From Sphingomonas sp. SCN 67-18 (GTDB lineage: Bacteria > Pseudomonadota > Alphaproteobacteria > Sphingomonadales > Sphingomonadaceae): 64,000 nt of DNA. The number at the start of each line of letters is the position of its first letter. Position 1 is the stretch's first letter. The translations under genes and the position numbers were made by a program. The stretch spans positions 1 to 64,000 of the forward strand of contig NZ_MEFG01000005.1 of NCBI RefSeq assembly GCF_001724715.1, read 5' to 3'. Below are positions 1-64,000 of this stretch, piece after piece. The notes beneath the pieces are model-generated. The model ran no database searches. It was not told where the DNA came from and saw only the letters and a list, made by a program, of their open reading frames with translations.

Positions 1-1602
1 CCCGATGCGCTGGTGGTGGTGGTGGATGCGTCCAACCTGGACAATCACCTGCGCTTCACGCTGCAACTGATCGCGCTCGGCCTGCCGATGGTGGTGGCGC
101 TGAACATGTTCGACCTGGCCGAACGGGACGGGCTGGTGATCGACGTCGACGCGCTGTCGCGGGAACTGGGCGTGCCGGTGGTCGCCACCGTCGCGGTGCG
201 CCGGCGCGGCCTGGACGAACTGAAGCAGAAGGTCGCCGATCTGGTGGGCGAGGGCGCGACCGCGCTGCGCCCCGGCCATGGCGGCGCGCATGAGGATATC
301 GCCACGCTGCAACGCCGCGCCCGCGCCATCGCGGTGGCGGCGACGGTGTCCGAAAGCCCGACGCGGCAGCTGACCCACCGGCTGGACGCGGTGGCGCTGC
401 ACCCGGTGGTCGGCCCCGCGATATTGGCGGCGCTGCTCTTCATCATGTTCCAGGCCGTGTTCGCATGGTCGGAAGCGCCGATCGGCTGGATCGAAACCGG
501 CGTCGCCGCGCTGGAGGATGTCGTGGCGGCGGCCCTGCCGGAAGGCTTCATCCGCTCGCTGCTGGTGGAGGGGGTGATCGCCGGCGTCGGCGCGGTGGTG
601 GTGTTCCTGCCGCAGATCCTGATCCTGTTCCTGTTCATCCTGCTGCTGGAAGCCAGCGGCTATATGGTGCGCGCGGCCTTTTTGATGGACCGGCTGATGG
701 CGCGGGTGGGGCTTTCGGGCCGGGCGTTCATTCCGCTGCTGTCGTCCTTCGCCTGCGCGGTGCCGGGCATCATGGCGACGCGGACGATCAGCGACCCCAA
801 GGACCGGCTGACCACCATATTGATCGCCCCGCTGATGACCTGCTCGGCCCGCCTGCCGGTCTATACGCTGATCATCGCCGCGTTCATCCCGGCGCGGAGC
901 GTCGGCCCGGGCATCGGCCTGCAGGGGCTGGTGCTGTTCATCCTCTACATCACCGGCATATTGGGCGCGATGGCCGTCGCGCTCGTCCTGCGCCGCACCG
1001 TCACCAAGGGGCAGAGCAGCGGCTTCATGATGGAGATGCCCAAATATCAGCTGCCGCAGATGCGCGACGTGCTGGTCGGCCTGTGGCAGCGCGCCGCGAT
1101 CTTCCTGAAGCGCGCCGGCACCATCATCCTCTATTCGACGATCATCCTGTGGGTGCTCGCATCCTACCCCAAGGCCCCGGCCGACAGCGGCATGAAGCAG
1201 AGCGAATATTCCATCGCCGGGCGGCTTGCCTCCGGCATCGAGACGGTGGTGTCGCCGATCGGTTTCAACCACGAGATTTCGCTGGCGCTGATCCCCGCCA
1301 TGGCGGCGCGCGAGGTGGCGGTTTCCGCCATCGCCACCGTCTATGCCATCGACGACAGCGGCGACGAGGCGGCGGTCAGCCAGGAACTGGGCGACCGGCT
1401 GAAAGGGCGCTGGTCGCTGCCCACCGCGCTCGCCTTTCTCGCCTGGTTCGTGTTCGCGCCGCAATGCATCTCCACCATCGCCGTCACCCGGCGCGAGACG
1501 AATGGATGGGCCTGGCCGGCATTCATGGTTGGCTACCTGTTCGTCATCGCTTATGCCGCTGCAGGGGCCACCTATTGGACGGCGGTCGCCTTCGGGCTTT
1601 AG
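1..1602 (+). CDS. feoB: Ferrous iron transporter FeoB (5' end outside window)
   Basis: This is the C-terminal part (about 533 residues) of the inner-membrane GTP-binding ferrous iron importer. The frame is open from base 1, so the G1-G3 GTPase motifs lie upstream of the window. The visible part begins just before the G4 motif (NMFD, in the NKxD position). It continues through the helical GDI-like region into a polytopic domain with the two conserved gate/cysteine segments FACAVPGIMATR and MTCSARLPVY. Several hydrophobic helices follow up to the C-terminus. feoA is not visible and would be expected upstream. ssb follows 9 nt downstream and may be co-transcribed. Identification is secure; only the N-terminus is missing. 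Confidence 0.95.
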   Translation, partial: PDALVVVVDASNLDNHLRFTLQLIALGLPMVVALNMFDLAERDGLVIDVDALSRELGVPVVATVAVRRRGLDELKQKVADLVGEGATALRPGHGGAHEDIATLQRRARAIAVAATVSESPTRQLTHRLDAVALHPVVGPAILAALLFIMFQAVFAWSEAPIGWIETGVAALEDVVAAALPEGFIRSLLVEGVIAGVGAVVVFLPQILILFLFILLLEASGYMVRAAFLMDRLMARVGLSGRAFIPLLSSFACAVPGIMATRTISDPKDRLTTILIAPLMTCSARLPVYTLIIAAFIPARSVGPGIGLQGLVLFILYITGILGAMAVALVLRRTVTKGQSSGFMMEMPKYQLPQMRDVLVGLWQRAAIFLKRAGTIILYSTIILWVLASYPKAPADSGMKQSEYSIAGRLASGIETVVSPIGFNHEISLALIPAMAAREVAVSAIATVYAIDDSGDEAAVSQELGDRLKGRWSLPTALAFLAWFVFAPQCISTIAVTRRETNGWAWPAFMVGYLFVIAYAAAGATYWTAVAFGL

Positions 1603-1611
1603 GAGAAAAGA

Positions 1612-2118
1612 GTGGCTGGCAGCGTCAACAAGGTCATCCTGGTCGGCAATCTGGGCAATGACCCGGAAGCGCGTTCGCTGAACAATGGCGGCGAAGTGGT
1701 GAACCTGTCCGTGGCGACATCGGATCGCTGGAACGACAAGGACGGCAACCGGCAGGAGCGCACCGAGTGGCACCGGGTGGTGATCTTCAACGAAAATCTC
1801 GGCAAGATCGCCAAGCAATATCTGCGCAAGGGATCCAGCGTCTATCTGGAAGGCGCGCTGCAGACCCGCAAATGGCAGGACAATAACGGCCAGGACAAAT
1901 ATTCGACGGAAATCGTGCTGCAGCGCTTCCGTGGCGAGCTGGTCCTGCTGGGCGGCCGCGAGGGCGGCGGCCAGGGCGGCGGCGGTGGTGGATCGAGCTG
2001 GGGCGACGACGATCGCGGCGGCTCCGGCGGCGGCTATAATCAGGGCGGCGGCCGCTCCAGCCGCCCGGCCGCGTCCAGCCCGTTCGACAACGATCTGGAC
2101 GACGACGTTCCGTTCTAA
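1612..2118 (+). CDS. ssb: Single-stranded DNA-binding protein
   Basis: A 168-aa SSB that coats single-stranded DNA in replication, recombination and repair. The N-terminal ~110 residues form the OB fold, opening [19 protein letters not shown] glycine-rich flexible linker follows (about residues 118-150). The protein ends in the acidic tip DDDVPF that recruits partner proteins. The start is GTG, supported by AGGAG immediately after the feoB stop codon. The position directly behind feoB is unusual, since ssb more often sits near uvrA. Length and tip are normal for a functional chromosomal SSB. Confidence 0.96.
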
Positions 2119-2182
2119 ACCGGTTTGCGATCGGCCGGTCCGGGCCTAGTCTCTCTCCCATGAAATTTCAGGGAGATGGCAT

Positions 2183-4024
2183 GTGTTGATCGATCGACGG
2201 GAATGGTTGCAGGGCGCAAGCACCGTTGCCTTGCTGGGCCTGATGCCCGCTGCCGCCAGGGCGGCGGGCGCGGCTTCGGACGCCGCCGAGACATTGCTTT
2301 CCGGCATGGCCGATGCGCTGCTGGCGGAGTTTCCGGAAAATGCCAGCTATCTGGGGCTGGACAAGGGCGCGCGCGCCGGGCTGTCCGCCAGATTGACCGA
2401 CCGTTCCCCCGCCGGGGTCGGCCGGCAGGCGGCCGCCGCCGCGGCGCGGCTGAAGCAGCTGCAGGCGGTGGACCGCGCCGCGCTCACCCCCGCGGCGGCG
2501 CTCGACGTCGACGTGGTGGAGACGGCTCATGCGCTGGCGGTGGAGGGATATCGCTTTCCCTATGGCGACGTGGTCGGCCTGAATTCCGGCGTGTCCTATC
2601 GCAATGCCCCCTATGTGGTGGCGCAGAATACCGGCGCCTTCGTCGAGACGCCGGATTTCCTCGACAGCCAGCACAGGGTGGAGAGCGCCGCCGATGCCGA
2701 CGCCTATCTGGCGCGGATGGAGGCCTATGCCGTGGCGCTGGACGGCGAGACGGAGCGCGTGCGCCATGACGGCGCGGCGGGCGTGGTGCTGCCCGCCTTC
2801 CTGCTCGACAAGACGCTGCGGCAGATGGCGACCGGGCGGGCGCAGCCGGTGGACCAGTGGACCATCGTGTCCGGCTTTGCCCGGCGCAGCGCGAACTTCG
2901 GTGGCGGCCATGGCCGGCGTGCGGCGCAGATCGCGAAGGACAGGATCGCCCCGGCCATGGACCGGCAGATCGCGGCGCTGACCGCGCTGCGCGCCGGTGC
3001 GACCGACGATGCCGGGGCATGGAAGCTGCCGGACGGCGAGGCCTATTATGGCTGGGCGCTGCGCGCCGGGACGACCACGACGATGACGCCGGAGGCGGTC
3101 CACGCCATGGGCCTTGCCGAGCTGGACGCGCTCCATGCCCGCATGGAGCCGTTGTTGCAGGCGCAGGGCCTGACCAGGGGCAGCGTCGGCGAACGGATGA
3201 CCGCGCTGGGCAAGGACCCGAAGAATCTGTTCCCCAACACGGATGCAGGGCGGGCGCAGATACTCGATTATATCAACGGCCGCATCGCCGATGTGCGGAC
3301 CCGCCTGCCGCGCGCCTTCGCGACGCTGGTGCCCGGCAATCTGGTGGTCAAGCGGGTGCCGCCCGCCATCGAGAACGGCGCGCCGGACGGTTATGCCGGG
3401 GCCGGTTCGATCGACGGGTCGCAGCCCGGCAACTATTATATCAACCTGCGCGATACCGGCATCTGGCCGCGCTATGCGCTGCCCACGCTCAGCTTCCATG
3501 AAGGGATTCCGGGGCATATCTGGCAGGGCGAATATACGTACAAGCTGCCGCTCATCCGCTCGCTGCTGGCGTTCAACGCCTTTTCGGAGGGCTGGGCGCT
3601 CTATGCGGAGCAGCTGGCGGACGAGCTGGGCGTTTATGACGGCGATCCGCTGGGGCGGCTCGGCTATCTCCAGTCGCTGGCGTTTCGCGCCTGCCGGCTG
3701 GTCGTCGACACCGGCATCCATGCCAAGCGCTGGACCCGCGATGAGGCGATCCGCTGGTTCGCGACCACCAATGGCTCCACGGTCGAGGAAGTGCGCGGCG
3801 AGGTGGACCGTTATTGCGTGTGGCCGGGGCAGGCGTGCGGCTACAAGGTCGGCCATTCGGAGATCAACCGGCTGCGCAACGAAGCCCGCGCGGCGCTGGG
3901 CGATCGGTTCGACCTGCGCGAATTTGACGACGCGCTCGTGCTGGGCGGCGGCGTGCCGCTGACCACGCTGGGCCGGGTGGTCGACCGCTATGTCGACACG
4001 GCGCGCGGAACCGCCCCGGCCTGA
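2183..4024 (+). CDS. DUF885 family metallopeptidase-like protein, exported
   Basis: A 613-aa protein of the DUF885 family, whose members resemble zinc metallopeptidases of the M32/M3 type; the substrate is unknown. The N-terminus has a twin-arginine-like motif (DRREWLQG) followed by a hydrophobic Ala/Leu stretch and an AxA-type cleavage region near residue 28, so periplasmic export is likely. The metal-site motif HEGIPGH is at about residue 439, and a second conserved block EGWALYAEQL follows about 30 residues later. The GTG start at 2183 has a GGGAGA ribosome site 6 nt upstream; the ATG two bases earlier is out of frame and stops at once. It appears monocistronic. Confidence 0.85.
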   Translation: MLIDRREWLQGASTVALLGLMPAAARAAGAASDAAETLLSGMADALLAEFPENASYLGLDKGARAGLSARLTDRSPAGVGRQAAAAAARLKQLQAVDRAALTPAAALDVDVVETAHALAVEGYRFPYGDVVGLNSGVSYRNAPYVVAQNTGAFVETPDFLDSQHRVESAADADAYLARMEAYAVALDGETERVRHDGAAGVVLPAFLLDKTLRQMATGRAQPVDQWTIVSGFARRSANFGGGHGRRAAQIAKDRIAPAMDRQIAALTALRAGATDDAGAWKLPDGEAYYGWALRAGTTTTMTPEAVHAMGLAELDALHARMEPLLQAQGLTRGSVGERMTALGKDPKNLFPNTDAGRAQILDYINGRIADVRTRLPRAFATLVPGNLVVKRVPPAIENGAPDGYAGAGSIDGSQPGNYYINLRDTGIWPRYALPTLSFHEGIPGHIWQGEYTYKLPLIRSLLAFNAFSEGWALYAEQLADELGVYDGDPLGRLGYLQSLAFRACRLVVDTGIHAKRWTRDEAIRWFATTNGSTVEEVRGEVDRYCVWPGQACGYKVGHSEINRLRNEARAALGDRFDLREFDDALVLGGGVPLTTLGRVVDRYVDTARGTAPA

Positions 4025-4182
4025 CGGCGTTTGCCCCATGTTCGCAACGGTTCACCGAAAAGGGATGGGTGAGTGCGCTGGATCGAGCGCGAACAGGGCC
4101 AGTAAGGGTTGAAATGCTGACCTATCAGTGTCAGGGCCGAAAGTGGAATTTCGTGTAGAGTCAAATTGAAGGGAGTGAAACG

Positions 4183-4428
4183 ATGCGTTTCGGAAAGACT
4201 ATGGCGGTTTTTGCCGCTGTCTCGATGGTCGCGATGCCGACGATGGCGATCGCGCAGCCGGCAGCGGCTTCGAAGCTGTCGGTTGCCTCTTCGGTTCGCG
4301 CCAGCGCGGCTGAGGGCGAAGAGAAGCTTGCCGGCGGTGGCCTGGTGATCGCGGCGCTCGCCGTTGCGGCGATTGTCGCGGGCGTGGTGATCGCGTCCGA
4401 CGGTGACGACGATCCCGTCAGCCCGTAA
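4183..4428 (+). CDS. Small secreted/membrane protein, unknown function
   Basis: An 81-aa protein with an N-terminal Sec signal peptide (positive MRFGK, hydrophobic core, AIAQPA cleavage region near residue 24). A short polar stretch, a second strongly hydrophobic segment (GLVIAALAVAAIVAGVVI) and an acidic tail DGDDDP follow. Mature protein is probably a single-span inner-membrane peptide. The ATG is preceded by a strong AAGGGAG site. It stands alone upstream of the EPS genes, with a 158-nt leader region before it and an intrinsic terminator 22 nt after the stop, which suggests a dedicated, possibly abundant transcript. I do not recognise a named family. Confidence 0.75.
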   Translation: MRFGKTMAVFAAVSMVAMPTMAIAQPAAASKLSVASSVRASAAEGEEKLAGGGLVIAALAVAAIVAGVVIASDGDDDPVSP

Positions 4429-4450
4429 TCGACAGACCTGCGGTTTTGAG

Positions 4451-4485
4451 ACGGGAGTCGCGAAAGCGGCTCCCGTTTTATTTTA
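4451..4485 (+). terminator. Intrinsic terminator after the small secreted protein
   Basis: An 11-bp stem (ACGGGAGTCGC paired with GCGGCTCCCGT, one G-T wobble) closed by a stable GAAA tetraloop and followed directly by TTTTATTTT. It is the clearest Rho-independent terminator in the window and isolates the small gene from the EPS genes downstream. Confidence 0.9.
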
Positions 4486-4632
4486 CCGGGGATGCAAGGC
4501 CGGGTTTGCGGGCTTTTTCGATCCCTTGGGATATATCTGGTCATCAGGGGCCACGGCCGGGCAGGCGATGCATGGCATGGGCTTCACGGCCGCCCCGCTC
4601 TCCCAAAACGTCATTTCCAGAAATCGCCTTGC

Positions 4633-5205
4633 ATGATAGCCGGATTTGAAATGGGGAAACGGATTCTCGATCTCACTCTAGCGGTTATGCTTGCGCCCTT
4701 TGCCGCGTTCGTCGTTCTGCTGTTCGGAATTCTGATCTTTTCGGAAGATCTGAAAAACCCGCTGTTCAGGCAAATTCGGGTTGGCCGGGATGGGCGTCCA
4801 TTCCTGCTCTTCAAGCTGCGAACGATGCGCGTCGGGACGCCCGATCTTCCTTCCCACGAAGCGTCCTCCGCCCAGTTCACGCGGCTGGGCGGTTTTCTGC
4901 GCCATGTAAAAATCGACGAGCTTCCGCAGATATGGAATGTCATCCGCGGCGACATGAGCTTTGTCGGGCCGCGACCGTGCCTGCCGGCCCAGCAGGAGCT
5001 GATTCATTGTCGTGACGCGCTGGGTTTGTCGAGGCTCCGCCCCGGCATTACCGGCCCGGCGCAGATCGCGGGTCTGGATATGTCGGAACCCGCGCGTCTG
5101 GCGAAGGCTGATGCGCTCTATATCGGGCGTTGGTCGCTCATGCGCGATTTGCGCTACATTGCAGCCACGGTCAGCGGGTCAGGCGCGGGCGATGCGGTGA
5201 AATGA
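4633..5205 (+). CDS. Undecaprenyl-phosphate sugar-phosphate transferase (initiating enzyme)
   Basis: A 190-aa bacterial sugar transferase (PF02397 type) that starts repeat-unit synthesis by transferring a sugar-1-phosphate from a nucleotide sugar to undecaprenyl phosphate at the inner membrane. One N-terminal transmembrane helix (LDLTLAVMLAPFAAFVVLL) precedes the cytosolic catalytic part. Family motifs are FRQIRVGRDGRPFLLFKLRT, then KIDELPQIWNVIRGDMSFVG followed by PRP. It is the short form, without the four-helix N-terminal domain of WbaP/GumD. Start is uncertain between 4633 and 4651, as neither has a strong ribosome site; the longer open frame from 4492 begins in intergenic sequence. Sugar specificity cannot be told. 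Confidence 0.88.
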   Translation: MIAGFEMGKRILDLTLAVMLAPFAAFVVLLFGILIFSEDLKNPLFRQIRVGRDGRPFLLFKLRTMRVGTPDLPSHEASSAQFTRLGGFLRHVKIDELPQIWNVIRGDMSFVGPRPCLPAQQELIHCRDALGLSRLRPGITGPAQIAGLDMSEPARLAKADALYIGRWSLMRDLRYIAATVSGSGAGDAVK

Positions 5206-5207
5206 TG

Positions 5208-6101
5208 TCAGGGTTGGCCTAGATAGGCCAGGGTGCCGGGCGGTCCATATGGCGCGATCCACCCAAAATCCTCGTCAAGTCGGCCGGATCGCGGTCCAGA
5301 CCAGGCGTCAATCGGCTTGCCAATGAAGCGGTCTATGCCGGGAACGGGAATTAATAGTGCACGCCTGCCCGTTGCGCTGCCGATCATCCGGACGAGCGTT
5401 GCAAGATTGACCGGAGCAGCATCCGAAGGCGAGTAGATTTTGCCTGCCCCCCTTTGCCATTGCTCGCCGTCGCTGTTCGCGATGGTCTCGATCAGGGAGT
5501 TCAGGTTTGCGACGGCCAGCAATGGGCGCGGTGCCGTGGCCGATGCGAAAGGTAACGGTACATGCCAGCGGACGAATTGGGCCAGCTTCGCGAGTGCCCC
5601 TTTTGAGCCTGGCCCATAGACGGGCGGCAGGCGCAGGATGATGGTTCGGCCCGCCATGCCGGGCTCTTCGAAAAGCGCTGATTCCATGAGGTATTTCGAC
5701 GATCCGTAGGGCGTAACGACACCTGTTGCGCTCGCCGTGGCGTAGATTGAACTGATCGCTACCAAATGTGCGACGCCTGTCGCATCCATGGCTTTCGCCA
5801 ATGACGCCGCGACGATGGCTGCGTCACCCATATTTGTTTGCGTATAGGCTTTCCGGTCAGGCTGGTCGGCCAGGTGGACGACGCAACGGCAACCCTGAAT
5901 TGCCTCGATCAGCGCTTCGGTGGACTTGTAATCGTCAATAGGGTGGGTCGAAACCCGATCATCATCCAGCCTCGCGCCGGATCGTGTGATGGCGCGGACG
6001 TTGTGGCCGCTGCGCCGGAGATGGGCGGTAAGCGCGCGACCGATAAAGCCGCTGGCCCCGGTTATCGCAATGGGCCGGCTGTCGACTGGACCTTCAGCCA
6101 T
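5208..6101 (-). CDS. NAD-dependent sugar epimerase/dehydratase
   Basis: A 297-aa extended short-chain dehydrogenase/reductase. The NAD-binding motif GASGFIGR is near the N-terminus and the catalytic tyrosine/lysine pair is in YGSSKY. A typical substrate-domain block follows (ILRLPPVYGPGSKG). It probably makes or modifies a nucleotide sugar for the EPS; the length and the SAT-like residues resemble GalE/WbpV-type enzymes, but the reaction is not certain. I choose the ATG at 6101 because it overlaps the upstream glycosyltransferase stop as ATGGCTGA, an overlap typical of coupled translation; an upstream ATG at 6125 would overlap by 32 nt. Confidence 0.83.
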   Translation of the reverse strand: MAEGPVDSRPIAITGASGFIGRALTAHLRRSGHNVRAITRSGARLDDDRVSTHPIDDYKSTEALIEAIQGCRCVVHLADQPDRKAYTQTNMGDAAIVAASLAKAMDATGVAHLVAISSIYATASATGVVTPYGSSKYLMESALFEEPGMAGRTIILRLPPVYGPGSKGALAKLAQFVRWHVPLPFASATAPRPLLAVANLNSLIETIANSDGEQWQRGAGKIYSPSDAAPVNLATLVRMIGSATGRRALLIPVPGIDRFIGKPIDAWSGPRSGRLDEDFGWIAPYGPPGTLAYLGQP

Positions 6102-7233
6102 GATCCGTGGCCATGCAGCGTTCATAGATGGTGAGATGCTGGGAAGCGATCACGTGGATGTCGAACTGCGCTTCGGCAAAGAGCCTTGCGGCCTTGCCCA
6201 TGCGGGCGCGCAATTCAGGATTCTCGATCAGCATCTGCAATTTGTCCGCCAGGTCGACCGCATCGTGAGGGCGGACGAGCAGGCCGGTTTTCCCGGCGAT
6301 GATGGCATCGCGACAGCCCGGCATATCCGTCGTCACCGTCGGCCGGCCCGCGGCAGCGGCGTCGACAATGCTCTTTGGCAGGCCCTCGCGATAGAAGGAC
6401 GGCAAAGCCACGATGTGCGCGCCGGCGAGAATATTTGCTATATCGGCAGTGTGCGGGCGCCATTCGACGATGCCTTGCGCGACCCAGTTGTCGATGTCGT
6501 CCTGGGTCACGGACATCGGGTTGCCGGCGTCGACGCTTCCCTGCAGACGCATGGTGCAATTGACGCCGCGCTGGCGCAGCAGGCGCGCTGCCTCGACGAA
6601 TTCGAGCACGCCCTTGTCGCGGAGGAGCCTTGCGGGAAGAATGATGGTGACCGGCCCCGGGGGCTCGGGAACATATTGAATGCTATCGAGGTCAGCGCCG
6701 GACCCTTTGATCAGGCTGTGGTTGGCCCTGGCGATAATATTACCGTCTGCAAAGATGGCGCGATCATGATCGTTTTGAAAAATGACGTGGCTGAGACGAT
6801 GGTTGAGCGCCAGGCGATAGCCGATCATCACGATCTTGCGCGCTATACGCACGGACAGGTGGTTATGTGTAAAAAGATAACCCAATCCGGATACGGCTGA
6901 GACGGATGGGACTCGCAATATGCGAGCTAATATCCCGCCAATCAGGATCGGCTTTGATGTAATGAGGTGAATGACATCAGGCCGAACGGATCTGATTATC
7001 TTCCAATAATCATATGTTATGCCTAAAGAAGACCAGATATTATTCGTGCCGCGTGTGGGGGTTGTGGCATAATATTCGAAGCTACTGTCGAAAAACAGGG
7101 CGCTGTACCTGGATTGCGGGCAAGCGATGGCGACGCGGTAGCCTTCCCGCTGCGCCGCTTCGGCCAGGGCGAGGCGGTGCGATACGAAAAATCCTGCATC
7201 ATTTACGAGAAAGAGAATGGACCTTGTTTTCAT
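6094..7233 (-). CDS. GT4 glycosyltransferase
   Basis: A 379-aa retaining GT-B glycosyltransferase of family GT4, acting on the lipid-linked EPS oligosaccharide at the cytosolic face. The N-terminal domain opens SILFLVNDAGFFVSHR, and VSAVSGLGYLF lies near residue 100. The C-terminal nucleotide-sugar domain has LLRDKGVLEFVEAA and the family E-x7-E region FYREGLPKSIVDAAAAGRP. The pattern is like PglA/WbuB-type enzymes that follow initiating transferases. The ATG at 7233 is preferred; an in-frame TTG at 7263 abuts the preceding stop. It is between a methyltransferase and an epimerase on the same strand, forming a three-gene unit. Confidence 0.87.
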   Translation of the reverse strand: MKTRSILFLVNDAGFFVSHRLALAEAAQREGYRVAIACPQSRYSALFFDSSFEYYATTPTRGTNNIWSSLGITYDYWKIIRSVRPDVIHLITSKPILIGGILARILRVPSVSAVSGLGYLFTHNHLSVRIARKIVMIGYRLALNHRLSHVIFQNDHDRAIFADGNIIARANHSLIKGSGADLDSIQYVPEPPGPVTIILPARLLRDKGVLEFVEAARLLRQRGVNCTMRLQGSVDAGNPMSVTQDDIDNWVAQGIVEWRPHTADIANILAGAHIVALPSFYREGLPKSIVDAAAAGRPTVTTDMPGCRDAIIAGKTGLLVRPHDAVDLADKLQMLIENPELRARMGKAARLFAEAQFDIHVIASQHLTIYERCMATDHG

Positions 7234-7263
7234 GTCGTGCGCCCGCGCTCTGGCCCTGTTCAA

Positions 7264-8103
7264 CTAGGCGGCGCGTACATGGTTGACGAACGTATATTCG
7301 GCGCAACCCGTGCCCAATATGCCCAGGGTCGGCTTGAGCCGTTTTGATTTGACGAGAGTGAATCCCATGGCCGTAAGCCTGTCCCGGGTTTCATCGCATG
7401 TTGCGGACTCATAGGGGTAGCCGCCCAGCCAATCGTGAATATCATTGTCAAAATTCATTCCGCGGCGCGTGCGATATTCCCGAACATAGCGCGCGGGCGA
7501 GCGGCCAGTGGCGAGAAGCCCGGCGAAGAAGGCCGCCTTGTAAAGCTTTCGAATGAGGCCGCGAACCCTGGGCCCCGAGCGCGTGTAGAAGCGCTTCTCC
7601 ACTGTCCACAACCCGCAGGCCGCGCGCTTCTGGTATAGCGCCAATGCCAAGGTGCCGCCTGGCTTTACCAGTTTCGCGGCCTGCTCGACGGCTTGCCACA
7701 TCGCGCCGGTATGATGAAGGACGCCCCAGGAATATACGACGTCGAACAGCCCCATATTCTCCGGGGTCGCATCGAATATGCTCATTTCACGAATATCGAC
7801 AGGGCGATCCTTTGGGGCCCGTGCGAGCAGGGTGGAGGTTGCCTCTACCGATGCCGGATCGATATCCATCGCAACGAGTTCCCGGACGCCCAGCTGAAGC
7901 GCCGCAAGTGAATGAATGCCGCTGCCGCTGCCGATGTCGAGAAAACGGGCGCCCTGCAGCGTGCCAATATCCACCATCTCCAGAATGCCGGCTTCGGCTT
8001 CCGCAACGATATCCGCGTCGACGTGATGGATGTAATCCTTCCAGTTGTCGCCAAAGCCGAAATGGGTACTCACGTCTTTTAGGTTAGCGTCCGCCGGGGG
8101 CAT
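7264..8103 (-). CDS. Class I SAM-dependent methyltransferase
   Basis: A 279-aa methyltransferase with the SAM-binding motif I FLDIGSGSGIHS near residue 54, the acidic ribose-binding end of strand 2 (LVAMDID), motif II-like DVVYSWGVLHHTG and post-motif LVKPGGTLALALY. The C-terminal ~100 residues are positively charged and end in a region with no familiar domain. In this context it probably methylates a sugar of the repeat unit or of a glycolipid precursor. The start is supported by AGGAG 6 nt upstream of the ATG. It heads the leftward group of methyltransferase, GT4 and epimerase. Confidence 0.85.
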   Translation of the reverse strand: MPPADANLKDVSTHFGFGDNWKDYIHHVDADIVAEAEAGILEMVDIGTLQGARFLDIGSGSGIHSLAALQLGVRELVAMDIDPASVEATSTLLARAPKDRPVDIREMSIFDATPENMGLFDVVYSWGVLHHTGAMWQAVEQAAKLVKPGGTLALALYQKRAACGLWTVEKRFYTRSGPRVRGLIRKLYKAAFFAGLLATGRSPARYVREYRTRRGMNFDNDIHDWLGGYPYESATCDETRDRLTAMGFTLVKSKRLKPTLGILGTGCAEYTFVNHVRAA

Positions 8104-8442
8104 TCCCGTCTCCTGCTTGCAAGGGCAATCGTGGTGGGTGGATTTCGGCGCATGTCGATTGGATTATCGGAATGCAGCGCCCATTGGATTTTCATTATCG
8201 AAATTCAAAGCAGCGTCCAATCGAAAGCGGAAGGATGCCGTGAATTCGAGGCCGGCCGACATGTGTTCCCGTGGACGGATTGCGTGGTCGGATCAAGAAT
8301 CCGTCACCGCCGCTTATTCGCTTTTGCCTTTCATGGCATGGCATATCCGACGTGCGGAGATCGCAGAAGCGCGTCGGTGTTTCGCCGGATAGGATATCCA
8401 TCTGGTGAAGGCGGAGAAGGTCAGTTCCATGGCGCGGGTCGA
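8104..8442. other. Intergenic region without a recognised gene
   Basis: A 339-nt stretch between the flippase and the methyltransferase, both leftward. Open frames here have no family features. It is less GC-rich than the genes and contains two copies of TTGGATT about 28 nt apart plus an inverted CCAATCG; this is the probable promoter region for the leftward methyltransferase group. I see no terminator with a T-run and no RNA gene. Confidence 0.4.
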
Positions 8443-9864
8443 TTATTTCTCGCTATCTTCTGCAACTCCGGTGTCCGGCGGAGAGATGGCTGCGCGACCC
8501 GGAGACGGTCGGCTCAATGCCGCCATCAGGGTGGCAGCATATGCCGCATACATGATCGCGGTCCCATACATCAGGCCCTGCAGGCCGAAAATCGGCACCA
8601 GTGCAAAGCTCATGCAGAGTTTAATGAGCAAATTCAAAGCACATGCTATTGTTATGATCTTATATCGGCCGGCCGTGAAAAGAGCCTGAGCCGTCACGAT
8701 GCCTGCCAGGTAGAAAGGAATCTGCAGCAGGCCCAGTCGAAACACTGCCGTAACGTTATCGCCGTCGGCTGATGAGAACGCGCCGCGCTCGAAGAGAATC
8801 GATATGATGAAGCGGGCACATGGCCATGTCGCTGCAACGATCACGAAACCCACGGCCAGCATGGACCAGGCCCATCGACGTGCTCTGTGGCGCAGGGCGT
8901 CGGCATGATTTGTCGCCAGCCCGGAAAAAACCGGCAACAGGGCCCGGGCGATTGCGGTGGCGCTGAGGGTTAGAAGAAGGGAAAGAACGCGGTTGGAATA
9001 GGTGAGCGTCGCGATCGATCCGCTGGCGAGATGCGCTGCGAAAAACTGATCGACAACCGCCGTGATGCTCTGAAGGGTCTGGGCGAGAAGCATCACGCCG
9101 ATACCTGCCCATAATAATGGCCATGCCGGCGAGCGTAGAGAAAAGCGCGGCAAGTCGAATGACCGGCCGCGCTCTCGCGCCAATGCCACGAGCAATATGA
9201 TCATATGAAGGGCGGCACCGGCCAAACTGCCCCAAATCAGGGGATAAATCCCACCGGATGATGCGATGAGCACGGCGCCCATCAGGCCCAGCGCGGGAAT
9301 GCCTTCGAATAGCGTATTGCGATGCCGCCCTTCCGCCATCGTCATGACGGAGCCATAGTGGGTAACAACCGCCAGTGGGATCACCATGGCAAGCCATGGC
9401 GTGGCATCAAGTGCCAGAACCACCGTATGATCGGGTAGTCCACTCAGTGAAGAGTGGAATAAACCCATCAACAAAATGCATGAAATAATACCGATTATAA
9501 CGCCAAGTATAATCGATATTCCCAACAATTCCGACCTAAAAATCGGAAGGCTGTTCTTGTCGGATGCTCGTATCCGTTCCGATAATGGAATATAAACAGC
9601 GGATAATATGCTGTACCATATGCTAATCGGGAGACCGATCAAATTGAATACGAATAGGTAGGCATCTATGGCTTCGCTGACACCATATCTCCATGCGATG
9701 ACGGCTTCTTTCGCCGCCGCAACGCCCTTGCCAACCAGGACGAAGGCCATGATCACGGTCATATCGCGAAGAATGCGCTGATTTGCGTCGTCCAGCGAGT
9801 TCAGTCGACGGCTGAGATATTGACGGAGAGACATCAAGCCGCCGCTTGCCGGAACGGTCGCCAC
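8443..9864 (-). CDS. MurJ/MviN-like lipid-linked oligosaccharide flippase
   Basis: A 473-aa polytopic membrane protein of the MATE/MVF superfamily, with 12-14 hydrophobic helices. Features fit MurJ-like proteins: GKGVAAAKEAVIAWRYGVS early, a charged helix AYLFVFNLIGLP, and TYSNRVLSLLLTLSATAIAR in the second half. Its EPS location argues that it flips the lipid-linked repeat unit (Wzx role) rather than lipid II. The annotated GTG at 9864 is the longest start; the ATG at 9834 (MSLRQYL) is an equally reasonable alternative, and neither has a clear ribosome site. A 216-nt gap with no gene separates it from the next leftward glycosyltransferase. Confidence 0.85.
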   Translation of the reverse strand: MATVPASGGLMSLRQYLSRRLNSLDDANQRILRDMTVIMAFVLVGKGVAAAKEAVIAWRYGVSEAIDAYLFVFNLIGLPISIWYSILSAVYIPLSERIRASDKNSLPIFRSELLGISIILGVIIGIISCILLMGLFHSSLSGLPDHTVVLALDATPWLAMVIPLAVVTHYGSVMTMAEGRHRNTLFEGIPALGLMGAVLIASSGGIYPLIWGSLAGAALHMIILLVALARERGRSFDLPRFSLRSPAWPLLWAGIGVMLLAQTLQSITAVVDQFFAAHLASGSIATLTYSNRVLSLLLTLSATAIARALLPVFSGLATNHADALRHRARRWAWSMLAVGFVIVAATWPCARFIISILFERGAFSSADGDNVTAVFRLGLLQIPFYLAGIVTAQALFTAGRYKIITIACALNLLIKLCMSFALVPIFGLQGLMYGTAIMYAAYAATLMAALSRPSPGRAAISPPDTGVAEDSEK

Positions 9865-10080
9865 GCAGGCAGTGCGGCTGCTAAGCCGGTGTTATCGCAG
9901 GCGCATTTTCTGATCATGCGTCACCATAGCTTGAGGCGGATGGAATCACGAAAAGGATACGGGCCGAGGCGTTGGGCTTCGGCCTGTTCGCTGAACGGCA
10001 GTGCGAACATATCTTGTGCATTTGGCCCCCCCTGTCGTTTCGTGACTTCAGCCGGTGAGGCTGGAGCGAAAGCGGATGCC

Positions 10081-11205
10081 CTATGCCCTGTCAGAGGCGA
10101 AAGGGGCCGCGCCCATGACTTCGAGATAATGGGTTACGGCGTGTTCCTCGTTAAAGGCCGCTGCGCGGATTTCAACGGCCGGCCCCTCCCTGATATCCAG
10201 TGCGCTTATGATCGCGTCCGCAATTGCGCCGACATCACCCATCGGGACGAGCGGCCCCCACTTTCCGTCCTCCAGAATTTCCCGCGGGCCGGTAGGGCAG
10301 TCGGTACTGACCACCCGGGTTCCACATGCCATCGCCTGTATCAGCGTCCCCGGCATGCCTTCGAACGTCGAGCTCAGGACGAATACGGCGGCGCCTTTCA
10401 TGAAAGCAAAGGGGTTCTCTATGAAACCCGGGAGGCAAACGTCCGAAGCGCAGCCCAGATCTTCGGCCAGTTGCTCCAGTTGCTGGCGATCCGCGCCTTC
10501 GCCGAGGATCATCAATCTTGCATTGCGCGTCTTTCGTACCAGCGCGAACGCGCGGATCAACGACGGGAAATCCTTTTGCCGGGACAAGCGGCCGGCGCCG
10601 AGAATAATTGGTATCCCAACATCTTCAAACCATGGATGGCCCGGCGGCTCGAGGGCTTTATGGCGTAGCTCGTCCGACACGATCGGGTTGTGGATCATAT
10701 GGATGATGGTCGGGTCGAGGCGGAATCGATCGACAAGTTCGTCCGTAATCGCCTTTGCGACGACAGTGATCGCGTCCGCCCGGCTATAGAGACGCCGCAT
10801 CAAGGCAAAAAGGATGCGATCCTTCAGCGTTGTCAGATGACGCTCTGCGCCGCTCAGGCTGGCCCGTTCGCTGATGACCAGCCGCAACGGAACTCGCGCG
10901 ATCATGCGCGCTGCTATGGCCGCGATATTTGCATGGCTCATCGCGGATAAGATGCTGTCCGGTCGATTGCGCCTTATGTAGCGGACCAGGGATGGCAGGC
11001 AGCGGATGACTCCGGTCGAATCGAGGTCCACGATCCTGACCGCAGGATTGACGTGCGTTAGATAGGGTCCTTCAGCCTTGACCAGAACAAGATCAACATG
11101 GTGACCCCGCACGGCGAAACCATTGGCCAAAGTCAACATGACACGTTCGGCACCGCCCCCACGTAGGGATGGAATGAAAATGCTCAAGCGTTTCGTTCTG
11201 GTCAA
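10081..11205 (-). CDS. GT4 glycosyltransferase
   Basis: A 374-aa GT-B fold glycosyltransferase. The glycine-rich loop IPSLRGGGAERVMLTLA near the N-terminus and the C-terminal nucleotide-sugar site (LGAGRLSRQKDFPSLIRAFA, then SSTFEGMPGTLIQAMACGT) are classic GT4 motifs. It resembles WfgS/PglJ-like N-acetylhexosaminyl transferases, though specificity is unproven. The open frame begins with TTG at 11205 with no in-frame ATG before the conserved SIFIPSLRGGG; a second TTG at 11187 is possible, so the exact start is uncertain. The divergent methyltransferase begins 195 nt away across an AT-rich region. Confidence 0.87.
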   Translation of the reverse strand: MTRTKRLSIFIPSLRGGGAERVMLTLANGFAVRGHHVDLVLVKAEGPYLTHVNPAVRIVDLDSTGVIRCLPSLVRYIRRNRPDSILSAMSHANIAAIAARMIARVPLRLVISERASLSGAERHLTTLKDRILFALMRRLYSRADAITVVAKAITDELVDRFRLDPTIIHMIHNPIVSDELRHKALEPPGHPWFEDVGIPIILGAGRLSRQKDFPSLIRAFALVRKTRNARLMILGEGADRQQLEQLAEDLGCASDVCLPGFIENPFAFMKGAAVFVLSSTFEGMPGTLIQAMACGTRVVSTDCPTGPREILEDGKWGPLVPMGDVGAIADAIISALDIREGPAVEIRAAAFNEEHAVTHYLEVMGAAPFASDRA

Positions 11206-11400
11206 AATGTCACATGTGTTGATGTTGAAGAATTGATTTAACGCGGCCGAATATTCTCGATAATATCGGGCATATATTTGTATTCGCTTGTCAATTTGGT
11301 AATGAACTGGCTAAGGCGCTGGGGCCTTTTCGTACCCGGTGCTGGAATAATGTCAATGCGGCGGTCGCCCCCAGGGGGCAAGCCCCGAAGGGTCGTTTGA
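11206..11400. promoter_or_regulatory. AT-rich divergent intergenic region
   Basis: A 195-nt region between the leftward GT4 and the rightward methyltransferase, clearly AT-richer than the genes (around 11240-11320). It has a perfect TTGACA on the minus strand at 11289-11294, but no -10 box at normal spacing. An imperfect inverted repeat (CCGAATATT ... AATATCGG, 11248-11270) lies beside it. A divergent promoter region is likely; exact elements are not resolved. Confidence 0.4.
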
Positions 11401-12360
11401 ATGTCCAGAGTATCTGTTAAGCAGCGTGTTTTGAAGTTGGTGCGAGGATCCATTCCTCTGACCTGCGCCGCATTCCTGGCGGACAATCTGTTGGCATCAC
11501 TGGAAATATCCCGGCCGGATCCTTCCCCTAACGACCATCTGGGAGGTGCCGATCTGGCGGGCGATCTGCTTTATGCCCGGCGAGTTGCAGATATGTATAT
11601 TTCAGCCGCACCTGACCTGCATGGTGCGGTGGCGGAAATCGGCCCACGGGGCAATGCGGCGGTGGCCCTGCACCTGATTGCGCATGGGTGTGAGAGAGTT
11701 GATCTGCTGGACCGGTTTTCCTTCGGCCATGATCCTGCGCTGCTATCGAAAATGTATAGGGGGATCATTGAGGCTGATGCGCGTTTGAGCGCCATATTCA
11801 GCGACCGCGATGAGCTGACCCCCGATATTTCAACGCATTTCGGTGAGAAAGCGGCGGCGGAGGTCTTTTTCGATGCGCATCGGGGGTATGATGCGATTGT
11901 TTCATGTGCGGTGTTCGAACATCTCTATGATCCTCTGACCGCGCTCGACAAGATGGCGTCGGCACTCAATCCGGGCGGGTGGTTGTTCCACCAGGTGGAT
12001 TTGCGGGATCACGGCATGTTCACCGCCGGCGGTCATCCGGAACTGACGTTTCTGACCATTCCGAACTGGCTCTATCCCTATATGTCGCGGGGGCGGGGAA
12101 GGCCTAATCGCGTTCTGATCGACAGTTATCGGCACGCCCTCGCTCGCCTGGGCATGCGTTATGAATTTCAGGTGACGCACCTCGTGGGGGTAGGCGCAGT
12201 GACGCCAGCGCCATATGACCAGCTTCCCGAAGCTCAGAGAGCATTGGCGCTCGATGCCGTCAGACGAGCCAGGCCACATCTGAGCAAGGCCTTTCAGGAT
12301 CGGGATGAGCGAGACCTTTCCGTCGCCAGCTTTTTCATGACGGCTGTCAAACAAGCGTGA
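11401..12360 (+). CDS. SAM-dependent methyltransferase-like protein
   Basis: A 319-aa protein with a Methyltransf_11/23-like core. A degenerate motif I, VAEIGPRGNAAVALHLIAHG, is followed by VDLLDRFSFG at the strand-2 acidic position; CAVFEHLYDPLTALDKMASA and LNPGGWLFHQVDLRDHG are the later motifs. The N-terminal ~70 residues form an extra helical region. The glycine-rich loop lacks the usual GxGxG spacing, so either SAM binding is atypical or the protein binds a different ligand. It is a lone rightward gene between leftward EPS genes and probably modifies a sugar. Confidence 0.75.
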   Translation: MSRVSVKQRVLKLVRGSIPLTCAAFLADNLLASLEISRPDPSPNDHLGGADLAGDLLYARRVADMYISAAPDLHGAVAEIGPRGNAAVALHLIAHGCERVDLLDRFSFGHDPALLSKMYRGIIEADARLSAIFSDRDELTPDISTHFGEKAAAEVFFDAHRGYDAIVSCAVFEHLYDPLTALDKMASALNPGGWLFHQVDLRDHGMFTAGGHPELTFLTIPNWLYPYMSRGRGRPNRVLIDSYRHALARLGMRYEFQVTHLVGVGAVTPAPYDQLPEAQRALALDAVRRARPHLSKAFQDRDERDLSVASFFMTAVKQA

Positions 12361-12388
12361 GACGCCCCGCAATGTCGAATGCGTCCAG

Positions 12389-14143
12389 CTAGGGGTTATC
12401 CCATGCCCGACCATCAGCGCGATTTGTGCTTGATGGCTGCTGGATGGGCCTGCCGGCGCGTAAAACATAAGGATGGCCGGAGAAGCCGGAAACGGAATTT
12501 CCTTCCAGACGTGCCGGGCGGGCCAAGGCCACGATCCCATAACCGGTGCCTGCAATGGAGCGCGAGATGCGGTTGTTCCTTATGACCGTTCCTGCGGCCG
12601 ACGAGCGGATGCAGCCATCCTTATCGTTGAACCGCGGATTGGTGAGAATATTGCCTTCGATGACTGCGCCGGGACCGTCGGCCGAAATTACGACGCCATA
12701 GAAGTCGCTGATATGATTGCCGCTGATCACGCAATTGGGGCCGGCGATTGCAATCGCTCCATTATAATTTGCCCGATCGGAGCGGATATGGGGGGAGTCG
12801 ACGAGTTTGCAGTTCCGAGCGCGAAAGATCACGGCGGTCGCGCAGCTATTGGCCGTCATTCCGGTTATCGTCACGCCGCCGGCGCTGGCGGCATGTACGT
12901 AGACGAGCGGCAGGTTGCTGCGAGTGGCGGCGATGCGATCGAAAACAGGATCCGCGATGGTGACGTTGCCGACGTCTTTTCCGGCCGGGATATCGATCGC
13001 CCCGCGCACGGCCTTATTGGAAAATCCGCTGACCTTCGGCCGCAATATGCTTCCCGACGTTGCACCCCACAGGATCGCGCCATGCCCGTTGTCATCGAAC
13101 AGGCAATCGATGATCCGGATGTCGCGAGGCGCGGCCATGGGAGAGATTTGAAGGCCGTAGCCGTCGTTCGAGCGAAACTGCACGCCTGTCAGTATGATAT
13201 TCTCGATCGCATGGTCGGGCGTTCCGCCGTTCGATTCCAGATCGATCCCCGCACTCGGCGCGGTCCCGTTCGAACCCGCGTAAACTCCGCCGATGAATCG
13301 GCCTGAATTGCCCTCGATGACCGAACAACCCTGGCGGAAGCAATTGTCGGTTCGGCAGTCGATAAAATCGAACCGGCTGCAATGGGTCGATTTTTCCGCG
13401 GGAGTGGCCGAGGCCAGGTAGAATCCATCGGTGACCGAGTTTACGCAACCGACGCGCGTACAAGTGAAATCGCTGCAGGATTGGAATATGACGGCGTGCG
13501 CGGTGCTTTCAACGGGCGCACGCATTTTCCGATTGCCGTCGAAGAGGATATCCCGGACGGCAAAGAAATGACATTTGCGAAAGCGTAGCAGGCCATATCC
13601 ATAGGCGACAGGCATGCCATCCGTAGCCCGGATTTCCGCCGTATCCCGCCCGCGCAGCGTGAAGTGCGCCTTGTCGCTGACGAGCAATTGCGAGCTGACC
13701 GTGTGCCGTAGGCTGATTTCGCCAATCAGGCCATCGTCCAGATGATTACAGAAGCCTTGCAATGCCTCGGTATCGTCGCCCTTGCCGGAGGCACCGAACA
13801 TCTGGGGCGTGAGAATGTCAAAAACCCGGACCCACGCTCCGTAAAGCGGATCGATGTCTCGCGCCTTGATGGTGACTCCCTGACGGGGATCCGCTGCAAC
13901 CTTGGCTCTGCAATCCGATGCCTCCCAGGTGAAAATCCCTTCACGGCCCGGCTCAGCCAGAAACACGCGTTGGCCCGCAAAGGGTTTCTGAATCGCTGCG
14001 ATCGCGCTTCGAGAAGGAAAAGGACGAGACGGCTGAGCCGCCAAGTCCTGAGCAGCCGCCAGGCTTGCAGGTGCAGTTGCTCGCCATGCGAAAAAATAAG
14101 CGAATGCGCCGCGAAGGACTGAACGGCGGCTTTTCCTGTTCAT
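12389..14143 (-). CDS. Tat-exported right-handed beta-helix protein, probable polysaccharide-acting
   Basis: A 584-aa protein with a twin-arginine signal (KSRRSVLRGAF, hydrophobic stretch, Ala-rich cleavage region near residue 32). The rest is a long run of short beta-strand repeats such as NIILTGVQFRSN, VTITGMTANSC, CVISGNHISDF and VIEGNILTNP, the signature of right-handed parallel beta helices (pectate-lyase-like fold, PbH1 repeats). In EPS clusters such proteins are often lyases, hydrolases or epimerases that trim or modify the polymer in the periplasm. No catalytic residues can be assigned by eye. It follows the polymerase gene by 21 nt on the same strand, suggesting co-expression. Confidence 0.75.
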   Translation of the reverse strand: MNRKSRRSVLRGAFAYFFAWRATAPASLAAAQDLAAQPSRPFPSRSAIAAIQKPFAGQRVFLAEPGREGIFTWEASDCRAKVAADPRQGVTIKARDIDPLYGAWVRVFDILTPQMFGASGKGDDTEALQGFCNHLDDGLIGEISLRHTVSSQLLVSDKAHFTLRGRDTAEIRATDGMPVAYGYGLLRFRKCHFFAVRDILFDGNRKMRAPVESTAHAVIFQSCSDFTCTRVGCVNSVTDGFYLASATPAEKSTHCSRFDFIDCRTDNCFRQGCSVIEGNSGRFIGGVYAGSNGTAPSAGIDLESNGGTPDHAIENIILTGVQFRSNDGYGLQISPMAAPRDIRIIDCLFDDNGHGAILWGATSGSILRPKVSGFSNKAVRGAIDIPAGKDVGNVTIADPVFDRIAATRSNLPLVYVHAASAGGVTITGMTANSCATAVIFRARNCKLVDSPHIRSDRANYNGAIAIAGPNCVISGNHISDFYGVVISADGPGAVIEGNILTNPRFNDKDGCIRSSAAGTVIRNNRISRSIAGTGYGIVALARPARLEGNSVSGFSGHPYVLRAGRPIQQPSSTNRADGRAWDNP

Positions 14144-14164
14144 CCTTGCGCTATTCCTCGCCGA

Positions 14165-15112
14165 TCACTGCAGCCAAAGGAAGAAATATATCCCGGAAAA
14201 CCCGATATACTGTGCAAAAAATAAAGGCTGACGATTGGGAGCTATTTCAGATGCCATGACCGCGAGAGCGGGAATCGCCAAGGCGACAAAGCGCGCACCG
14301 TAAATTCCGAAAAATAAAGATGACGCCATGGTAATAACGCAAAAAGTAAAAAAGCACGCTTCGAAACTCAACGTATCTCTTTTGCTGTATATATAGTGAG
14401 TGACAATGAATGTCAGCCAGGCAACAGAGAGATATATTCCAGACGTCTGTTCGAAATATGAATATGCTCTCCTATCGCCGATAGAAGAAAGTATCACTTC
14501 TCTAAATATAACTATTAATATGGAAATTGCGGATATAATAGATAGGGTCAATAATTTATTATATTTTATGATATCGAATTTTTTCGTTCTATCAAACAAT
14601 AGATATATTATATATATTGATCCAACAAGAAAAAACACAGTATGCATGCACATCGATAAAAATAATAATAGTGACTTCAGAATTCTGTTTTTAACTGTAA
14701 GAGATATAAAAAATAATCCAGCGCCTAGGCCGGATCTGATTTGCTCAAGACCTAAATTGACAAATGCAGGATTTATTAGAAATATAGTATAAATTGCAGA
14801 TTTTGTTTTCGATATTATATATGCAGAGCATAACATAACGCATATAAATGATATTATGTTAAAAGATACGTCTATATTTCCTGTTCTGTTATACAGATCG
14901 TCAAATAAATATACCCATACGCCTTCGGACAAAACAAATCTTATCGGATCGAGATTGATAACCCTGAATAAGTATAATTTGCTTTCAAATCCGACGCGAT
15001 ATCTTTCCAGATCGGTAAAGTTAAACGGAGCGATCGTTTTCCATCCGACAAGGAGGAAAAATGTTGTGAATAGGCCGGCGGTTGCGACGGTGGAAAACCG
15101 TTTGAGGATCAT
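14165..15112 (-). CDS. EpsG/Wzy-like polysaccharide polymerase, AT-rich
   Basis: A 315-aa multi-pass membrane protein with about 8-10 hydrophobic helices and the EpsG-family pattern: SFNIISFICVMLCSAYIIS, then FLINPAFVNLGLEQIRSGLG (the conserved R-x-G region), then MCMHTVFFLVGSIYI with the conserved His. It probably polymerises lipid-linked repeat units in the periplasm. Its base composition is far from its neighbours: 14 of 60 bases in 14521-14580 are G or C, and codons are ATA/AAT-rich. Recent acquisition from a low-GC donor is likely, as is common for Wzy genes. Sequence similarity is family-level only. Confidence 0.75.
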   Translation of the reverse strand: MILKRFSTVATAGLFTTFFLLVGWKTIAPFNFTDLERYRVGFESKLYLFRVINLDPIRFVLSEGVWVYLFDDLYNRTGNIDVSFNIISFICVMLCSAYIISKTKSAIYTIFLINPAFVNLGLEQIRSGLGAGLFFISLTVKNRILKSLLLFLSMCMHTVFFLVGSIYIIYLLFDRTKKFDIIKYNKLLTLSIISAISILIVIFREVILSSIGDRRAYSYFEQTSGIYLSVAWLTFIVTHYIYSKRDTLSFEACFFTFCVITMASSLFFGIYGARFVALAIPALAVMASEIAPNRQPLFFAQYIGFSGIYFFLWLQ

Positions 15113-15339
15113 TGTCTGGTTTCCGAATCCCTATCGAATTTGACCCGGATGTACGTCGCGGATGAGCGCCGGATCCAAGTCCATCACGGAAGCCGCCGGA
15201 AGCGATGTCGCGCGATGATGATCTGAACGGCTGCTGGTAAACGACTCCCCTTCGCCCTGCCACCTTGAATTCGCTATGACGGGCGTTCGTCCGGCCCGGA
15301 AGCATTGCATCATGGGGTTCGGGGTTTAAAGCTCGCCCG

Positions 15340-16497
15340 GTGAACGTGGTCCATATCATCACCGGCCTGAATCAGGGCGGAGCCGAAACGATGCTCGCCA
15401 AGATTGTCGGCTCGGTACGGACGTGGCGGCACTCCGTTGTTTCTCTTACCGGCAGCGGCCCCCTTGCGGGCCCTATGGAAGAAGGCGGAGCGTCCATCCA
15501 TTCGCTGGATCTGAAGTCGCTTCGCGGTATCGCCGGGGCGGGCGGGCGCTTGCCGTGGCTGATAAGGAAGCTGCAGCCCGACCTCATCCAGGGCTGGATG
15601 GCGCATGGCAATCTGGCGGCGAGCTACGCGCAGATTTTCTCGCCCTCCGCTCCGTTGGTCTGGAATGTCAGGCAATCGCTTGGCGACCTGCGCTACATGA
15701 AACCGGCGACGCGCAAGATATTGAAGCTTTGCGCTGCCTTTTCTCAGCGGCCGGCCGCGATCATCTATAATTCTCAGGCGGGTGCCGAGCAGCATGAAGC
15801 GCTCGGCTTTCCCGCATCGAGGCGTCGGATTATTGCTAACGGGTTCGATACGTCCCAGTTTTCGTCTGATCCTGCTCAACGTGCGGAAACCAGGCGCGCC
15901 CTGGGAATTGCGCCGGACGATATCGTCATCGGGTTGATCGCGCGGTTCCACCCGATGAAGAACCACATCGGTTTCCTGGATGCCGCCGCACGGATTCTGC
16001 AGCGTTATCCACAAGCGCGTTTCTTGCTGGCCGGACCCGGTGTTTCCGATCTCAATCCGGAATTTCAGTCATTGCTGGGGAATTCCCGGGTCAGGGATCG
16101 ATCGCTTTTCCTCGGTGAACGGGCCGATATGCCGAAGTTGACCGGCGCCCTGGATATTGCGTGCAATGTTTCAGTGCATGGTGAGGGTTTTCCAAATGCA
16201 ATCGGCGAGGCAATGGCGTGTGAGGTTCCCTGCATTGTTACGCCGCAAGGCGATTCCGTCCGGATTGTCGGTGATGCGGGCGCGGTGTGCGCGGACGGGG
16301 ATGACTGCACCATTGCCGCCGCAGTTTGCGGGATGATCGCTGCTGGCCCCGCGAAAATGGCGGCCATGGGGGCATTGGGTAGAAAACGCGTCATAGATCA
16401 TTATTCGATTGAATCGATTGCCGCCCAATATGAGGGCGCTTATTCAGATATTGTTGCGCATCATCGCTTTGGCGCGCCAATCAGACCATCGTCCTAA
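15340..16497 (+). CDS. GT4 glycosyltransferase
   Basis: A 385-aa GT-B glycosyltransferase. The N-terminal nucleotide-independent domain opens VVHIITGLNQGGAETMLAK. The C-terminal domain holds IGLIARFHPMKNHIGFLDAA and, near residue 280, SVHGEGFPNAIGEAMACEVP, the GT4 donor-binding E-x7-E. It resembles WaaG/PelF-like EPS transferases. The start is GTG; no closer ATG fits the family alignment. A 227-nt region without a gene separates it from the divergent polymerase gene and should hold promoters for both. The acceptor sugar is unknown. Confidence 0.87.
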   Translation: MNVVHIITGLNQGGAETMLAKIVGSVRTWRHSVVSLTGSGPLAGPMEEGGASIHSLDLKSLRGIAGAGGRLPWLIRKLQPDLIQGWMAHGNLAASYAQIFSPSAPLVWNVRQSLGDLRYMKPATRKILKLCAAFSQRPAAIIYNSQAGAEQHEALGFPASRRRIIANGFDTSQFSSDPAQRAETRRALGIAPDDIVIGLIARFHPMKNHIGFLDAAARILQRYPQARFLLAGPGVSDLNPEFQSLLGNSRVRDRSLFLGERADMPKLTGALDIACNVSVHGEGFPNAIGEAMACEVPCIVTPQGDSVRIVGDAGAVCADGDDCTIAAAVCGMIAAGPAKMAAMGALGRKRVIDHYSIESIAAQYEGAYSDIVAHHRFGAPIRPSS

Positions 16498-16632
16498 TAT
16501 TTCGCTTCATAGCACAGGGATATCGATTTTCCTGCAGGCGGCGGCTATTGAAATTCCTATGAGCCAGATCTGACTCTCATTGCGCTTTATCACTTGTTCG
16601 ATCAGCGCTGAATCATTCGGGAATCTGAATCT

Positions 16633-18582
16633 ATGTGCGGCATTGCCGGCTATATTGCGCCAGGGGGCTTTCGTGAAAATGACTCACGATCGCTCGATGC
16701 GATGATCGAGGCGATCGTCCATCGCGGCCCCGACGATAGCGGAACATGGTTAGAGCCAGACCTTGGCGTGGCGCTGGGGCACAGGCGTTTATCGATCATT
16801 GATCTTTCGCCGGCCGGGCACCAGCCGATGGCATCGCCGTCCGGTCGCTATGTAATTGTTTATAATGGCGAGATTTACAATCACTCGGATTTGCGCGCCG
16901 AGCTTGATGCGCTGGGCGTGGCGCCGGACTGGCGCGGCCATTCCGATACGGAAATATTGCTGGCCGCCGTCGAGCATTGGGGGCTTGCGGGAACGCTCGC
17001 GCGCCTGAATGGCATGTTCGCATTCGCTCTGTGGGATCGGGCGCAGCGGCACCTGATTCTCGCCCGCGATCGGCTGGGGGAAAAGCCGTTATATTACGGG
17101 CGCTCGGGATCACATTTCCTGTTTGGATCTGAACTGAAGGCGTTGACTGCGCATCCCGCTTTCAAAGGGACGGTGAACCGGGACGCCCTGAGCCTGTACC
17201 TGCGTCACAGCTATATTCCGGCGCCTCACAGCATATGGGATGGCATCTCCAAGCTGCTGCCCGCCCATTATATAGTGATCGGAGCCGACGGCCGTCAGCA
17301 GGGCGAGGCCCAATGCTACTGGGATATCGGGAATGTGGCTGAGCAGGGGGCGTCGTCGCTTCTGCCCGATTCGCCTGAGCTGGTTTCGCAGTTGGAGGAG
17401 CTGCTCGGGGATTCGGTGGCGCGCCGCATGGCGGCGGACGTGCCGCTGGGCGCTTTCCTGTCGGGTGGAATCGATTCTTCCGCCATCGTCGCGCTGATGC
17501 AGGCGCAGTCCACGCGCCCGATCCGCAGTTTCTCCATCGGCTTCCACGAGGATGGCTTCGACGAGGCGCAACATGCCCGTGCGGTGGCGCGGCATCTGGG
17601 AACGGACCACGAAGAACTCTACGTCACCCCCGAAAAGGCGCGCGCCGTCATCCCCGATCTTCCCAGGATCTGGGACGAGCCATTTTCCGATTCATCTCAA
17701 ATTCCCACCTTCCTGGTGAGCGAGATGACCCGCAACCATGTCACGGTTGCCCTGTCCGGGGATGGCGGCGACGAACTGTTCGGCGGCTATGGCCGATATT
17801 CCCGGGCGCACAGACTTGGAAAGGGGATACTGCACGCTCCGTCCGCGGTGCGCGGAGTGGCGGCCGCGGCGCTGCGGTCGCCCGCGCTCGGCAGGGTGGC
17901 GCAGGGTGTCTCCGGCCTATTGCCCGGCCCGTTCAAGACCGCGTCTGTGGCGGACCGGCTTCCCAAGCTGGCGGCGCTGATCGCCAGCGACTCTCCCTCG
18001 GAGCTATACCGGCATCTATGCTCCCATTGGAAAGACCCGGACGCGATCGTGCTGGACGGTCATGAGCCGGAGACGCATTTTACCCTGTCCAGGGCGCAGT
18101 TTGCGGATCCGCGACAGCAGATGATGTATCTGGACATGGTCGGTTATCTGCCCGACGATATCCTTGCCAAGGTCGATCGGGCGAGCATGGCCGTTAGCCT
18201 TGAAACGCGCGTCCCGTTTCTCGACCACAGGCTCGTCGAATTCGCGTGGCGTTTGCCGATGTCGGCGAAGTTCGCACCAGACGGCGGCAAGCGCATCTTG
18301 CGGGACATGCTGGCGCGCCATATTCCGAAAGGGTTGATCGATCGGCCGAAAATGGGTTTTGGCGTGCCGATCGAAAGCTGGCTTCGCGGCCCGCTGAGGG
18401 CGTGGGCGGACGATTTGTTGAGTGAGCAGCGGATCCGCGACGAAGGGTTCTTCGATCCGGTCCCCATCCAGCGATTGTGGCGCGAGCATCAATCGGGCGC
18501 CAGGCGCTGGCACTATCTCTTGTGGGACATTTTGATGTTCCAGGCGTGGTGGGCGGAACATGGGAGGTTCGCTCGAGGGTGA
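16633..18582 (+). CDS. asnB: Glutamine-dependent amidotransferase, asparagine synthase (AsnB) family
   Basis: A 649-aa protein with an N-terminal class II glutaminase domain (nucleophile Cys2 in MCGIAGYI; later [13 protein letters not shown]) and a C-terminal ATP-pyrophosphatase/synthetase domain with the PP-loop SGGIDSSAI near residue 277. Further conserved sites are [15 protein letters not shown] and the [20 protein letters not shown] block near residue 520. Reaction: ammonia from glutamine is added to an adenylated carboxylate. Inside an EPS locus it could amidate a uronic acid in the repeat unit (as WbpS-like proteins are thought to), or simply make asparagine. Family assignment is secure; substrate is inferred from context. 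The next gene begins 8 nt downstream. Confidence 0.92.
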
Positions 18583-18590
18583 CGGTAACG

Positions 18591-20045
18591 ATGCGGAAAA
18601 TCACGAAAGACGCGAGAATGGACCATCAGCCGTCGAGATTCCGGCATCAGGCGGGCTATGTGGCGTTCGTTGCGTTCATGGCGCTTTGCCTGATCGGCGG
18701 AGGTGGATCGAGGGCGGACATGCAGTCTTTGCCGTTCGTGCGTCTCGGTGCGATCCTGCTGACGGCGTTCATGCTGCTGTGGGCGGGGCAGGGGTCTTTG
18801 CGCCGCGTTCGCACCCCGCTGATATTATTGGCCTTGTTCGCGTTGCTGATGATTATCCAGCTCATCCCGCTGCCGCCCGCGCTTTGGATGGGCTTGCCCG
18901 GCCATGCCGGCTATTCGCAGTTGGCGGAGGCGGCAGGGATCGATCAGCCATGGCGGCCGATCAGCATCACGCCAGACCTCACGCTCAACAGCCTGCTGGC
19001 TCTGGCGATACCGGCCGCGGCGCTCGTGACCCTGGCTCTGCTGCCGCGGGAATCCACTTTCAAAGTGCTTCCTCTACTGATCGCGGGCGCGCTATCGAGC
19101 GCGTTGATCGGGGTCGCCCAGATGTCGGGAGACGCCGGGAAAGATCTTTATCTCTATCGGATCACGAACTTTTCCGCGCCGGTCGGGTTCTTTGCCAACC
19201 GAAATCACCAGGCGGCCTTCCTTGCGATGGGGATCCCCATGCTGGCGTTGTGGGCGGCATCGCTCCGCGGTGACCCGCGCAAGCTGCTGGCGTTGCGCTG
19301 GACCGCCTTCGGCGCGGCCCTGTTCATCGTCGCTTTGGGGTTGGCCACGGGCTCGCGCATGGGCGTGGTTCTCCAATTGCTCGGGATGGCGGGCGCGTTC
19401 GCCCTGCTGCGCGTCAGACGCGGTTCCACGGACGTGCAAACCGGGAAGGGGCGCCAGTGCATCTTAATAGGCGCCGGCGTTTCGATGGTCCTGATCCTCG
19501 GTGGGGCCATGATTGCCCGGTCGCGCGCGGAGTCCATACAGCGCCTGTTCGCGTCGGATAGCGGCGAGGACCTTCGTTTCGCCTATATCTCCTATACCGT
19601 GGACCTGGCCGGTAAATTTTTCCCGTTCGGATCGGGCTTTGGATCCTTCGATGCTGTATTCCGGGAGGTTGAGCCGCGCGCGCAGCTCGGTTGGGCATTT
19701 TTCAACCATGCCCATAACGACTTGATCGAGCTTGCAATGAACGGGGGCATATTCGCGCTGGGGCTTTTGGCGGTGTTTTTGCTCTGGTGGTTCCGGCAGG
19801 CGCTCCGGCTCTGGCGCGGCGGGAGCAAATCCCGTTCCGCGGACCTGGGACGGCTGGGCTCGATCTTGACCGCGATGCTGATGCTTTCGAGTCTGGTCGA
19901 CTATCCCCTTCGTACGCCCACGATGGCGCTCATATTCGCCATTTCCTGCTTCTGGATGTGCGGATCGTCCGGTTCGTCCGAAGCCAGGGAGCCAAGGGAC
20001 AGGAACGAAGCGGATGATAGCGCGGGCCCGCGCTTTACGAGATAG
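18591..20045 (+). CDS. O-antigen ligase/polymerase (Wzy_C) family membrane protein
   Basis: A 484-aa polytopic membrane protein with about 11-12 helices and a large periplasmic loop. The Wzy_C (PF04932) pattern is visible: FFANRNHQAAFLAMGIPML, then GLATGSRMGVVLQLLGMAG, and the conserved NHAHNDLIELAMNGGI motif in the loop. It could ligate or polymerise repeat units. With the EpsG-like gene at 14165 the locus has two polymerase-type proteins. The ATG at 18591 is chosen because it starts after the AsnB stop; a longer in-frame ORF starting at 18477 would overlap the amidotransferase by 106 nt, and ATG 18618 is possible. Confidence 0.87.
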   Translation: MRKITKDARMDHQPSRFRHQAGYVAFVAFMALCLIGGGGSRADMQSLPFVRLGAILLTAFMLLWAGQGSLRRVRTPLILLALFALLMIIQLIPLPPALWMGLPGHAGYSQLAEAAGIDQPWRPISITPDLTLNSLLALAIPAAALVTLALLPRESTFKVLPLLIAGALSSALIGVAQMSGDAGKDLYLYRITNFSAPVGFFANRNHQAAFLAMGIPMLALWAASLRGDPRKLLALRWTAFGAALFIVALGLATGSRMGVVLQLLGMAGAFALLRVRRGSTDVQTGKGRQCILIGAGVSMVLILGGAMIARSRAESIQRLFASDSGEDLRFAYISYTVDLAGKFFPFGSGFGSFDAVFREVEPRAQLGWAFFNHAHNDLIELAMNGGIFALGLLAVFLLWWFRQALRLWRGGSKSRSADLGRLGSILTAMLMLSSLVDYPLRTPTMALIFAISCFWMCGSSGSSEAREPRDRNEADDSAGPRFTR

Positions 20046-20100
20046 GTTGCCATGGTTATGGCCAACTAGCGTCAGTGAATTGTGTCGAAGGTGTCTGTTT

Positions 20101-20811
20101 ATGAGAAATCCGGCGGTGCTGATATTGGCACTCCTGGTGGTCGGCTGCGCAAGTACTCCGGTGCTTCACAGTACATCCGGATTGACGGTAACGAGCTATG
20201 ATGCGTTGCCGCCGCCTGCGCTGATCGATCTTTCGGCGCAGGACCGCCCTTATTTCATAGGGCCGTTCGATAAATTGAGCATCTCGGTTTTTGGCGTCGA
20301 GGCGCTGAGCCAGAAGGTTCAGGCAGATGCCAGCGGCCGTATTTCCATGCCGTTGGTGGGGGTTGTCGAAGCAGCGGGCAAGACCCCGGACCAGCTGGCG
20401 AGCGCAATCGAAGATCGATTGCGGGGGCGGTATGTCCGCAACCCCGAGGTAATCGTCAACCTTGAGGAGACGGTTAGTCAGGTGATCACCGTCGACGGGC
20501 AGGTGCGTGAGCCCGGCCTGTATCCCGTGGTTGGCCAAATGACGCTGATGCGCGCCGTAGCAACGGCGAAGGGCACCACGGAGTTCGCCAAGCTGGATGA
20601 TGTCGTGATCTTTCGGACCGTCAACAACCAGCGAATGGCCGCTTTGTATAATCTCAAGGCGATCCGGAAGGGTGTGTATAATGATCCCGAGGTATTCGCC
20701 AACGACGTGGTCGTGGTTGGGGATTCGGCGGCCCGCCGGCTGTTCAAGGATGCTCTTCAGGGTCTTCCGCTGTTGACGACACCGCTGGTCGTCGCGCTGC
20801 AGAACAGATAG
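20101..20811 (+). CDS. Wza-type polysaccharide export lipoprotein
   Basis: A 236-aa outer-membrane polysaccharide export protein. A lipoprotein signal with lipobox LVVGC (Cys near residue 17) is followed by the Poly_export domain (YFIGPFDKLSISVFGVEALS, then ADASGRISMPLVGVVEAAGK) and an SLBB domain (VSQVITVDGQVREPGLYPV, then MTLMRAVATAKG). It should form the exit channel for the polymer. The start at 20101 is supported by GAAGG about 9 nt upstream and by the signal peptide; the longer open frame from 20014 would bury the signal. It lacks the extra Wza D4 helix region of E. coli length. The BY-kinase follows 18 nt on. Confidence 0.92.
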   Translation: MRNPAVLILALLVVGCASTPVLHSTSGLTVTSYDALPPPALIDLSAQDRPYFIGPFDKLSISVFGVEALSQKVQADASGRISMPLVGVVEAAGKTPDQLASAIEDRLRGRYVRNPEVIVNLEETVSQVITVDGQVREPGLYPVVGQMTLMRAVATAKGTTEFAKLDDVVIFRTVNNQRMAALYNLKAIRKGVYNDPEVFANDVVVVGDSAARRLFKDALQGLPLLTTPLVVALQNR

Positions 20812-20829
20812 TCGCTTCAAGGTATTGAC

Positions 20830-23058
20830 ATGAACGAGCCCTCATTTTCCCGCAAACTTGCGTCGCCTGCGGCATCCGGAGCCGAGGCGCGCGAGGTGCC
20901 GATGACCGCGTTCGGCGTGCGGAATTCCGCAATGCCGATCCTGATGCAATATCTCCGCATTGCCATCCGGCGGAAATGGGTGCTGGCCGGCGCCGTCGGT
21001 ATCGCGGTTGTCCTGGGGCTTATTGCCACCTTGTTGATGACCCCGCTCTACACTGCGTCGACGACCATCGAGATATCCCGCGAATCCGATCGCGTGGTCG
21101 ATATCAAGGGCGTCGAAGCGGAATCCTCGCCTGGCGACATCGAATTCTACCAGACACAATATGGTCTGCTGCGCTCGCAATCGCTGGCCGACCGGGTCGT
21201 TCGCGAACTGAAGCTGGCCGATGACAGCAAGTTTTTCGAGCTTTTCGGGGAAGAGAAGGCAAGCGGCCTCTTCGGCGTGGATGCGGGGGTGCGCAACACG
21301 CCGGCGGGGCGGGAAAAGCGTTCGCGTGAGGCTGCAAGGATATTATTGGAAAATATAGATATTGTTCCAGATCGACTCTCGCGCCTGGTGACGATCACCT
21401 TCACCAGCCCCGATCCGAAGTTGTCGGCCCGTGTCGCGAACGCCTGGACAGCGAATTTCATCGAATCCAATCTGGAGCGTCGCTTCGAGGCAACCTCCTA
21501 TGCGCGTAAATTTCTTGAAGAGCGCCTCCGCCAATGGCGCGAGCGGTTGGAGGAATCGGAGCGCGTCCTGGTGGCGTATGCGTCCGATGAAAAGATCATC
21601 AACCTTCCGGCGGCGGGCGCCACGCGGGACGGCCCGACCGTGGAGCGATCCATCGTTGCCGACGATCTGGCAAGCCTGAACGCGGAATTGAGCGCCGCAA
21701 AGGGCGAGATGGTTCGAGCGCACAGCCGCGTGACCGAGGTGGGCGCGAACGGGGCGGTGGAAGAAGCGCTCACCAACAATGCGATCACGGGAATCCGCCA
21801 GAAGCGGGCGGAGGTTGCGGCTGAATATGCGCGCCTGCTGTCGCAGTTCGAGCCGGAATATCCTGAGGTTAAGGCGCTGGCGACACAGCTGAGCCAACTG
21901 GACCGCAGCATTGCCAGCGAAGAGAATCGCATTCGCACGTCCCTGCAGCAATCATATCAGGCATCGGTTGCGCGGGTAGGCGATTTGGAAGGGCGGGTAA
22001 GCAATCTCAAATCTTCGTTTCTCGATCTCCGCCGTCGCAGTATCCAGTATAATATCTACCAGCGCGAGGCGGATACCAATCGGCAACTTTATGACGCGCT
22101 GCTGCAGCGTTATAAGGAAATAGGTGTCGCAGGGGGCGTCGGTACGAATAATGTATCGGTCGTCGATGTGGCCAGAATTCCGGAGCGCCCTTCGCGACCG
22201 AGCCTGATCCTCAATATGCTTGTCGCCTTGATCCTCGGCGCCGGTATCGGCGCGGCGCTGGCATTCGCCCTCGAGCATATCGACGAGGCGATATCGGATC
22301 CCCAGGAGATTGCGGACCTGCTGGGCCTGCCGGTGTTGGGCATCGTGCCAAAGGCTGCGACGGAGTCGCCAATCGAGGCGCTTGGCGATCGCAAATCGCC
22401 TATGGTCGAGGCCTATCTATCCGTGCAGACGAACCTTGCGTTCTCCACAAATCATGGCGTCCCCAAAACTCTCTCCGTAACGAGCACGCGCCCGGCCGAA
22501 GGAAAGTCCACGACCGCTTATGCGATCGCCCATGCGCTGGCCCGATCGAAGCAGAAGGTGGTGCTGATCGACGCCGATATGCGATCGCCTTCCGTCCATC
22601 ATCTTTTCTCGATCGGGAATGAGCGTGGCCTGAGCAACTATCTTGCCGGGAGCGAGCAGCTTGACGAGCTGATTTCATCGAGCAGCCTTGCCGGGCTTTC
22701 AATCATCACCGCCGGACCGCAGCCGCCGAATGCGGCGGAACTGCTTACTGGCCAGCGGCTTGAGCAGTTGCTCACGGCGTTGCTCACGCGTTTTGACCAT
22801 GTCGTGGTCGATTCACCGCCGGTCATGGGTCTTGCGGATGCGCCGTTGATTGCCAGCCGCGTCGAGGGCGTGGTGTTCGCCGTCGAATCCCACGGCATCA
22901 AGGCCAGCATGGTCCGTGTCGCGCTGGGCCGGCTGGCGGCGGCGAACGCACATGTGCTTGGCACTGTGCTGACCAAATTCGAATCCAAGCGGTCCTATTT
23001 CGGCTATGGATATGATTATGGCTATGGTTATGGCCAGACGAGCAAAGCCGAATCCTGA
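20830..23058 (+). CDS. Wzz-type chain-length regulator fused to BY tyrosine kinase
   Basis: A 742-aa inner-membrane protein joining a polysaccharide co-polymerase to a bacterial tyrosine kinase (Wzc/ExoP type). It has a Wzz domain with TM1 at about residues 54-72, a long periplasmic coiled-coil part including the GNVR-like region (residues ~200-440), TM2 at about 460-480, and a cytosolic P-loop kinase domain. Walker A-like RPAEGKSTTAYA, Walker A' VVLIDADMRSP and Walker B VVVDSPPVMG are intact. The C-terminus is a tyrosine cluster (YFGYGYDYGYGYG) for autophosphorylation. It controls polymerisation and export together with the Wza-like lipoprotein. No matching phosphatase gene is in the window. 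Confidence 0.94.
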   Translation: MNEPSFSRKLASPAASGAEAREVPMTAFGVRNSAMPILMQYLRIAIRRKWVLAGAVGIAVVLGLIATLLMTPLYTASTTIEISRESDRVVDIKGVEAESSPGDIEFYQTQYGLLRSQSLADRVVRELKLADDSKFFELFGEEKASGLFGVDAGVRNTPAGREKRSREAARILLENIDIVPDRLSRLVTITFTSPDPKLSARVANAWTANFIESNLERRFEATSYARKFLEERLRQWRERLEESERVLVAYASDEKIINLPAAGATRDGPTVERSIVADDLASLNAELSAAKGEMVRAHSRVTEVGANGAVEEALTNNAITGIRQKRAEVAAEYARLLSQFEPEYPEVKALATQLSQLDRSIASEENRIRTSLQQSYQASVARVGDLEGRVSNLKSSFLDLRRRSIQYNIYQREADTNRQLYDALLQRYKEIGVAGGVGTNNVSVVDVARIPERPSRPSLILNMLVALILGAGIGAALAFALEHIDEAISDPQEIADLLGLPVLGIVPKAATESPIEALGDRKSPMVEAYLSVQTNLAFSTNHGVPKTLSVTSTRPAEGKSTTAYAIAHALARSKQKVVLIDADMRSPSVHHLFSIGNERGLSNYLAGSEQLDELISSSSLAGLSIITAGPQPPNAAELLTGQRLEQLLTALLTRFDHVVVDSPPVMGLADAPLIASRVEGVVFAVESHGIKASMVRVALGRLAAANAHVLGTVLTKFESKRSYFGYGYDYGYGYGQTSKAES

Positions 23059-23079
23059 CACCCGGGAGGATTTTGCGAC

Positions 23080-24267
23080 TTGCCTCTACGACTTTCCTTA
23101 AGCCGATCGTTCGCGGTAGTTGTTGTCGCCTGCGTGGCGATCTGGTTGACGCTCAGCGTCGGGGTTTCCAGCATCGCCCGCTATCGCAATTCGGGGCTGG
23201 CACTGGCGTGGGCGCCGTTCGATGCGCGTGCGCTCGGCGACAGTTCGGCACAGGCGCTGCAGCCCGCTATGTCGCCTGATAACGTCGCTGAAGCGCGCGC
23301 GCTGGCGCAACGGGCGCTACGGCGGGATCCTACCGTCATTCCGGCCGTGACGACCTTGGGGGTCATTGCCCAGGGCGAGGGAAATACCGAGAGGGCCGAA
23401 AAACTTTTCACCTATGCCGCGGGCCTTTCACGACGGAACCTGGCAACGAATCTGTGGATGATCGAGCATCATGTCGAAAAGGACGACATTGCCGGTGCGC
23501 TGCAGTATTTCGACATGGCTTTGCGCACTTCGCGGGAAGCGCAATCCATCCTTTTCCCGATCCTTATGGGAGCGATGGAAGATCCACGGCTGATCAAGCC
23601 GATTGCCGATATATTGGCGCCGGCCCCGAAGTGGCGACAGCCATTCATGTATCAGATGATTCGTGAAGGGAAATTCAACGCCAATATGGCGCGCCTCGTC
23701 ATGATGATCGGCAATCAGGACGAGGTTCCATGGTCGCTGAAGCGGCTGGTTGGCGAGAAGGAATATGCGCTTGCCTGGGCGGTTTATTCGAATGCCACGG
23801 GTATTCGCGTGAAAGGCCTCCGCGACGGGCGCTTTGCCCGGGAAGCGCTTTTTGCGCCCTTTGACTGGAATCTTGCCAGCTCGGGAGATGGCAGCGCTTA
23901 TCGCTTGGATGGGCCGATGGGCGGGCTTGCGTTTGAAGTCGAGGGGACGGGACGGCTGGATCTGGCAACCCAGCTCGTCGCGCTCAGTCCCGGTGCATAT
24001 CGCATTCGCACGTTGCGCGGTCCCACCCAGGGCGCGCTCGCGGATCTGCCTGCCTGGACAATCTCCTGTGCGGGCAACGAGACTCCGGTTGTCATCGATT
24101 CTGTCGACATGGCACCGAAGCCGGATCAATCTGAGGCGACCGGCGCGTTCACGATTCCGGGGCAGGGATGTGACTGGCAATGGCTGCGCCTCCGCACGGC
24201 CAATCGAGCCAGAAGTGCCGGGGTCAATGGAACGATTCAGTCCGTCGCTATCGAACGCCGGAATTAG
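23080..24267 (+). CDS. Membrane-anchored TPR protein of the EPS locus
   Basis: A 395-aa protein with one N-terminal signal anchor (SFAVVVVACVAIWLTLSVGV) and tetratricopeptide-like helices (AEARALAQRALRRDPTVIPA, GNTERAEKLFTYAAGLSRRN) in residues ~70-160. A C-terminal beta-rich half is not familiar, with a pair of cysteines (ISCAGN and PGQGCDW). It is likely an assembly or scaffold protein for EPS polymerisation or export, by location only. The start is TTG at 23080 because GGGAGGA lies 10 nt upstream and the signal anchor starts there; no ATG is in frame nearby. It follows the kinase by 21 nt. Confidence 0.75.
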   Translation: MPLRLSLSRSFAVVVVACVAIWLTLSVGVSSIARYRNSGLALAWAPFDARALGDSSAQALQPAMSPDNVAEARALAQRALRRDPTVIPAVTTLGVIAQGEGNTERAEKLFTYAAGLSRRNLATNLWMIEHHVEKDDIAGALQYFDMALRTSREAQSILFPILMGAMEDPRLIKPIADILAPAPKWRQPFMYQMIREGKFNANMARLVMMIGNQDEVPWSLKRLVGEKEYALAWAVYSNATGIRVKGLRDGRFAREALFAPFDWNLASSGDGSAYRLDGPMGGLAFEVEGTGRLDLATQLVALSPGAYRIRTLRGPTQGALADLPAWTISCAGNETPVVIDSVDMAPKPDQSEATGAFTIPGQGCDWQWLRLRTANRARSAGVNGTIQSVAIERRN

Positions 24268-24489
24268 CGTCGCTTCTGCGACCGCGCGATTTGAGATGCT
24301 GGTCGCACGATGTGTGAATATCCGTGCGGAGGATGGAGTGCTCTTGAAGAATGTCAGGATCGGTCGTGTGAAGCGGCGCTGTTCGAGACATGCCGGGGCC
24401 GGGTTCTGCGGGTTGATTCGTGCGATCGATCGGATCAAGACGAACCTCGGGGGAAAATTGTACAGGGAATGTCTCGACGGAGTAGGTGA

Positions 24490-26463
24490 ATGAACTTCGA
24501 AAAGACGATTTCACCTCTCTTGGCGCTCCCCCGGATCCCCAAGCGCCTGATCGTTCTGGGCGTGGATGCGGGGCTGTGCACTTTGACGGTCTGGCTGGCA
24601 TATTTTCTCCGCTTGGGGGAATGGGTGCCGCTTTCCGAGGACAGGGTTTTCCCGGCGATCGTCTCGATTGCGCTGGCGCTGCCCATCTTCATGGCCTTCG
24701 GGCTTTACCGGACAATTTTCCGTTTCGCCGGCGCGACTGCCTTTCTCACCACCACGAAGGCGACCCTGGCCTACGGCCTTGTTTATGCGGCATGGTTTAC
24801 CGCACTCAGTTCTCCGGGCGTTCCGCGCACCGTGGGGATCATCCAGCCGATCCTCTTGTTGCTGGCGGTTGGTTCGACGCGGGCCTTGGCCGCCTATTGG
24901 CTTGGCGGCGCGTATCGGCATAGCCTGAACAGCAGGAGACGCGACAATATCCTGATCTACGGGGCGGGATCTTCAGGGCGGCAACTGTTCGGCGCGATCG
25001 CGAATAGCGTGGATATGCGGGTCGTCGGCTTTCTCGATGACGACCCGACCCTGCAGAACAGGACTTTGAACGGCCTCACCATCCATAGCCCGGAGAATCT
25101 GCTCGCGATCGTCGAACGCCTGAAAGTGAATGATATTCTGCTGGCGATACCGTCTGCGCCGCGATCTCGCCGCAATGCGATCATCGAAAAGCTGCGCAAC
25201 GCCCAGGTAGGGGTCAGAACGCTGCCCGGGTTGATGGATCTGGCGCGCGGCGACGTGCAGGCAAGCGATATCCGCGAGCTTGAGATCGAAGATCTGTTGG
25301 GTCGCGATATCGTTGCACCGGACCCCGGCCGGATGCGGCAGAATACGTGGGGCAAGGTCGTGCTGGTCACGGGCGCCGGCGGCTCGATCGGCAGTGAACT
25401 GTGCCGCCAGATTTTGAATGAACGTCCCAAAATTCTGTTGCTGGTCGAATCAAGCGAATTCGCGCTTTACGCAATTCACCGCAGCCTCAACCGCCGACTG
25501 GCGGACATGGGTGGTGAGGGAGAACTGCCGCGGCTGGTACCGCTGCTCGCATCCGTCGACAATCGCGAGCGGATCGGCAAGGTGATGGCGACGTGGCGAC
25601 CCAACACAGTTTATCATGCCGCCGCATATAAGCATGTGCCCATCGTCGAGCATAATCCCATAGAAGGCATTCGTAACAACGCCATCGGAACGCTCGTGGT
25701 CGCCTTGGCGGCCATCGCTCATCAGGTGGACGATTTCGTGCTGATCAGCACCGACAAGGCTGTTCGCCCCACAAATATCATGGGCGCCAGCAAGCGTTTC
25801 GCGGAAATGATCCTGCAAGCCTTGGCGGCAAGACAGGACGGCACCCGTTTCGTGATGGTGCGCTTCGGCAACGTATTGGGCTCCAGCGGTTCCGTGGTGC
25901 CACTGTTCCGCCAGCAGATTCGCGATGGCGGCCCGGTGACGATCACGCATGAAGAGATAACGCGTTATTTCATGACCATTCCCGAGGCGGCGCAACTGGT
26001 GATCCAGGCGGGAGCGATGGCGAAGGGCGGAGAGGTTTTCGTGCTCGACATGGGCGAGCCTGTCCGCATCATGGATCTTGCCCGTAAAATGATCGAGCTT
26101 TCAGGCCTGATCCTCCGCAATCGCGAAAATCCGGCGGGCGATATCGAAATCAAATATATCGGGCTCCGCCCCGGGGAAAAATTGTACGAAGAGCTCCTGA
26201 TCGGGAACAACCCGCAAAAGACCGCTCATCCACGGATCATGAAGGCATCGGAAGCATATTCATCGTGGGAAATGCTTGCCCCCGTCATCCAGCGGATGGA
26301 AGCGGCGATTGCGACCGGAAATGTCGAGCAGGCACGCGAGATATTGAAGCATATCGTTCCCGAATATGACTCGGCCGACGGCAATGTGGACTGGATCGAT
26401 ATCGAACGTCAGGCGGCTGCCGGTCAGGACGGGCAGTCGAGCCCCGCTTCGCTGGCCTCCTGA
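24490..26463 (+). CDS. Membrane nucleotide-sugar 4,6-dehydratase (FlaA1/CapD/PglF family)
   Basis: A 657-aa protein with four N-terminal transmembrane helices (residues ~15-130) and a CoA-binding-like Rossmann domain (LIYGAGSSGRQLFGAI, ~155-265). The C-terminal Polysacc_synt_2 dehydratase domain has NAD motif TGAGGSIGSELCRQ near residue 298 and the catalytic STDKAVRPTNIMGASKR block, where Met replaces the usual Tyr as in PglF/WbpM enzymes. It makes UDP-4-keto-6-deoxy-HexNAc, a precursor of amino sugars such as FucNAc, QuiNAc or bacillosamine. This suggests a rare deoxy-aminosugar in the polymer. GGAG lies about 6 nt before the ATG. The 222-nt upstream gap shows no gene. Confidence 0.92.
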   Translation: MNFEKTISPLLALPRIPKRLIVLGVDAGLCTLTVWLAYFLRLGEWVPLSEDRVFPAIVSIALALPIFMAFGLYRTIFRFAGATAFLTTTKATLAYGLVYAAWFTALSSPGVPRTVGIIQPILLLLAVGSTRALAAYWLGGAYRHSLNSRRRDNILIYGAGSSGRQLFGAIANSVDMRVVGFLDDDPTLQNRTLNGLTIHSPENLLAIVERLKVNDILLAIPSAPRSRRNAIIEKLRNAQVGVRTLPGLMDLARGDVQASDIRELEIEDLLGRDIVAPDPGRMRQNTWGKVVLVTGAGGSIGSELCRQILNERPKILLLVESSEFALYAIHRSLNRRLADMGGEGELPRLVPLLASVDNRERIGKVMATWRPNTVYHAAAYKHVPIVEHNPIEGIRNNAIGTLVVALAAIAHQVDDFVLISTDKAVRPTNIMGASKRFAEMILQALAARQDGTRFVMVRFGNVLGSSGSVVPLFRQQIRDGGPVTITHEEITRYFMTIPEAAQLVIQAGAMAKGGEVFVLDMGEPVRIMDLARKMIELSGLILRNRENPAGDIEIKYIGLRPGEKLYEELLIGNNPQKTAHPRIMKASEAYSSWEMLAPVIQRMEAAIATGNVEQAREILKHIVPEYDSADGNVDWIDIERQAAAGQDGQSSPASLAS

Positions 26464-26507
26464 ATCCGATGCCGAGAGATGTTGACGACTTAAGTAGGAA
26501 GGAACTT

Positions 26508-27041
26508 ATGCCTAAAGAACAGGCAACCCTTGCCGGCGGGTGCTTCTGGTGCACCGAGGCGATGTTCAACGATGTCATCGGCGTCGAGGCGGTGGAGAGC
26601 GGTTATGCTGGCGGGCATGTCGCCAACCCGACCTACCGGCAGGTGTGCAACGGCGATACCGGCCATGCGGAGGTGGTGCGGCTCACTTTCGATCCGGCGG
26701 TGATCGGTTATGACGATCTGCTCGACCTGTTCTTCCACACCCATGATCCGACCCAGCTGAACCGACAGGGCAATGATGTCGGCCCGCAATATCGTTCCGC
26801 CATCTTCCCCCATTCGCCCGGGCAGGCGGCGGCGGCGCGGGCGGCGATCGAGCGGGCGCAGGCGGATTGGGAGCAGCCGGTGGTCACCACGGTCGAGGAG
26901 CCGGGGCCGTGGTATCCGGCCGAGGATTATCACGCCGACTATTTCGCGCGCGAAGGCGGCAACAACCCTTATTGCACCGCGGTGGTGGCGCCGAAGCTGC
27001 AAAAATTCCGCAAGAGCCAGGCCGCGCGGCTGAAGCGTTAA
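26508..27041 (+). CDS. msrA: Peptide-methionine (S)-S-oxide reductase A
   Basis: A 177-aa enzyme that reduces methionine-S-sulfoxide in proteins. The catalytic Cys is in GGCFWCTEAMF near residue 13; other conserved blocks are VESGYAGGHVANPTY, GHAEVV, FFHTHDPTQLNRQGNDVGPQ and YHADYF. The ATG at 26508 is preceded by AGGAAGGA at good spacing, which decides against the longer open frame from 26469. Its position between EPS genes and galU looks like a housekeeping insertion and it may share their transcript. Confidence 0.96.
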   Translation: MPKEQATLAGGCFWCTEAMFNDVIGVEAVESGYAGGHVANPTYRQVCNGDTGHAEVVRLTFDPAVIGYDDLLDLFFHTHDPTQLNRQGNDVGPQYRSAIFPHSPGQAAAARAAIERAQADWEQPVVTTVEEPGPWYPAEDYHADYFAREGGNNPYCTAVVAPKLQKFRKSQAARLKR

Positions 27042-27118
27042 CGCACTTTTGGCCAAACTCGGCTATGCGCCGTGTGTCGCCGGTCCCCGGCGGCGTGTGG
27101 ATCTTTTAGGGAATGATC

Positions 27119-27988
27119 ATGAAGCGACTTCGCAAGGCCGTGTTTCCGGTGGGCGGCCTGGGCACAAGGTTCCTGCCCGCGACCAAGGCGATGCCCAAGG
27201 AGATGCTGCCGGTGGTCGACCGGCCACTCATCCAATATGCGGTGGACGAGGCGCGCGAGGCCGGGATCGAGCAGATGATCTTCGTCACCGGCCGTGGAAA
27301 ATCGGCCATCGAGGACCATTTCGACATCGCCTATGAGCTGGAGACCACCATGTCCGGCCGGGGCAAGTCGCTCGCCATATTGGAGGCGACGCGGATGACG
27401 CCGGGCTCCGTCGCCTATGTGCGGCAGCAAGAGCCGATGGGGCTGGGCCACGCCGTCTGGTGCGCGCGCGACATTGTCGGCGACGAGCCGTTCGCGGTGC
27501 TGCTGGCCGACGATTTCATGGTGGGCCGCCCGGGCTGCCTCAAGCAGATGGTCGACGCCTATGAACGCACCGGCGGCAACATCATCTGCGCGCAGGAAGT
27601 GGCGGACGACCGCACCCATCTCTACGGCGTCATCACGCCCGGCGCGCGCAGCGGCCGGCTGACGGAAGTGCGCGGCCTGGTGGAAAAGCCGGCGCAGGGC
27701 ACCGCGCCGTCCAACCTTGCGGTCATCGGCCGCTACATCCTGCAGCCAGAGGTGATGGGCGTGCTCGCCAGCCAGGAAAAGGGCGCCGGCGGCGAGATCC
27801 AGCTGACCGACGCGATGGCCGGCATGATCGGCAACCAGCCGTTCCACGGCCTCACCTTCGACGGCACCCGCTATGATTGCGGCGACAAGGCCGGCTACAT
27901 CCAGGCGAACATGGCGCTGGCGCTGGAGCGCGACGATATCGGCCCCGCCGTGCGCGCCTTCGGTGAAGGGTTGTTCTGCCGCGATTGA
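27119..27988 (+). CDS. galU: UTP-glucose-1-phosphate uridylyltransferase
   Basis: A 289-aa nucleotidyltransferase making UDP-glucose from UTP and glucose-1-phosphate, the precursor for UDP-glucuronate and EPS glucose units. Signature PVGGLGTRFLPATKAMPKEM is at the N-terminus, followed by DRPLIQYAVDEA, LADDFMV and DCGDKAGYIQA near the C-terminus. The ATG at 27119 is favoured because AGGGA is 7 nt upstream; the ATG at 27113 is too close to it. It converges with the UDP-sugar epimerase downstream, separated by 5 nt. Confidence 0.96.
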   Translation: MKRLRKAVFPVGGLGTRFLPATKAMPKEMLPVVDRPLIQYAVDEAREAGIEQMIFVTGRGKSAIEDHFDIAYELETTMSGRGKSLAILEATRMTPGSVAYVRQQEPMGLGHAVWCARDIVGDEPFAVLLADDFMVGRPGCLKQMVDAYERTGGNIICAQEVADDRTHLYGVITPGARSGRLTEVRGLVEKPAQGTAPSNLAVIGRYILQPEVMGVLASQEKGAGGEIQLTDAMAGMIGNQPFHGLTFDGTRYDCGDKAGYIQANMALALERDDIGPAVRAFGEGLFCRD

Positions 27989-27993
27989 ACGGC

Positions 27994-28989
27994 TTACCGC
28001 CCGTGATAGGCCCTGAACCAGTCGACGAAGCGGGGGATGCCGGTGGCGATGGTGGTGCTGGGCGCATAGCCGAGATCGTCGGCTATGGCTGAGATATCGG
28101 CATAGGTTTCCCTGACGTCGCCCGGCTGCATCGGTTGCAGGTCGCGGATCGCGGCGCGGCCGCAGGCCTGCTCCACCAGCGCGATCATGTCGGTCAGCGC
28201 CTCGGACCGGTTGTTGCCGATATTGTAGATGCGGTGCGGGCTGCGGCTGCCGCCCGGCTTGACCGCGCCGTCGTCCGCGGGCGGGGTGTCGAGGCAGGCG
28301 ACGACGCCGCTGACGATATCGTCGATATAGGTGAAGTCGCGCCGCATCGCGCCCTGGTTGAACACCTTGATCGGGCGGCCCGCCAATATGGCGTCGGTGA
28401 ACAGCCACAGCGCCATGTCCGGCCGACCCCAGGGGCCATAGACGGTGAAGAAGCGCAGCCCCGTCAACGGTATGCGATAGAGATGGGCGTAGGTCTCGCT
28501 CATCAGTTCGTCCGCCTTCTTGGTGGCGGCATAGAGCGACATCGGCTGGTCCACCCGGTCCTCGACGCGGAAGGGCAGGCTGTCATTGCCGCCATAGACC
28601 GACGATGACGAGGCGTAGACCATCGGCACCGCGCGGTGGCGGGCCAGTTCCAGCAGGTTGACGTGGCCGACCAGGTTGGACTGCACATAGCTGCGCGGAT
28701 TTTCGATCGAATAGCGCACCCCCGCCTGCGCGCCGAGGTGGGCGATGCGGTCGAAGGAAAGCCCGGCCAGCGCGGCGTCGAGCGCCTCATGGTCGGCGAA
28801 ATCGACGGCGAGAAAGCTGAACCCGTCGCCATGGCGGGCCTGCAGGTCGGCAATCCGGTCCTGCTTCAGCCGGGGGCTGTAATAGGGGTTGAGATTGTCG
28901 ACGGCGATCACGGGTTCGCCGCCTGCCAGCAGGCGATGGGCGAGGTGATGGCCGATGAAGCCGGCGCCGCCGGTGATGAGCGTGGTCAT
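27994..28989 (-). CDS. UDP-glucuronate 4-epimerase-like NAD-dependent epimerase
   Basis: A 331-aa SDR epimerase. NAD motif GGAGFIGHHLA is at residue 7; NLNPYYSPRLKQDR, SSSVYGGNDSLPF and the catalytic YAATKKADE match the UDP-GlcA 4-epimerase (LpsL/GAE) pattern; FTVYGPWGRPDMALWLF follows. It interconverts UDP-glucuronate and UDP-galacturonate, fitting an acidic polymer. No UDP-glucose dehydrogenase is seen in this window. The start overlaps the upstream sua5 stop by 4 nt (ATGA), so the two are translationally coupled. Confidence 0.88.
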   Translation of the reverse strand: MTTLITGGAGFIGHHLAHRLLAGGEPVIAVDNLNPYYSPRLKQDRIADLQARHGDGFSFLAVDFADHEALDAALAGLSFDRIAHLGAQAGVRYSIENPRSYVQSNLVGHVNLLELARHRAVPMVYASSSSVYGGNDSLPFRVEDRVDQPMSLYAATKKADELMSETYAHLYRIPLTGLRFFTVYGPWGRPDMALWLFTDAILAGRPIKVFNQGAMRRDFTYIDDIVSGVVACLDTPPADDGAVKPGGSRSPHRIYNIGNNRSEALTDMIALVEQACGRAAIRDLQPMQPGDVRETYADISAIADDLGYAPSTTIATGIPRFVDWFRAYHGR

Positions 28990-29954
28990 GCGGCGGGACT
29001 AGGCGGGGTTGCCGCCCGCCGCAACCGGTCGTTGATGGCAATGCCGATGCCGGTGCGCGCTATGGGGCGGACCGCGATCATCGGACGGTCGGACGCATCG
29101 CCGGCATGGAGCGCGTCGAACAGCCGCGCCGCCGCCTCCACCAGGTCGCCGCGCGCGCTGAGCTGGAAATCGCAGGCGTCCGCGCCAAGGCCGATGACGA
29201 AGGCGCCCGGCGGCGGCGCGTCGTCGTCTATGGTCAGCGGTTTCGCGGGCGCATAATGGCTGGCCATCTGGCCGGGGGACTGGATGCCGGCGTTTGCGGA
29301 GAGCAGCGGCGCGCCCGTCACCCCGGCGATCCGATCGGCGGTGACCGGGCCGGGGCGGAGCAGGCGCACGCCGTCCGCGCCCGGCGCGACGATGGTGGAT
29401 TCCAGCCCATGGCCGGTCGGCCCGTCATCGATGACCATCGCGATCCGCCCGTTCAGGCTGGCCAGCACATGGGCGGCGCGCGTCGGGCTGATCGCCCCGC
29501 TGGCGTTGGCGGACGGCGCGGCCAAAGGCCGGCCGGATGCGCGGATCAACGCCTGCATCGCCCGGTGGCCGGGGCAGCGCAGCGCGACGGTGGGCAGGCC
29601 CGCCGTGGCGATGGCGGCAATCGGGCAATCCGGCGCGCGGGGCAGCACCAGCGTCAGCGGCCCGGGCCAGAAATACGCCGCCAGCCGCAGCGCGGTCTCG
29701 TCAAAAATCGCGATGCCCTGCGCCTGATCGAGGTCGGCGACATGGACGATCAGCGGGTTGAAGGCGGGGCGGCCCTTGGCGGCATAGATTTGCGCCACCG
29801 CGTCGCCATTGGTGGCGTCGGCGGCAAGGCCATAGACCGTTTCCGTCGGGATCGCGACCGGCCGCCCGGCGCGGATCAGCGCGGCGGCATCGGCGATGGC
29901 GGCCGTGCCGTAGCGGCGGATGATGGTGTCCTGTGCGGGATTTGAGGCACTCAC
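28986..29954 (-). CDS. sua5: L-threonylcarbamoyladenylate synthase (Sua5/YrdC)
   Basis: A 322-aa enzyme that makes threonylcarbamoyl-AMP for t6A37 modification of ANN-decoding tRNAs. The YrdC domain spans residues ~15-205 (GRPVAIPTETVYGLAADATN, KGRPAFNPLIVHV, APSANASGAISPTRA), and a linker and C-terminal Sua5 domain (~225-315) are present, so it is the long Sua5 form. Start is GTG at 29954. It is divergent from the acyl-CoA dehydrogenase, with only 47 nt between them, so promoters must overlap. It is coupled to the epimerase by an ATGA overlap. Confidence 0.94.
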   Translation of the reverse strand: MSASNPAQDTIIRRYGTAAIADAAALIRAGRPVAIPTETVYGLAADATNGDAVAQIYAAKGRPAFNPLIVHVADLDQAQGIAIFDETALRLAAYFWPGPLTLVLPRAPDCPIAAIATAGLPTVALRCPGHRAMQALIRASGRPLAAPSANASGAISPTRAAHVLASLNGRIAMVIDDGPTGHGLESTIVAPGADGVRLLRPGPVTADRIAGVTGAPLLSANAGIQSPGQMASHYAPAKPLTIDDDAPPPGAFVIGLGADACDFQLSARGDLVEAAARLFDALHAGDASDRPMIAVRPIARTGIGIAINDRLRRAATPPSPAA

Positions 29955-30001
29955 TCTGCCCGGCTATAGCGAGCACGAATCCCAAGCAAGGCCGCAATCA
30001 T

Positions 30002-31720
30002 ATGAGCTACGCCCCGCCCGTCACCGAGCAGCTCTTCGTGCTGGATCATATCGTCGATATTGCGGGCCTCGCCGCCAGCGAACGCTATGCCGCCGCCTCG
30101 CCCGATCTGGTCGAGGCGATCGTGCACGGCGCGGGCGATTTCGCGGCCGGGGAATATGCGCCGCTCAACCGCATCGGCGACACCGTGGGCGCGAAATGGG
30201 ACGATGGCCGGGTGACTTTGCCGCCGGGGTTCCGCGAAGCCTATGCCGCCTATGTCGAAGGCGGCTGGGGCAGCATCAACGGGCCGGAGGCGCAGGGCGG
30301 GCAGGGCCTGCCTTTCGCGCTGGCGACGGTGATCATGGAAGATCTCGGCACCGCGAACATGGGCTTCTCGCTGGTCAACATGCTGACGCCCGGGGCCATC
30401 GAGGCGCTGATCGCCCATGGCAGCGACGCGCAGAAGGAGGAATGGCTGCCGAAACTGATCAGCGGCGCGTGGACCGGTACGATGAACCTCACGGAGCCGC
30501 AGGCGGGATCGGACGTCGGCGCGCTGCGCACGCAGGCGACCCCGGCGGCGGACGGCAGCTGGCGGATCAAGGGCACCAAGATCTTCATCACCTTCGGCGA
30601 GCATGACCTGACCGACAATATCGTCCATCTGGTGCTGGCCCGCACGCCGGGCGCGCCGGCGGGCACGCGGGGCATATCGCTGTTCCTGGTGCCCAAGTTC
30701 CGGCTGGATGCGGACGGCGCGCCGGGCGCGCCGAACGATGTGCGCTGCGTGTCGATAGAGCATAAGCTGGGCATCCATGCCTCGCCCACCTGCGTCATGT
30801 CCTATGGCGACAATGACGATTGCCACGGCTGGCTGATCGGCGCGGAACATGGCGGTATGCGCGCGATGTTCACGATGATGAACAATGCGCGGCTGAATGT
30901 GGGCCTGCAGGGCGTGCAGATCGCCGAGCGGGCGACCCAGCAGGCGGTGGCCTATGCGCGCGAGCGGGTGCAGGGCGGCAAGCCCATAGTCGAGCATCCG
31001 GACGTGCGCCGCATGCTGATGCGGATGAAGGCGCTTACCCAGGCGGCGCGCGCGCTGGTCTATCTGGCGTCGGGCCAGGTGGATCGCGCCCATCTGGGCG
31101 ATGCCGACGCCAGGGCGCGGCTGGACCTGCTGACGCCGCTCGCCAAGGCCTATGGCACGGATGCGGGCTGCGAGGTCGCCTCGCTCGGCGTGCAGGTGCA
31201 TGGCGGCATGGGCTTCGTCGAGGAAACCGGCGCGGCCCAGCATTATCGCGATATCCGCATCGCGCCCATCTATGAAGGCACCAACGGCATCCAGGCGGCG
31301 GACCTCGTCGGCCGCAAGCTGGGGCTGGAAGGCGGCGCGGCCTTTGCGGCGCTGATCGCGGACATCCGGCGCGAGGCGGCGGATGAGGGCGCGCTGATGG
31401 TGCTCACCGACGCGGTCGAACAGGCGGCGGCGTGGATGCAGGGCGGCGGGGCGAGCGCCGATGACCGGCTGGCCGGCAGCTATCCCTTCCTCACCATGCT
31501 CTCCGTCGCCACCTGCGGCTGGCTGATGGCGCGGCAGGGGCGGATCGCCGCCGGGCTGCTGGCGCAAGGCGAGGGCGATCCCGCCTTCCTGCGGATGAAG
31601 CAGGCGGCGGCGCGCTATTATCTCGATCAGATCGTGCCGGAGGCCACCGGCCTCGCCGCCTCCGCCATGGGCGGCGCGGGCCTGCTCTATTCGGTGGACG
31701 CGGAGACTTTCGCCGCCTGA
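30002..31720 (+). CDS. Acyl-CoA dehydrogenase, DmdC-like subclass
   Basis: A 572-aa flavoprotein oxidising an acyl-CoA to the enoyl-CoA. Sequence features: MNLTEPQAGSDVGALRT and KIFITFGEHD in the middle domain, EHKLGIHASPTCVMSYGD, VQVHGGMGFVEETGAAQHYR, and IYEGTNGIQAADLVGRKLGL with the catalytic Glu. The added C-terminal domain (~450-572) and these motifs are typical of the AidB/DmdC-type long enzymes, such as 3-methylmercaptopropionyl-CoA dehydrogenases. The real substrate is unknown. The ATG at 30002 fits family starts; upstream in-frame extension would enter the divergent gene. Confidence 0.92.
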   Translation: MSYAPPVTEQLFVLDHIVDIAGLAASERYAAASPDLVEAIVHGAGDFAAGEYAPLNRIGDTVGAKWDDGRVTLPPGFREAYAAYVEGGWGSINGPEAQGGQGLPFALATVIMEDLGTANMGFSLVNMLTPGAIEALIAHGSDAQKEEWLPKLISGAWTGTMNLTEPQAGSDVGALRTQATPAADGSWRIKGTKIFITFGEHDLTDNIVHLVLARTPGAPAGTRGISLFLVPKFRLDADGAPGAPNDVRCVSIEHKLGIHASPTCVMSYGDNDDCHGWLIGAEHGGMRAMFTMMNNARLNVGLQGVQIAERATQQAVAYARERVQGGKPIVEHPDVRRMLMRMKALTQAARALVYLASGQVDRAHLGDADARARLDLLTPLAKAYGTDAGCEVASLGVQVHGGMGFVEETGAAQHYRDIRIAPIYEGTNGIQAADLVGRKLGLEGGAAFAALIADIRREAADEGALMVLTDAVEQAAAWMQGGGASADDRLAGSYPFLTMLSVATCGWLMARQGRIAAGLLAQGEGDPAFLRMKQAAARYYLDQIVPEATGLAASAMGGAGLLYSVDAETFAA

Positions 31721-31724
31721 CCGC

Positions 31725-32486
31725 TCAGGTGGCGAGATACCAGCGGCTGGTGCCCTCCAGCCCGATCGCGGTCAGCCGGTCGGACGCGAAGGCCCCGGTG
31801 TCGATGCCGATCCGGTTGGGCTGTTCGTCCACTTCGTCGGTGATGGTGTGGCCGTGCACCACCATCGGCCCGTGGCTGCCGCGATAATCGAGGAATTCGG
31901 AACGGATCCAGCGCAGGTCCGACGCCTTCTGCTCGGCAATCGGCGTGCCGGGGCGGACGCCGGCATGGACGAACAGATAATCGCCGATGGCGACCTGATC
32001 CTCGAACGCCTCGATGAAATCGATATGCGCGCCGGGCACCCGCGCCGCCAGCATCGCCGCCAGCTCGTCGAAATCCGCCGCATTATAGGCCGCCGTGCCG
32101 ATGCCGTAGCTGAGCACCGTCTCCCGCCCGCCATAGCGGACCAGATAACGCAGCGCGCCGGCGTCTCCCCGCGCGGCCTTGACGAAGGTTTCCTCATGAT
32201 TGCCCATCAGGAAGCGCGCGCTGCGCCCGCTGCGCGACAGGTCGAGCAGCCGCTGCACGACGCCGCTGGAATCCGCGCCGCGATCCACCAGGTCGCCCAG
32301 GAAGACCAGCGTGGTCCGGGCCGGGACGCGCGCGGCGTCGTCGGCCTCGATCTGCGCCAGCAGCATGTCGAGCAGGTCTCGCCGCCCGTGGATGTCGCCC
32401 ACGGCATAAACCCGCTCGCCCGCCGGTATGGCGTGGGGGGAAGCGGCCGGATCAGGCGCGCGTTTCAGGAATCGTTTCAGGACCAT
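31725..32486 (-). CDS. PPP-family metallophosphoesterase
   Basis: A 253-aa phosphatase with all metal motifs: GDIHGRRDLLD near residue 31, GDLVDRG near 68 and GNHEETF near 97, with later HAG and HGHT. Members act as serine/threonine phosphatases (PrpA-like) or as Ap4A hydrolases. The ATG at 32486 and GTG at 32489 are both possible and no ribosome site decides. It converges with the acyl-CoA dehydrogenase, whose stop is 4 nt away. Operon partners are not evident. Confidence 0.88.
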   Translation of the reverse strand: MVLKRFLKRAPDPAASPHAIPAGERVYAVGDIHGRRDLLDMLLAQIEADDAARVPARTTLVFLGDLVDRGADSSGVVQRLLDLSRSGRSARFLMGNHEETFVKAARGDAGALRYLVRYGGRETVLSYGIGTAAYNAADFDELAAMLAARVPGAHIDFIEAFEDQVAIGDYLFVHAGVRPGTPIAEQKASDLRWIRSEFLDYRGSHGPMVVHGHTITDEVDEQPNRIGIDTGAFASDRLTAIGLEGTSRWYLAT

Positions 32487-32568
32487 CACAAATGCAGCTT
32501 GAAGGGATGAGCACGCATATAGGCGCGCGTCCCGGAAATTTCACCTGTGGATTTCGGGCGCGCCCGGA

Positions 32569-32916
32569 TCAGGCGTCGTCGGTTTCGAACAGTTCGGCCG
32601 GGTCGAGGCCCAGCCGTTCGATCACGGCGCGGACGCGGGGCCATTTCTCGTCGAGGAAGATCCGCCGTTCGCGCGCCAGCAGCCGCCCGGTCGCGCCGTC
32701 GGCGACGAACATGCCCACCCCGCGCTTGACGGAGATCAGCCCTTCCTCCTGGAACAGCTGATAGGCCTTGGCGACGGTCAGCGGGTTGGCGCCCTGATCC
32801 GCCGCATAGGCGCGGACGGACGGCAGCATGTCCCCGTCCCGATATTCGCCATCCAGAATGGCGGCGGCAATGCGGTCACGCAGCTGGAGATAAACGGGGC
32901 GGTCCTGACTCGTCAT
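32569..32916 (-). CDS. GntR-type regulator, YtrA subfamily
   Basis: A 115-aa transcription regulator with an N-terminal winged helix (PVYLQLRDRIAAAILDGEYR, MLPSVRAYAADQGANPLTVA, RGVGMFVAD). The very short C-terminal helix region is typical of the YtrA subfamily, which dimerises without a ligand-binding domain. A palindromic operator begins 3 nt upstream of its start, so it likely represses itself. The usual YtrA partners (ABC transporter genes) are not adjacent here. Confidence 0.92.
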   Translation of the reverse strand: MTSQDRPVYLQLRDRIAAAILDGEYRDGDMLPSVRAYAADQGANPLTVAKAYQLFQEEGLISVKRGVGMFVADGATGRLLARERRIFLDEKWPRVRAVIERLGLDPAELFETDDA

Positions 32917-32918
32917 GC

Positions 32919-32938
32919 TGCATTAGTGCGCTAATACA
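32919..32938 (-). promoter_or_regulatory. Palindromic operator of the YtrA-type regulator
   Basis: An 8-4-8 inverted repeat, TGCATTAG and CTAATACA separated by TGCG, with one mismatch between arms. It is only 3 nt from the regulator start codon and includes TATTAG, a possible -10 box on the minus strand, so binding would block RNA polymerase. The arms agree with the TGTATTAG-type half-sites known for YtrA regulators. Confidence 0.75.
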
Positions 32939-32948
32939 GTGCGCCGCG

Positions 32949-33527
32949 TCAAGCATTCCATGTCCGCACCACGGAATCGAACGCCGGGCGGGGCCGTTCC
33001 TCCAGCGGCCTGCCGGGCGTGCCGATGAACAGGAAGCCGGCAATCCGGTCTCCGGGGCCGCCAAAGGCGTCGCGCACCGCGTCGCTATAGGCCGCCCAGC
33101 CGGTCAGCCAGCAGCCGGCGAAACCCTGGGCATGGGCGGCGTGCAGCAGCGTCATGCAGGCCGCGCCCACGGACAGTTCCTGCTCCCACAGCGGGATCTT
33201 GCTGCCCGCCACCGGGGCGGAGAGCGCGACGACCAGCGTCGGCGCCTGATGGGCGAAGCTCTCCATCGCCTCCAGTTCCAGCCGGCCCGCCTCCGGCCGC
33301 TCGGCGCGGTAGGCGGCGGTCAGCAGGTCGGCCAGCGCCTGGCGGCGGTCGTCCGGGATGACGACGAAACGCCAGGGGGCGAGCTTGCCATGGTCGGGCA
33401 CGCGGGTGGCGGCCTCCAATATCGCGCGCAGCTGCGCCGCGTTCGGGCCGGGGGCGATCATGTCGCGCGGCTTGGCGGTGCGGCGGGTGGCGAGCAGGGC
33501 GGCGGGCGAGGAGAGATCGTTGAACAT
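32949..33527 (-). CDS. Nitroreductase family protein (YdjA-like)
   Basis: A 192-aa FMN-dependent oxidoreductase of the small nitroreductase group. The N-terminal RRTAKPRDM and PDHGKLAPWRFVVI blocks bind FMN, and GAACMTLLHAAHAQGFAGCW with GFLFIGTP near the end complete the fold. Its physiological substrate is unknown; YdjA-like proteins reduce nitroaromatics weakly. It sits upstream of the gntR-type gene on the same strand, with the operator region between. Confidence 0.9.
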   Translation of the reverse strand: MFNDLSSPAALLATRRTAKPRDMIAPGPNAAQLRAILEAATRVPDHGKLAPWRFVVIPDDRRQALADLLTAAYRAERPEAGRLELEAMESFAHQAPTLVVALSAPVAGSKIPLWEQELSVGAACMTLLHAAHAQGFAGCWLTGWAAYSDAVRDAFGGPGDRIAGFLFIGTPGRPLEERPRPAFDSVVRTWNA

Positions 33528-33642
33528 GCCCCGCCGCTATCAGGCCGGCGGGGGCGGGACAATATGGCTCTGCATGGCCGGGCGCGGGGCCGTGCGCGGG
33601 GCCGCGCTTGCCGCCGCCATGGCGACCCCCTAACAACCGGCG

Positions 33643-34632
33643 ATGTTTTCCCGCCTGATCCGGGCCGCGCTGCTGGCGGCGACGCCGCTTTCCGTATCGG
33701 CGGCGCCGGTGCCCGCCAACGACGCGCAGCGCGGGCTGGCCGCGTTGCAGGCGATGGACGCGCGGGTGGCGGCGGTGGGCGAGCGGCTGGCCGTGCGCGG
33801 CGCGCCCTTGTGCGGCGACCGGCAGATGCGCTCCGGCCTGCTGGTGCACGGGCTGGCGCAATATGCCCCGGCGGCGCGGGCGGACGCGGCTGCGCTGTTC
33901 GGCCTCGGCGATGCCCCGGCGGTGCTGGCGGTCGTCCCGGGCAGCGGCGCGGACCGGGCGGGCCTGCAGGCCGGAGACGCCATAATCGCCGTGGAGGGGG
34001 ATGATGTCGCCACCGCCACCGCCCCGCAGGGCGCGGCGCGGTTCGACGCCGTCCAGCGGGTCGAGGACCGGATCGAGGCCGGGCTGGCGGACGGCGCGCT
34101 GAGCCTGACCATCCGGCGGGACGGGCGGGAACGCGCCGTCCGCGTCACCGGCGACGAGGGCTGCGCCAGCCGTTTCCAGATGATCCCCGCGACGCGGCTC
34201 AACGCATCGGCCGGGCCTTATGTCAGCGTCACCAGCGCCATCGTCGAATTCGTCGCCAGCGATGACGAGCTGGCACTGGTGCTGGCGCATGAGCTGTCCC
34301 ACAACATATTGAAGCATGGCGCGCGGCTGGACCGGCAGGGCACGTCGCGCGGGCTGCTCCGCGCCTTCGGCAAGAATCCGGGCCGCATCCGCGCGACCGA
34401 GGACGAGGCCGACCGCATGGCGCTCTACCTGATGGCGCGGGCGGGCTATGACATCGCCGTCGCCCCCGCTTTCTGGGATCGTTTCGGGCGCAGGACGGGC
34501 TTCGGCATGTTTTCCGACCGCACCCATTCCGGCCGCCGCGACCGCATGGCGCTGGCGGTGCGCGAGATCGCCCTTATCCGCGCGCAACAGGCGCGGGGCG
34601 AGGCGCCGACGCCGGATTTCGCCGGGCGCTAA
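33643..34632 (+). CDS. Periplasmic M48 metalloprotease with PDZ domain
   Basis: A 329-aa protein with a Sec signal peptide (cleavage near AAPVPA, residue ~20), a PDZ-like domain (VVPGSGADRAGLQAGDAIIA, near residue 110) and an M48 catalytic domain. The zinc motif HELSH is at about residue 216 and the third ligand lies in EDEADRMALYLMARAGYD, 40 residues later. It resembles periplasmic quality-control proteases. It is divergent from the nitroreductase across 115 nt. Monocistronic by spacing (104 nt to the POT transporter). Confidence 0.9.
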   Translation: MFSRLIRAALLAATPLSVSAAPVPANDAQRGLAALQAMDARVAAVGERLAVRGAPLCGDRQMRSGLLVHGLAQYAPAARADAAALFGLGDAPAVLAVVPGSGADRAGLQAGDAIIAVEGDDVATATAPQGAARFDAVQRVEDRIEAGLADGALSLTIRRDGRERAVRVTGDEGCASRFQMIPATRLNASAGPYVSVTSAIVEFVASDDELALVLAHELSHNILKHGARLDRQGTSRGLLRAFGKNPGRIRATEDEADRMALYLMARAGYDIAVAPAFWDRFGRRTGFGMFSDRTHSGRRDRMALAVREIALIRAQQARGEAPTPDFAGR

Positions 34633-34735
34633 GGGCAGGCCGCGCAATAATATTCTTCACAGCCCGGATTTGATCGCTAGTCTGCGCGGCAACGGAGCCG
34701 GCGCGGCCGGCCAGACAAATTCAGGGGATATATTA

Positions 34736-36490
34736 ATGGCCAGCCCGACGGCGGATAAACAGGACGGGGGCTGGTTCGGCCACCCCAGTCAGCTTGCGCG
34801 GCTCTTCTTCACCGAAATGTGGGAGCGGTTCGGCTTCTACGGCATGCGGGCGCTGCTGACGCTCTACCTCACCAAGCATTTCGTGTTCGGCGACCGGGAA
34901 GCGACCGGCCTTTACGGCGGCTATACCGCGCTGGTCTATCTGACCCCGCTGATCGGCGGCTATATCGCCGACCAGTATCTCGGCTCGAAACGGTCGGTGA
35001 AGTTCGGCGCGATTCTGATGGCGCTGGGTTATTTCACCCTCTGCTTCGGCGGCGAGACCGCGCGGCCCTATGCGGTGGTCGACGGCCAGCGCTACGAAGT
35101 GCAGATCGACGCGGCCGCGGACGGCGGCGCGCAATATGTGATCGATCAGGGCCAGCGGCTGAAGATACAGGGCCAGCAGGACGGCACCATCCACCTCGTC
35201 GCCGGCGACGGATCGGTCGCCCGCGCGCTGGACAAGGGCCAGCTCACCGCCGGCGCGGACCGCAGCCCCTTCTACGTCATGGTGATGCTGATCGCGCTGT
35301 CGATGGTGTCGGTGGGCAACGGCTTCTTCAAGCCCAACATCTCCACCATGGTCGGCACGCTGTACCAGCCGGGGGACCGGCGCCGCGATTCCGGCTTCAC
35401 CATCTTCTACATGGGCATCAATCTCGGCTCGCTGCTGTCGCAGCTGCTCTGCCCCATCCTCGCGGATCTTTACGGCTGGTGGGCGGGCTTCGGCCTCGCC
35501 GCGTTGGGCATGTTGCTGTCATGGGCGCTCATCCAGTTCGATGGCGGCCGGCTCGACGGCTATGGCGAAACGCCCGCCGGGCAGGAAAAGGATCGCGGCC
35601 TCGTCGTCTATCTGGGCGCCATCCTGGCGATCCCGGTCATCTATTTCCTGTTCGCCAACCTGATGAACACGGCGGAGCCGGAACCGGGGTCGGGCATACT
35701 CGGCTACATCGCCTCGCTGTCGCTGATGGGCAAGCTGCTGTTCGGCACCTTCCTCGTCTCGGTGCCCGGCATCCTCATCTGGTCATGGTTCAAGGGCAGC
35801 CGGGTCGAATTCCAGATGATGGTCGCCGCGATGGTGCTGATCGTGTTCAACGTGGTGTTCTGGACGCTGTTCGAACAGGCCGGATCGTCGCTGACGCTGT
35901 TCGCGGACCGCAACACCAATTTGAGCGTGTTCGGCTGGTTCAGCATCACCGCGCCGCAGACGCAGTTCTTCAACGCCCTGTTCATCGTCATGTTCGCGCC
36001 GGTGATGAGCGTGCTGTGGACGGTGCTGGCGAAGCGCGGGATGGAACCCTCCATTCCCGTCAAGTTCGCCTTCGCGCTGATGGGCGTGGGCGCAGGCTTC
36101 CTGTTCCTGGTGTGGGGCGCCACCATGGTCGGCCCGGATTATCAGGTGGGCATATGGTGGCTGGCCGGGCTGTACCTGATCCATTCCATCGCGGAGCTGT
36201 GCATTTCGCCGGTGGGCCTGTCGATGATCACCAAATTGTCGATCGCCCGGGTGGTGGGGTTGATGATGGGCGTGTGGTTCCTCTCCATCTCCGTCGCCCA
36301 ATATGTGGCGGGCGTGGTGGCGCAGGTGGCCAGCGTCGACACCGTCGGCGGCCAGGTGACCAACCTGAAGCTCAGCCTGGAAACCTATATGGGCGTGTTC
36401 GAGACGATCGGCATGATCTCTCTGGGCATCGGCCTTGGCCTGCTGGTCCTTTCTCCCCTGATCAGGAAGTGGATGCATGGTGTTCAATAA
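34736..36490 (+). CDS. POT/PTR family proton-coupled di-/tripeptide transporter
   Basis: A 584-aa polytopic transporter of the POT family with about 14 helices. Signature motifs are EMWERFGFYGMRALLTLYLT (ExxER) at residues 28-47 and GGYIADQYLGSKRSVKFGAI soon after, then FFKPNIS and FTIFYMGINLGSL. A ~60-residue insert at residues ~118-172 is longer than in E. coli Dtp proteins. The start at 34736 has AGGGGA upstream. The next gene, an amidohydrolase lipoprotein, overlaps its end by 14 nt, so import and processing of peptide-like substrates are probably coupled. Confidence 0.92.
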   Translation: MASPTADKQDGGWFGHPSQLARLFFTEMWERFGFYGMRALLTLYLTKHFVFGDREATGLYGGYTALVYLTPLIGGYIADQYLGSKRSVKFGAILMALGYFTLCFGGETARPYAVVDGQRYEVQIDAAADGGAQYVIDQGQRLKIQGQQDGTIHLVAGDGSVARALDKGQLTAGADRSPFYVMVMLIALSMVSVGNGFFKPNISTMVGTLYQPGDRRRDSGFTIFYMGINLGSLLSQLLCPILADLYGWWAGFGLAALGMLLSWALIQFDGGRLDGYGETPAGQEKDRGLVVYLGAILAIPVIYFLFANLMNTAEPEPGSGILGYIASLSLMGKLLFGTFLVSVPGILIWSWFKGSRVEFQMMVAAMVLIVFNVVFWTLFEQAGSSLTLFADRNTNLSVFGWFSITAPQTQFFNALFIVMFAPVMSVLWTVLAKRGMEPSIPVKFAFALMGVGAGFLFLVWGATMVGPDYQVGIWWLAGLYLIHSIAELCISPVGLSMITKLSIARVVGLMMGVWFLSISVAQYVAGVVAQVASVDTVGGQVTNLKLSLETYMGVFETIGMISLGIGLGLLVLSPLIRKWMHGVQ

Positions 36491-37886
36491 AACCGGCGCA
36501 TCGGTGCTGGCGGCCATCGCCGCCGCCGGCTGCACGACCACGGGCGCGCCAGCGCCCAAAAGCCCGTCCGCCACGCCGCCCAAGGTGGCCTTCGTGGCGG
36601 ATCCCTATCCATCCACCTACCACGCCTATCCCGGCGTGCCGACCGTCGTCGCCCATGTGACGATCTTCGACGGCGAGGGCGGGCGGATCGACGACGGGTC
36701 GATCCTGCTGGCGGACGGCAAGGTGACGGCGCTGGGCCAGAGCGTGGATGCGCCCCCGGGCGCGACGGTGATCGACGGGCGCGGCAAGTTCGTCACGCCC
36801 GGCATCATCGATATCCACAGCCATCTGGGCGATTACCCGTCGCCCGGCGTGGAAGGCACCGCCGACGGCAATGAAGCGACCGGCCCGGTGACGGCGGACG
36901 TGTGGGCGGAACACAGCGTCTGGCCGCAGGACCCGGGCTTTTCGCGCGCCATGGCCAATGGCGGCATCACCACGCTGCAGATCCTGCCCGGCTCCGCCAA
37001 TCTGTTCGGCGGCCGCTCGGTCACGCTGAAGAATGTGCCCGCCCGCACCATGCAGGGGATGAAGTTCCCCGGCGCGCCTTATGGGCTCAAAATGGCGTGC
37101 GGCGAAAACCCCAAGCGGGTCTATGGCAGCCGCGGGCAGAAGCCGGGCAGCCGCATGGGCAATATCGCGGTGGACCGGGCCACATGGGCGCGGGCCGCCG
37201 AATATAAGCGCAAATGGGACAAATATGATCGCGACGGCGGGGAACCGCCCGCCCGCGACATCGCCATGGACACGCTGCGCGAGGCGCTGGCCGGCACCAT
37301 CGAGATCCAGAACCATTGCTACCGCGCCGACGAGATGGCGGTGGTCATCGATATGGCCAAGGAATTCGGCTACAAGGTGGCGGCGTTCCACCATGCGGTA
37401 GAGGCTTACAAGATCGCCGACCTGCTGGCGGAAAACCACATTTGCGCCGCGCTGTGGGCGGACTGGTGGGGCTTCAAGATGGAGGCCTATGACGGCATCA
37501 GCGAGAATATTCCGCTGGTCTACAATGCCGGGGGTTGCGCCATCGTCCATTCCGACGACGAGAACGGCATCCAGCGGCTGAACCAGGAAGCCGCCAAGGC
37601 GCTGGCCGCGGGCCGGCGGATGGGCATGACGATCAGCGACGAACAGGCGTGGACCTGGCTCAGCTACAATCCGGCCAAGGCGATGCGGATCGCCGACAGG
37701 ACCGGCAGCCTGAAACCGGGCAAGATGGCGGACGTGGTGCTGTGGAACGGCAATCCGTTCAGCGTCTACACCCGTCCCGAAAAAGTCTGGGTGGACGGCG
37801 CGCTGCTCTACGACGCGCTCGACAGGGCGCGCCGGCCGGTGAGCGATTTCGAGCTGGGCCAGCCCGGTGAAGGAGACACGAAATGA
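36477..37886 (+). CDS. Amidohydrolase family lipoprotein (metal site intact)
   Basis: A 469-aa protein with a lipoprotein signal (IAAAGC, Cys at about residue 19) and the amidohydrolase TIM-barrel fold. The metal-binding HxH is present in GIIDIHSHLGDY near residue 118; later His and Asp candidates are FHHAVEAYK and IVHSDDENG. The C-terminal composite beta-sandwich strand block has LKPGKMADVVLWNGNPF. It may hydrolyse peptides or cyclic amides outside the cytoplasm after delivery with the POT transporter. It overlaps the transporter at its start and the second amidohydrolase at its end (ATGA). Confidence 0.88.
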   Translation: MVFNKTGASVLAAIAAAGCTTTGAPAPKSPSATPPKVAFVADPYPSTYHAYPGVPTVVAHVTIFDGEGGRIDDGSILLADGKVTALGQSVDAPPGATVIDGRGKFVTPGIIDIHSHLGDYPSPGVEGTADGNEATGPVTADVWAEHSVWPQDPGFSRAMANGGITTLQILPGSANLFGGRSVTLKNVPARTMQGMKFPGAPYGLKMACGENPKRVYGSRGQKPGSRMGNIAVDRATWARAAEYKRKWDKYDRDGGEPPARDIAMDTLREALAGTIEIQNHCYRADEMAVVIDMAKEFGYKVAAFHHAVEAYKIADLLAENHICAALWADWWGFKMEAYDGISENIPLVYNAGGCAIVHSDDENGIQRLNQEAAKALAAGRRMGMTISDEQAWTWLSYNPAKAMRIADRTGSLKPGKMADVVLWNGNPFSVYTRPEKVWVDGALLYDALDRARRPVSDFELGQPGEGDTK

Positions 37887-39181
37887 AGGCGCTGCTGCTC
37901 GCCTGTGCGGCGCTGGTCGCCGCGCCCGCTTTGGCCGAGACGGTGGCGATCACCGGCGGCACCGTCGCCATCGGTGACGGTTCGACGCCCATCGAGAACG
38001 GCACCGTCGTGCTGCGCGACGGCCGCATCGTCGCGGCCGGGCGCGGCGTCGCCGTGCCCGCCGGGGCGCGGACCATAGATGCCACCGGCAAATGGGTGGC
38101 GCCGGGCTTCGTCGCCGGCTTCACCCGCGTCGGGCTGGTCGAGGTGGAGGCGGTGTCATCCTCCAACGACAGCCGGGCCAAGGATTCGCCCTTTTCCGCC
38201 GCGATAGACGTGGCCCCCGCGGTCAACCCGCGCACCACCGCCATCGCGGTCAGCCGCGCCGCCGGCGTCACCCGCGCCATCGTCGCGCCGGGTACGGCGG
38301 GCAGCATCTTCGCCGGGCAGGGCGCGGTGATCGACATGGGCGCGGATATGGACGCGGTGACGGTGCCGCGCGCCTTCCAGTTCGTTGAGATGGGCGAGGA
38401 AGGCGCGCGCGATGCCGGCGGCAGCCGGGCGGCGGCGCATCTCTATTTCCGCACCGCCCTGCTGGCCGCGCGGGATTATGCGCGCAACCCGGCGGGTTAT
38501 GACGGCAACAGCAAGGACGCCATCCTGACCCGCGTCGACGCCGCGGCGCTGGTGCCGGTCGTCACCGGCCGGGTGCCGCTGCTCGCCCATGTCGAGCGGG
38601 CGAGCGACATCCTGCAGATGATCGCGCTGAAGCAGGAATTTCCGGCGCTGAAGCTGGTGCTGGTCGGCGCGGCGGAAGGCTGGACGGTGGCGGACAGGAT
38701 CGCCGCCGCCGGGGTGCCGGTGATCGCCTCCGCGCTCAACGACCTGCCCTCCACCTTCGAGAAGCTGGCCGCCACCCAGTCCAATATCGGGCGGATGCAG
38801 GCGGCGGGCGTCAAGGCGTCGATCGGCATGATCGACGATAATGACGCCCATCAGGCGCGCTACACGCCGCAATATGCGGGCAATCTCGTCGCGCTGGCCA
38901 AGCTGCCGGGCGCGAGCGGGCTGGACTGGGGCCATGCGCTGGCGTCGGTCACCTCCGGCCCGGCGGAGGCGATCGGCCTCGGCGGCGAGATCGGCTCGCT
39001 GCGCCCCGGCCGCCGCGCCGACGTGGTGGTGTGGAGCGGCGACCCGCTGGAGCTGGCCTCGGCCCCCGAGCGCGTGCTGATCGACGGGATCGAGCAACCG
39101 CTCGACAACCGCCAGACCAGGCTGCGCGACCGCTACGCCAAGCCGAAGGACGGCGCCCTGCCCAAAGCCTACGACAGATAG
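37883..39181 (+). CDS. Amidohydrolase family protein with degenerate metal site
   Basis: A 432-aa exported protein (signal peptide cleaved near ALAETV, residue 19) with amidohydrolase ends: ITGGTVAIGDGSTPIENGTV at the N-terminus and LRPGRRADVVVWSGDPLELA at the C-terminus. At the HxH position the sequence is APGFVAGFTRVGL, so both metal-ligand histidines are absent; only scattered His (AHVERASDIL, DDNDAHQARY) remain. It is probably a catalytically inactive or altered partner of the preceding enzyme, to which it is coupled by a 4-nt overlap. Similar tandem pairs are common in this bacterial group, which supports a heteromer. Confidence 0.85.
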   Translation: MKALLLACAALVAAPALAETVAITGGTVAIGDGSTPIENGTVVLRDGRIVAAGRGVAVPAGARTIDATGKWVAPGFVAGFTRVGLVEVEAVSSSNDSRAKDSPFSAAIDVAPAVNPRTTAIAVSRAAGVTRAIVAPGTAGSIFAGQGAVIDMGADMDAVTVPRAFQFVEMGEEGARDAGGSRAAAHLYFRTALLAARDYARNPAGYDGNSKDAILTRVDAAALVPVVTGRVPLLAHVERASDILQMIALKQEFPALKLVLVGAAEGWTVADRIAAAGVPVIASALNDLPSTFEKLAATQSNIGRMQAAGVKASIGMIDDNDAHQARYTPQYAGNLVALAKLPGASGLDWGHALASVTSGPAEAIGLGGEIGSLRPGRRADVVVWSGDPLELASAPERVLIDGIEQPLDNRQTRLRDRYAKPKDGALPKAYDR

Positions 39182-39212
39182 GCGCCGTCGCTGGCGCAGG
39201 CACTTGCGCGGT

Positions 39213-39234
39213 GCGGAGCGTCGCGGCGCTCCGC
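39213..39234. terminator. Hairpin between convergent genes
   Basis: An 8-bp perfect stem (GCGGAGCG with CGCTCCGC, loop TCGCGG) between the convergent amidohydrolase and aldo/keto reductase genes. There is no T-run, so it is only terminator-like and may act in both directions or simply protect 3' ends. Confidence 0.4.
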
Positions 39235-39253
39235 CCGCTGGCCCGCCGCGCTT

Positions 39254-40249
39254 CTAGAGCCGCACCATCGCCATGTGGCTGGCGTGATAGCGGTCGCCGG
39301 ACGTCTGGCCGGCGGGCGCGGCGCGGTCCAGCGCGGCAAGGCCTTCGGCGCTCAGCGTCACGGCGGCGGCGGCCATGCTGTCCTCCAGCGTGGCGCGCCG
39401 TTTCGAACCCGGGATCGGCACGATGTCGTCGCCCTGCGCGAGCAGCCAGGCGAGCGCGACCTGCGCCGGGCTGACGCCGTGGCGCGCCGCCACCTGTTTC
39501 ACCACCGCGACGATATCGAGGTTGCGGTCGAAATTCTCGGCGCTGTAGCGCGGATCGTTCAGCCGGTAGTCGCCTTCGGGCAGGTCGCTGCGCTTGCTGA
39601 TCTGGCCGGTCAGGAAACCGCGCCCCAGCGGGCTGTAGGGCACGAAGCCGATGCCCAGTTCGCGGCAAGTGGGCAGGATTTCCGCTTCCACGTCGCGCTC
39701 CCACAGCGAATATTCGGATTGCAGCGCGGCGATGGGGTGGATCGCCGCGGCCCGGCGGATGGTGGCGGGTGCTGCTTCCGACAGGCCGATATGGCCGATC
39801 TTCCCGGCCCGGACGAGATCGGCCAGCGCGCCGATCACCTCCTCGACCGGCACGGCGGGGTCGACGCGGTGCTGGTAGAACAGGTCGATATGGTCGGTGC
39901 CCAGCCGCCTGAGCGACGCATCGCAGGCGCGGTGGATATTGGCGGGGCTGGAATCCGTGCCGACCACCTGATCGCCTTCATAGCGGAAGCCGAACTTGGT
40001 GGCGATGACCAGCCCGTCGCGCCGCCCCTTGATGGCCTGGCCCAGCAGTTCCTCGTTGCGGAAGGGGCCGTATATTTCCGCCGTGTCGAACAGCGTCACG
40101 CCAAGGTCGATGGCGCGGTGGATGGTGGCGATGGATTCCGTGTCGTCCGCAACGCCGTACATGTTCGCGCCGACCCCCGCCATCGGCATGCAGCCGAGGC
40201 CGAGCGCGGAAACGGAAAGGCCGTGGCCGAGCGTGCGAACATGCATCAT
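39254..40249 (-). CDS. Aldo/keto reductase
   Basis: A 331-aa NADPH-dependent oxidoreductase of the AKR superfamily, close to the IolS/AKR13 group. Catalytic residues are seen: [16 protein letters not shown] (Asp, Tyr), FGFRYEG with the Lys in IATKFGF, and [12 protein letters not shown] with the His. The C-terminal cofactor segment is [16 protein letters not shown]. The start has AAGGA 6 nt before two adjacent ATG codons. Single gene; substrate unknown. Confidence 0.93.
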
Positions 40250-40310
40250 CGCTTATCCTTGCTGGGGAAAGCATAGAGATAGGCGCGCCGCCCGCGCGGA
40301 CAAGGCCGGA

Positions 40311-40757
40311 TCAGCGCGCCAGCCGCACCAGCGCCTCGTCCAGCGCAGACAGGAAGCGCGAACGGTCTGCTTTGGAAAAGGGCGGCGGCCCGCCGATCGC
40401 ATCGCCCCCGGCCCGCAGGTCCGCCATGATGGCGCGCACCGCAATGGCATTGCCGATGGAATTGGCGGTGAAGGGCTTGCCGTTGGGCGCGATCACCGTC
40501 GCCCCGGCCTTCAGGCAGCGGTCGGCCAGCAGGATATCGGCGGTGACGACCACGTCGCGCGCCCCCGCGCGCCCGGCGATCCAGTCGTCCGCCGCGTCGA
40601 AACGGTCGCTCACCAGCACCCGGCCGATCAGCGGATGGGCGGGAATGCGGATCGGGCTGTTGGAAACGATGGTGACGGGCACCTCCCGCCGCATCGCCAC
40701 CTTATACACCTCGTCCTTCACCGGGCAGGCGTCCGCATCGACGAGGATCGCGGTCAT
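40311..40757 (-). CDS. UPF0178 / DUF188 family protein (YaiI-like)
   Basis: A 148-aa protein of the YaiI/YqxD family (DUF188), a PIN-like fold of unknown function. Conserved blocks are ILVDADACPVKDEVYKVA, the SDRFDAADDWIA region, VVTADILLADRC, ATVIAPNGKPFTANSIG and the ending GGPPPFSKADRSRFLSALDE. The acidic VDADACPVK and TADI positions would bind metal. It overlaps the AGCS symporter by 4 nt (ATGA). The same reading frame stays open back to 42185 only by chance in GC-rich DNA, so no fusion is intended. Confidence 0.92.
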   Translation of the reverse strand: MTAILVDADACPVKDEVYKVAMRREVPVTIVSNSPIRIPAHPLIGRVLVSDRFDAADDWIAGRAGARDVVVTADILLADRCLKAGATVIAPNGKPFTANSIGNAIAVRAIMADLRAGGDAIGGPPPFSKADRSRFLSALDEALVRLAR

Positions 40758-42136
40758 GCCGCCCGCCGGGCGCGGTCGCGCCGCAGATAATCGACCACGT
40801 CGCGGCGCAGTTCGGGCGCGAACAGGTAGAAGGCGACGATGTTGGGGATCGCCATCAGGAAGAAGGCGCTGTCCACCAGGTCGATCACCCGGCCAAGGTC
40901 GAGCACCGCGCCGATCGGCAATATGGCGACATAGCCGATGCGGTAGCTCCATGTCGCGACGCCGCTGCGCCCGAACAGATAGCCCCAGGCCTGCAATCCG
41001 TAGAAACCCCAGGCGCACAGCGTCGAATAGCCGAACAGGAAGACGGCGGCGGCCAGCACCACGGGAAACCAGTCCGCCACGCTGGCGAAGGCGGCGGAGG
41101 TGACGGCAATGCCCTGCAACCCGTCGTCCCATGTGCCGGCCACCACCATCGCCAGCCCGCCCAGCGAGCAGACGATGACCGTGCCGAAAAAGGGTTCGAG
41201 CAGCGCCACCAGCCCTTCGGACACCGGCTCGTCCGTCTTGGCCAGGCTGTGCGCGATCACCGCGGATCCCACGCCCGCCTCGCTGGAAAAGACCGCCCGG
41301 CGCATGCCGACCACGAAGGAGCCGACGGCCCCGCCCAGCGCCGCGTCCCCGCTCCACGCGCCGTGCCAGATCGCGGCCAGCGCGGCGGGAACGGCATCCG
41401 CCTTGAGGATCAATATGGCCAGCACGCCGATCATGTACACCGCCACCTTGAACGGGGTCAGCCGCGATGCCACCCGGCCCAGCCACGGCGCGCTGCCGAA
41501 CACCACCGCCGCCACCAGCACCGCCATGACGATGCCATAGCCCCAGCCGCTGGTGAATCCGGTCACGGCGGCCACCTGCGCATAGCTCTGGTTCACCTGG
41601 ACCAGCGGAATCGCGCCGAACAGCGCGAAAAAGGCATAGATGCCGCCCAGCACCAGCCCGATCCGGGGCTGGCCGCGCGCGGCCAGCCCGTGCTTCAGCG
41701 TGTACATCGGCCCGCCCCGCACATGGCCGTCCGCGTCGATGGCGCGGTATTTCAGGCCCAGCGTCACCTCCGCCATCTTCAGCGCCATGGCGAACCAGCC
41801 GATCACGAACATCCAGAAGATCGCGCCCGGCCCGCCGCTGGTCAGCGCAATGGCGACGCCCGCTATGTTGCCCAGGCCGATCGTCCCGGCCAGCGCGGTG
41901 GACAGCGCGGCGAACTGGCTGACATCGCCGTCCTCCGCCTTGTCCTGCCCGGTGCGCAGCACGCGAAAGGCAAGGCCGAGGCCGGTGATGTTGATGAACC
42001 TCAGCAGCAGCGTCGCCAGCAGCATCGGCACCGCCAGCCAGATGACGATCGCCTCTATCGGCGTGCCGAACAGCGACAGCTTGGTGAAAACGGCGGCGGA
42101 CAAGGCGTCGATTGCGCCGTTGAGTGCCTCTATCAT
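40754..42136 (-). CDS. Alanine/glycine:cation symporter (AGCS) family protein
   Basis: A 460-aa sodium- or proton-coupled amino-acid transporter with about 10-11 helices. AGCS signatures: ALAGTIGLGNIAGVAIALTS near residue 85, GGPGAIFWMFVIGWFAMALK, and KYRAIDADGHVRGGPMYTLK. The later conserved FSSEAGVGSAVIAHSLAKTD is present. Start at the ATG 42136; a TTG two codons upstream is the longer option. Divergent from glmM across ~94 nt. Coupled to the DUF188 gene. Confidence 0.92.
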   Translation of the reverse strand: MIEALNGAIDALSAAVFTKLSLFGTPIEAIVIWLAVPMLLATLLLRFINITGLGLAFRVLRTGQDKAEDGDVSQFAALSTALAGTIGLGNIAGVAIALTSGGPGAIFWMFVIGWFAMALKMAEVTLGLKYRAIDADGHVRGGPMYTLKHGLAARGQPRIGLVLGGIYAFFALFGAIPLVQVNQSYAQVAAVTGFTSGWGYGIVMAVLVAAVVFGSAPWLGRVASRLTPFKVAVYMIGVLAILILKADAVPAALAAIWHGAWSGDAALGGAVGSFVVGMRRAVFSSEAGVGSAVIAHSLAKTDEPVSEGLVALLEPFFGTVIVCSLGGLAMVVAGTWDDGLQGIAVTSAAFASVADWFPVVLAAAVFLFGYSTLCAWGFYGLQAWGYLFGRSGVATWSYRIGYVAILPIGAVLDLGRVIDLVDSAFFLMAIPNIVAFYLFAPELRRDVVDYLRRDRARRAA

Positions 42137-42229
42137 GGTCAAAACGGTCGCTCCGGCAGCCGAGACGGCTTATGACGGCGAACATTGTCGGCTAGACGAC
42201 CGTCAGGCAAGTGCAGGGATGCTATCGGA

Positions 42230-43567
42230 ATGACACGAAAATTTTTCGGCACCGACGGAATCAGGGGGCGGGTGAACCAGTTCCCGATGACGGCCGAAAT
42301 GGCGATGAAGGTCGGCATGGCCGCCGGCGCGCATTTCGTGCGGGGCACCCACACCCACCGCGTGGTCATCGGCAAGGATACGCGCCTGTCCGGCTATGTG
42401 ATGGAATCGGCGCTGGTCGCGGGCTTTACCAGCGTGGGCATGGAGGTGGTGCAGGTCGGCCCCATGCCGACGCCCGCCGTGGCCATGCTCACCCGGTCGA
42501 TGCGGGCTGACCTGGGGGTGATGATCTCCGCCAGCCATAATCCCTTTGCGGACAACGGCATCAAATTGTTCGGGCCGGACGGGTACAAGCTGTCCGACGC
42601 GGACGAGGAAGCGATAGAGGCGCTGATCGAGACGGCGCCCAGCCTGGTCGATGCCGGGCGCACCGGCCGGGCGCGCCGGGTGGAGGATGCGCGCGGACGC
42701 TATATCCACGCATCGAAGCTCACCTTCCCGGATCATCTCAGCCTCGACGGCATGAAGATCGTCGTCGATTGCGCCAATGGCGCGGCCTATCAGGTGGCGC
42801 CCGCCGCATTGTGGGAATTGGGGGCGGACGTGATCCCGCTCGGCGTCACCCCCAACGGCAAGAATATCAACGATAATTGCGGCTCCACCGCCCCCCAGTT
42901 GCTGCAGGAAACGGTGGTGGCCAGCGGCGCGCAGATCGGCATCGCGCTGGATGGCGATGCGGACCGGCTGATCGTGGTCGATGAAAAGGGCGCGGTGGTG
43001 GACGGCGATCAGCTGATGGCGTTGATCGGCACGGCATGGGCGCGGCGCGGGCAGTTGAAGGGCGGCGGCGTGGTGGCGACGGTGATGTCCAATCTGGGGC
43101 TGGAGCGCTATCTGGCCGGGCAGGGGCTGGCGCTGCACCGCACCCGGGTGGGCGACCGGCATGTGCTGGAACGGATGCGCGGCGGCGCGTTCAACGTGGG
43201 CGGCGAACAGTCCGGCCACATCATCCTGTCGGACTATGCGACCACCGGTGACGGGCTGGTCGCCGCGCTGCAGATTCTGGCGGAACTGTGTGCCTCCGGC
43301 AAGGCGGCGAGCGAGCTGCTCCACCTGTTCGACCCGGTGCCGCAATTGTTGAAGAATGTGCGCTTTTCCGGCGGCAGGCCGCTGGACGATCCCCGCGTCA
43401 AGGCGGTGATCGCCGATGCCGAGGCGGAACTGGACGGCCGGGGTCGGCTGGTCATCCGCCCGTCGGGCACCGAGCCGCTGATCCGGGTGATGGCGGAAGG
43501 CGACGATGCCGGGCAGGTGACGGCGCTGGTCGATCGCATCTGCGCCGCCGTGGCGGAGGCGGCGTGA
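42230..43567 (+). CDS. glmM: Phosphoglucosamine mutase
   Basis: A 445-aa enzyme converting glucosamine-6-P to glucosamine-1-P for UDP-GlcNAc, needed for cell wall and here also for EPS amino sugars. N-terminal [20 protein letters not shown] is diagnostic; the phosphoserine loop is [17 protein letters not shown] (Ser at about residue 101), the metal loop is [13 protein letters not shown], the sugar loop [19 protein letters not shown], and the phosphate site [15 protein letters not shown]. Length is normal. The ThiD fusion gene follows 7 nt downstream. Confidence 0.97.
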
Positions 43568-43574
43568 CGCGGCG

Positions 43575-44735
43575 ATGAAGGGCGGGATGGCGCGGGTGCT
43601 GATCGTCGCCGGGTCCGATTCCGGCGGCGGGGCGGGCATCCAGGCGGATATCAGGACGGTGACGATGCTGGGCGGCCATGCGATGACCGCCATCGCCGCC
43701 ATCACCGCGCAGAACACGCTGGGGGTGAGCGCGGTCCACCCCGTGCCGGCGGAGATGGTGCTGGCGCAGATCGACGCCGTGGCCGACGATATCGGCATCG
43801 ACGCGGTCAAGATCGGCATGATCGGATCGGCCGAAACCGCCCATGCGGTGGCGGACCGGCTGGCCCGCATCGATGCGCCCATCGTCTTCGATCCGGTGAT
43901 GGTGGCGACCAGCGGCGCGGTGCTGGCGGATGGCGAGACCATTGCCGCATTCCAGCGGCTGATGGCGATGGCGGCGGTCGCCACGCCCAACCTGCCCGAA
44001 TTGCAGGCGCTGGCCGGCGGCGCGGACGCGGCGGCGCTGGCCCGCCGCGCCGGTTGCGCGGTGCTGGCCAAGGGCGGCCATGTGCCGGGCGACGCGATCA
44101 CCGACGTGCTGGTCTGGCCGGACGGGACGGAACGCCGCTGGACGGGGGCGCGGATCGACACGGCGCACAGCCACGGCACCGGCTGCACGCTGGCGAGCGC
44201 CATCGCCACCGGGCTGGGCGAGGGGCTGCCGCTGGCCGACGCGGTGGCGCGGGCGCGGCTGTTCGTCCGCATCGCGCTGCGCGAGGCGCCGGGGCTGGGC
44301 CGGGGGCATGGGCCGATGGGGCATCCGCTGGTCCGGCTGGACGGCGTGCTGGACGGGCCGGTGCTCAACCAGGTGACGGTGGCGGCGGACGATTATGATC
44401 GCTCCGTCGCCTTCTACACCGCGCTCGGCCTTGAACAGATCGTCGCCGCGCCGCCGCGCTACGCTCGCTTCCAGACCGCGGGCGGCGGCACATTCTCTCT
44501 GCACCGGGCGGAGGCGGGGGAGGTGGCCGGGGCGACCACCGTCTATTTCGAATGCGTTGATCTGGACGCGCGGGTGGCGGCGCTGAAGGCGGCGGGGCTG
44601 GCCTTCGATCATGATCCGGTCGATCAGGACTGGCAGTGGCGGGAGGCGCGGCTGCGTGATCCCTTCGGCAATAGCGTGTGCCTGTACAGCGCGGGCGAGA
44701 TCCGCCGTTTCCCGCCCTGGCGGATCACGCCGTGA
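43575..44735 (+). CDS. thiD: HMP/HMP-phosphate kinase ThiD fused to a C-terminal VOC domain
   Basis: A 386-aa two-domain protein. Residues ~5-255 are a ribokinase-fold ThiD that phosphorylates hydroxymethylpyrimidine for thiamine synthesis: LIVAGSDSGGGAGIQADIRT, ITAQNTLGV, KIGMIGSAETAHAVADRL, DPVMVATSG, and the anion hole/catalytic HSHGTGCTLASAIATGL. Residues ~268-386 are a VOC (glyoxalase/dioxygenase-like) domain: LNQVTVAADDYDRSVAFYTA, PPRYARFQTAGGGTFSLHR, TTVYFECVDLDARVAALKAA and RDPFGNSVCLYSAG. The join has no stop or frameshift and the frame is continuous, so the fusion looks real. The VOC role is unknown. rnhB overlaps the stop as GTGA. Confidence 0.9.
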   Translation: MKGGMARVLIVAGSDSGGGAGIQADIRTVTMLGGHAMTAIAAITAQNTLGVSAVHPVPAEMVLAQIDAVADDIGIDAVKIGMIGSAETAHAVADRLARIDAPIVFDPVMVATSGAVLADGETIAAFQRLMAMAAVATPNLPELQALAGGADAAALARRAGCAVLAKGGHVPGDAITDVLVWPDGTERRWTGARIDTAHSHGTGCTLASAIATGLGEGLPLADAVARARLFVRIALREAPGLGRGHGPMGHPLVRLDGVLDGPVLNQVTVAADDYDRSVAFYTALGLEQIVAAPPRYARFQTAGGGTFSLHRAEAGEVAGATTVYFECVDLDARVAALKAAGLAFDHDPVDQDWQWREARLRDPFGNSVCLYSAGEIRRFPPWRITP

Positions 44736-45331
44736 CCCGCCTCGACGGGGCGATGGAGCGGGCGCACCCCGCCCCGGTGGCGGGGGTGGACGAGGCGGGT
44801 CGCGGGCCGCTGGCCGGGCCGGTGGTCGCCGCCGCCGTCATCCTGCCGGATGGCGATGTCCCGCCCGGCATCAACGACAGCAAGAAGCTGACGGCGCGCG
44901 CCCGCGCGGGGCTGTGCGCGCAACTGCGGGCGGTGGCGCGGGTCGGCGTCGGCATCGCCAGCGTCGAGGAGATCGACAGCATCAACATCCTGCAGGCGAC
45001 GCTGCTGGCCATGACCCGCGCGGTCGCCGCGCTGGGCGTCGCGCCCGGCATGGTGCTGGTGGACGGCAACCGGCTGCCACGCTGGGACCATCCCTCGACC
45101 GCCATCGTCGGCGGGGACGCGCTCTGCCTGTCGATCGCGGCGGCTTCCATCGTCGCCAAGCATGAGCGCGACATGATGATGATCGCCGCCGACGCGCGCT
45201 ATCCCGGCTATGGCTGGGCGTCGAACAAGGGCTATGGATCGCGCGATCATTGCGACGCCTTGCGCAGATTGGGGCCGAGCCCCTTGCACAGGCGGTCTTT
45301 TTCGCCCGTCGCGCAGGCTTTGCTGCTGTGA
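44732..45331 (+). CDS. rnhB: Ribonuclease HII
   Basis: A 199-aa enzyme that cuts RNA in RNA-DNA hybrids and at single ribonucleotides. It has the DEDD acidic set: Asp and Glu in GVDEAGRGPLAGPVVAAAV, Asp in LVDGNRLP, and the later Asp in SIVAKHERDMMM; NDSKKLT and PGYGWASNKGYGS are conserved. Start GTG at 44732 overlaps the thiD stop by 4 nt; the longer frame from 44678 is out of place in the VOC coding region. It ends 188 nt before ccrM. Confidence 0.95.
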   Translation: MTRLDGAMERAHPAPVAGVDEAGRGPLAGPVVAAAVILPDGDVPPGINDSKKLTARARAGLCAQLRAVARVGVGIASVEEIDSINILQATLLAMTRAVAALGVAPGMVLVDGNRLPRWDHPSTAIVGGDALCLSIAAASIVAKHERDMMMIAADARYPGYGWASNKGYGSRDHCDALRRLGPSPLHRRSFSPVAQALLL

Positions 45332-45332
45332 T

Positions 45333-45474
45333 GAGTCTTTATCGCCACACCACTAGTGGTTGAGTCCGCCCCCCGGCCTGCCACGCCACATCTCGTTGGG
45401 GACTCCTTTCGTTCCCGCTTTGGCGCCTCCCGATGTTCCGCGACTCGCGGAAATCCGCGCTTGACGGGCGAGTC
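45333..45474 (+). promoter_or_regulatory. Cluster of five GANTC sites upstream of ccrM
   Basis: GANTC occurs at 45333, 45362, 45401, 45442 and 45470, five sites within 142 nt of the 188-nt gap before ccrM. Chance would give less than one. GANTC is the CcrM target, so this is probably methylation-controlled regulation of ccrM itself, as known in Caulobacter, where two such sites lie in the ccrM leader. The core promoter boxes are not clear. Confidence 0.75.
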
Positions 45475-45519
45475 CCGATGCTTGAGGTTCGCCCGCTGAA
45501 TTGACGGGGACATGGTTAA

Positions 45520-47768
<2,249 letters not shown>

Positions 47769-47786
47769 CCGGCCGGGCGCGCCGCG

Positions 47787-49217
47787 TCAGGCGACGTCGG
47801 TGATGCCCAGCTCACCCAGCTTGCGGTACAGGGTCGACCGGCCGATGCCCAGCCGGCGGGCCACTTCCGTCATCCGCCCGCGATAATGGCCGATGGCCAG
47901 GCGGATGACGTCCGCCTCGATGGCGTCCAGCGTGCGCAGGTTGCCGTCCGGCTCGAACAGGGTGACGCCCGGCCCGCCCACCAGGAAGGATGCGGAGCTT
48001 TGCGCGCCCGGCTGGATGGAAATGGCGTGCTGGGCGATCTGCGGAAAATCGTCGGCGGTCAGCGCGTCGCCCTCGCACAGCACGGACGCGCGGAACAGCG
48101 CGTTCTGCAACTGGCGGACATTGCCGGGCCAGGCATAGGAAAGCAGCACGGACAGCGCGTCGTCGGTGATGCCCAGCCCGCGCATCCCCGGCTGCCGCGC
48201 GATGCGGGCCAGCAGGTGGCGGGCCAGCGCCGGAATGTCGGCGCGCCGGTCGCGCAGCGGCGGTATCGTCACCTGCACCACGTTCAGGCGGTAATAAAGG
48301 TCCTCGCGGAACCGCCCGGCGGCGACCTCGTCGATCAGCGTCTTGTTGGTCGCGGCGATCACCCGCACGTCGATGTCGCGGATGATCCGCCCGCCGATCG
48401 GCTGGATCTCGCCGGATTGCAGCACGCGCAGCAGCTTCACCTGCGCGTCCAGCGGCAATTCCCCCACTTCGTCGAGGAACAATGTGCCGCCGTCCGCTTC
48501 CTGGAACCGGCCGATCTTGCGGTCGAACGCGCCGGTAAAGGCCCCGCGTTCATGGCCGAACAGTTCGGATTCCACCAGATTCTGGGGGATCGCGCCGCAA
48601 TTGACCGCGATCAGCGGATTCTTGGCGCGCGGGCTGGCGGCGTGGATGGCGTCCGCCACCACTTCCTTGCCGACGCCGCTCTCGCCCTCGATCAGCACGG
48701 GCACGCGCGCCCGCGCCGCCTTGGCGGCAATGGCCAGCGCCGCGCGGAAACGCGGCACCGATCCGACGATCTCGTCAAAGGCCAGCGGCGCTGAGATTTT
48801 TTCGGAAAGCGGGCGCAGCTCCCCGCCGCTCGCGCCGGAGCCGACGGCGGCGTCCAGCGCGGTCAGCAGCCGGTCGGGCGCGATCGGCTTGACCAGGAAA
48901 TCGGTGGCACCCGCCCGCATCGCGTCGACGGCGATGGCGACGGAGGTGTGGGCGGTCAGCATCAATATGGGCAGCGCCGGGCGGCGCTCCCTGATCGCGG
49001 CGATCAGCGCCGCGCCGTCGAAACCGGGCACCCAATGGTCGAGTACGATCGCATCCAGCGCCAGCCCTTCGGGCGTTGCCAGCATGGCGATGGCGCTGTC
49101 CGCGTCGGGCGCGAAAATGGTCCGCCATCCGGCGCGAGACGCGATCGCGCCGACCAGCCGGCGCTGCGCCGGCTCGTCGTCGATCAGCATCAATATCCGC
49201 GTGCCGTCCTGCGCCAT
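47787..49217 (-). CDS. Sigma-54-dependent response regulator (NtrC type)
   Basis: A 476-aa transcription activator with three domains. The receiver (residues ~7-120) has IDDEP, phospho-acceptor region [14 protein letters not shown] and KPIAP. The AAA+ domain (~145-375) has Walker A GESGVGKE, the sigma-54 contact loop [11 protein letters not shown], Walker [14 protein letters not shown] and R-finger region. A Fis-type helix-turn-helix at the end ([20 protein letters not shown]) binds DNA. It must be phosphorylated by a sensor kinase, but none is nearby, so it is an orphan here. The ATG at 49217 with AGGG upstream is chosen over GTG 49223. Target genes unknown. Confidence 0.93.
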
Positions 49218-49396
49218 TGCCACCCTGCGTCGCTTCCCCCAAGGACGTCCCTGTTAGCCAGAGTGGGTAAATGTCGGATTAAGCGCGTGCAGTTCGGGGC
49301 TTGAGGCGGCCGTAGCGTCTGGCTAAGGACGAGGGGATTGGCGAGGACCGGATTTGCACGCCGGGCTTACAGGCCGGATTAACAAGGGGATGATCA

Positions 49397-49522
49397 ATGG
49401 CGGACCATGGTGACCTTCAGGCGCACGAGCAGACTTATGCCGGCGTGATGCGCCTTCTGAAAATTTCGACCGTGGTGTGTTTCGTCGTCGCCATGTTCAT
49501 CGTCTTCATCCTGGCGAATTGA
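49397..49522 (+). CDS. aa3-type cytochrome c oxidase subunit IV-like peptide
   Basis: A 41-aa peptide beginning MADHGDLQAHEQTYAGVMRL and ending in one transmembrane helix (STVVCFVVAMFIVFILAN). The YxGVMRLLK stretch followed by one helix is the bacterial aa3 oxidase subunit IV (PF07835) pattern. Homologous peptides often precede pntA in this bacterial group. AAGGGGA is 6 nt upstream of the ATG. It is too short for ordinary gene finding. pntAA starts 7 nt after its stop. The helix could also serve the transhydrogenase, which it accompanies. Confidence 0.85.
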   Translation: MADHGDLQAHEQTYAGVMRLLKISTVVCFVVAMFIVFILAN

Positions 49523-49529
49523 CGCCTGC

Positions 49530-50651
49530 ATGAAGATCGGGGTCCTGAAGGAAACCGCCGCGGGCGAAGGCCGCGTTTCAGCAACACCGGAAACAATCAA
49601 GAAGTTCATTGCCTTGGGGGCCGCCGTCGCGGTCGAGAAGGGCGCCGGCGCCGGCGCGTCGATTGACGACGACGCTTTCGCCGCGGCGGGTGCAACCGTC
49701 GGCGCGCGCGCGGACGTCATCGCGGACGCGGACATATTGCTGGGCGTGCAGGGGCCGACCCCGGCCAGCCTGAAGGGCGCCAAGGCGGGGGCATGGCTGT
49801 GCGCCGGGCTGAACCCCTTTGGCGAGCGCGGCCGAGTCGACGATTACGCCAAGGCGGGCGTCGAGGCGCTGGCCATGGAGTTCATGCCGCGCATCACCCG
49901 CGCGCAGTCGATGGACATTTTGTCGTCCCAGTCCAACCTCGCCGGCTACAAGGCGGTGCTGGACGCCGCCGCCGAATATGGCCGCGCCTTCCCGATGATG
50001 ATGACGGCGGCGGGCACCATTTCCGCCGCGCGCCTGTTCGTCATGGGCGTGGGCGTCGCCGGGCTGCAGGCCATCGCCACCGGGCGGCGGCTGGGCGCGC
50101 AGGTGTCCGCCACCGACGTGCGGTCCGCCACCAAGGAACAGATTGAAAGCCTTGGCGCGAAGGCGATCTTCGTAGAGGACGTCAAGGGCATCGAGGGCGA
50201 GGGATCGGGCGGCTACGCCACCGAGATGTCGGATGAATACAAGGCCGCGCAGGCGGCGCTGGTGTCCAGCCACATCGCCAAGCAGGATATCGTCATCACC
50301 ACGGCGCTGATCCCGGGGCGGCCCGCGCCGCGCCTGATCAGCGACGCGCAGATCGCGACGATGCGGCCGGGCAGCGTGATCGTCGATCTCGCGGTAGAGG
50401 CGGGCGGCAATGTCGAAGGCGCGGTCGCCGGCGAGGTCGTCGAGCGGCACGGCGTCAAGATCGTCGGGCACCGCAACGTGCCCGGGCGGCTGGCGGCGGA
50501 TGCGTCGGCGCTGTTCGCGCGCAACCTCTATAATTTCCTCAGCGCCTTCTGGGACAAGGACCAGGGGCGGCCGGTGCTGGATGAAGAGATCGGCAACGCC
50601 GTGCGCATCACCCAGGGCGGCAAGGTGGTGAATGAGAGGCTGCTGGGGTGA
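49530..50651 (+). CDS. pntAA: NAD(P) transhydrogenase subunit alpha part 1
   Basis: A 373-aa soluble NAD(H)-binding domain I of the proton-pumping transhydrogenase, which uses the proton gradient to reduce NADP with NADH. Features are KIGVLKETAAGEGRVSATPE at the start, DILSSQSNLAGYKAVLDAAA, and the Rossmann site FVMGVGVAGLQAIATGRRLG near 170-190. The mobile loop and closing block NVPGRLAADASALFARNLYN is present. The alpha subunit is split: the membrane part is encoded separately (pntAB). The next gene overlaps its stop by 4 nt (GTGA). Confidence 0.95.
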   Translation: MKIGVLKETAAGEGRVSATPETIKKFIALGAAVAVEKGAGAGASIDDDAFAAAGATVGARADVIADADILLGVQGPTPASLKGAKAGAWLCAGLNPFGERGRVDDYAKAGVEALAMEFMPRITRAQSMDILSSQSNLAGYKAVLDAAAEYGRAFPMMMTAAGTISAARLFVMGVGVAGLQAIATGRRLGAQVSATDVRSATKEQIESLGAKAIFVEDVKGIEGEGSGGYATEMSDEYKAAQAALVSSHIAKQDIVITTALIPGRPAPRLISDAQIATMRPGSVIVDLAVEAGGNVEGAVAGEVVERHGVKIVGHRNVPGRLAADASALFARNLYNFLSAFWDKDQGRPVLDEEIGNAVRITQGGKVVNERLLG

Positions 50652-51379
50652 GCTTGCTGATCGCCACTCTGCTCGGGGCAGCGGCGATCCCGGCGCTCGA
50701 GAAACCGGACCCCGGCTATGTCGCCGGCTGGGTCGCGGTGGCCGGCGCCGGGCAGCCCGATCTGCTGATTGCCGAGAAGCAGTGGGAATCGATCATCCGT
50801 TTCCGCCCGGCGGCGCGTTTCGTGCTGGACGGCGCGGCGGTGGAGCCGGGGCGGGACAAGCCGCTGCTGAACGCCGGCACGGCGATGATCGGCATCGCCA
50901 ATCATCCGGGCGTGGCGTGCGAGCTTGAGCGGCCACGGGGCGATTATTTCGTCGGCTGCGTGGCGGACAAGGACGGCGACGGCCGGTCGGAAACCTTCTT
51001 CAACCTCAATCACGCCAACCCCTTCCTGTTCAGCGCGCTGCGCCAGCCGCGCGCCAAGGACCGGGCGATCGCCCCGGTGACGCTGACGCCGCAGGCGGCG
51101 GGGGACGCGGCGGTGGAAATGGTGCTGTTCTACGCCAGCCGCGCCGAGGTGACGGGGCGCAACACCTTCCAGCTCTGCGTGCTGCGGCCGGACAACCGCA
51201 ACATCTGGGGCGACAAGACGGTCGCGCGCGGCTGCCTGCCGTCCGTCACCATGGGCGACAATGATTTTCCGCGCGGCCTGGCCCTTTACGGCCGCAACAT
51301 CATGTTCAAATCGCGCGATGGCGCGGGGGTCCGAATCTCGGTCAGCGGGGCGGACGCCGACGTTCCGGTGCGTTTGTGA
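50648..51379 (+). CDS. Uncharacterised exported protein within the pnt operon
   Basis: A 243-aa protein lying between pntAA and pntAB. The start is GTG, overlapping the pntAA stop (GTGA). A short hydrophobic stretch (LLIATLLGAAAIPAL) may be a signal peptide. Three cysteines (VACELERP, VGCVADKDGDGRSE, QLCVLRP and RGCLPS, four in total) and an EF-hand-like acidic loop DKDGDGRSE near residue 110 are visible. I do not recognise a family. Coupled translation suggests a role linked to the transhydrogenase or simply an operon passenger. Confidence 0.7.
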   Translation: MSLLIATLLGAAAIPALEKPDPGYVAGWVAVAGAGQPDLLIAEKQWESIIRFRPAARFVLDGAAVEPGRDKPLLNAGTAMIGIANHPGVACELERPRGDYFVGCVADKDGDGRSETFFNLNHANPFLFSALRQPRAKDRAIAPVTLTPQAAGDAAVEMVLFYASRAEVTGRNTFQLCVLRPDNRNIWGDKTVARGCLPSVTMGDNDFPRGLALYGRNIMFKSRDGAGVRISVSGADADVPVRL

Positions 51380-51417
51380 AGGGCGCGTCCTGCCGGGGCG
51401 GAAACAGGGAGTAGATC

Positions 51418-51699
51418 ATGGACTTCATTTCGATCCTGTCGATCTTCGTGCTGGCGTGCTTCGTCGGCTATTATGTCGTGTGGTCGGTCACGCCGGCGCT
51501 GCACACGCCGCTCATGGCGGTCACCAACGCGATTTCGTCGGTCATCATCGTCGGCGCGCTCATCGCCAGCGCGGCGGCCGGCTCCGCCTCGTCCAAATGG
51601 CTGGGGCTGCTGGCGGTGGTGCTGGCCAGCATCAATATTTTCGGCGGTTTCGCCGTCACCGCCCGCATGCTGGCGATGTACAAGAAGAAGGAACGGTGA
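51418..51699 (+). CDS. pntAB: NAD(P) transhydrogenase subunit alpha part 2
   Basis: A 93-aa membrane component (part of domain II) with three helices: ILSIFVLACFVGYYVVWSVT, TPLMAVTNAISSVIIVGALI and WLGLLAVVLASINIFGGFAV. TPALHTPLMAVTNAIS is a conserved transhydrogenase signature. It ends in a basic tail (MLAMYKKKER). CAGGGAGTAG is the ribosome site upstream of the ATG. pntB follows 45 nt later. Confidence 0.95.
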   Translation: MDFISILSIFVLACFVGYYVVWSVTPALHTPLMAVTNAISSVIIVGALIASAAAGSASSKWLGLLAVVLASINIFGGFAVTARMLAMYKKKER

Positions 51700-51744
51700 T
51701 GCCGGGGGGCTTCCGTTCGCCGCGCTCAAGGGGGATTTTCGACC

Positions 51745-53157
51745 ATGCATGAAGCCATTGCCGCCAACCCCTGGGTCTCGCTGGCCTATCTGATATCGGG
51801 CGTGCTGTTCATCCTCGCGCTGCGCGGGCTGTCCAGCCCGGCCAGCAGCCGACGGGGCAATAATTTCGGCATCGTCGGCATGGGCATCGCGGTGGTCACC
51901 ACCCTGCTCACCCATTTCAACGCGACCATCGTCGAGATCGTCATCGCCATCGCCATCGGCGCGGGCATCGGCCTCGTCACCGCGCGCAAGATCGCGATGA
52001 CGGCGATGCCGCAGCTCGTTGCCGCCTTTCACTCGCTGGTCGGCCTGGCGGCGGTGCTGGTGGCGGCGGCCGCCTATCTCAACCCGCAGGCCTTCGGCAT
52101 CGCGGACGCGGCGGGGCAGATCCTCGCGGTCAGCCGGATCGAGATGGGGCTTGGCGTGGCGATCGGCGCGATCACCTTTTCCGGCTCGGTCATCGCCTTC
52201 CTGAAACTGAACGGCAACATGTCGGGCAAGCCGATCACGCTGCCCGCGCGCCATGTCATCAACCTCGGCACGCTGGCCGCGATCCTGGGGCTGATCGCCT
52301 ATTTCCTCACCGATCAGAGCCCCTGGGTGTTCTGGACGGTGACGGCGCTGTCCTTCCTCATCGGTTTCCTGCTGATCATCCCGATCGGCGGCGCGGACAT
52401 GCCGGTGGTGGTGTCGATGCTCAACAGCTATTCCGGCTGGGCGGCGGCGGCGATGGGCTTCACCCTGCACAACACCGCGATGATCATCACCGGCGCGCTG
52501 GTCGGCTCGTCCGGCGCCATCCTCTCCTACATCATGTGCCGGGCAATGAACCGGAGTTTCATCAGCGTCATCGCCGGCGGCTTCGGCGGCGATTCCGCCG
52601 GTGGCGCGGCCGCGGCGGCGACGGACCGGCCGTGGAAGCGGGGATCGTCCGAGGATGCGGCCTTCCTGATGAGCCAGGCCGAGCAGGTCATCATCGTGCC
52701 CGGATACGGCATGGCCGTGGCGCAGGCGCAGCATGCGCTGAGGGAGATGGGCGACAAGCTGAAGGAACATGGTGTCACCGTGAAATACGCCATCCACCCC
52801 GTCGCCGGGCGTATGCCGGGGCACATGAACGTGCTGCTGGCCGAGGCCAACGTGCCCTATGACGATGTGTTCGAGCTGGAGGACATCAACAGCGAGTTCG
52901 CGCGCAGCGACGTGGCCTTCGTCATCGGCGCCAACGACGTGACCAACCCGGCGGCGAAGACCGACAAATCCTCGCCCATCTACGGCATGCCCATCCTCGA
53001 CGTCGAAAAGGCCAAGACGGTGCTGTTCGTGAAGCGGTCCATGGGCGGGGTCGGCTATGCCGGCGTCGACAATGACGTTTTCTACCGCGACAACACCATG
53101 ATGCTGCTCGCCGACGCCAAGAAGATGGTCGAGGAAATCGTCAAGTCGCTCGACTGA
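51745..53157 (+). CDS. pntB: NAD(P) transhydrogenase subunit beta
   Basis: A 470-aa subunit: about nine membrane helices of domain II (residues ~10-265, with conserved AAFHSLVGLAAVLVAAAAYL and DMPVVVSMLNSYSGWAAAAM) plus the NADP-binding domain III (residues ~290-470). There VIIVPGYGMAVAQAQHALRE binds the dinucleotide, KYAIHPVAGRMPGHMNVLLA follows, and VIGANDVTNPAAKTD closes the site. Length is normal. A hairpin 13 nt after the stop probably ends the operon. Confidence 0.96.
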   Translation: MHEAIAANPWVSLAYLISGVLFILALRGLSSPASSRRGNNFGIVGMGIAVVTTLLTHFNATIVEIVIAIAIGAGIGLVTARKIAMTAMPQLVAAFHSLVGLAAVLVAAAAYLNPQAFGIADAAGQILAVSRIEMGLGVAIGAITFSGSVIAFLKLNGNMSGKPITLPARHVINLGTLAAILGLIAYFLTDQSPWVFWTVTALSFLIGFLLIIPIGGADMPVVVSMLNSYSGWAAAAMGFTLHNTAMIITGALVGSSGAILSYIMCRAMNRSFISVIAGGFGGDSAGGAAAAATDRPWKRGSSEDAAFLMSQAEQVIIVPGYGMAVAQAQHALREMGDKLKEHGVTVKYAIHPVAGRMPGHMNVLLAEANVPYDDVFELEDINSEFARSDVAFVIGANDVTNPAAKTDKSSPIYGMPILDVEKAKTVLFVKRSMGGVGYAGVDNDVFYRDNTMMLLADAKKMVEEIVKSLD

Positions 53158-53169
53158 CCGGCTCTCGGC

Positions 53170-53203
53170 CGGTCGATCCCGCCTGATCGCGCGGGATCGA
53201 CCG
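53170..53203 (+). terminator. Long hairpin at the end of the pnt operon
   Basis: A perfect 13-bp stem (CGGTCGATCCCGC with GCGGGATCGACCG) and 8-nt loop begin 13 nt after the pntB stop. No T-run follows (TTCCGG), so it is a stem-only terminator or an mRNA 3' stabiliser rather than a classic intrinsic terminator. Confidence 0.6.
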
Positions 53204-53255
53204 TTCCGGACCAATCGCCGTTCAATTCCGGCGCCGGGCGGCCGTCCCGTCCGGC

Positions 53256-53669
53256 ATGGATATCGACGCGCAACGGGCAAGGGCGCTCAACGCCTTGATC
53301 GCCGCGACCCGCCGGGACGAGCGGGCGATGCGGCTGCAACATTGGCTGATGCAGCTCGCCGGGCTGCTCGGCCACGCACGCGATACGCTGGACCGTCATG
53401 GCCTGAACAGCGGCCCGCTGCGCCGCGCCATCGCGGATGCCGCGCGGGAGGCGCTGGCGCTGGAGCAGGGTTTACGGCGTGATCGCGCGCGGCTGAAACG
53501 GCGAATGGCCGTGCTCACGCGGGCCAGCGCCGGGGACGCGGATGGAATTGTTCGATCCGTTATGGATGAAGATTCCGGGTTGCCCCCGCACAGCCAAGCT
53601 GCTGAAATCGGCATGGTAAACAAAATATCCGGAATGGACCAACGGGGGGCTGACCTTCCTCCGAAATGA
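53256..53669 (+). CDS. Hypothetical protein, helical
   Basis: A 137-aa protein, mostly alpha-helical in its first 95 residues and rich in Arg, Ala and Leu (ALNALIAATRRDERAMRLQH, ALALEQGLRRDRARLKRRMA). The tail is polar and looks unstructured. No family is recognised and no ribosome site is strong. It lies between the pnt operon hairpin and a regulator gene, 39 nt upstream of the latter, so it may be co-transcribed with it. Coding potential is moderate: codon pattern fits the genome in the first two thirds. Confidence 0.5.
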   Translation: MDIDAQRARALNALIAATRRDERAMRLQHWLMQLAGLLGHARDTLDRHGLNSGPLRRAIADAAREALALEQGLRRDRARLKRRMAVLTRASAGDADGIVRSVMDEDSGLPPHSQAAEIGMVNKISGMDQRGADLPPK

Positions 53670-53708
53670 TTGCACTGTCGGGAACAGAAGCTGAACAAGG
53701 GTCGCGCT

Positions 53709-54656
53709 ATGGATGGTTTCAACAATGAGGGGGTGCGTTATGACGACGCGCCCACGCTCCTGATTTTCGGGAATGACCCCGGTGCGCGCGCGGTCGCGGC
53801 GGAGGCGGTGGCGAATGTGGGCGGCCGGGTGAGTGCGGCCCTGCCCATCGCGGCTGCCGGCGGGCGGCTGTCGGCGCAGGTGCGGGTCGACGCGGTGATG
53901 GTCGAGCTGGATGAGGATGGGGGCGCCGCGCAGGAGGGGCTGGTCGAACAGGTCAACGCCATGGCGCGGGACGGGGCGATCTCGGCCGTGATCTCCATGC
54001 CGCTTTCCCTGATCGACGCGGTGATGGCGCGGGTGGACCAGGGCAATGTCACCCTGCTGTGCGAGCCGACCGTGCTGGAACGGGCGACGGCGATCGGGCT
54101 GGCCTGCGCGAACCGGCGGCGGCGGCTGCACGATGTTGGGGTGGAGGCGGATGCGGACCGGCTGCAACGGCTGAGCGAGGAAGTGGGACGGATCGCCCGG
54201 GCGCTGGCGCAATTGTCCGAAACCCAGCCTGAGGCGGCGCGCACGCGGTCCATGGCACGGGAAATGCCCCAGCAGTTCCGCGCCGAGCCGGGCGTCCTGC
54301 TGGATCGGCCTTTGACCTCCGCCACGGTGCGCACCGTGATCCGCATCCGGCGGCTGCGTGACCAGTTTTTCGCGGATACGCTGTTCGCCGATCCGGCCTG
54401 GGACATGCTGCTCGACCTGATGGCGGCGCGGATCGACCGGCAGGCGGTGGCGGTGTCCAGCCTGTGCATCGCGGCGGCGGTACCGGCGACGACTGCGCTG
54501 CGCTGGATCCGCATGATGACCGAACATCATATGTTCGTCAGGCGCGCGGACCCGGAGGACGGGCGGCGCATCTTCATCGAATTGTCGGATGCCGCGGCGG
54601 AAGGGATGACCGCCTTTTTTGCCGCCGCCCGCCGCACCGGCGCCCTGTCCGTCTAG
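53709..54656 (+). CDS. Pseudo-receiver and winged-helix regulator (MarR-like)
   Basis: A 315-aa protein with two parts. Residues ~12-130 look like a receiver fold (TLLIFGNDPGARAVAAEAVA, then VDAVMVELDED and ISAVISMPLSLIDAV), but the usual phospho-Asp position reads VMVELDED, so phosphorylation is doubtful. Residues ~205-310 form a MarR-like winged helix: VIRIRRLRDQFFADTLFADP, VAVSSLCIAAAVPATTALRW, MTEHHMFVRRADPEDGRRIF. It probably represses or activates with an unknown signal. AAGGG precedes the ATG at 53709. It is the last chromosomal gene before tRNA-Val. Confidence 0.8.
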   Translation: MDGFNNEGVRYDDAPTLLIFGNDPGARAVAAEAVANVGGRVSAALPIAAAGGRLSAQVRVDAVMVELDEDGGAAQEGLVEQVNAMARDGAISAVISMPLSLIDAVMARVDQGNVTLLCEPTVLERATAIGLACANRRRRLHDVGVEADADRLQRLSEEVGRIARALAQLSETQPEAARTRSMAREMPQQFRAEPGVLLDRPLTSATVRTVIRIRRLRDQFFADTLFADPAWDMLLDLMAARIDRQAVAVSSLCIAAAVPATTALRWIRMMTEHHMFVRRADPEDGRRIFIELSDAAAEGMTAFFAAARRTGALSV

Positions 54657-54697
54657 CCGCTTGCCCCCGCCGCGCCAATTTGGCAGGGCGGCCGGGA

Positions 54698-54773
54698 GGG
54701 CGCTTAGCTCAGTTGGTAGAGCGCTTCCTTTACACGGAAGATGTCGGCGGTTCGAGCCCGTCAGCGCCCACCA
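54698..54773 (+). tRNA. tRNA-Val (anticodon UAC)
   Basis: A 76-nt tRNA with a complete cloverleaf: acceptor GGGCGCT with AGCGCCC and encoded ACCA end, D-stem GCTC/GAGC, anticodon stem CTTCC/GGAAG with loop TTTACAC (anticodon TAC), and T-loop TTCGAGC. It reads GUA/GUG valine codons. Its 3' end serves as the integration site of the element that starts right behind it. Confidence 0.97.
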
Positions 54774-54774
54774 T

Positions 54775-55998
54775 TTAAGCCTTAGTATTTTCTACGTTTT
54801 CCTTGGGTTTGTCAATCACTATCGTCGGCTTATTCCCAACTTTGGTCCGCAAATGGTCAGCAAGCCAAGCCTCTGAAGCGGCCATGACCTCGGTGTAAAT
54901 TGTGGTCAGCGTCGATTCGGCATTCGCGAGATAATTGGGATCGTATTTGGCGTAGACCTCGGTCGTGCGGTTCATCGCCACATGTCCGAGCAGCCCACTA
55001 ATCTCCTGTGCCGGCACGCCTCTTCGACGAAGTTCGGTCGCAATCGTATGGCGGATCGTTTTGGGCACGCTGTCGGCCGGGAGTTCCAGCGCGCGGCGCA
55101 GGGTGCGCCAGGCGGTACGCCGCGACCGGACTGGCGGGTGTGGAGACTTGACCCACGCTTTCAGCACCATAGCAAACGGTTTGATGACCGGCACGACGGG
55201 ATTGTGCTTTTTCGTCCTGGGCCATGATGCCGGATGGATATCCAAGAGCGGAGGTTGCCACTGGTCCGCCGGAATCATCGATAGCCCAGCCTCCGGGCGG
55301 CAGGCGGTTGCGATCATCAACAGGATCCAACGGTGGGTGGCGATGTCGTCTTTTGTGAAGCCGACAATTGCGCCGAGCTGTTCGACCGTGAATCGAAGGT
55401 CGCGCGGCATCGATCGTTGCGATGTTGGCATGGACTGGATCTTCGGGGCATATGGGATTCGTCCCGCAGCCACCGCATGGTTCAGCGCGGCGCGGATATC
55501 GACAAGATTGCGCTGCACGCTTTCCCCACGAAGGCCGGCGGACGTGTGATTATAGACCTTGCCGAACCATGGAACGGAATGGCTATGCGGGGCCATCCGC
55601 CACTTGATGAATCGCGCGATGACCGACTGCGTAAGCTCCGCGACCGTTGCGTTCGATCCGATTTCGTCCTGCATCAGGAAGCCCACGAAAGCGCGCAGGG
55701 AGCCCGCGATAGTGACCGCGCTATCGACGTGCCGCCCATGCTCTTCATATGCGAGGATGAGTTGCGGGATGACCTTGGCTTCGTCGAGGGGCTGGAGCTT
55801 GCGCGCCCGCACCTTCTCGACTGTTGCATGGATGATCGGTTTCGCATCTTCTAGGCTGCGCTGCTTAGTGCTGCGATAGATGACCGATCGAGACTTGGGA
55901 GCGTAGCTGGCGATCTGCCAGATGTCGGGCGCTTTGCCGTCCCGCCGCTTGTCGAGCCAGTAATCCCCGACGATGTAGGGCGATGTGTCGCGACCCAT
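54775..55998 (-). CDS. int: Tyrosine-type site-specific integrase
   Basis: A 407-aa phage integrase family recombinase. The N-terminal SAM-like core-binding region (residues ~60-190) holds ESVQRNLVDIRAALNHAVAA. The catalytic domain (~205-370) has the first Arg in IATACRPEAGLSM, the box II region VPKTIRHTIATELRRRGV (the usual HxxR reads as an R-H pair), GLLGH and the tyrosine within TTEVYAKYDP. Its stop codon starts 1 nt after the tRNA CCA end, so the gene points at the attachment site and is the last gene of the leftward operon. It should catalyse integration at and excision from tRNA-Val. Confidence 0.93.
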   Translation of the reverse strand: MGRDTSPYIVGDYWLDKRRDGKAPDIWQIASYAPKSRSVIYRSTKQRSLEDAKPIIHATVEKVRARKLQPLDEAKVIPQLILAYEEHGRHVDSAVTIAGSLRAFVGFLMQDEIGSNATVAELTQSVIARFIKWRMAPHSHSVPWFGKVYNHTSAGLRGESVQRNLVDIRAALNHAVAAGRIPYAPKIQSMPTSQRSMPRDLRFTVEQLGAIVGFTKDDIATHRWILLMIATACRPEAGLSMIPADQWQPPLLDIHPASWPRTKKHNPVVPVIKPFAMVLKAWVKSPHPPVRSRRTAWRTLRRALELPADSVPKTIRHTIATELRRRGVPAQEISGLLGHVAMNRTTEVYAKYDPNYLANAESTLTTIYTEVMAASEAWLADHLRTKVGNKPTIVIDKPKENVENTKA

Positions 55999-56150
55999 GA
56001 TTCCGTAAGCTCCTGGTTCTCTGCTTCACTGGCGATGGCGAGCGCGCCCAATGCGGCCCACGCCTGCAATTCTTCGAAGGTGAAGCGCACTCCGGTCTCG
56101 TTACGCAATGCCCGCCGATATTTGCGTGCTATCCTGCCGATGTCGCTCAC
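55851..56150 (-). CDS. Small protein overlapping the integrase start, unknown
   Basis: A 99-aa candidate whose GTG start overlaps the SNase stop as GTGA. The N-terminal ~60 residues look like a real helical protein (SDIGRIARKYRRALRNETGV, TFEELQAWAALGALAIASEA). The tail is low-complexity Ser/Thr/Arg and overlaps the integrase coding region by 148 nt in another frame. Either the overlap is real or the true 3' end has drifted. Similar small proteins sit next to integrases in many alphaproteobacterial prophages. Function unknown. Confidence 0.55.
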   Translation of the reverse strand: MSDIGRIARKYRRALRNETGVRFTFEELQAWAALGALAIASEAENQELTESWVATHRPTSSGITGSTSGGTAKRPTSGRSPATLPSLDRSSIAALSSAA

Positions 56151-56512
56151 CGCCCGCACTCCTTCCAAATTCTCAGCCCGTTGTCCCAATCCCGGCGATA
56201 GATCGCAAAGCCACCCGCGAGCTGGGCACAGGACAAATCTCGGCCATTGACGCGAACCCGCGCGATGGTGCGCCCGTAGCGGTCCTTGGCGATGCGCTCG
56301 ATCTTGAGCGCCTTGCCTTCGATCAGGCGGCGCAGGTTGTCCCTGGACGCGATGGGATCACCCGGTGCGCAGTGACGGCCACGGGGATGGCAGCCTCCCA
56401 GTTCGGGAGCGTCCACGCCCAAGAGCCTCACCCGCTCACCGGAGCAAAGGCGGATGCTGTCACCGTCTGTAGCGACGGGCGCGCAGGCGAGGGCGGCGGC
56501 TAGGAGGATCAT
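56147..56512 (-). CDS. Thermonuclease (SNase-like) family protein, secreted
   Basis: A 121-aa staphylococcal-nuclease-fold protein (OB barrel). A short signal peptide (MILLAAALACAPVA) precedes the core. Catalytic features are visible: the DGDSIRL region, the Arg/Asp in VRLLGVDAPELG, and the KDRYGRTIARVRVNGRDLS strand-turn block with the second Arg. The Glu position is in IEGKALKIERIAK. It hydrolyses DNA or RNA in the periplasm or outside. It overlaps the SLOG protein gene by 4 nt and the next small gene by 4 nt, so it is embedded in the operon. Confidence 0.9.
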   Translation of the reverse strand: MILLAAALACAPVATDGDSIRLCSGERVRLLGVDAPELGGCHPRGRHCAPGDPIASRDNLRRLIEGKALKIERIAKDRYGRTIARVRVNGRDLSCAQLAGGFAIYRRDWDNGLRIWKECGR

Positions 56513-56895
56513 TGGGGCGCTCTCTCAATGGGGCTGCGAACTGGTCGAACGCCACGCTCGTCACGCACAAGGATTTCACGACGTCGTGCCTGCTCAACGC
56601 AATTCTCGGTTCCACGCCCGCCGGGAAAAGCGATGACCTTGTAAACCTCGATCAAGTCGAGCATCCAGCCATTGCGGATAGGGCCAGCGCCGCGCCCATA
56701 ATGGTTGAAGTTCGCTTTTATCCCGATGCAGGGGACGCCATTATCCGCGCACCATCTGGCCGCCATCGCGTCGGCACCGCCATACGGGCATTCACCCTGC
56801 ACGATCGCACCCGGCCGCTCTTCGTCCAGCACGCGCTTCACATGATCATAATTATCGTAGGATCTGCCACCGGTGACGGCGAATATCAGTTTCAT
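56509..56895 (-). CDS. SLOG-domain protein, DUF2493 family
   Basis: A 128-aa Rossmann-like protein of the YspA/DUF2493 SLOG group. Nucleotide-site motifs are FAVTGGRSYDNYDHV at the start, GGADAMAARWCADNGVPCIG in the middle and FPGGRGTENCVEQA near the end, the last being the GG-T pattern of SLOG ligand sites. SLOG proteins bind nucleotide-derived ligands and are found in phage and conflict systems. The role here is unknown. Start overlaps the preceding 44-aa gene (ATGA), and its stop overlaps the SNase gene. Confidence 0.88.
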   Translation of the reverse strand: MKLIFAVTGGRSYDNYDHVKRVLDEERPGAIVQGECPYGGADAMAARWCADNGVPCIGIKANFNHYGRGAGPIRNGWMLDLIEVYKVIAFPGGRGTENCVEQARRREILVRDERGVRPVRSPIERAPQ

Positions 56896-57026
56896 TGCCC
56901 GACAACCTTTCGCGGCCGGTCGCTGAACGCCAGCGGGAACACAGCCCGGCCGTCATTGTCGTAGCGCTGGCTGCGGCGATAGGCGTCGCTATCACGGTAG
57001 CTGCGAACTCTGGCTTCCTGCGTCAT
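56892..57026 (-). CDS. Small basic-polar protein of 44 aa, unknown
   Basis: A 44-aa open frame starting MTQEARVRSYRDSDAYRRSQ and ending RPRKVVGQ, too short for routine gene finding. Its stop overlaps the SLOG gene start as ATGA, matching the coupling style of the whole operon, which is the main support. It follows the DUF1367-like gene after a 48-nt gap. No family and no strong ribosome site are seen. Confidence 0.55.
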   Translation of the reverse strand: MTQEARVRSYRDSDAYRRSQRYDNDGRAVFPLAFSDRPRKVVGQ

Positions 57027-57074
57027 GAAAATAATGGAGCGCTTGTTAAGCTAGTCCTCCATCCTCCCTTGGAA

Positions 57075-57503
57075 TTAAGCGGCTTCACCTTCGCGGCGAA
57101 GATCGGTCACGTCACACCCAAGCCAATGGCTCAGCGTGTTCAGCGACCAGTCTATGAATTTGGCGCGATCGGGCTCGGTCATCTGGGCGAACCCAATGCT
57201 GTCGTAATCCTTGATCGTCTCGCCACTGGGCAGCGTCACGACCTTGACCAGGCCGTAGCGATCCTTGAGCACCTTATGCAGAAGCTCGGTGGTCAGGCCC
57301 GGCGCTCGCTCGTCCAGCATGGGGGCGGCGACGCCAAGGCACGACCAATAGAGCGCATTACGGCGGACATTGCCTCGGGTTCGGGTGATGCGGACGCGAA
57401 CGGGCTGATCATCGATTGCCGCGAGCGCGTCCTCTGCCGCTCTGCCCGCCGGCCGAAGCCCGCCCAGCACCTTGCGAAAGAGCATGATCGGTTCGTCAGA
57501 CAT
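57075..57503 (-). CDS. DUF1367-like phage protein
   Basis: A 142-aa protein with the block RNALYWSCLGVAAPMLDE followed by LPSGETIKDYDSIGFAQM and RAKFIDWSLNTLSHWLGCD. This order (aromatic helix, P-x-G-T turn, S-I-F-A/QM, C-terminal helices) resembles DUF1367/NinB-like phage proteins found near recombination genes. The ATG at 57503 overlaps the HNH stop by 8 nt. Its function is not known; in lambdoid phages such genes lie in the recombination or nin region. Confidence 0.7.
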   Translation of the reverse strand: MSDEPIMLFRKVLGGLRPAGRAAEDALAAIDDQPVRVRITRTRGNVRRNALYWSCLGVAAPMLDERAPGLTTELLHKVLKDRYGLVKVVTLPSGETIKDYDSIGFAQMTEPDRAKFIDWSLNTLSHWLGCDVTDLRREGEAA

Positions 57504-57822
57504 GTCGGTTCTCCCACAGGTCAATCGCGTTTTCGGCAATATCCACGCCGGTTTTCAGCTTGAAGGCAGCTTCCGACCCCAGTCCATGAACGCCGCTGTC
57601 GCCACGGTGGCATTCAGCGCAGAGCGGGACGACAAAGCGATTGTCACGCCGCCGGATCTTGCCGGGCACCTTCATCGCGTGGTGAATTTCGACTTTCCAG
57701 GCCCCGCAGCCGATGCAGATCATCGACGCCACGCGGTCCAGGTGGCGCTGCTCCTCGACCGTCGGCCGGGCAGCTGCGCGCGGCTTGATCCGCACATGCT
57801 TGGCGAGTTTGGCGAACATCAT
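57496..57822 (-). CDS. HNH nuclease of the DUF968/Ref type
   Basis: A 108-aa protein with zinc-binding and HNH features: MICIGCGAWKVEIHHAMKVP (two Cys and the His pair), then VVPLCAECHRGDSGVHGLGS (two further Cys and His) in the DUF968/Ref pattern. Ref proteins are RecA-dependent nucleases and some phage DUF968 proteins process Holliday junctions. Two adjacent ATG codons start it; the first overlaps the preceding gene stop. Catalytic residues look intact. Confidence 0.85.
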   Translation of the reverse strand: MMFAKLAKHVRIKPRAAARPTVEEQRHLDRVASMICIGCGAWKVEIHHAMKVPGKIRRRDNRFVVPLCAECHRGDSGVHGLGSEAAFKLKTGVDIAENAIDLWENRHV

Positions 57823-58037
57823 CGGGCGTCCGGGGCAAAGCGCCCAGCGCCATCACGCCGCCGGCTTTCCGCCGGCCGGCGCTTGCCCAGATCATCCAGC
57901 GTCTCAATCGTTGGGGCACCACGATAGGTGCGCGCCCGATTGATCACGTTCAGCCGGGTTTCCGGGTCGCTCCAGTACCGCCGCTGCTTATTGGCGGCCA
58001 TGCGCTGGCGGGTGGCGAGGGAGAGCTTGTAGGTCAT
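57819..58037 (-). CDS. Small basic protein of 72 aa, unknown
   Basis: A 72-aa, Arg/Lys-rich protein (LSLATRQRMAANKQRRYWSD, then PETRLNVINRARTYRGAPTI). The helix-rich basic make-up suggests a nucleic-acid binder. The ATG at 58037 sits 1 nt after the ERF gene stop, and its own stop overlaps the HNH gene (ATGA). The longer frame from 58088 would overlap ERF and is not needed. No family recognised. Confidence 0.7.
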   Translation of the reverse strand: MTYKLSLATRQRMAANKQRRYWSDPETRLNVINRARTYRGAPTIETLDDLGKRRPAESRRRDGAGRFAPDAR

Positions 58038-58038
58038 G

Positions 58039-58761
58039 TCAGTACGGGATTTCGTCATCGAGAACGGCTCGGCGGGCCTTGAAGGCATCCCCGATCGCCT
58101 TGTACATCGTCGCGTCCTCTTTCTTGGAGGCGTTGATGCGCTGCTTTTCGTTGTCCCGAAGCTTGTCCAGGGCGTCGTTGCTGGGCGATGAGGCTATGGT
58201 TTCGAGCAGCAGCGTGGCCCAATCGCCCCAACCGCCTTTCGGCGTCATGTCGGGAGCGTCGGCCTGCGCCTCAGTCGGGCGGACATCGTGCGTGGTCTCG
58301 TCGGCGTCGTTGTCTCCCTCCGTTGGGATCGCAAACGCCATGAACGCCGCATACTTATACGCTGCTGACATGGCCTTGTTGGTGGCCTTGTCGCCGCTAT
58401 CCATTGCTTCGCCGAAGGTTCGGACCGTGTGCGTCGAACCGTCGCTGGTCGCAACGAAATCGAACTCTGCCTCCACGGTGACGTAGAACAGCACGCTTTC
58501 GCGCTTGGTACCGTTATACTCCTTGATGCTGACGCGCTCGCGCATATCCCGGCTCACGATGCGGGGCAGGACGCACAGGCCATGCTTGGCGAGTAGCGGC
58601 GACAGAGCGCCGTACACCTGGTCGATGCCGCGGAACCTGTATTTCTGCTGTTCGTTCACGCCGTCCTTGGAAATGCCGACCTTAGCCAACTCTCCCTGGA
58701 TTGCCGCGATTGCTGAATAGACCGCCGGCGGTGCGGCGACGATATTGGCCTGCGCATTCAT
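58039..58761 (-). CDS. erf: ERF family single-strand annealing protein
   Basis: A 240-aa phage recombinase that anneals complementary single-stranded DNA. The family core is at residues ~14-150: VYSAIAAIQGELAKVGISKD, YRFRGIDQVYGALSPLLAKH, the aromatic KESVLF region, and the conserved GEAMDSGDKATNKAMSAAYK motif. The C-terminus after residue ~160 is acidic then charged and variable, as usual for ERF. No exonuclease gene is adjacent; the coiled-coil protein gene upstream overlaps its start by 4 nt. It probably supports circularisation or recombination of the element. Confidence 0.94.
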   Translation of the reverse strand: MNAQANIVAAPPAVYSAIAAIQGELAKVGISKDGVNEQQKYRFRGIDQVYGALSPLLAKHGLCVLPRIVSRDMRERVSIKEYNGTKRESVLFYVTVEAEFDFVATSDGSTHTVRTFGEAMDSGDKATNKAMSAAYKYAAFMAFAIPTEGDNDADETTHDVRPTEAQADAPDMTPKGGWGDWATLLLETIASSPSNDALDKLRDNEKQRINASKKEDATMYKAIGDAFKARRAVLDDEIPY

Positions 58762-59558
58762 ACGACGAATCCTTCTGTGATATCGAAGCCGGGAATCTGA
58801 CGGGCGCCTGCGCGAACGTCCTTGCGGGCCATGTCGAGCATCAGCGCCTCCATCTCGGCGCGGCGCTCGGGAAGCGGCCAGTAATGGCGCATCGCCAAAA
58901 TTCCATCGGTAAGCGTCGGAGCCCAGACGGAGCGAAGCCCTAGCGCACGGGCGCCGAACTCGCTCTTGGCCTGTGGCTTGGCCTTCTCTGCGACCCGCGC
59001 CTCTATGACAGCGACCTTGGCTTCCTCGACCAACGTTTCGGCCTGTTCGCGCGCGCCCAGATCGCCCGCCTCGTTGGCGGCCTTGATCGCGGCAAGCGCC
59101 TCGTCGGCCTTCGCCTGGGCGACCGTCGCCGCCTTGCGGGCAATCTCAGCTTGCTCGTCGCGCAGCTTTTTCAGGAATGTTTCCTGCGCCTTCTTCGCGA
59201 CGGTCTTGGCTGTATCCGCCTTTTCGAGGATCGGCTTGTACTTGGCCTGCACGGCGTTTGACGCTTCCATGTGCGGGCGCTTCTCAGCGTCGCGGGATGC
59301 GTCGGCGGCCTTCCATGCCTTATGCAGGCGGTCGATCAGGGTCGCGAGTGTGTCGGCCTGCGCTTGGTTCTCGATCTCAGCGCCGTCCAGCCAGTTCTTG
59401 GCCTCGTCGTACAGATCCTCGATATCCGCCTTGTGAGCGTCGAACGGGTCAGCCGGGGCATTACTGCCGGCCTTTGCCCGATCGCGGGCCTCGGCGTCCG
59501 ATCTGTCGAGAATATCCCCGACCGTCTCAGAGCTAGCGATGATTGCCTGTGCTTTCAT
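58758..59558 (-). CDS. Coiled-coil phage protein upstream of ERF
   Basis: A 266-aa, Ala/Lys/Glu-rich helical protein. Residues ~60-195 form a long coiled coil (AETLVEEAKVAVIEARVAEK, QETFLKKLRDEQAEIARKAA). A compact C-terminal part with RALGLRSVWAPTLTDGILAM and ARKDVRAGARQIPGFDI looks folded. Such proteins commonly precede ERF/RecT-type genes in sphingomonad and rhizobial prophages, but have no assigned activity. ATG 59558 has GAGG at good distance; TTG 59564 is the longer option. Stop overlaps the ERF start (ATGA). Confidence 0.8.
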   Translation of the reverse strand: MKAQAIIASSETVGDILDRSDAEARDRAKAGSNAPADPFDAHKADIEDLYDEAKNWLDGAEIENQAQADTLATLIDRLHKAWKAADASRDAEKRPHMEASNAVQAKYKPILEKADTAKTVAKKAQETFLKKLRDEQAEIARKAATVAQAKADEALAAIKAANEAGDLGAREQAETLVEEAKVAVIEARVAEKAKPQAKSEFGARALGLRSVWAPTLTDGILAMRHYWPLPERRAEMEALMLDMARKDVRAGARQIPGFDITEGFVV

Positions 59559-59567
59559 CTTCAATCC

Positions 59568-59783
59568 TCAATATTGCCGAGCGTCGCGGCAATCGGCGCA
59601 TTCCAGAATGTTGGGCAGGGGTGGTACTTCGCCGCATGTGATGCAGAGGCCGGCGCGCTCCCTCTCTCGCATAAGGCGAAGCCTGCGACGCGCCCACAGC
59701 TCGATCGTGAGGCCAGCGCACGCTGCTCCGAACAACCAAACACCGATGATTGCGAGAGACCACGCTGCTTGGTAGGCGGTCAC
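59568..59783 (-). CDS. Small membrane protein with zinc-ribbon-like tail
   Basis: A 71-aa protein with one N-terminal transmembrane helix (WSLAIIGVWLFGAACAGLTI), a basic stretch (ARRRLRLMRERERA) and a C-terminal CxxC pair set (LCITCGEVP and ECADCRDA) that could bind zinc. The GTG start at 59783 overlaps the stop of the upstream gene as GTGA. The two CxxC pairs favour a real protein. Function unknown. Confidence 0.65.
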   Translation of the reverse strand: MTAYQAAWSLAIIGVWLFGAACAGLTIELWARRRLRLMRERERAGLCITCGEVPPLPNILECADCRDARQY

Positions 59784-60007
59784 AGCACACCACCGATCCA
59801 CGAGGCGCACCCGGCCACGAAAGCCACTGCCGCCAGCTTGTAGAGCGTCGGAATAACGTCGATACGGGAGAGCAGGGGGCCAGAGCCATCGCTTGAACGT
59901 GAGCTGGCGGCGTGGTTAGCGCCGGCCCGCAACACCTGCTCACCCGACAAACGATGCTCTGGCTGTCCGGTGACCAAACCGGACCTGGGGAAATCGGGGC
60001 GGGTCAT
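59780..60007 (-). CDS. Small protein with C-terminal hydrophobic segment, unknown
   Basis: A 75-aa protein, polar at first (RPDFPRSGLVTGQPEHRLSG) with a C-terminal hydrophobic stretch (LYKLAAVAFVAGCASWIGGV) that could span the membrane. Both ends overlap neighbours by 4 nt (ATGA at the start, GTGA at the stop). A tail-anchored small phage membrane protein is possible; the coupling is the main support. Confidence 0.6.
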   Translation of the reverse strand: MTRPDFPRSGLVTGQPEHRLSGEQVLRAGANHAASSRSSDGSGPLLSRIDVIPTLYKLAAVAFVAGCASWIGGVL

Positions 60008-60285
60008 GCGTCACCGCCTTTGGCGCGTTCGGCGGCATCTCGTGCGGCGACCGCCTGAACCTCTGCTGCCTTGTGTTCAGTAATTGCGTTTATGATGTCT
60101 GAGCGAAGCTTATTCAGGCCGCGATTTTCATCGATCAGATCGCTGACAACCTCTCCGCTGCGCTTCAACAGGGCTCGCTGCGCTTTGAACCGGCCGATGC
60201 CCGATTGAAGTGACTTCAAGTCGTCCAGATAGGCCAGCGCGCGCAAAATCGGAGCGTTCCCGAACATGAATGGACGGCCGCTCAT
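60004..60285 (-). CDS. Hypothetical helical phage protein (93 aa)
   Basis: A 93-aa, mostly helical protein; residues ~45-90 have coiled-coil character (EVVSDLIDENRGLNKLRSDI, EHKAAEVQAVAARDAAERAK). No family recognised. The ATG overlaps the stop of the preceding gene by 4 nt and its stop overlaps the next start by 4 nt. Confidence 0.7.
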   Translation of the reverse strand: MSGRPFMFGNAPILRALAYLDDLKSLQSGIGRFKAQRALLKRSGEVVSDLIDENRGLNKLRSDIINAITEHKAAEVQAVAARDAAERAKGGDA

Positions 60286-60608
60286 ATGCCGGTCGCCTTG
60301 GCGATGGCGGCGTCCGCATCGCTATCTATGGCGATCCGCAATTCAGCGTACTGCTGCGCGCCCGACTTCTCGAACTCGAAGCGTCCGTCCTTGGTGATAT
60401 CGACGCCGAACAGGTGCTGCATCAGATGCGCGCCAGCTTTGTTTGCCAATTCGATCGAAACGCCTGTTGCATCCATGACCGGCATCGCAAGATTACAGTG
60501 CCAACCCCAAGCGTATTCGGGGTCAGCAGTCATCGCATCTCTCAGCGTCGTGAGTGCGGCTTCCAGGTCCTCAAACGGCCCCGGCGTATGTTCTGCGCTA
60601 TGCGTCAT
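60282..60608 (-). CDS. Hypothetical phage protein (108 aa)
   Basis: A 108-aa acidic protein opening THSAEHTPGPFEDLEAALTT, with AWGWHCNLAMPVMDATG and AGAHLMQHLFGVDITKDG. The WHCNLA pattern is often seen in small phage proteins that share the HTPGPW-type N-terminus, but no function is known. It overlaps the 58-aa gene upstream by 11 nt and the next gene by 4 nt. Confidence 0.75.
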   Translation of the reverse strand: MTHSAEHTPGPFEDLEAALTTLRDAMTADPEYAWGWHCNLAMPVMDATGVSIELANKAGAHLMQHLFGVDITKDGRFEFEKSGAQQYAELRIAIDSDADAAIAKATGI

Positions 60609-60774
60609 CCTTCGATTCCTCGTTCAGTCGTCGCGCGACAGGGCCAGCAGCAAGCAGCCAGCGCACAGCGGGGGTTTCGGCGGTCATCCGGTCCAGCGCG
60701 TCGGCCAGTGGATGTGCGAACGGATCACGCTCAACGCTGCGACGGCAGGCGGCCTGTGTGCGGGCACGGCTCAT
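60598..60774 (-). CDS. Hypothetical phage protein (58 aa)
   Basis: A 58-aa protein, opening MSRARTQAACRRSVERDPFA and ending ARRLNEESKDDA. Its start overlaps the stop of the 81-aa gene upstream as ATGA and its end overlaps the next start by 11 nt. Helical and polar; no family recognised. It is too short for normal gene finding but fits the operon exactly. Confidence 0.65.
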   Translation of the reverse strand: MSRARTQAACRRSVERDPFAHPLADALDRMTAETPAVRWLLAAGPVARRLNEESKDDA

Positions 60775-61016
60775 AGCCAGACACCCGATCCATCGCTCAT
60801 GGGCGTCAGCATGTTGCCGATCGGACCGCGCCGATCGTCCTCACGGATTTCCTCAGCGAGAGAGTCCAGTCCGGCGTCCAGCTGGTCGTATCCAAGGCGA
60901 TAACCGCTAAAACGTTCAGCGCCGACGCGGAGAACTTCGATCATCACCGCGTCGGGCAGTGTGTCGAACGCCGCCAAGATCACCGCCTTGGTCGCAGGGA
61001 GGCTGAGGGTGCGCAT
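60771..61016 (-). CDS. Hypothetical phage protein (81 aa)
   Basis: An 81-aa protein opening [20 protein letters not shown], with helical FSGYRLGYDQLDAGLDSLAE and ending SDGSGVWL. The ATG at 61016 overlaps the stop of the pentapeptide-repeat gene by one base (TGATG), which decides this start over an upstream one at 61088. Its stop overlaps the 58-aa gene. No family recognised. Confidence 0.7.
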   Translation of the reverse strand: MRTLSLPATKAVILAAFDTLPDAVMIEVLRVGAERFSGYRLGYDQLDAGLDSLAEEIREDDRRGPIGNMLTPMSDGSGVWL

Positions 61017-61705
61017 CACGCGGCGTCCAGCCCGGCGGGTACGCCATCGGGATCGACACCGCTCAGCCGGCACCACTCCAATGCCCATTCCAGCGCCTTC
61101 TGGGCAGCGTAGCCACCGCCGGTATCATCGCCGGGCTTGTCTCCCTCGGAGATCATCGCGAACCAAATTTCGGCCGGATTGTTGGCGTTATGATCCAGCG
61201 TGGAATATGGCGTAGCGGACAAATTCGCGAGCGTACCGACGAGGCACGCGCATTCGCCTTCGTATTGAGAACCATTGATCCTTCCCGCCCGGAGGGCTGC
61301 GATAAGGCCCGGCACCTCGGTCTGATTCTGCGTGAGCGTCATCCACATGTCAGCTTTGAAGGCTCGCAGGTTGGCGTCGCTCAGGTTGGCGCCGCTCAGG
61401 TTGGCGTCGCTCAGGTCGGCGTCGCTCAGGTTGGCGTCGCTCAGGTCGGCGCCGCTCAGGTTGGCGTCGCTCAGGTTGGCGTCGCTCAGGTTGGCGCGGC
61501 TCAGGTTGGCGCGGCTCAGGTCGGCGCCGCTCAGGTTGGCGTCGCTCAGGTTGGCGTCGCTCAGGTAGGCGCGCTCTTTCAACGCCCAACGGACAGCCAG
61601 ACCAAGTTTTACAGACGGAGGCGCGTCAGGAGCGCAGTTGATTTCGGCCGTTACCTGGACCTCTCCGGTCCATCGGTTGCGGATTTCGAATTTCTCGGTT
61701 GCCAC
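61016..61705 (-). CDS. Pentapeptide-repeat protein
   Basis: A 229-aa protein with a folded N-terminal part (residues ~1-46, [18 protein letters not shown]), about 13 pentapeptide repeats of the A(D/N)LSx type (residues ~47-113) and a C-terminal domain (~114-229; [40 protein letters not shown]). The repeats form a right-handed quadrilateral beta helix; some relatives mimic DNA and inhibit gyrase, but this cannot be assumed. The C-terminal domain also occurs alone in phage proteins of unknown role. Start GTG with GGGAG 7 nt upstream. It is the first gene of the leftward operon. Confidence 0.88.
61366..61575. repeat. 14 tandem 15-bp repeats encoding pentapeptides
   Basis: Consecutive 15-bp units with consensus TCAGGTTGGCGTCGC run from 61366 to 61575, thirteen of them beginning exactly TCAGG at 15-nt steps from 61381. 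Differences are mostly at one to three positions per unit (GTTGGCGTC, GTCGGCGCC, GTTGGCGCG). They encode the pentapeptide repeats on the minus strand and probably arose by slipped-strand duplication. Confidence 0.95.
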
Positions 61706-61762
61706 GTTGATCTCCCAGTTCGCCGTCTCGCGTGCCGAAGCAGGTCAGGCGGTGTGGGAGTG

Positions 61763-61811
61763 ATAATGCACATGTGCAGTTCTGGGGTCAACAGATAAAT
61801 GCACATATGCA
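61763..61811 (-). promoter_or_regulatory. Operon promoter with two TGCACAT-type dyad operators
   Basis: On the minus strand, TTGACC (61786-61791) and CATTAT (61763-61768) with a 17-nt spacer form a plausible promoter for the leftward operon, about 50 nt before its GTG start. The perfect palindrome TGCACATGTGCA (61767-61778) lies in the spacer next to the -10 box. A near-identical dyad, TGCACATATGCA (61800-61811), lies just upstream of the -35 box, 33 nt away. This is the layout of a repressor-controlled early phage promoter. Confidence 0.75.
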
Positions 61812-61924
61812 GCATTTAATCTCGACCGCGACGAATCGGCGTGCTATCAAAGGGCATGGACAAGGGAAGCGACCGGCTCGACAGCGCCGCCTACAAGCAG
61901 GCTCTCTATTTTGGGCTGGCATTC

Positions 61925-62260
61925 TTAGGGGCGGCGACGCTTTTGCGGCCGATCGTCGTCTTTGCGGCCCATGTCACTCTCGGCAGCCTTGGATATTCGA
62001 TACAGAGCGAACATCACGAGAGTAATGCCGGCGAGGATGCCCACTGCGAGCGTGCCATTGATCGGTAAGGCCGTGAAAAGGGCGATCGCGATGATCGTCC
62101 ATGCGGCGACGAGCATAAGCCAGTGAAGTTCGCCTAACAGCCGTTGAAGCGATTTTGGGTGATGCCAAGCGAGCCAACCCGCGCCGCCGACAACCAGCAG
62201 CACCCCGCCCGATAGAAGCGTGGGTATTTCGAGCAATGTGGGTCCCGCCATGCCTGTCAT
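61925..62260 (-). CDS. Small integral membrane protein
   Basis: A 111-aa protein with three likely transmembrane helices: TLLSGGVLLVVGGAGWLAW, WLMLVAAWTIIAIALFTAL and GTLAVGILAGITLVMFALYR. The C-terminal tail is charged (DMGRKDDDRPQKRRRP). The start is uncertain among ATGs at 62284, 62260 and 62251. An opposite-strand frame (61856-62068) overlaps its 3' half but looks less convincing. It could be a superinfection or membrane-interference protein of the element; nothing in it proves this. Confidence 0.65.
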   Translation of the reverse strand: MTGMAGPTLLEIPTLLSGGVLLVVGGAGWLAWHHPKSLQRLLGELHWLMLVAAWTIIAIALFTALPINGTLAVGILAGITLVMFALYRISKAAESDMGRKDDDRPQKRRRP

Positions 62261-62361
62261 CTCGCTATGCCTATGGAGCATCTCGTATGCGGCCGAGTCG
62301 AACCAAGGGGTTTCGCGGGTATGTGGAGCAGGTGCGGGCAATACGCGGGATTTAAGCCGAT

Positions 62362-62556
62362 ATGACTGATGACATGGGATTGATCGCGGACGTGGCCATT
62401 ATCGCCCTGGGTGTTGAGGCACGGAGGGTAGAAGCCGTTGCCTTTGATTTGGAGAACAGCCCAGCTCGCGATCAACTCGTCGATATTGCAGAACGCATGC
62501 GCGATGTTGAGGAATTGCTGCGGCAGCGGATCAAGAAGCTGGCCCGAGAGAGTTAG
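62362..62556 (+). CDS. Hypothetical small helical protein (64 aa)
   Basis: A 64-aa acidic helical protein (GLIADVAIIALGVEARRVEA, LVDIAERMRDVEELLRQRIK), on the plus strand between leftward genes. Its heptad-like pattern suggests dimerisation. It is the only rightward gene in the visible element, so it has its own promoter in the ~100 nt upstream, not resolved by eye. No family recognised. Confidence 0.6.
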   Translation: MTDDMGLIADVAIIALGVEARRVEAVAFDLENSPARDQLVDIAERMRDVEELLRQRIKKLARES

Positions 62557-62659
62557 GTTGTCCGCAGGTTACGTGTTCAGCACTCTACGAGTCGCAAGCT
62601 GCGGACGAGGCCACGTTATGAGGTGTGACTGGGGCGCGTTGTGCCGGAGATCACATGGC

Positions 62660-62687
62660 AAAAAATGCCCGGCGACGTGCACCGGGC
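62660..62687 (-). terminator. Intrinsic terminator after the XRE protein gene
   Basis: On the minus strand a GCCCGG/CCGGGC stem with a 9-nt loop is followed by ATTTTTTG, starting 14 nt past the stop of the HTH gene. It cleanly ends the two-gene toxin-antitoxin-like unit. Confidence 0.8.
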
Positions 62688-62700
62688 CAGGGGAGGACAG

Positions 62701-63150
62701 TTACGCTGCGTTAGCGACTTGCCAACGGTCATGCTTCTCGCGAAGTCTTACTTGCGGCTTGTCGATGCTATCGAGCGCAACGAGACGCTCAATCATTCTT
62801 CGTATAGAGCCATCTCCACCAACATACTCGGTGTAAAGCGCTCTTAGCAACCGATCAGCGGGGCCGCTGATAGGCCGCGAGCGGGCACGCTCCCAACGAC
62901 CGATCGCTTGTTCTTCAACGCCGATGATCTCAGCCAGGTTGCGCTGGGTCATCTCCATCTCAATGCGGAGGAAGCGCAGCTCTGCACCATTGATGCTGTT
63001 TGGCATGGACACGATCCAGTTGCCGATCAGCTTGTGCAAGCCCTCGGTGTCCTTGATCGATAGTCCCTCGCCATACGGCGTCTGATGAACGGTGAAACCG
63101 TTCTCCAAATACACGTTGTCGAGACCGCTCTCCGTATAGTGGTAAGCCAT
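62701..63150 (-). CDS. XRE-type helix-turn-helix antitoxin-like protein
   Basis: A 149-aa protein. The N-terminal ~50 residues (YHYTESGLDNVYLENGFTVH) resemble the HigA/MqsA-like partner domain seen in DUF4258-linked antitoxins, and residues ~55-115 form an XRE helix-turn-helix (LRFLRIEMEMTQRNLAEIIG, VEEQAIGRWERARSRPISGP). It likely binds and neutralises the DUF4258 protein encoded 12 nt upstream and represses their shared promoter. It could instead be the element's regulator for the leftward operon. The DNA here is less GC-rich than the chromosome. Confidence 0.85.
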   Translation of the reverse strand: MAYHYTESGLDNVYLENGFTVHQTPYGEGLSIKDTEGLHKLIGNWIVSMPNSINGAELRFLRIEMEMTQRNLAEIIGVEEQAIGRWERARSRPISGPADRLLRALYTEYVGGDGSIRRMIERLVALDSIDKPQVRLREKHDRWQVANAA

Positions 63151-63162
63151 CTCAAATCCCCA

Positions 63163-63471
63163 TCAAAAAGTAGTAATAACAATAACCTTGGATGGCCAAT
63201 CGATAGCCACCACGCACGTTAGCTCTTGGCCGGCTGCATGCCGAAACATAGACACCTGCCAATTACCGTGAGAATTCATAAACGGTCCTTCTTGAATTGT
63301 TCCTTTCCTCACACACGCTTCTATCTGAGAGCGAGATATCTTCCGCTGCCTCCTGCGATCTTTTGCGTGCCTGATAACGACTATGTTACCGCTTTCGGCT
63401 GCAATTTCCCGGATCATTTTAAGGGCGCGATGAGCCGAAAGCCCAAGCTGAACAATCTCTGCCTCTGCCAT
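63163..63471 (-). CDS. DUF4258 family protein, probable toxin
   Basis: A 102-aa protein of the DUF4258 family, which is often paired with XRE/MqsA-type antitoxins. The core is HAKDRRRQRKISRSQIEACV (family HxxxRxxxR pattern), followed by KGTIQEGPFMNSHGNWQVS and CVVAIDWPSKVIVITTF. The fold is RelE/BrnT-like and suggests an RNase toxin, but activity is not shown by sequence alone. The ATG at 63471 lies at the predicted transcription start, so the mRNA may be leaderless; TTG 63474 is the other option. The partner gene follows 12 nt downstream. Confidence 0.82.
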   Translation of the reverse strand: MAEAEIVQLGLSAHRALKMIREIAAESGNIVVIRHAKDRRRQRKISRSQIEACVRKGTIQEGPFMNSHGNWQVSMFRHAAGQELTCVVAIDWPSKVIVITTF

Positions 63472-63474
63472 CAA

Positions 63475-63505
63475 CCTATCATATTGATAGGCTCAGAAAC
63501 GTCAA
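63475..63505 (-). promoter_or_regulatory. Promoter and overlapping operator of the toxin-antitoxin-like pair
   Basis: Minus-strand TTGACG (63500-63505) and TATGAT (63478-63483) with a 16-nt spacer make a strong sigma-70-type promoter. A perfect 7-3-7 inverted repeat, CCTATCA and TGATAGG (63475-63491), covers the -10 box and part of the spacer. Transcription should begin at or beside the ATG, leaving no leader. Operator placement fits autorepression by the HTH protein. Confidence 0.85.
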
Positions 63506-63553
63506 CAACCAATCAACGGGATAGTTCCGCTCAATCCGGCGCCGCTTGCCCTG

Positions 63554-63567
63554 TAGGAAAATTCCTA
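63554..63567. promoter_or_regulatory. Upstream palindrome TAGGAA-AA-TTCCTA
   Basis: A perfect 6-bp inverted repeat with 2-nt centre, about 60 nt upstream of the toxin promoter -35 box. The adjoining CCTATCA (63564-63570) repeats the half-site of the promoter operator, so it could be a second binding site of the same regulator. The gap 63506-63687 holds no gene. Confidence 0.4.
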
Positions 63568-63687
63568 TCAGAACAAACCCGGAACGATCCTCCGAGTCGC
63601 TAAGGAAATGTCAGCCTTTGCGCGGGACGATACGCTACCGTTCTGATGGGGAGGCGTTGATGGCGTCGAATATGACTGCTCTCGACA

Positions 63688-64000
63688 TCAGACATCAGTA
63701 GGAAATGCAGATGAGAAATGAACAGGGATAGATCCATCTGTATGAAATGCGCCAGGCTCACACCAAAATCCCATATGGGGGTCTGGTAACTTTCCCATTT
63801 CCGCGCTTGAAGCTCGATAATTCGCGTTCAACAATCGTGCCGCCATTTGACAATTGTTTAGATTGTAAGCGGGATTGCTTTCTTTCGCATTGAAAGTTGC
63901 CCAATGCACACGCGCCCCAGGGTCGAAGATCGAACTGCGGTACAGGGTATAATTCGAGCCGCTGTCTGCGCCGCATCCAGACAGGGCGGCGGCTGCGCAC
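63688..64000 (-). CDS. Lipoprotein, N-terminus beyond window edge
   Basis: An open frame of ~103 residues running off the right edge; only the start is missing. The first visible residues AAAALSGCGADS contain a lipobox (L-S-G-C), so the protein is a lipidated outer-membrane or periplasmic protein. The mature part has YTLYRSSIFDPGARVHWATF, NAKESNPAYNLNNCQMAARL and ends SSAFPTDV. No family recognised. A surface lipoprotein in a mobile element is a candidate for lysogenic conversion or exclusion. The reading frame starting at the internal GTG 63909 would lose the lipobox and is not the true start. Confidence 0.75.
   Translation of the reverse strand, partial: CAAAALSGCGADSGSNYTLYRSSIFDPGARVHWATFNAKESNPAYNLNNCQMAARLLNANYRASSAEMGKLPDPHMGFWCEPGAFHTDGSIPVHFSSAFPTDV

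Follow-up and report, generated by a model that had tools for sequence, protein, structure and literature searches.

The sequence upstream of the GANTC methyltransferase gene ccrM in Sphingomonas sp. SCN 67-18 contains five copies of the target of the encoded enzyme, and a comparison with orthologous leaders resolves this accumulation into two conserved parts, a putative core promoter containing CcrM targets and a separate upstream array characteristic of the Sphingomonadaceae. The reading preferred here, which is held with somewhat more confidence than doubt, is that the region combines a GcrA/sigma70 methylation-responsive core promoter with a family-specific upstream switch. As judged from the sites in its own leader, the enzyme probably helps to set its own expression. 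We infer methylation of the leader sites in this organism, GcrA as their reader, and feedback as the net outcome.

The window, i.e., the whole analyzed stretch of 64,000 nucleotides, shows the gene order rnhB-ccrM-folP according to the protein families encoded, with 188 nt between the rnhB stop codon (45329-45331) and the start of ccrM (Table 1). The predicted methylase matches PF01555 with 222.4 bits and the RAMA domain PF18755 with 61.5 bits, both above the respective cut-offs, and aligns over residues 22-368 with the NCBIfam equivalog NF050803 (E 2.3e-182). Since the name of the latter points to the Caulobacterales and the score of 605.6 bits stays below its cut-off of 830, equivalog status is not claimed, and the protein is regarded as CcrM on the basis of its domains and orthology.

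Table 1. Features of the rnhB-ccrM region, in coordinates of the window.
Feature	Position	Strand	Basis
rnhB (ribonuclease HII), upstream neighbor	44753..45331	+	NCBIfam NF000595, E 1.3e-70, above cut-off; PF01351
Upstream element of 85 bp, found specifically in ccrM leaders of Sphingomonadaceae	45331..45415	+	profile matches
GANTC, array site 1, GAGTC	45333..45337	.	sequence; GAGTC in 51/51 rows of alignment A1
GANTC, array site 2, GAGTC	45362..45366	.	in 69/88 non-redundant leaders, always GAGTC
Array site 3, eroded (CACGC; GACTC in relatives)	45382..45386	.	alignment A1; site in 69/88 leaders
GANTC, array site 4, GACTC	45401..45405	.	in 49/88 leaders, GACTC in 48
GANTC, lineage-variable, between array and core promoter	45442..45446	.	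sequence and leader comparison
Inferred -35, TTGACG	45461..45466	+	comparison with orthologous leaders
GANTC in -35/-10 spacer (core site 1)	45470..45474	.	leader comparison
Place of the -10-fused GANTC of relatives (core site 2); GCTTG in the window, lost	45480..45484	.	
Inferred -10, GAGGTT, retaining A (-11) and T (-7)	45484..45489	+	leader comparison
CtrA half-site-like ATGGTTAA, abuts ccrM start	45512..45519	.	motif search in leaders
ccrM, GANTC adenine methyltransferase, 375 aa	45520..46647	+	PF01555, PF18755 RAMA, NCBIfam NF050803

The five GANTC sites counted in a preliminary description of this DNA are indeed present before ccrM and span 142 nt; two are described for the ccrM leader of Caulobacter. 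All five carry G or C as middle base, and 464 of the 608 GANTC sites in a 438-kb sample of the host genome carry A or T. The leader is about 16 times denser in GANTC than the host background of 1.37 sites per kb (determined over 828,494 bp, or 25.7% of the genome), and the window as a whole is depleted, with 122 sites observed against 284 expected from dinucleotide shuffles. At 1.387 sites per kb, a Poisson model predicts 0.19 sites per 142 nt and a probability of 1.8e-6 for five or more at one given place; this value overstates the case, because GANTC clusters in the host beyond the Poisson expectation, as indicated by other five-site clusters. Four places in the host sample contain five GANTC within 142 nt, namely the ccrM leader, a region upstream of dnaA (L213), a stretch at the start of an asparagine-synthase gene of the window, and one inside an N-formylglutamate-amidohydrolase gene (L185, 12074-12195). 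Rarity alone is therefore moderate evidence, and positional conservation in orthologs is stronger.

Some of these places merit a description of their own. In the GANTC-richer part of the window, five sites lie in 114 nt before and into the asparagine-synthase gene (16572-16685). The dnaA leader, identified by three DnaA Pfam domains in the gene product, contains six sites in 183 nt (L213 4697-4879, host contig C15) and a seventh at 4654, and provides a further example of a cell-cycle leader in which CcrM targets are clustered. If GAGTC and GACTC alone are considered, four sites in 142 nt occur in the 828-kb host sample only in the ccrM leader and in L173, where five of them are found in 150 nt (16213-16362, host contig C6) at the start of a minus-strand arginine-tRNA-protein-transferase gene (PF04376/PF04377) and ahead of it. 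This gene is adjacent to a response-regulator gene read as ctrA.

Leaders, defined as the 230 nt upstream of the ccrM start, were collected from 166 loci: the window, 56 relatives mostly representing one genus each (L002-L057), 80 named relatives including close ones (L058-L137), and a class-wide set of 29 (L138-L166), one of which belongs to the Sphingomonadaceae. The class-wide loci are the best 29 of 97 matching genomes among 115 searched, so the group of other Alphaproteobacteria is biased toward close CcrMs. Starts were placed by homology to the start codon in the window; in L138-L166, the most upstream in-frame ATG was taken instead. No match to ccrM was obtained in two of the 59 relatives searched. 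The set of 115 Sphingomonadaceae leaders used for array, DnaA, and CtrA sites includes the window and omits L138, and the set of 115 used for core promoter and densities is composed the other way round.

The claimed over-representation of CcrM targets before their own gene is borne out by this comparison, with at least two GANTC in 162 of the 165 orthologous leaders (115/115 in Sphingomonadaceae, 22/22 in other Sphingomonadales, and 25/28 in other Alphaproteobacteria). The methylation feedback on ccrM and the possible coupling of its transcription to fork passage, which the preliminary description derives from the sites, are predictions. Orthologous leaders devoid of GANTC, which had been named as grounds for rejecting the claim, amount to two (L155 and L163), and one more (L147) has a single site, all three being from the last group. 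The leader densities are 23.9 sites per kb in Sphingomonadaceae, 22.9 in other Sphingomonadales, and 14.9 in the other members of the class, against 1.55, 1.46, and 1.43 per kb, respectively, in the rest of the same loci. As a side aspect, the TGA stop of rnhB forms part of a GANTC site (TGANTC) in 55 of 123 loci with an adjacent rnhB (35/76 in Sphingomonadaceae, 14/22 in other Sphingomonadales, and 6/24 in the other class members); in the window, one base separates the stop codon from array site 1, and there is no TGANTC.

The five sites do not constitute a single cluster, as had been assumed before, but fall into an upstream array (45333, 45362, and 45401), a variable site (45442), and a core-promoter site (45470). 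Sites of the 45442 type, located 106-109 nt after array site 1, occur in 15 of 88 non-redundant leaders and vary between relatives. The core is represented by the pattern TTGA[CT]-N14-GANTC, which was found in 94 of the 165 leaders (64/115 in Sphingomonadaceae, 15/22 in other Sphingomonadales, and 15/28 in the other class members) and is absent from 71; among the leaders mostly chosen as one per genus (L002-L057), it occurs in 41 of 56. A distance of 14 nt between both words forms a peak, and each distance of 6-13 or 15-30 nt is represented by 0-6 leaders per group, while the distances of 1-5 nt after the -35 word belong to a second GANTC in the spacer. In 74 of the 82 leaders containing both core sites, the two gaps add up to nine, which shows that the second site keeps a fixed distance from the -35 word and the first one slides. 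The base following the N14 GANTC is A in 94 of 94 leaders, compared to 11.4% of the host GANTC sites, and four bases further on a T stands in 64% of the leaders with this register, compared to 18% in the host, giving the overall core pattern TTGAC-N14-GANTC-A-NNN-T. Because of the invariant A, the CcrM site looks fused to a -10 element. With a spacer of 17 bp, the GANTC would occupy positions -16 to -12 and C-A-N-N-N-T would represent the -10 element, the C being shared by both; the A at -11 is known as the key base of the -10 element in sigma70 promoters.

Compared with these leaders, the species of the window has lost the -10-fused site, which is replaced by GCTTG with GAGGTT as presumed -10, and has kept the spacer site after TTGACG. 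A GANTC between the inferred -35 and -10, the feature looked for in a GcrA promoter, is thus retained, although the coupling of the core to methylation may be weaker in this species because the -10-fused site is gone. The remaining core site reads C-GAGTC-C and does not fit the extended GcrA motif YGAKTCK (PMC7987155), which fits two of the five sites of the window, at 45333 and, on the reverse strand, at 45442. TTGAC-N14-GANTC has no occurrence in the 828 kb of host sequence sampled, and a host-wide promoter class is therefore not proposed.

A search of 59 genomes with a core model built from 39 leaders (R2) gave matches at E values up to 1 in 45 genomes, including 36 with a match at ccrM, many of them by construction. 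As judged by coordinate comparison, a match is located just before ftsK in eight genomes (G002, G004, G014, G015, G016, G018, G020, and G033), the identity of FtsK being based on an NCBIfam match at E 2.5e-75 as a fragment below cut-off. Nine matches outside ccrM were inspected, of which five lie before ftsK and four elsewhere (G021, G044, a second one in G033, and G019); the weak remaining matches include fifteen in G039. The ftsK gene was matched in 58 of the 59 genomes, and a comparison of 30 of its leaders revealed four with the N14 doublet, one with the second site alone, 14 with a GANTC close after the -35 word (four of these with a second one at 15 bases), and 11 with neither, showing that ftsK leaders share the ccrM core architecture in part. 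The host ftsK leader (L275) reads GACTC-TTGACGCG-GACTC, with the -35 word flanked by two CcrM sites.

The upstream array is part of an 85-bp element which is situated about 120-190 nt before ccrM in the Sphingomonadaceae, a distance also kept at loci without an adjoining rnhB. A profile made from 21 relatives without the window matches the latter at E 1.9e-12, and none of 20 other host stretches (374 kb) is among the 150 matches listed. With a model including the window (R1), the sole match in the host genome is at 45332-45414 (E 1.4e-17), and matches were obtained in 17 of 21 Sphingomonadaceae genomes versus 0 of 14 genomes from other families, every strong one being located at ccrM. The 17 genomes comprise ten contained in the model and seven outside of it (G003, G005, G007, G009, G012, G017, and G020), and the four family genomes without a match are G006, G010, G013, and G019. 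Second matches represent the same places on the other strand, except for a weak one in G014 (E 0.03) at the start of the NADH-dehydrogenase chain-3 gene. Weak extra copies may be missed, because the R1 and R2 genome searches scored 129 and 116, respectively, of the several hundred to 2500 candidates per genome (64/64 in one).

Within the element, up to four GANTC sites occupy fixed places. The anchored array set comprises 108 of 115 leaders, with site 1 fixed by construction, and sites 1-4 are present in 88 (again by construction), 69, 69, and 49 of the 88 non-redundant leaders. The middle bases follow the order GAGTC, GAGTC, GACTC, GACTC nearly without exception, with GAGTC in 69 of 69 leaders at site 2; site 3 is GACTC in 66 of 69 leaders, and site 4 in 48 of 49. 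Additional fixed bases flank the sites, namely ACA-CC after site 1, A-AT after site 3, and GTTC at the end, as seen in the 51 rows of alignment A1. This alignment represents 51 of 91 non-redundant arrays (105 before removal of redundancy), which were chosen mostly by score, omitting high scorers with poor 3' alignment (L008, L009, L014, L021, L031, L097, and L134). The window has kept sites 1, 2, and 4, i.e., three of the four ancestral ones. Since neither the fixed middle bases nor the flanks are needed by CcrM, they imply a second sequence-reading protein, and the array is probably read by something more specific than CcrM.

The same features bear on the idea of a direct autorepression, in which the CcrM protein would bind to its own clustered sites and block RNA polymerase, making GcrA unnecessary. 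Other methyltransferases are known to autoregulate. GANTC sites are available both in and before the promoter, and CcrM contains a RAMA domain and is a dimer with a C-terminal domain binding DNA nonspecifically (PMC6787082). However, the recognition properties of CcrM leave the fixed middle bases and non-GANTC flanks of the array unexplained, and the locking of the core site to the following A points to a reader linked to RNA polymerase, making this mode of control decidedly unlikely.

The inner part of the element has the symmetry of an inverted repeat, and the reverse strand is matched by the profile as well, which may suggest a conserved non-coding RNA or mRNA structure containing the GANTC sites incidentally. 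However, RNAalifold yielded a consensus energy of -0.59 and zero covariation, pairing and covariation of a ten-pair dyad did not exceed those of shuffles, and a comparison of 12 loci with Rfam gave no match above the gathering score of a family; three sub-threshold matches (two in L002 and one in L010) lie on the far side of ccrM, outside the leaders. In view of these three analyses, an RNA structure was rejected as explanation of the element, which is furthermore located upstream of the inferred promoter, and this reading is considered highly improbable.

Two further interpretations of the array were dropped. A second promoter inside of it (TTGAGTC ... GACTCAAYAT) is not claimed, as the spacer would measure 18-20 and the base at -7 is not conserved in A1. 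The distances between pairs of sites cluster near 9, 20, 29, 39, 49, and 68, but helical phasing is not claimed either, because the four main positions go back to common ancestry and run out of phase with a 10.5-bp repeat; a weak test of the minor positions gave R values of 0.24-0.43 by position and up to 0.67 when weighted by leaders. A LexA-like pair of GTTC words was not seen by eye.

The leaders were also searched for DnaA boxes and CtrA sites, counting close relatives separately. Perfect DnaA boxes number 36, distributed over 31 of the 115 leaders, which corresponds to 1.25 per kb, versus 0.007 in the sampled host sequence. The 31 CtrA half-sites belong to 30 of these leaders (1.08 versus 0.005 per kb), and the full CtrA motif TTAA-N7-TTAA occurs in none of the 115, including the window. 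Twelve leaders have a DnaA box after the core, and in ten of these its first base is the final base of the -10 or the one immediately following. The only input of either kind in the leader of the window is the CtrA-like half-site at the start codon, a word found four times in the 828 kb of host sequence sampled, counting this copy. In L066, L075, L076, L088, L091, L094, L108, L117, and L137, array site 2 coincides with or adjoins a perfect DnaA box TGTGGATAA, which gives the impression of one input having taken the place of the other or been added to it.

The enrichment of these boxes and half-sites in the same leaders, together with the fixed ACA-CC, A-AT, and GTTC flanks and the fixed middle bases, would fit to a factor unrelated to methylation, e.g., DnaA, CtrA, or an unknown repressor, which recognizes GANTC merely as part of its motif. 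The flanks may indeed belong to a reader of this kind, but this explanation is considered unlikely, since some lineages have extra GANTC sites about 10 bp from the conserved ones, and the class-wide enrichment of GANTC where the array is absent points to GANTC itself.

In the preferred reading of a methylation-responsive core and an upstream switch, the CcrM target would be built into the RNA polymerase footprint, the last base of GANTC serving as the first base of the -10 element CANNNT, and GcrA would be the likely reader of this site. GcrA is encoded in all 59 genomes searched, including the host, where PF07750 is matched above cut-off in two pieces of one frame (G000:C29); the two pieces, separated by a long linker, were noticed in the host (G000:C29:55604-56224) and in many genomes of the family. 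The open frame of the host protein has 263 amino acids, compared to 173 in GcrA of Caulobacter (PMC7403470). GcrA binds to domain 2 of sigma and prefers fully methylated, then hemimethylated GANTC (PMC7403470, PMC3667746), so promoter activity should follow the methylation written by CcrM, and open complexes at m6A-containing promoters are stimulated by GcrA (PMC7403470). In the upstream element of the Sphingomonadaceae, up to four oriented GANTC sites would bind a sequence-specific factor, either GcrA or another protein, adding a second methylation-sensitive input. As to the sign, methylation-dependent activation at the core is leaned to, and the upstream element would modulate expression separately. 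Methylation of GANTC has been recorded by PacBio sequencing in Sphingomonas sp. AAP5 (PMC8067484).

The opposite sign would result if full methylation silenced ccrM and the hemimethylated state after replication opened it. A model of this type exists for Caulobacter, in which CtrA activates ccrM solely in the hemimethylated state (PMC2217572), and methylation also represses gcrA of A. tumefaciens, which is preceded by six GANTC in 250 bp (PMC11514494). In contrast, the activity of Caulobacter promoters that contain GANTC in or close to this zone depends on the motif (PMC3667746, PMC3708114). Its mutation cripples four of five reporters (PMC3667746), the identity of the middle base is also important at ftsZ and mipZ (PMC3708114), and the activity of both rises with methylation, that of ftsZ being highest in the fully methylated state (PMC3667746, PMC3708114). 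Relief of repression by the passing fork is therefore regarded as rather unlikely. Activation via GcrA would be in line with the observation that those Caulobacter start sites which have a GANTC between -10 and -35 fall into a single timed cluster (PMC4287350). However, GANTC and GcrA are not simply coupled, as only 31% of the GcrA-enriched cell-cycle start sites of Caulobacter have a GANTC within 50 bp (PMC4287350), and the proposed mechanism is not general, since ccrM of Caulobacter is described as activated by CtrA (PMC2217572, PMC3667746) and has reportedly lost GcrA control (PMC7987155).

A more far-reaching version, offered as a tentative and somewhat doubtful proposal, is that the -10 merged with a CcrM target in ccrM promoters outside the Caulobacterales and the four-GANTC array of the Sphingomonadaceae with its DnaA and CtrA sites act together as a multi-site sensor of replication and remethylation. 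If true, CcrM would rewrite the exact bases where RNA polymerase melts ccrM, and a nucleoprotein array unique to ccrM would read several methylation marks at once. To our knowledge, the timing of CcrM synthesis outside Caulobacter has been little studied. The grammar TTGAC-N14-GANTCANNNT and the upstream element, detected at ccrM alone, provide exact bases to be changed and predict the genes sharing this control, namely ccrM and some ftsK. The arrangement would put a DNA methylase inside the melting zone of its own promoter, representing a compact epigenetic feedback. A GANTC near the -10 of Caulobacter promoters may reportedly have been noted already in work by Haakonsen from 2015 and Wu from 2018.

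The closest known systems are the GcrA/CcrM promoters of Caulobacter (ctrA P1, mipZ, podJ, and ftsZ), which also contain GANTC in or next to the -35/-10 region (PMC3667746, PMC3708114, PMC4287350); mipZ even shows two juxtaposed GANTC sites, and GcrA is present in both settings. The ccrM promoters described here differ from them by the target gene, which is the methylase itself, by the fixed N14 distance from TTGAC with the GANTC merged into the inferred -10 (in 94 of 165 leaders), and by the extra 85-bp element upstream. For ccrM of Caulobacter, methylation feedback has likewise been thought probable (PMC3973325), and the CtrA input finds a parallel in the half-sites of 30 of the 115 leaders, whereas the sole CtrA-like half-site of the window abuts the start codon. 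The gcrA gene of A. tumefaciens is similar in having a GANTC cluster before a cell-cycle regulator gene, but represents a different gene and is repressed by methylation (PMC11514494). The same gene and the same inference from promoter GANTC are found in a survey which scored the presence and number of GANTC in one species per order, and regarded ccrM as a probable core target of GcrA whose control was lost in the Caulobacterales (PMC7987155). The promoter register, the array, and the DnaA and CtrA sites are absent from the covered parts of this survey, and no prior description of the fused N14 register or of the array was found in the sections covered of the literature on ccrM and GcrA promoters. 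GcrA control of ccrM is thus an existing prediction (PMC7987155), to which the core architecture and the upstream element are additions.
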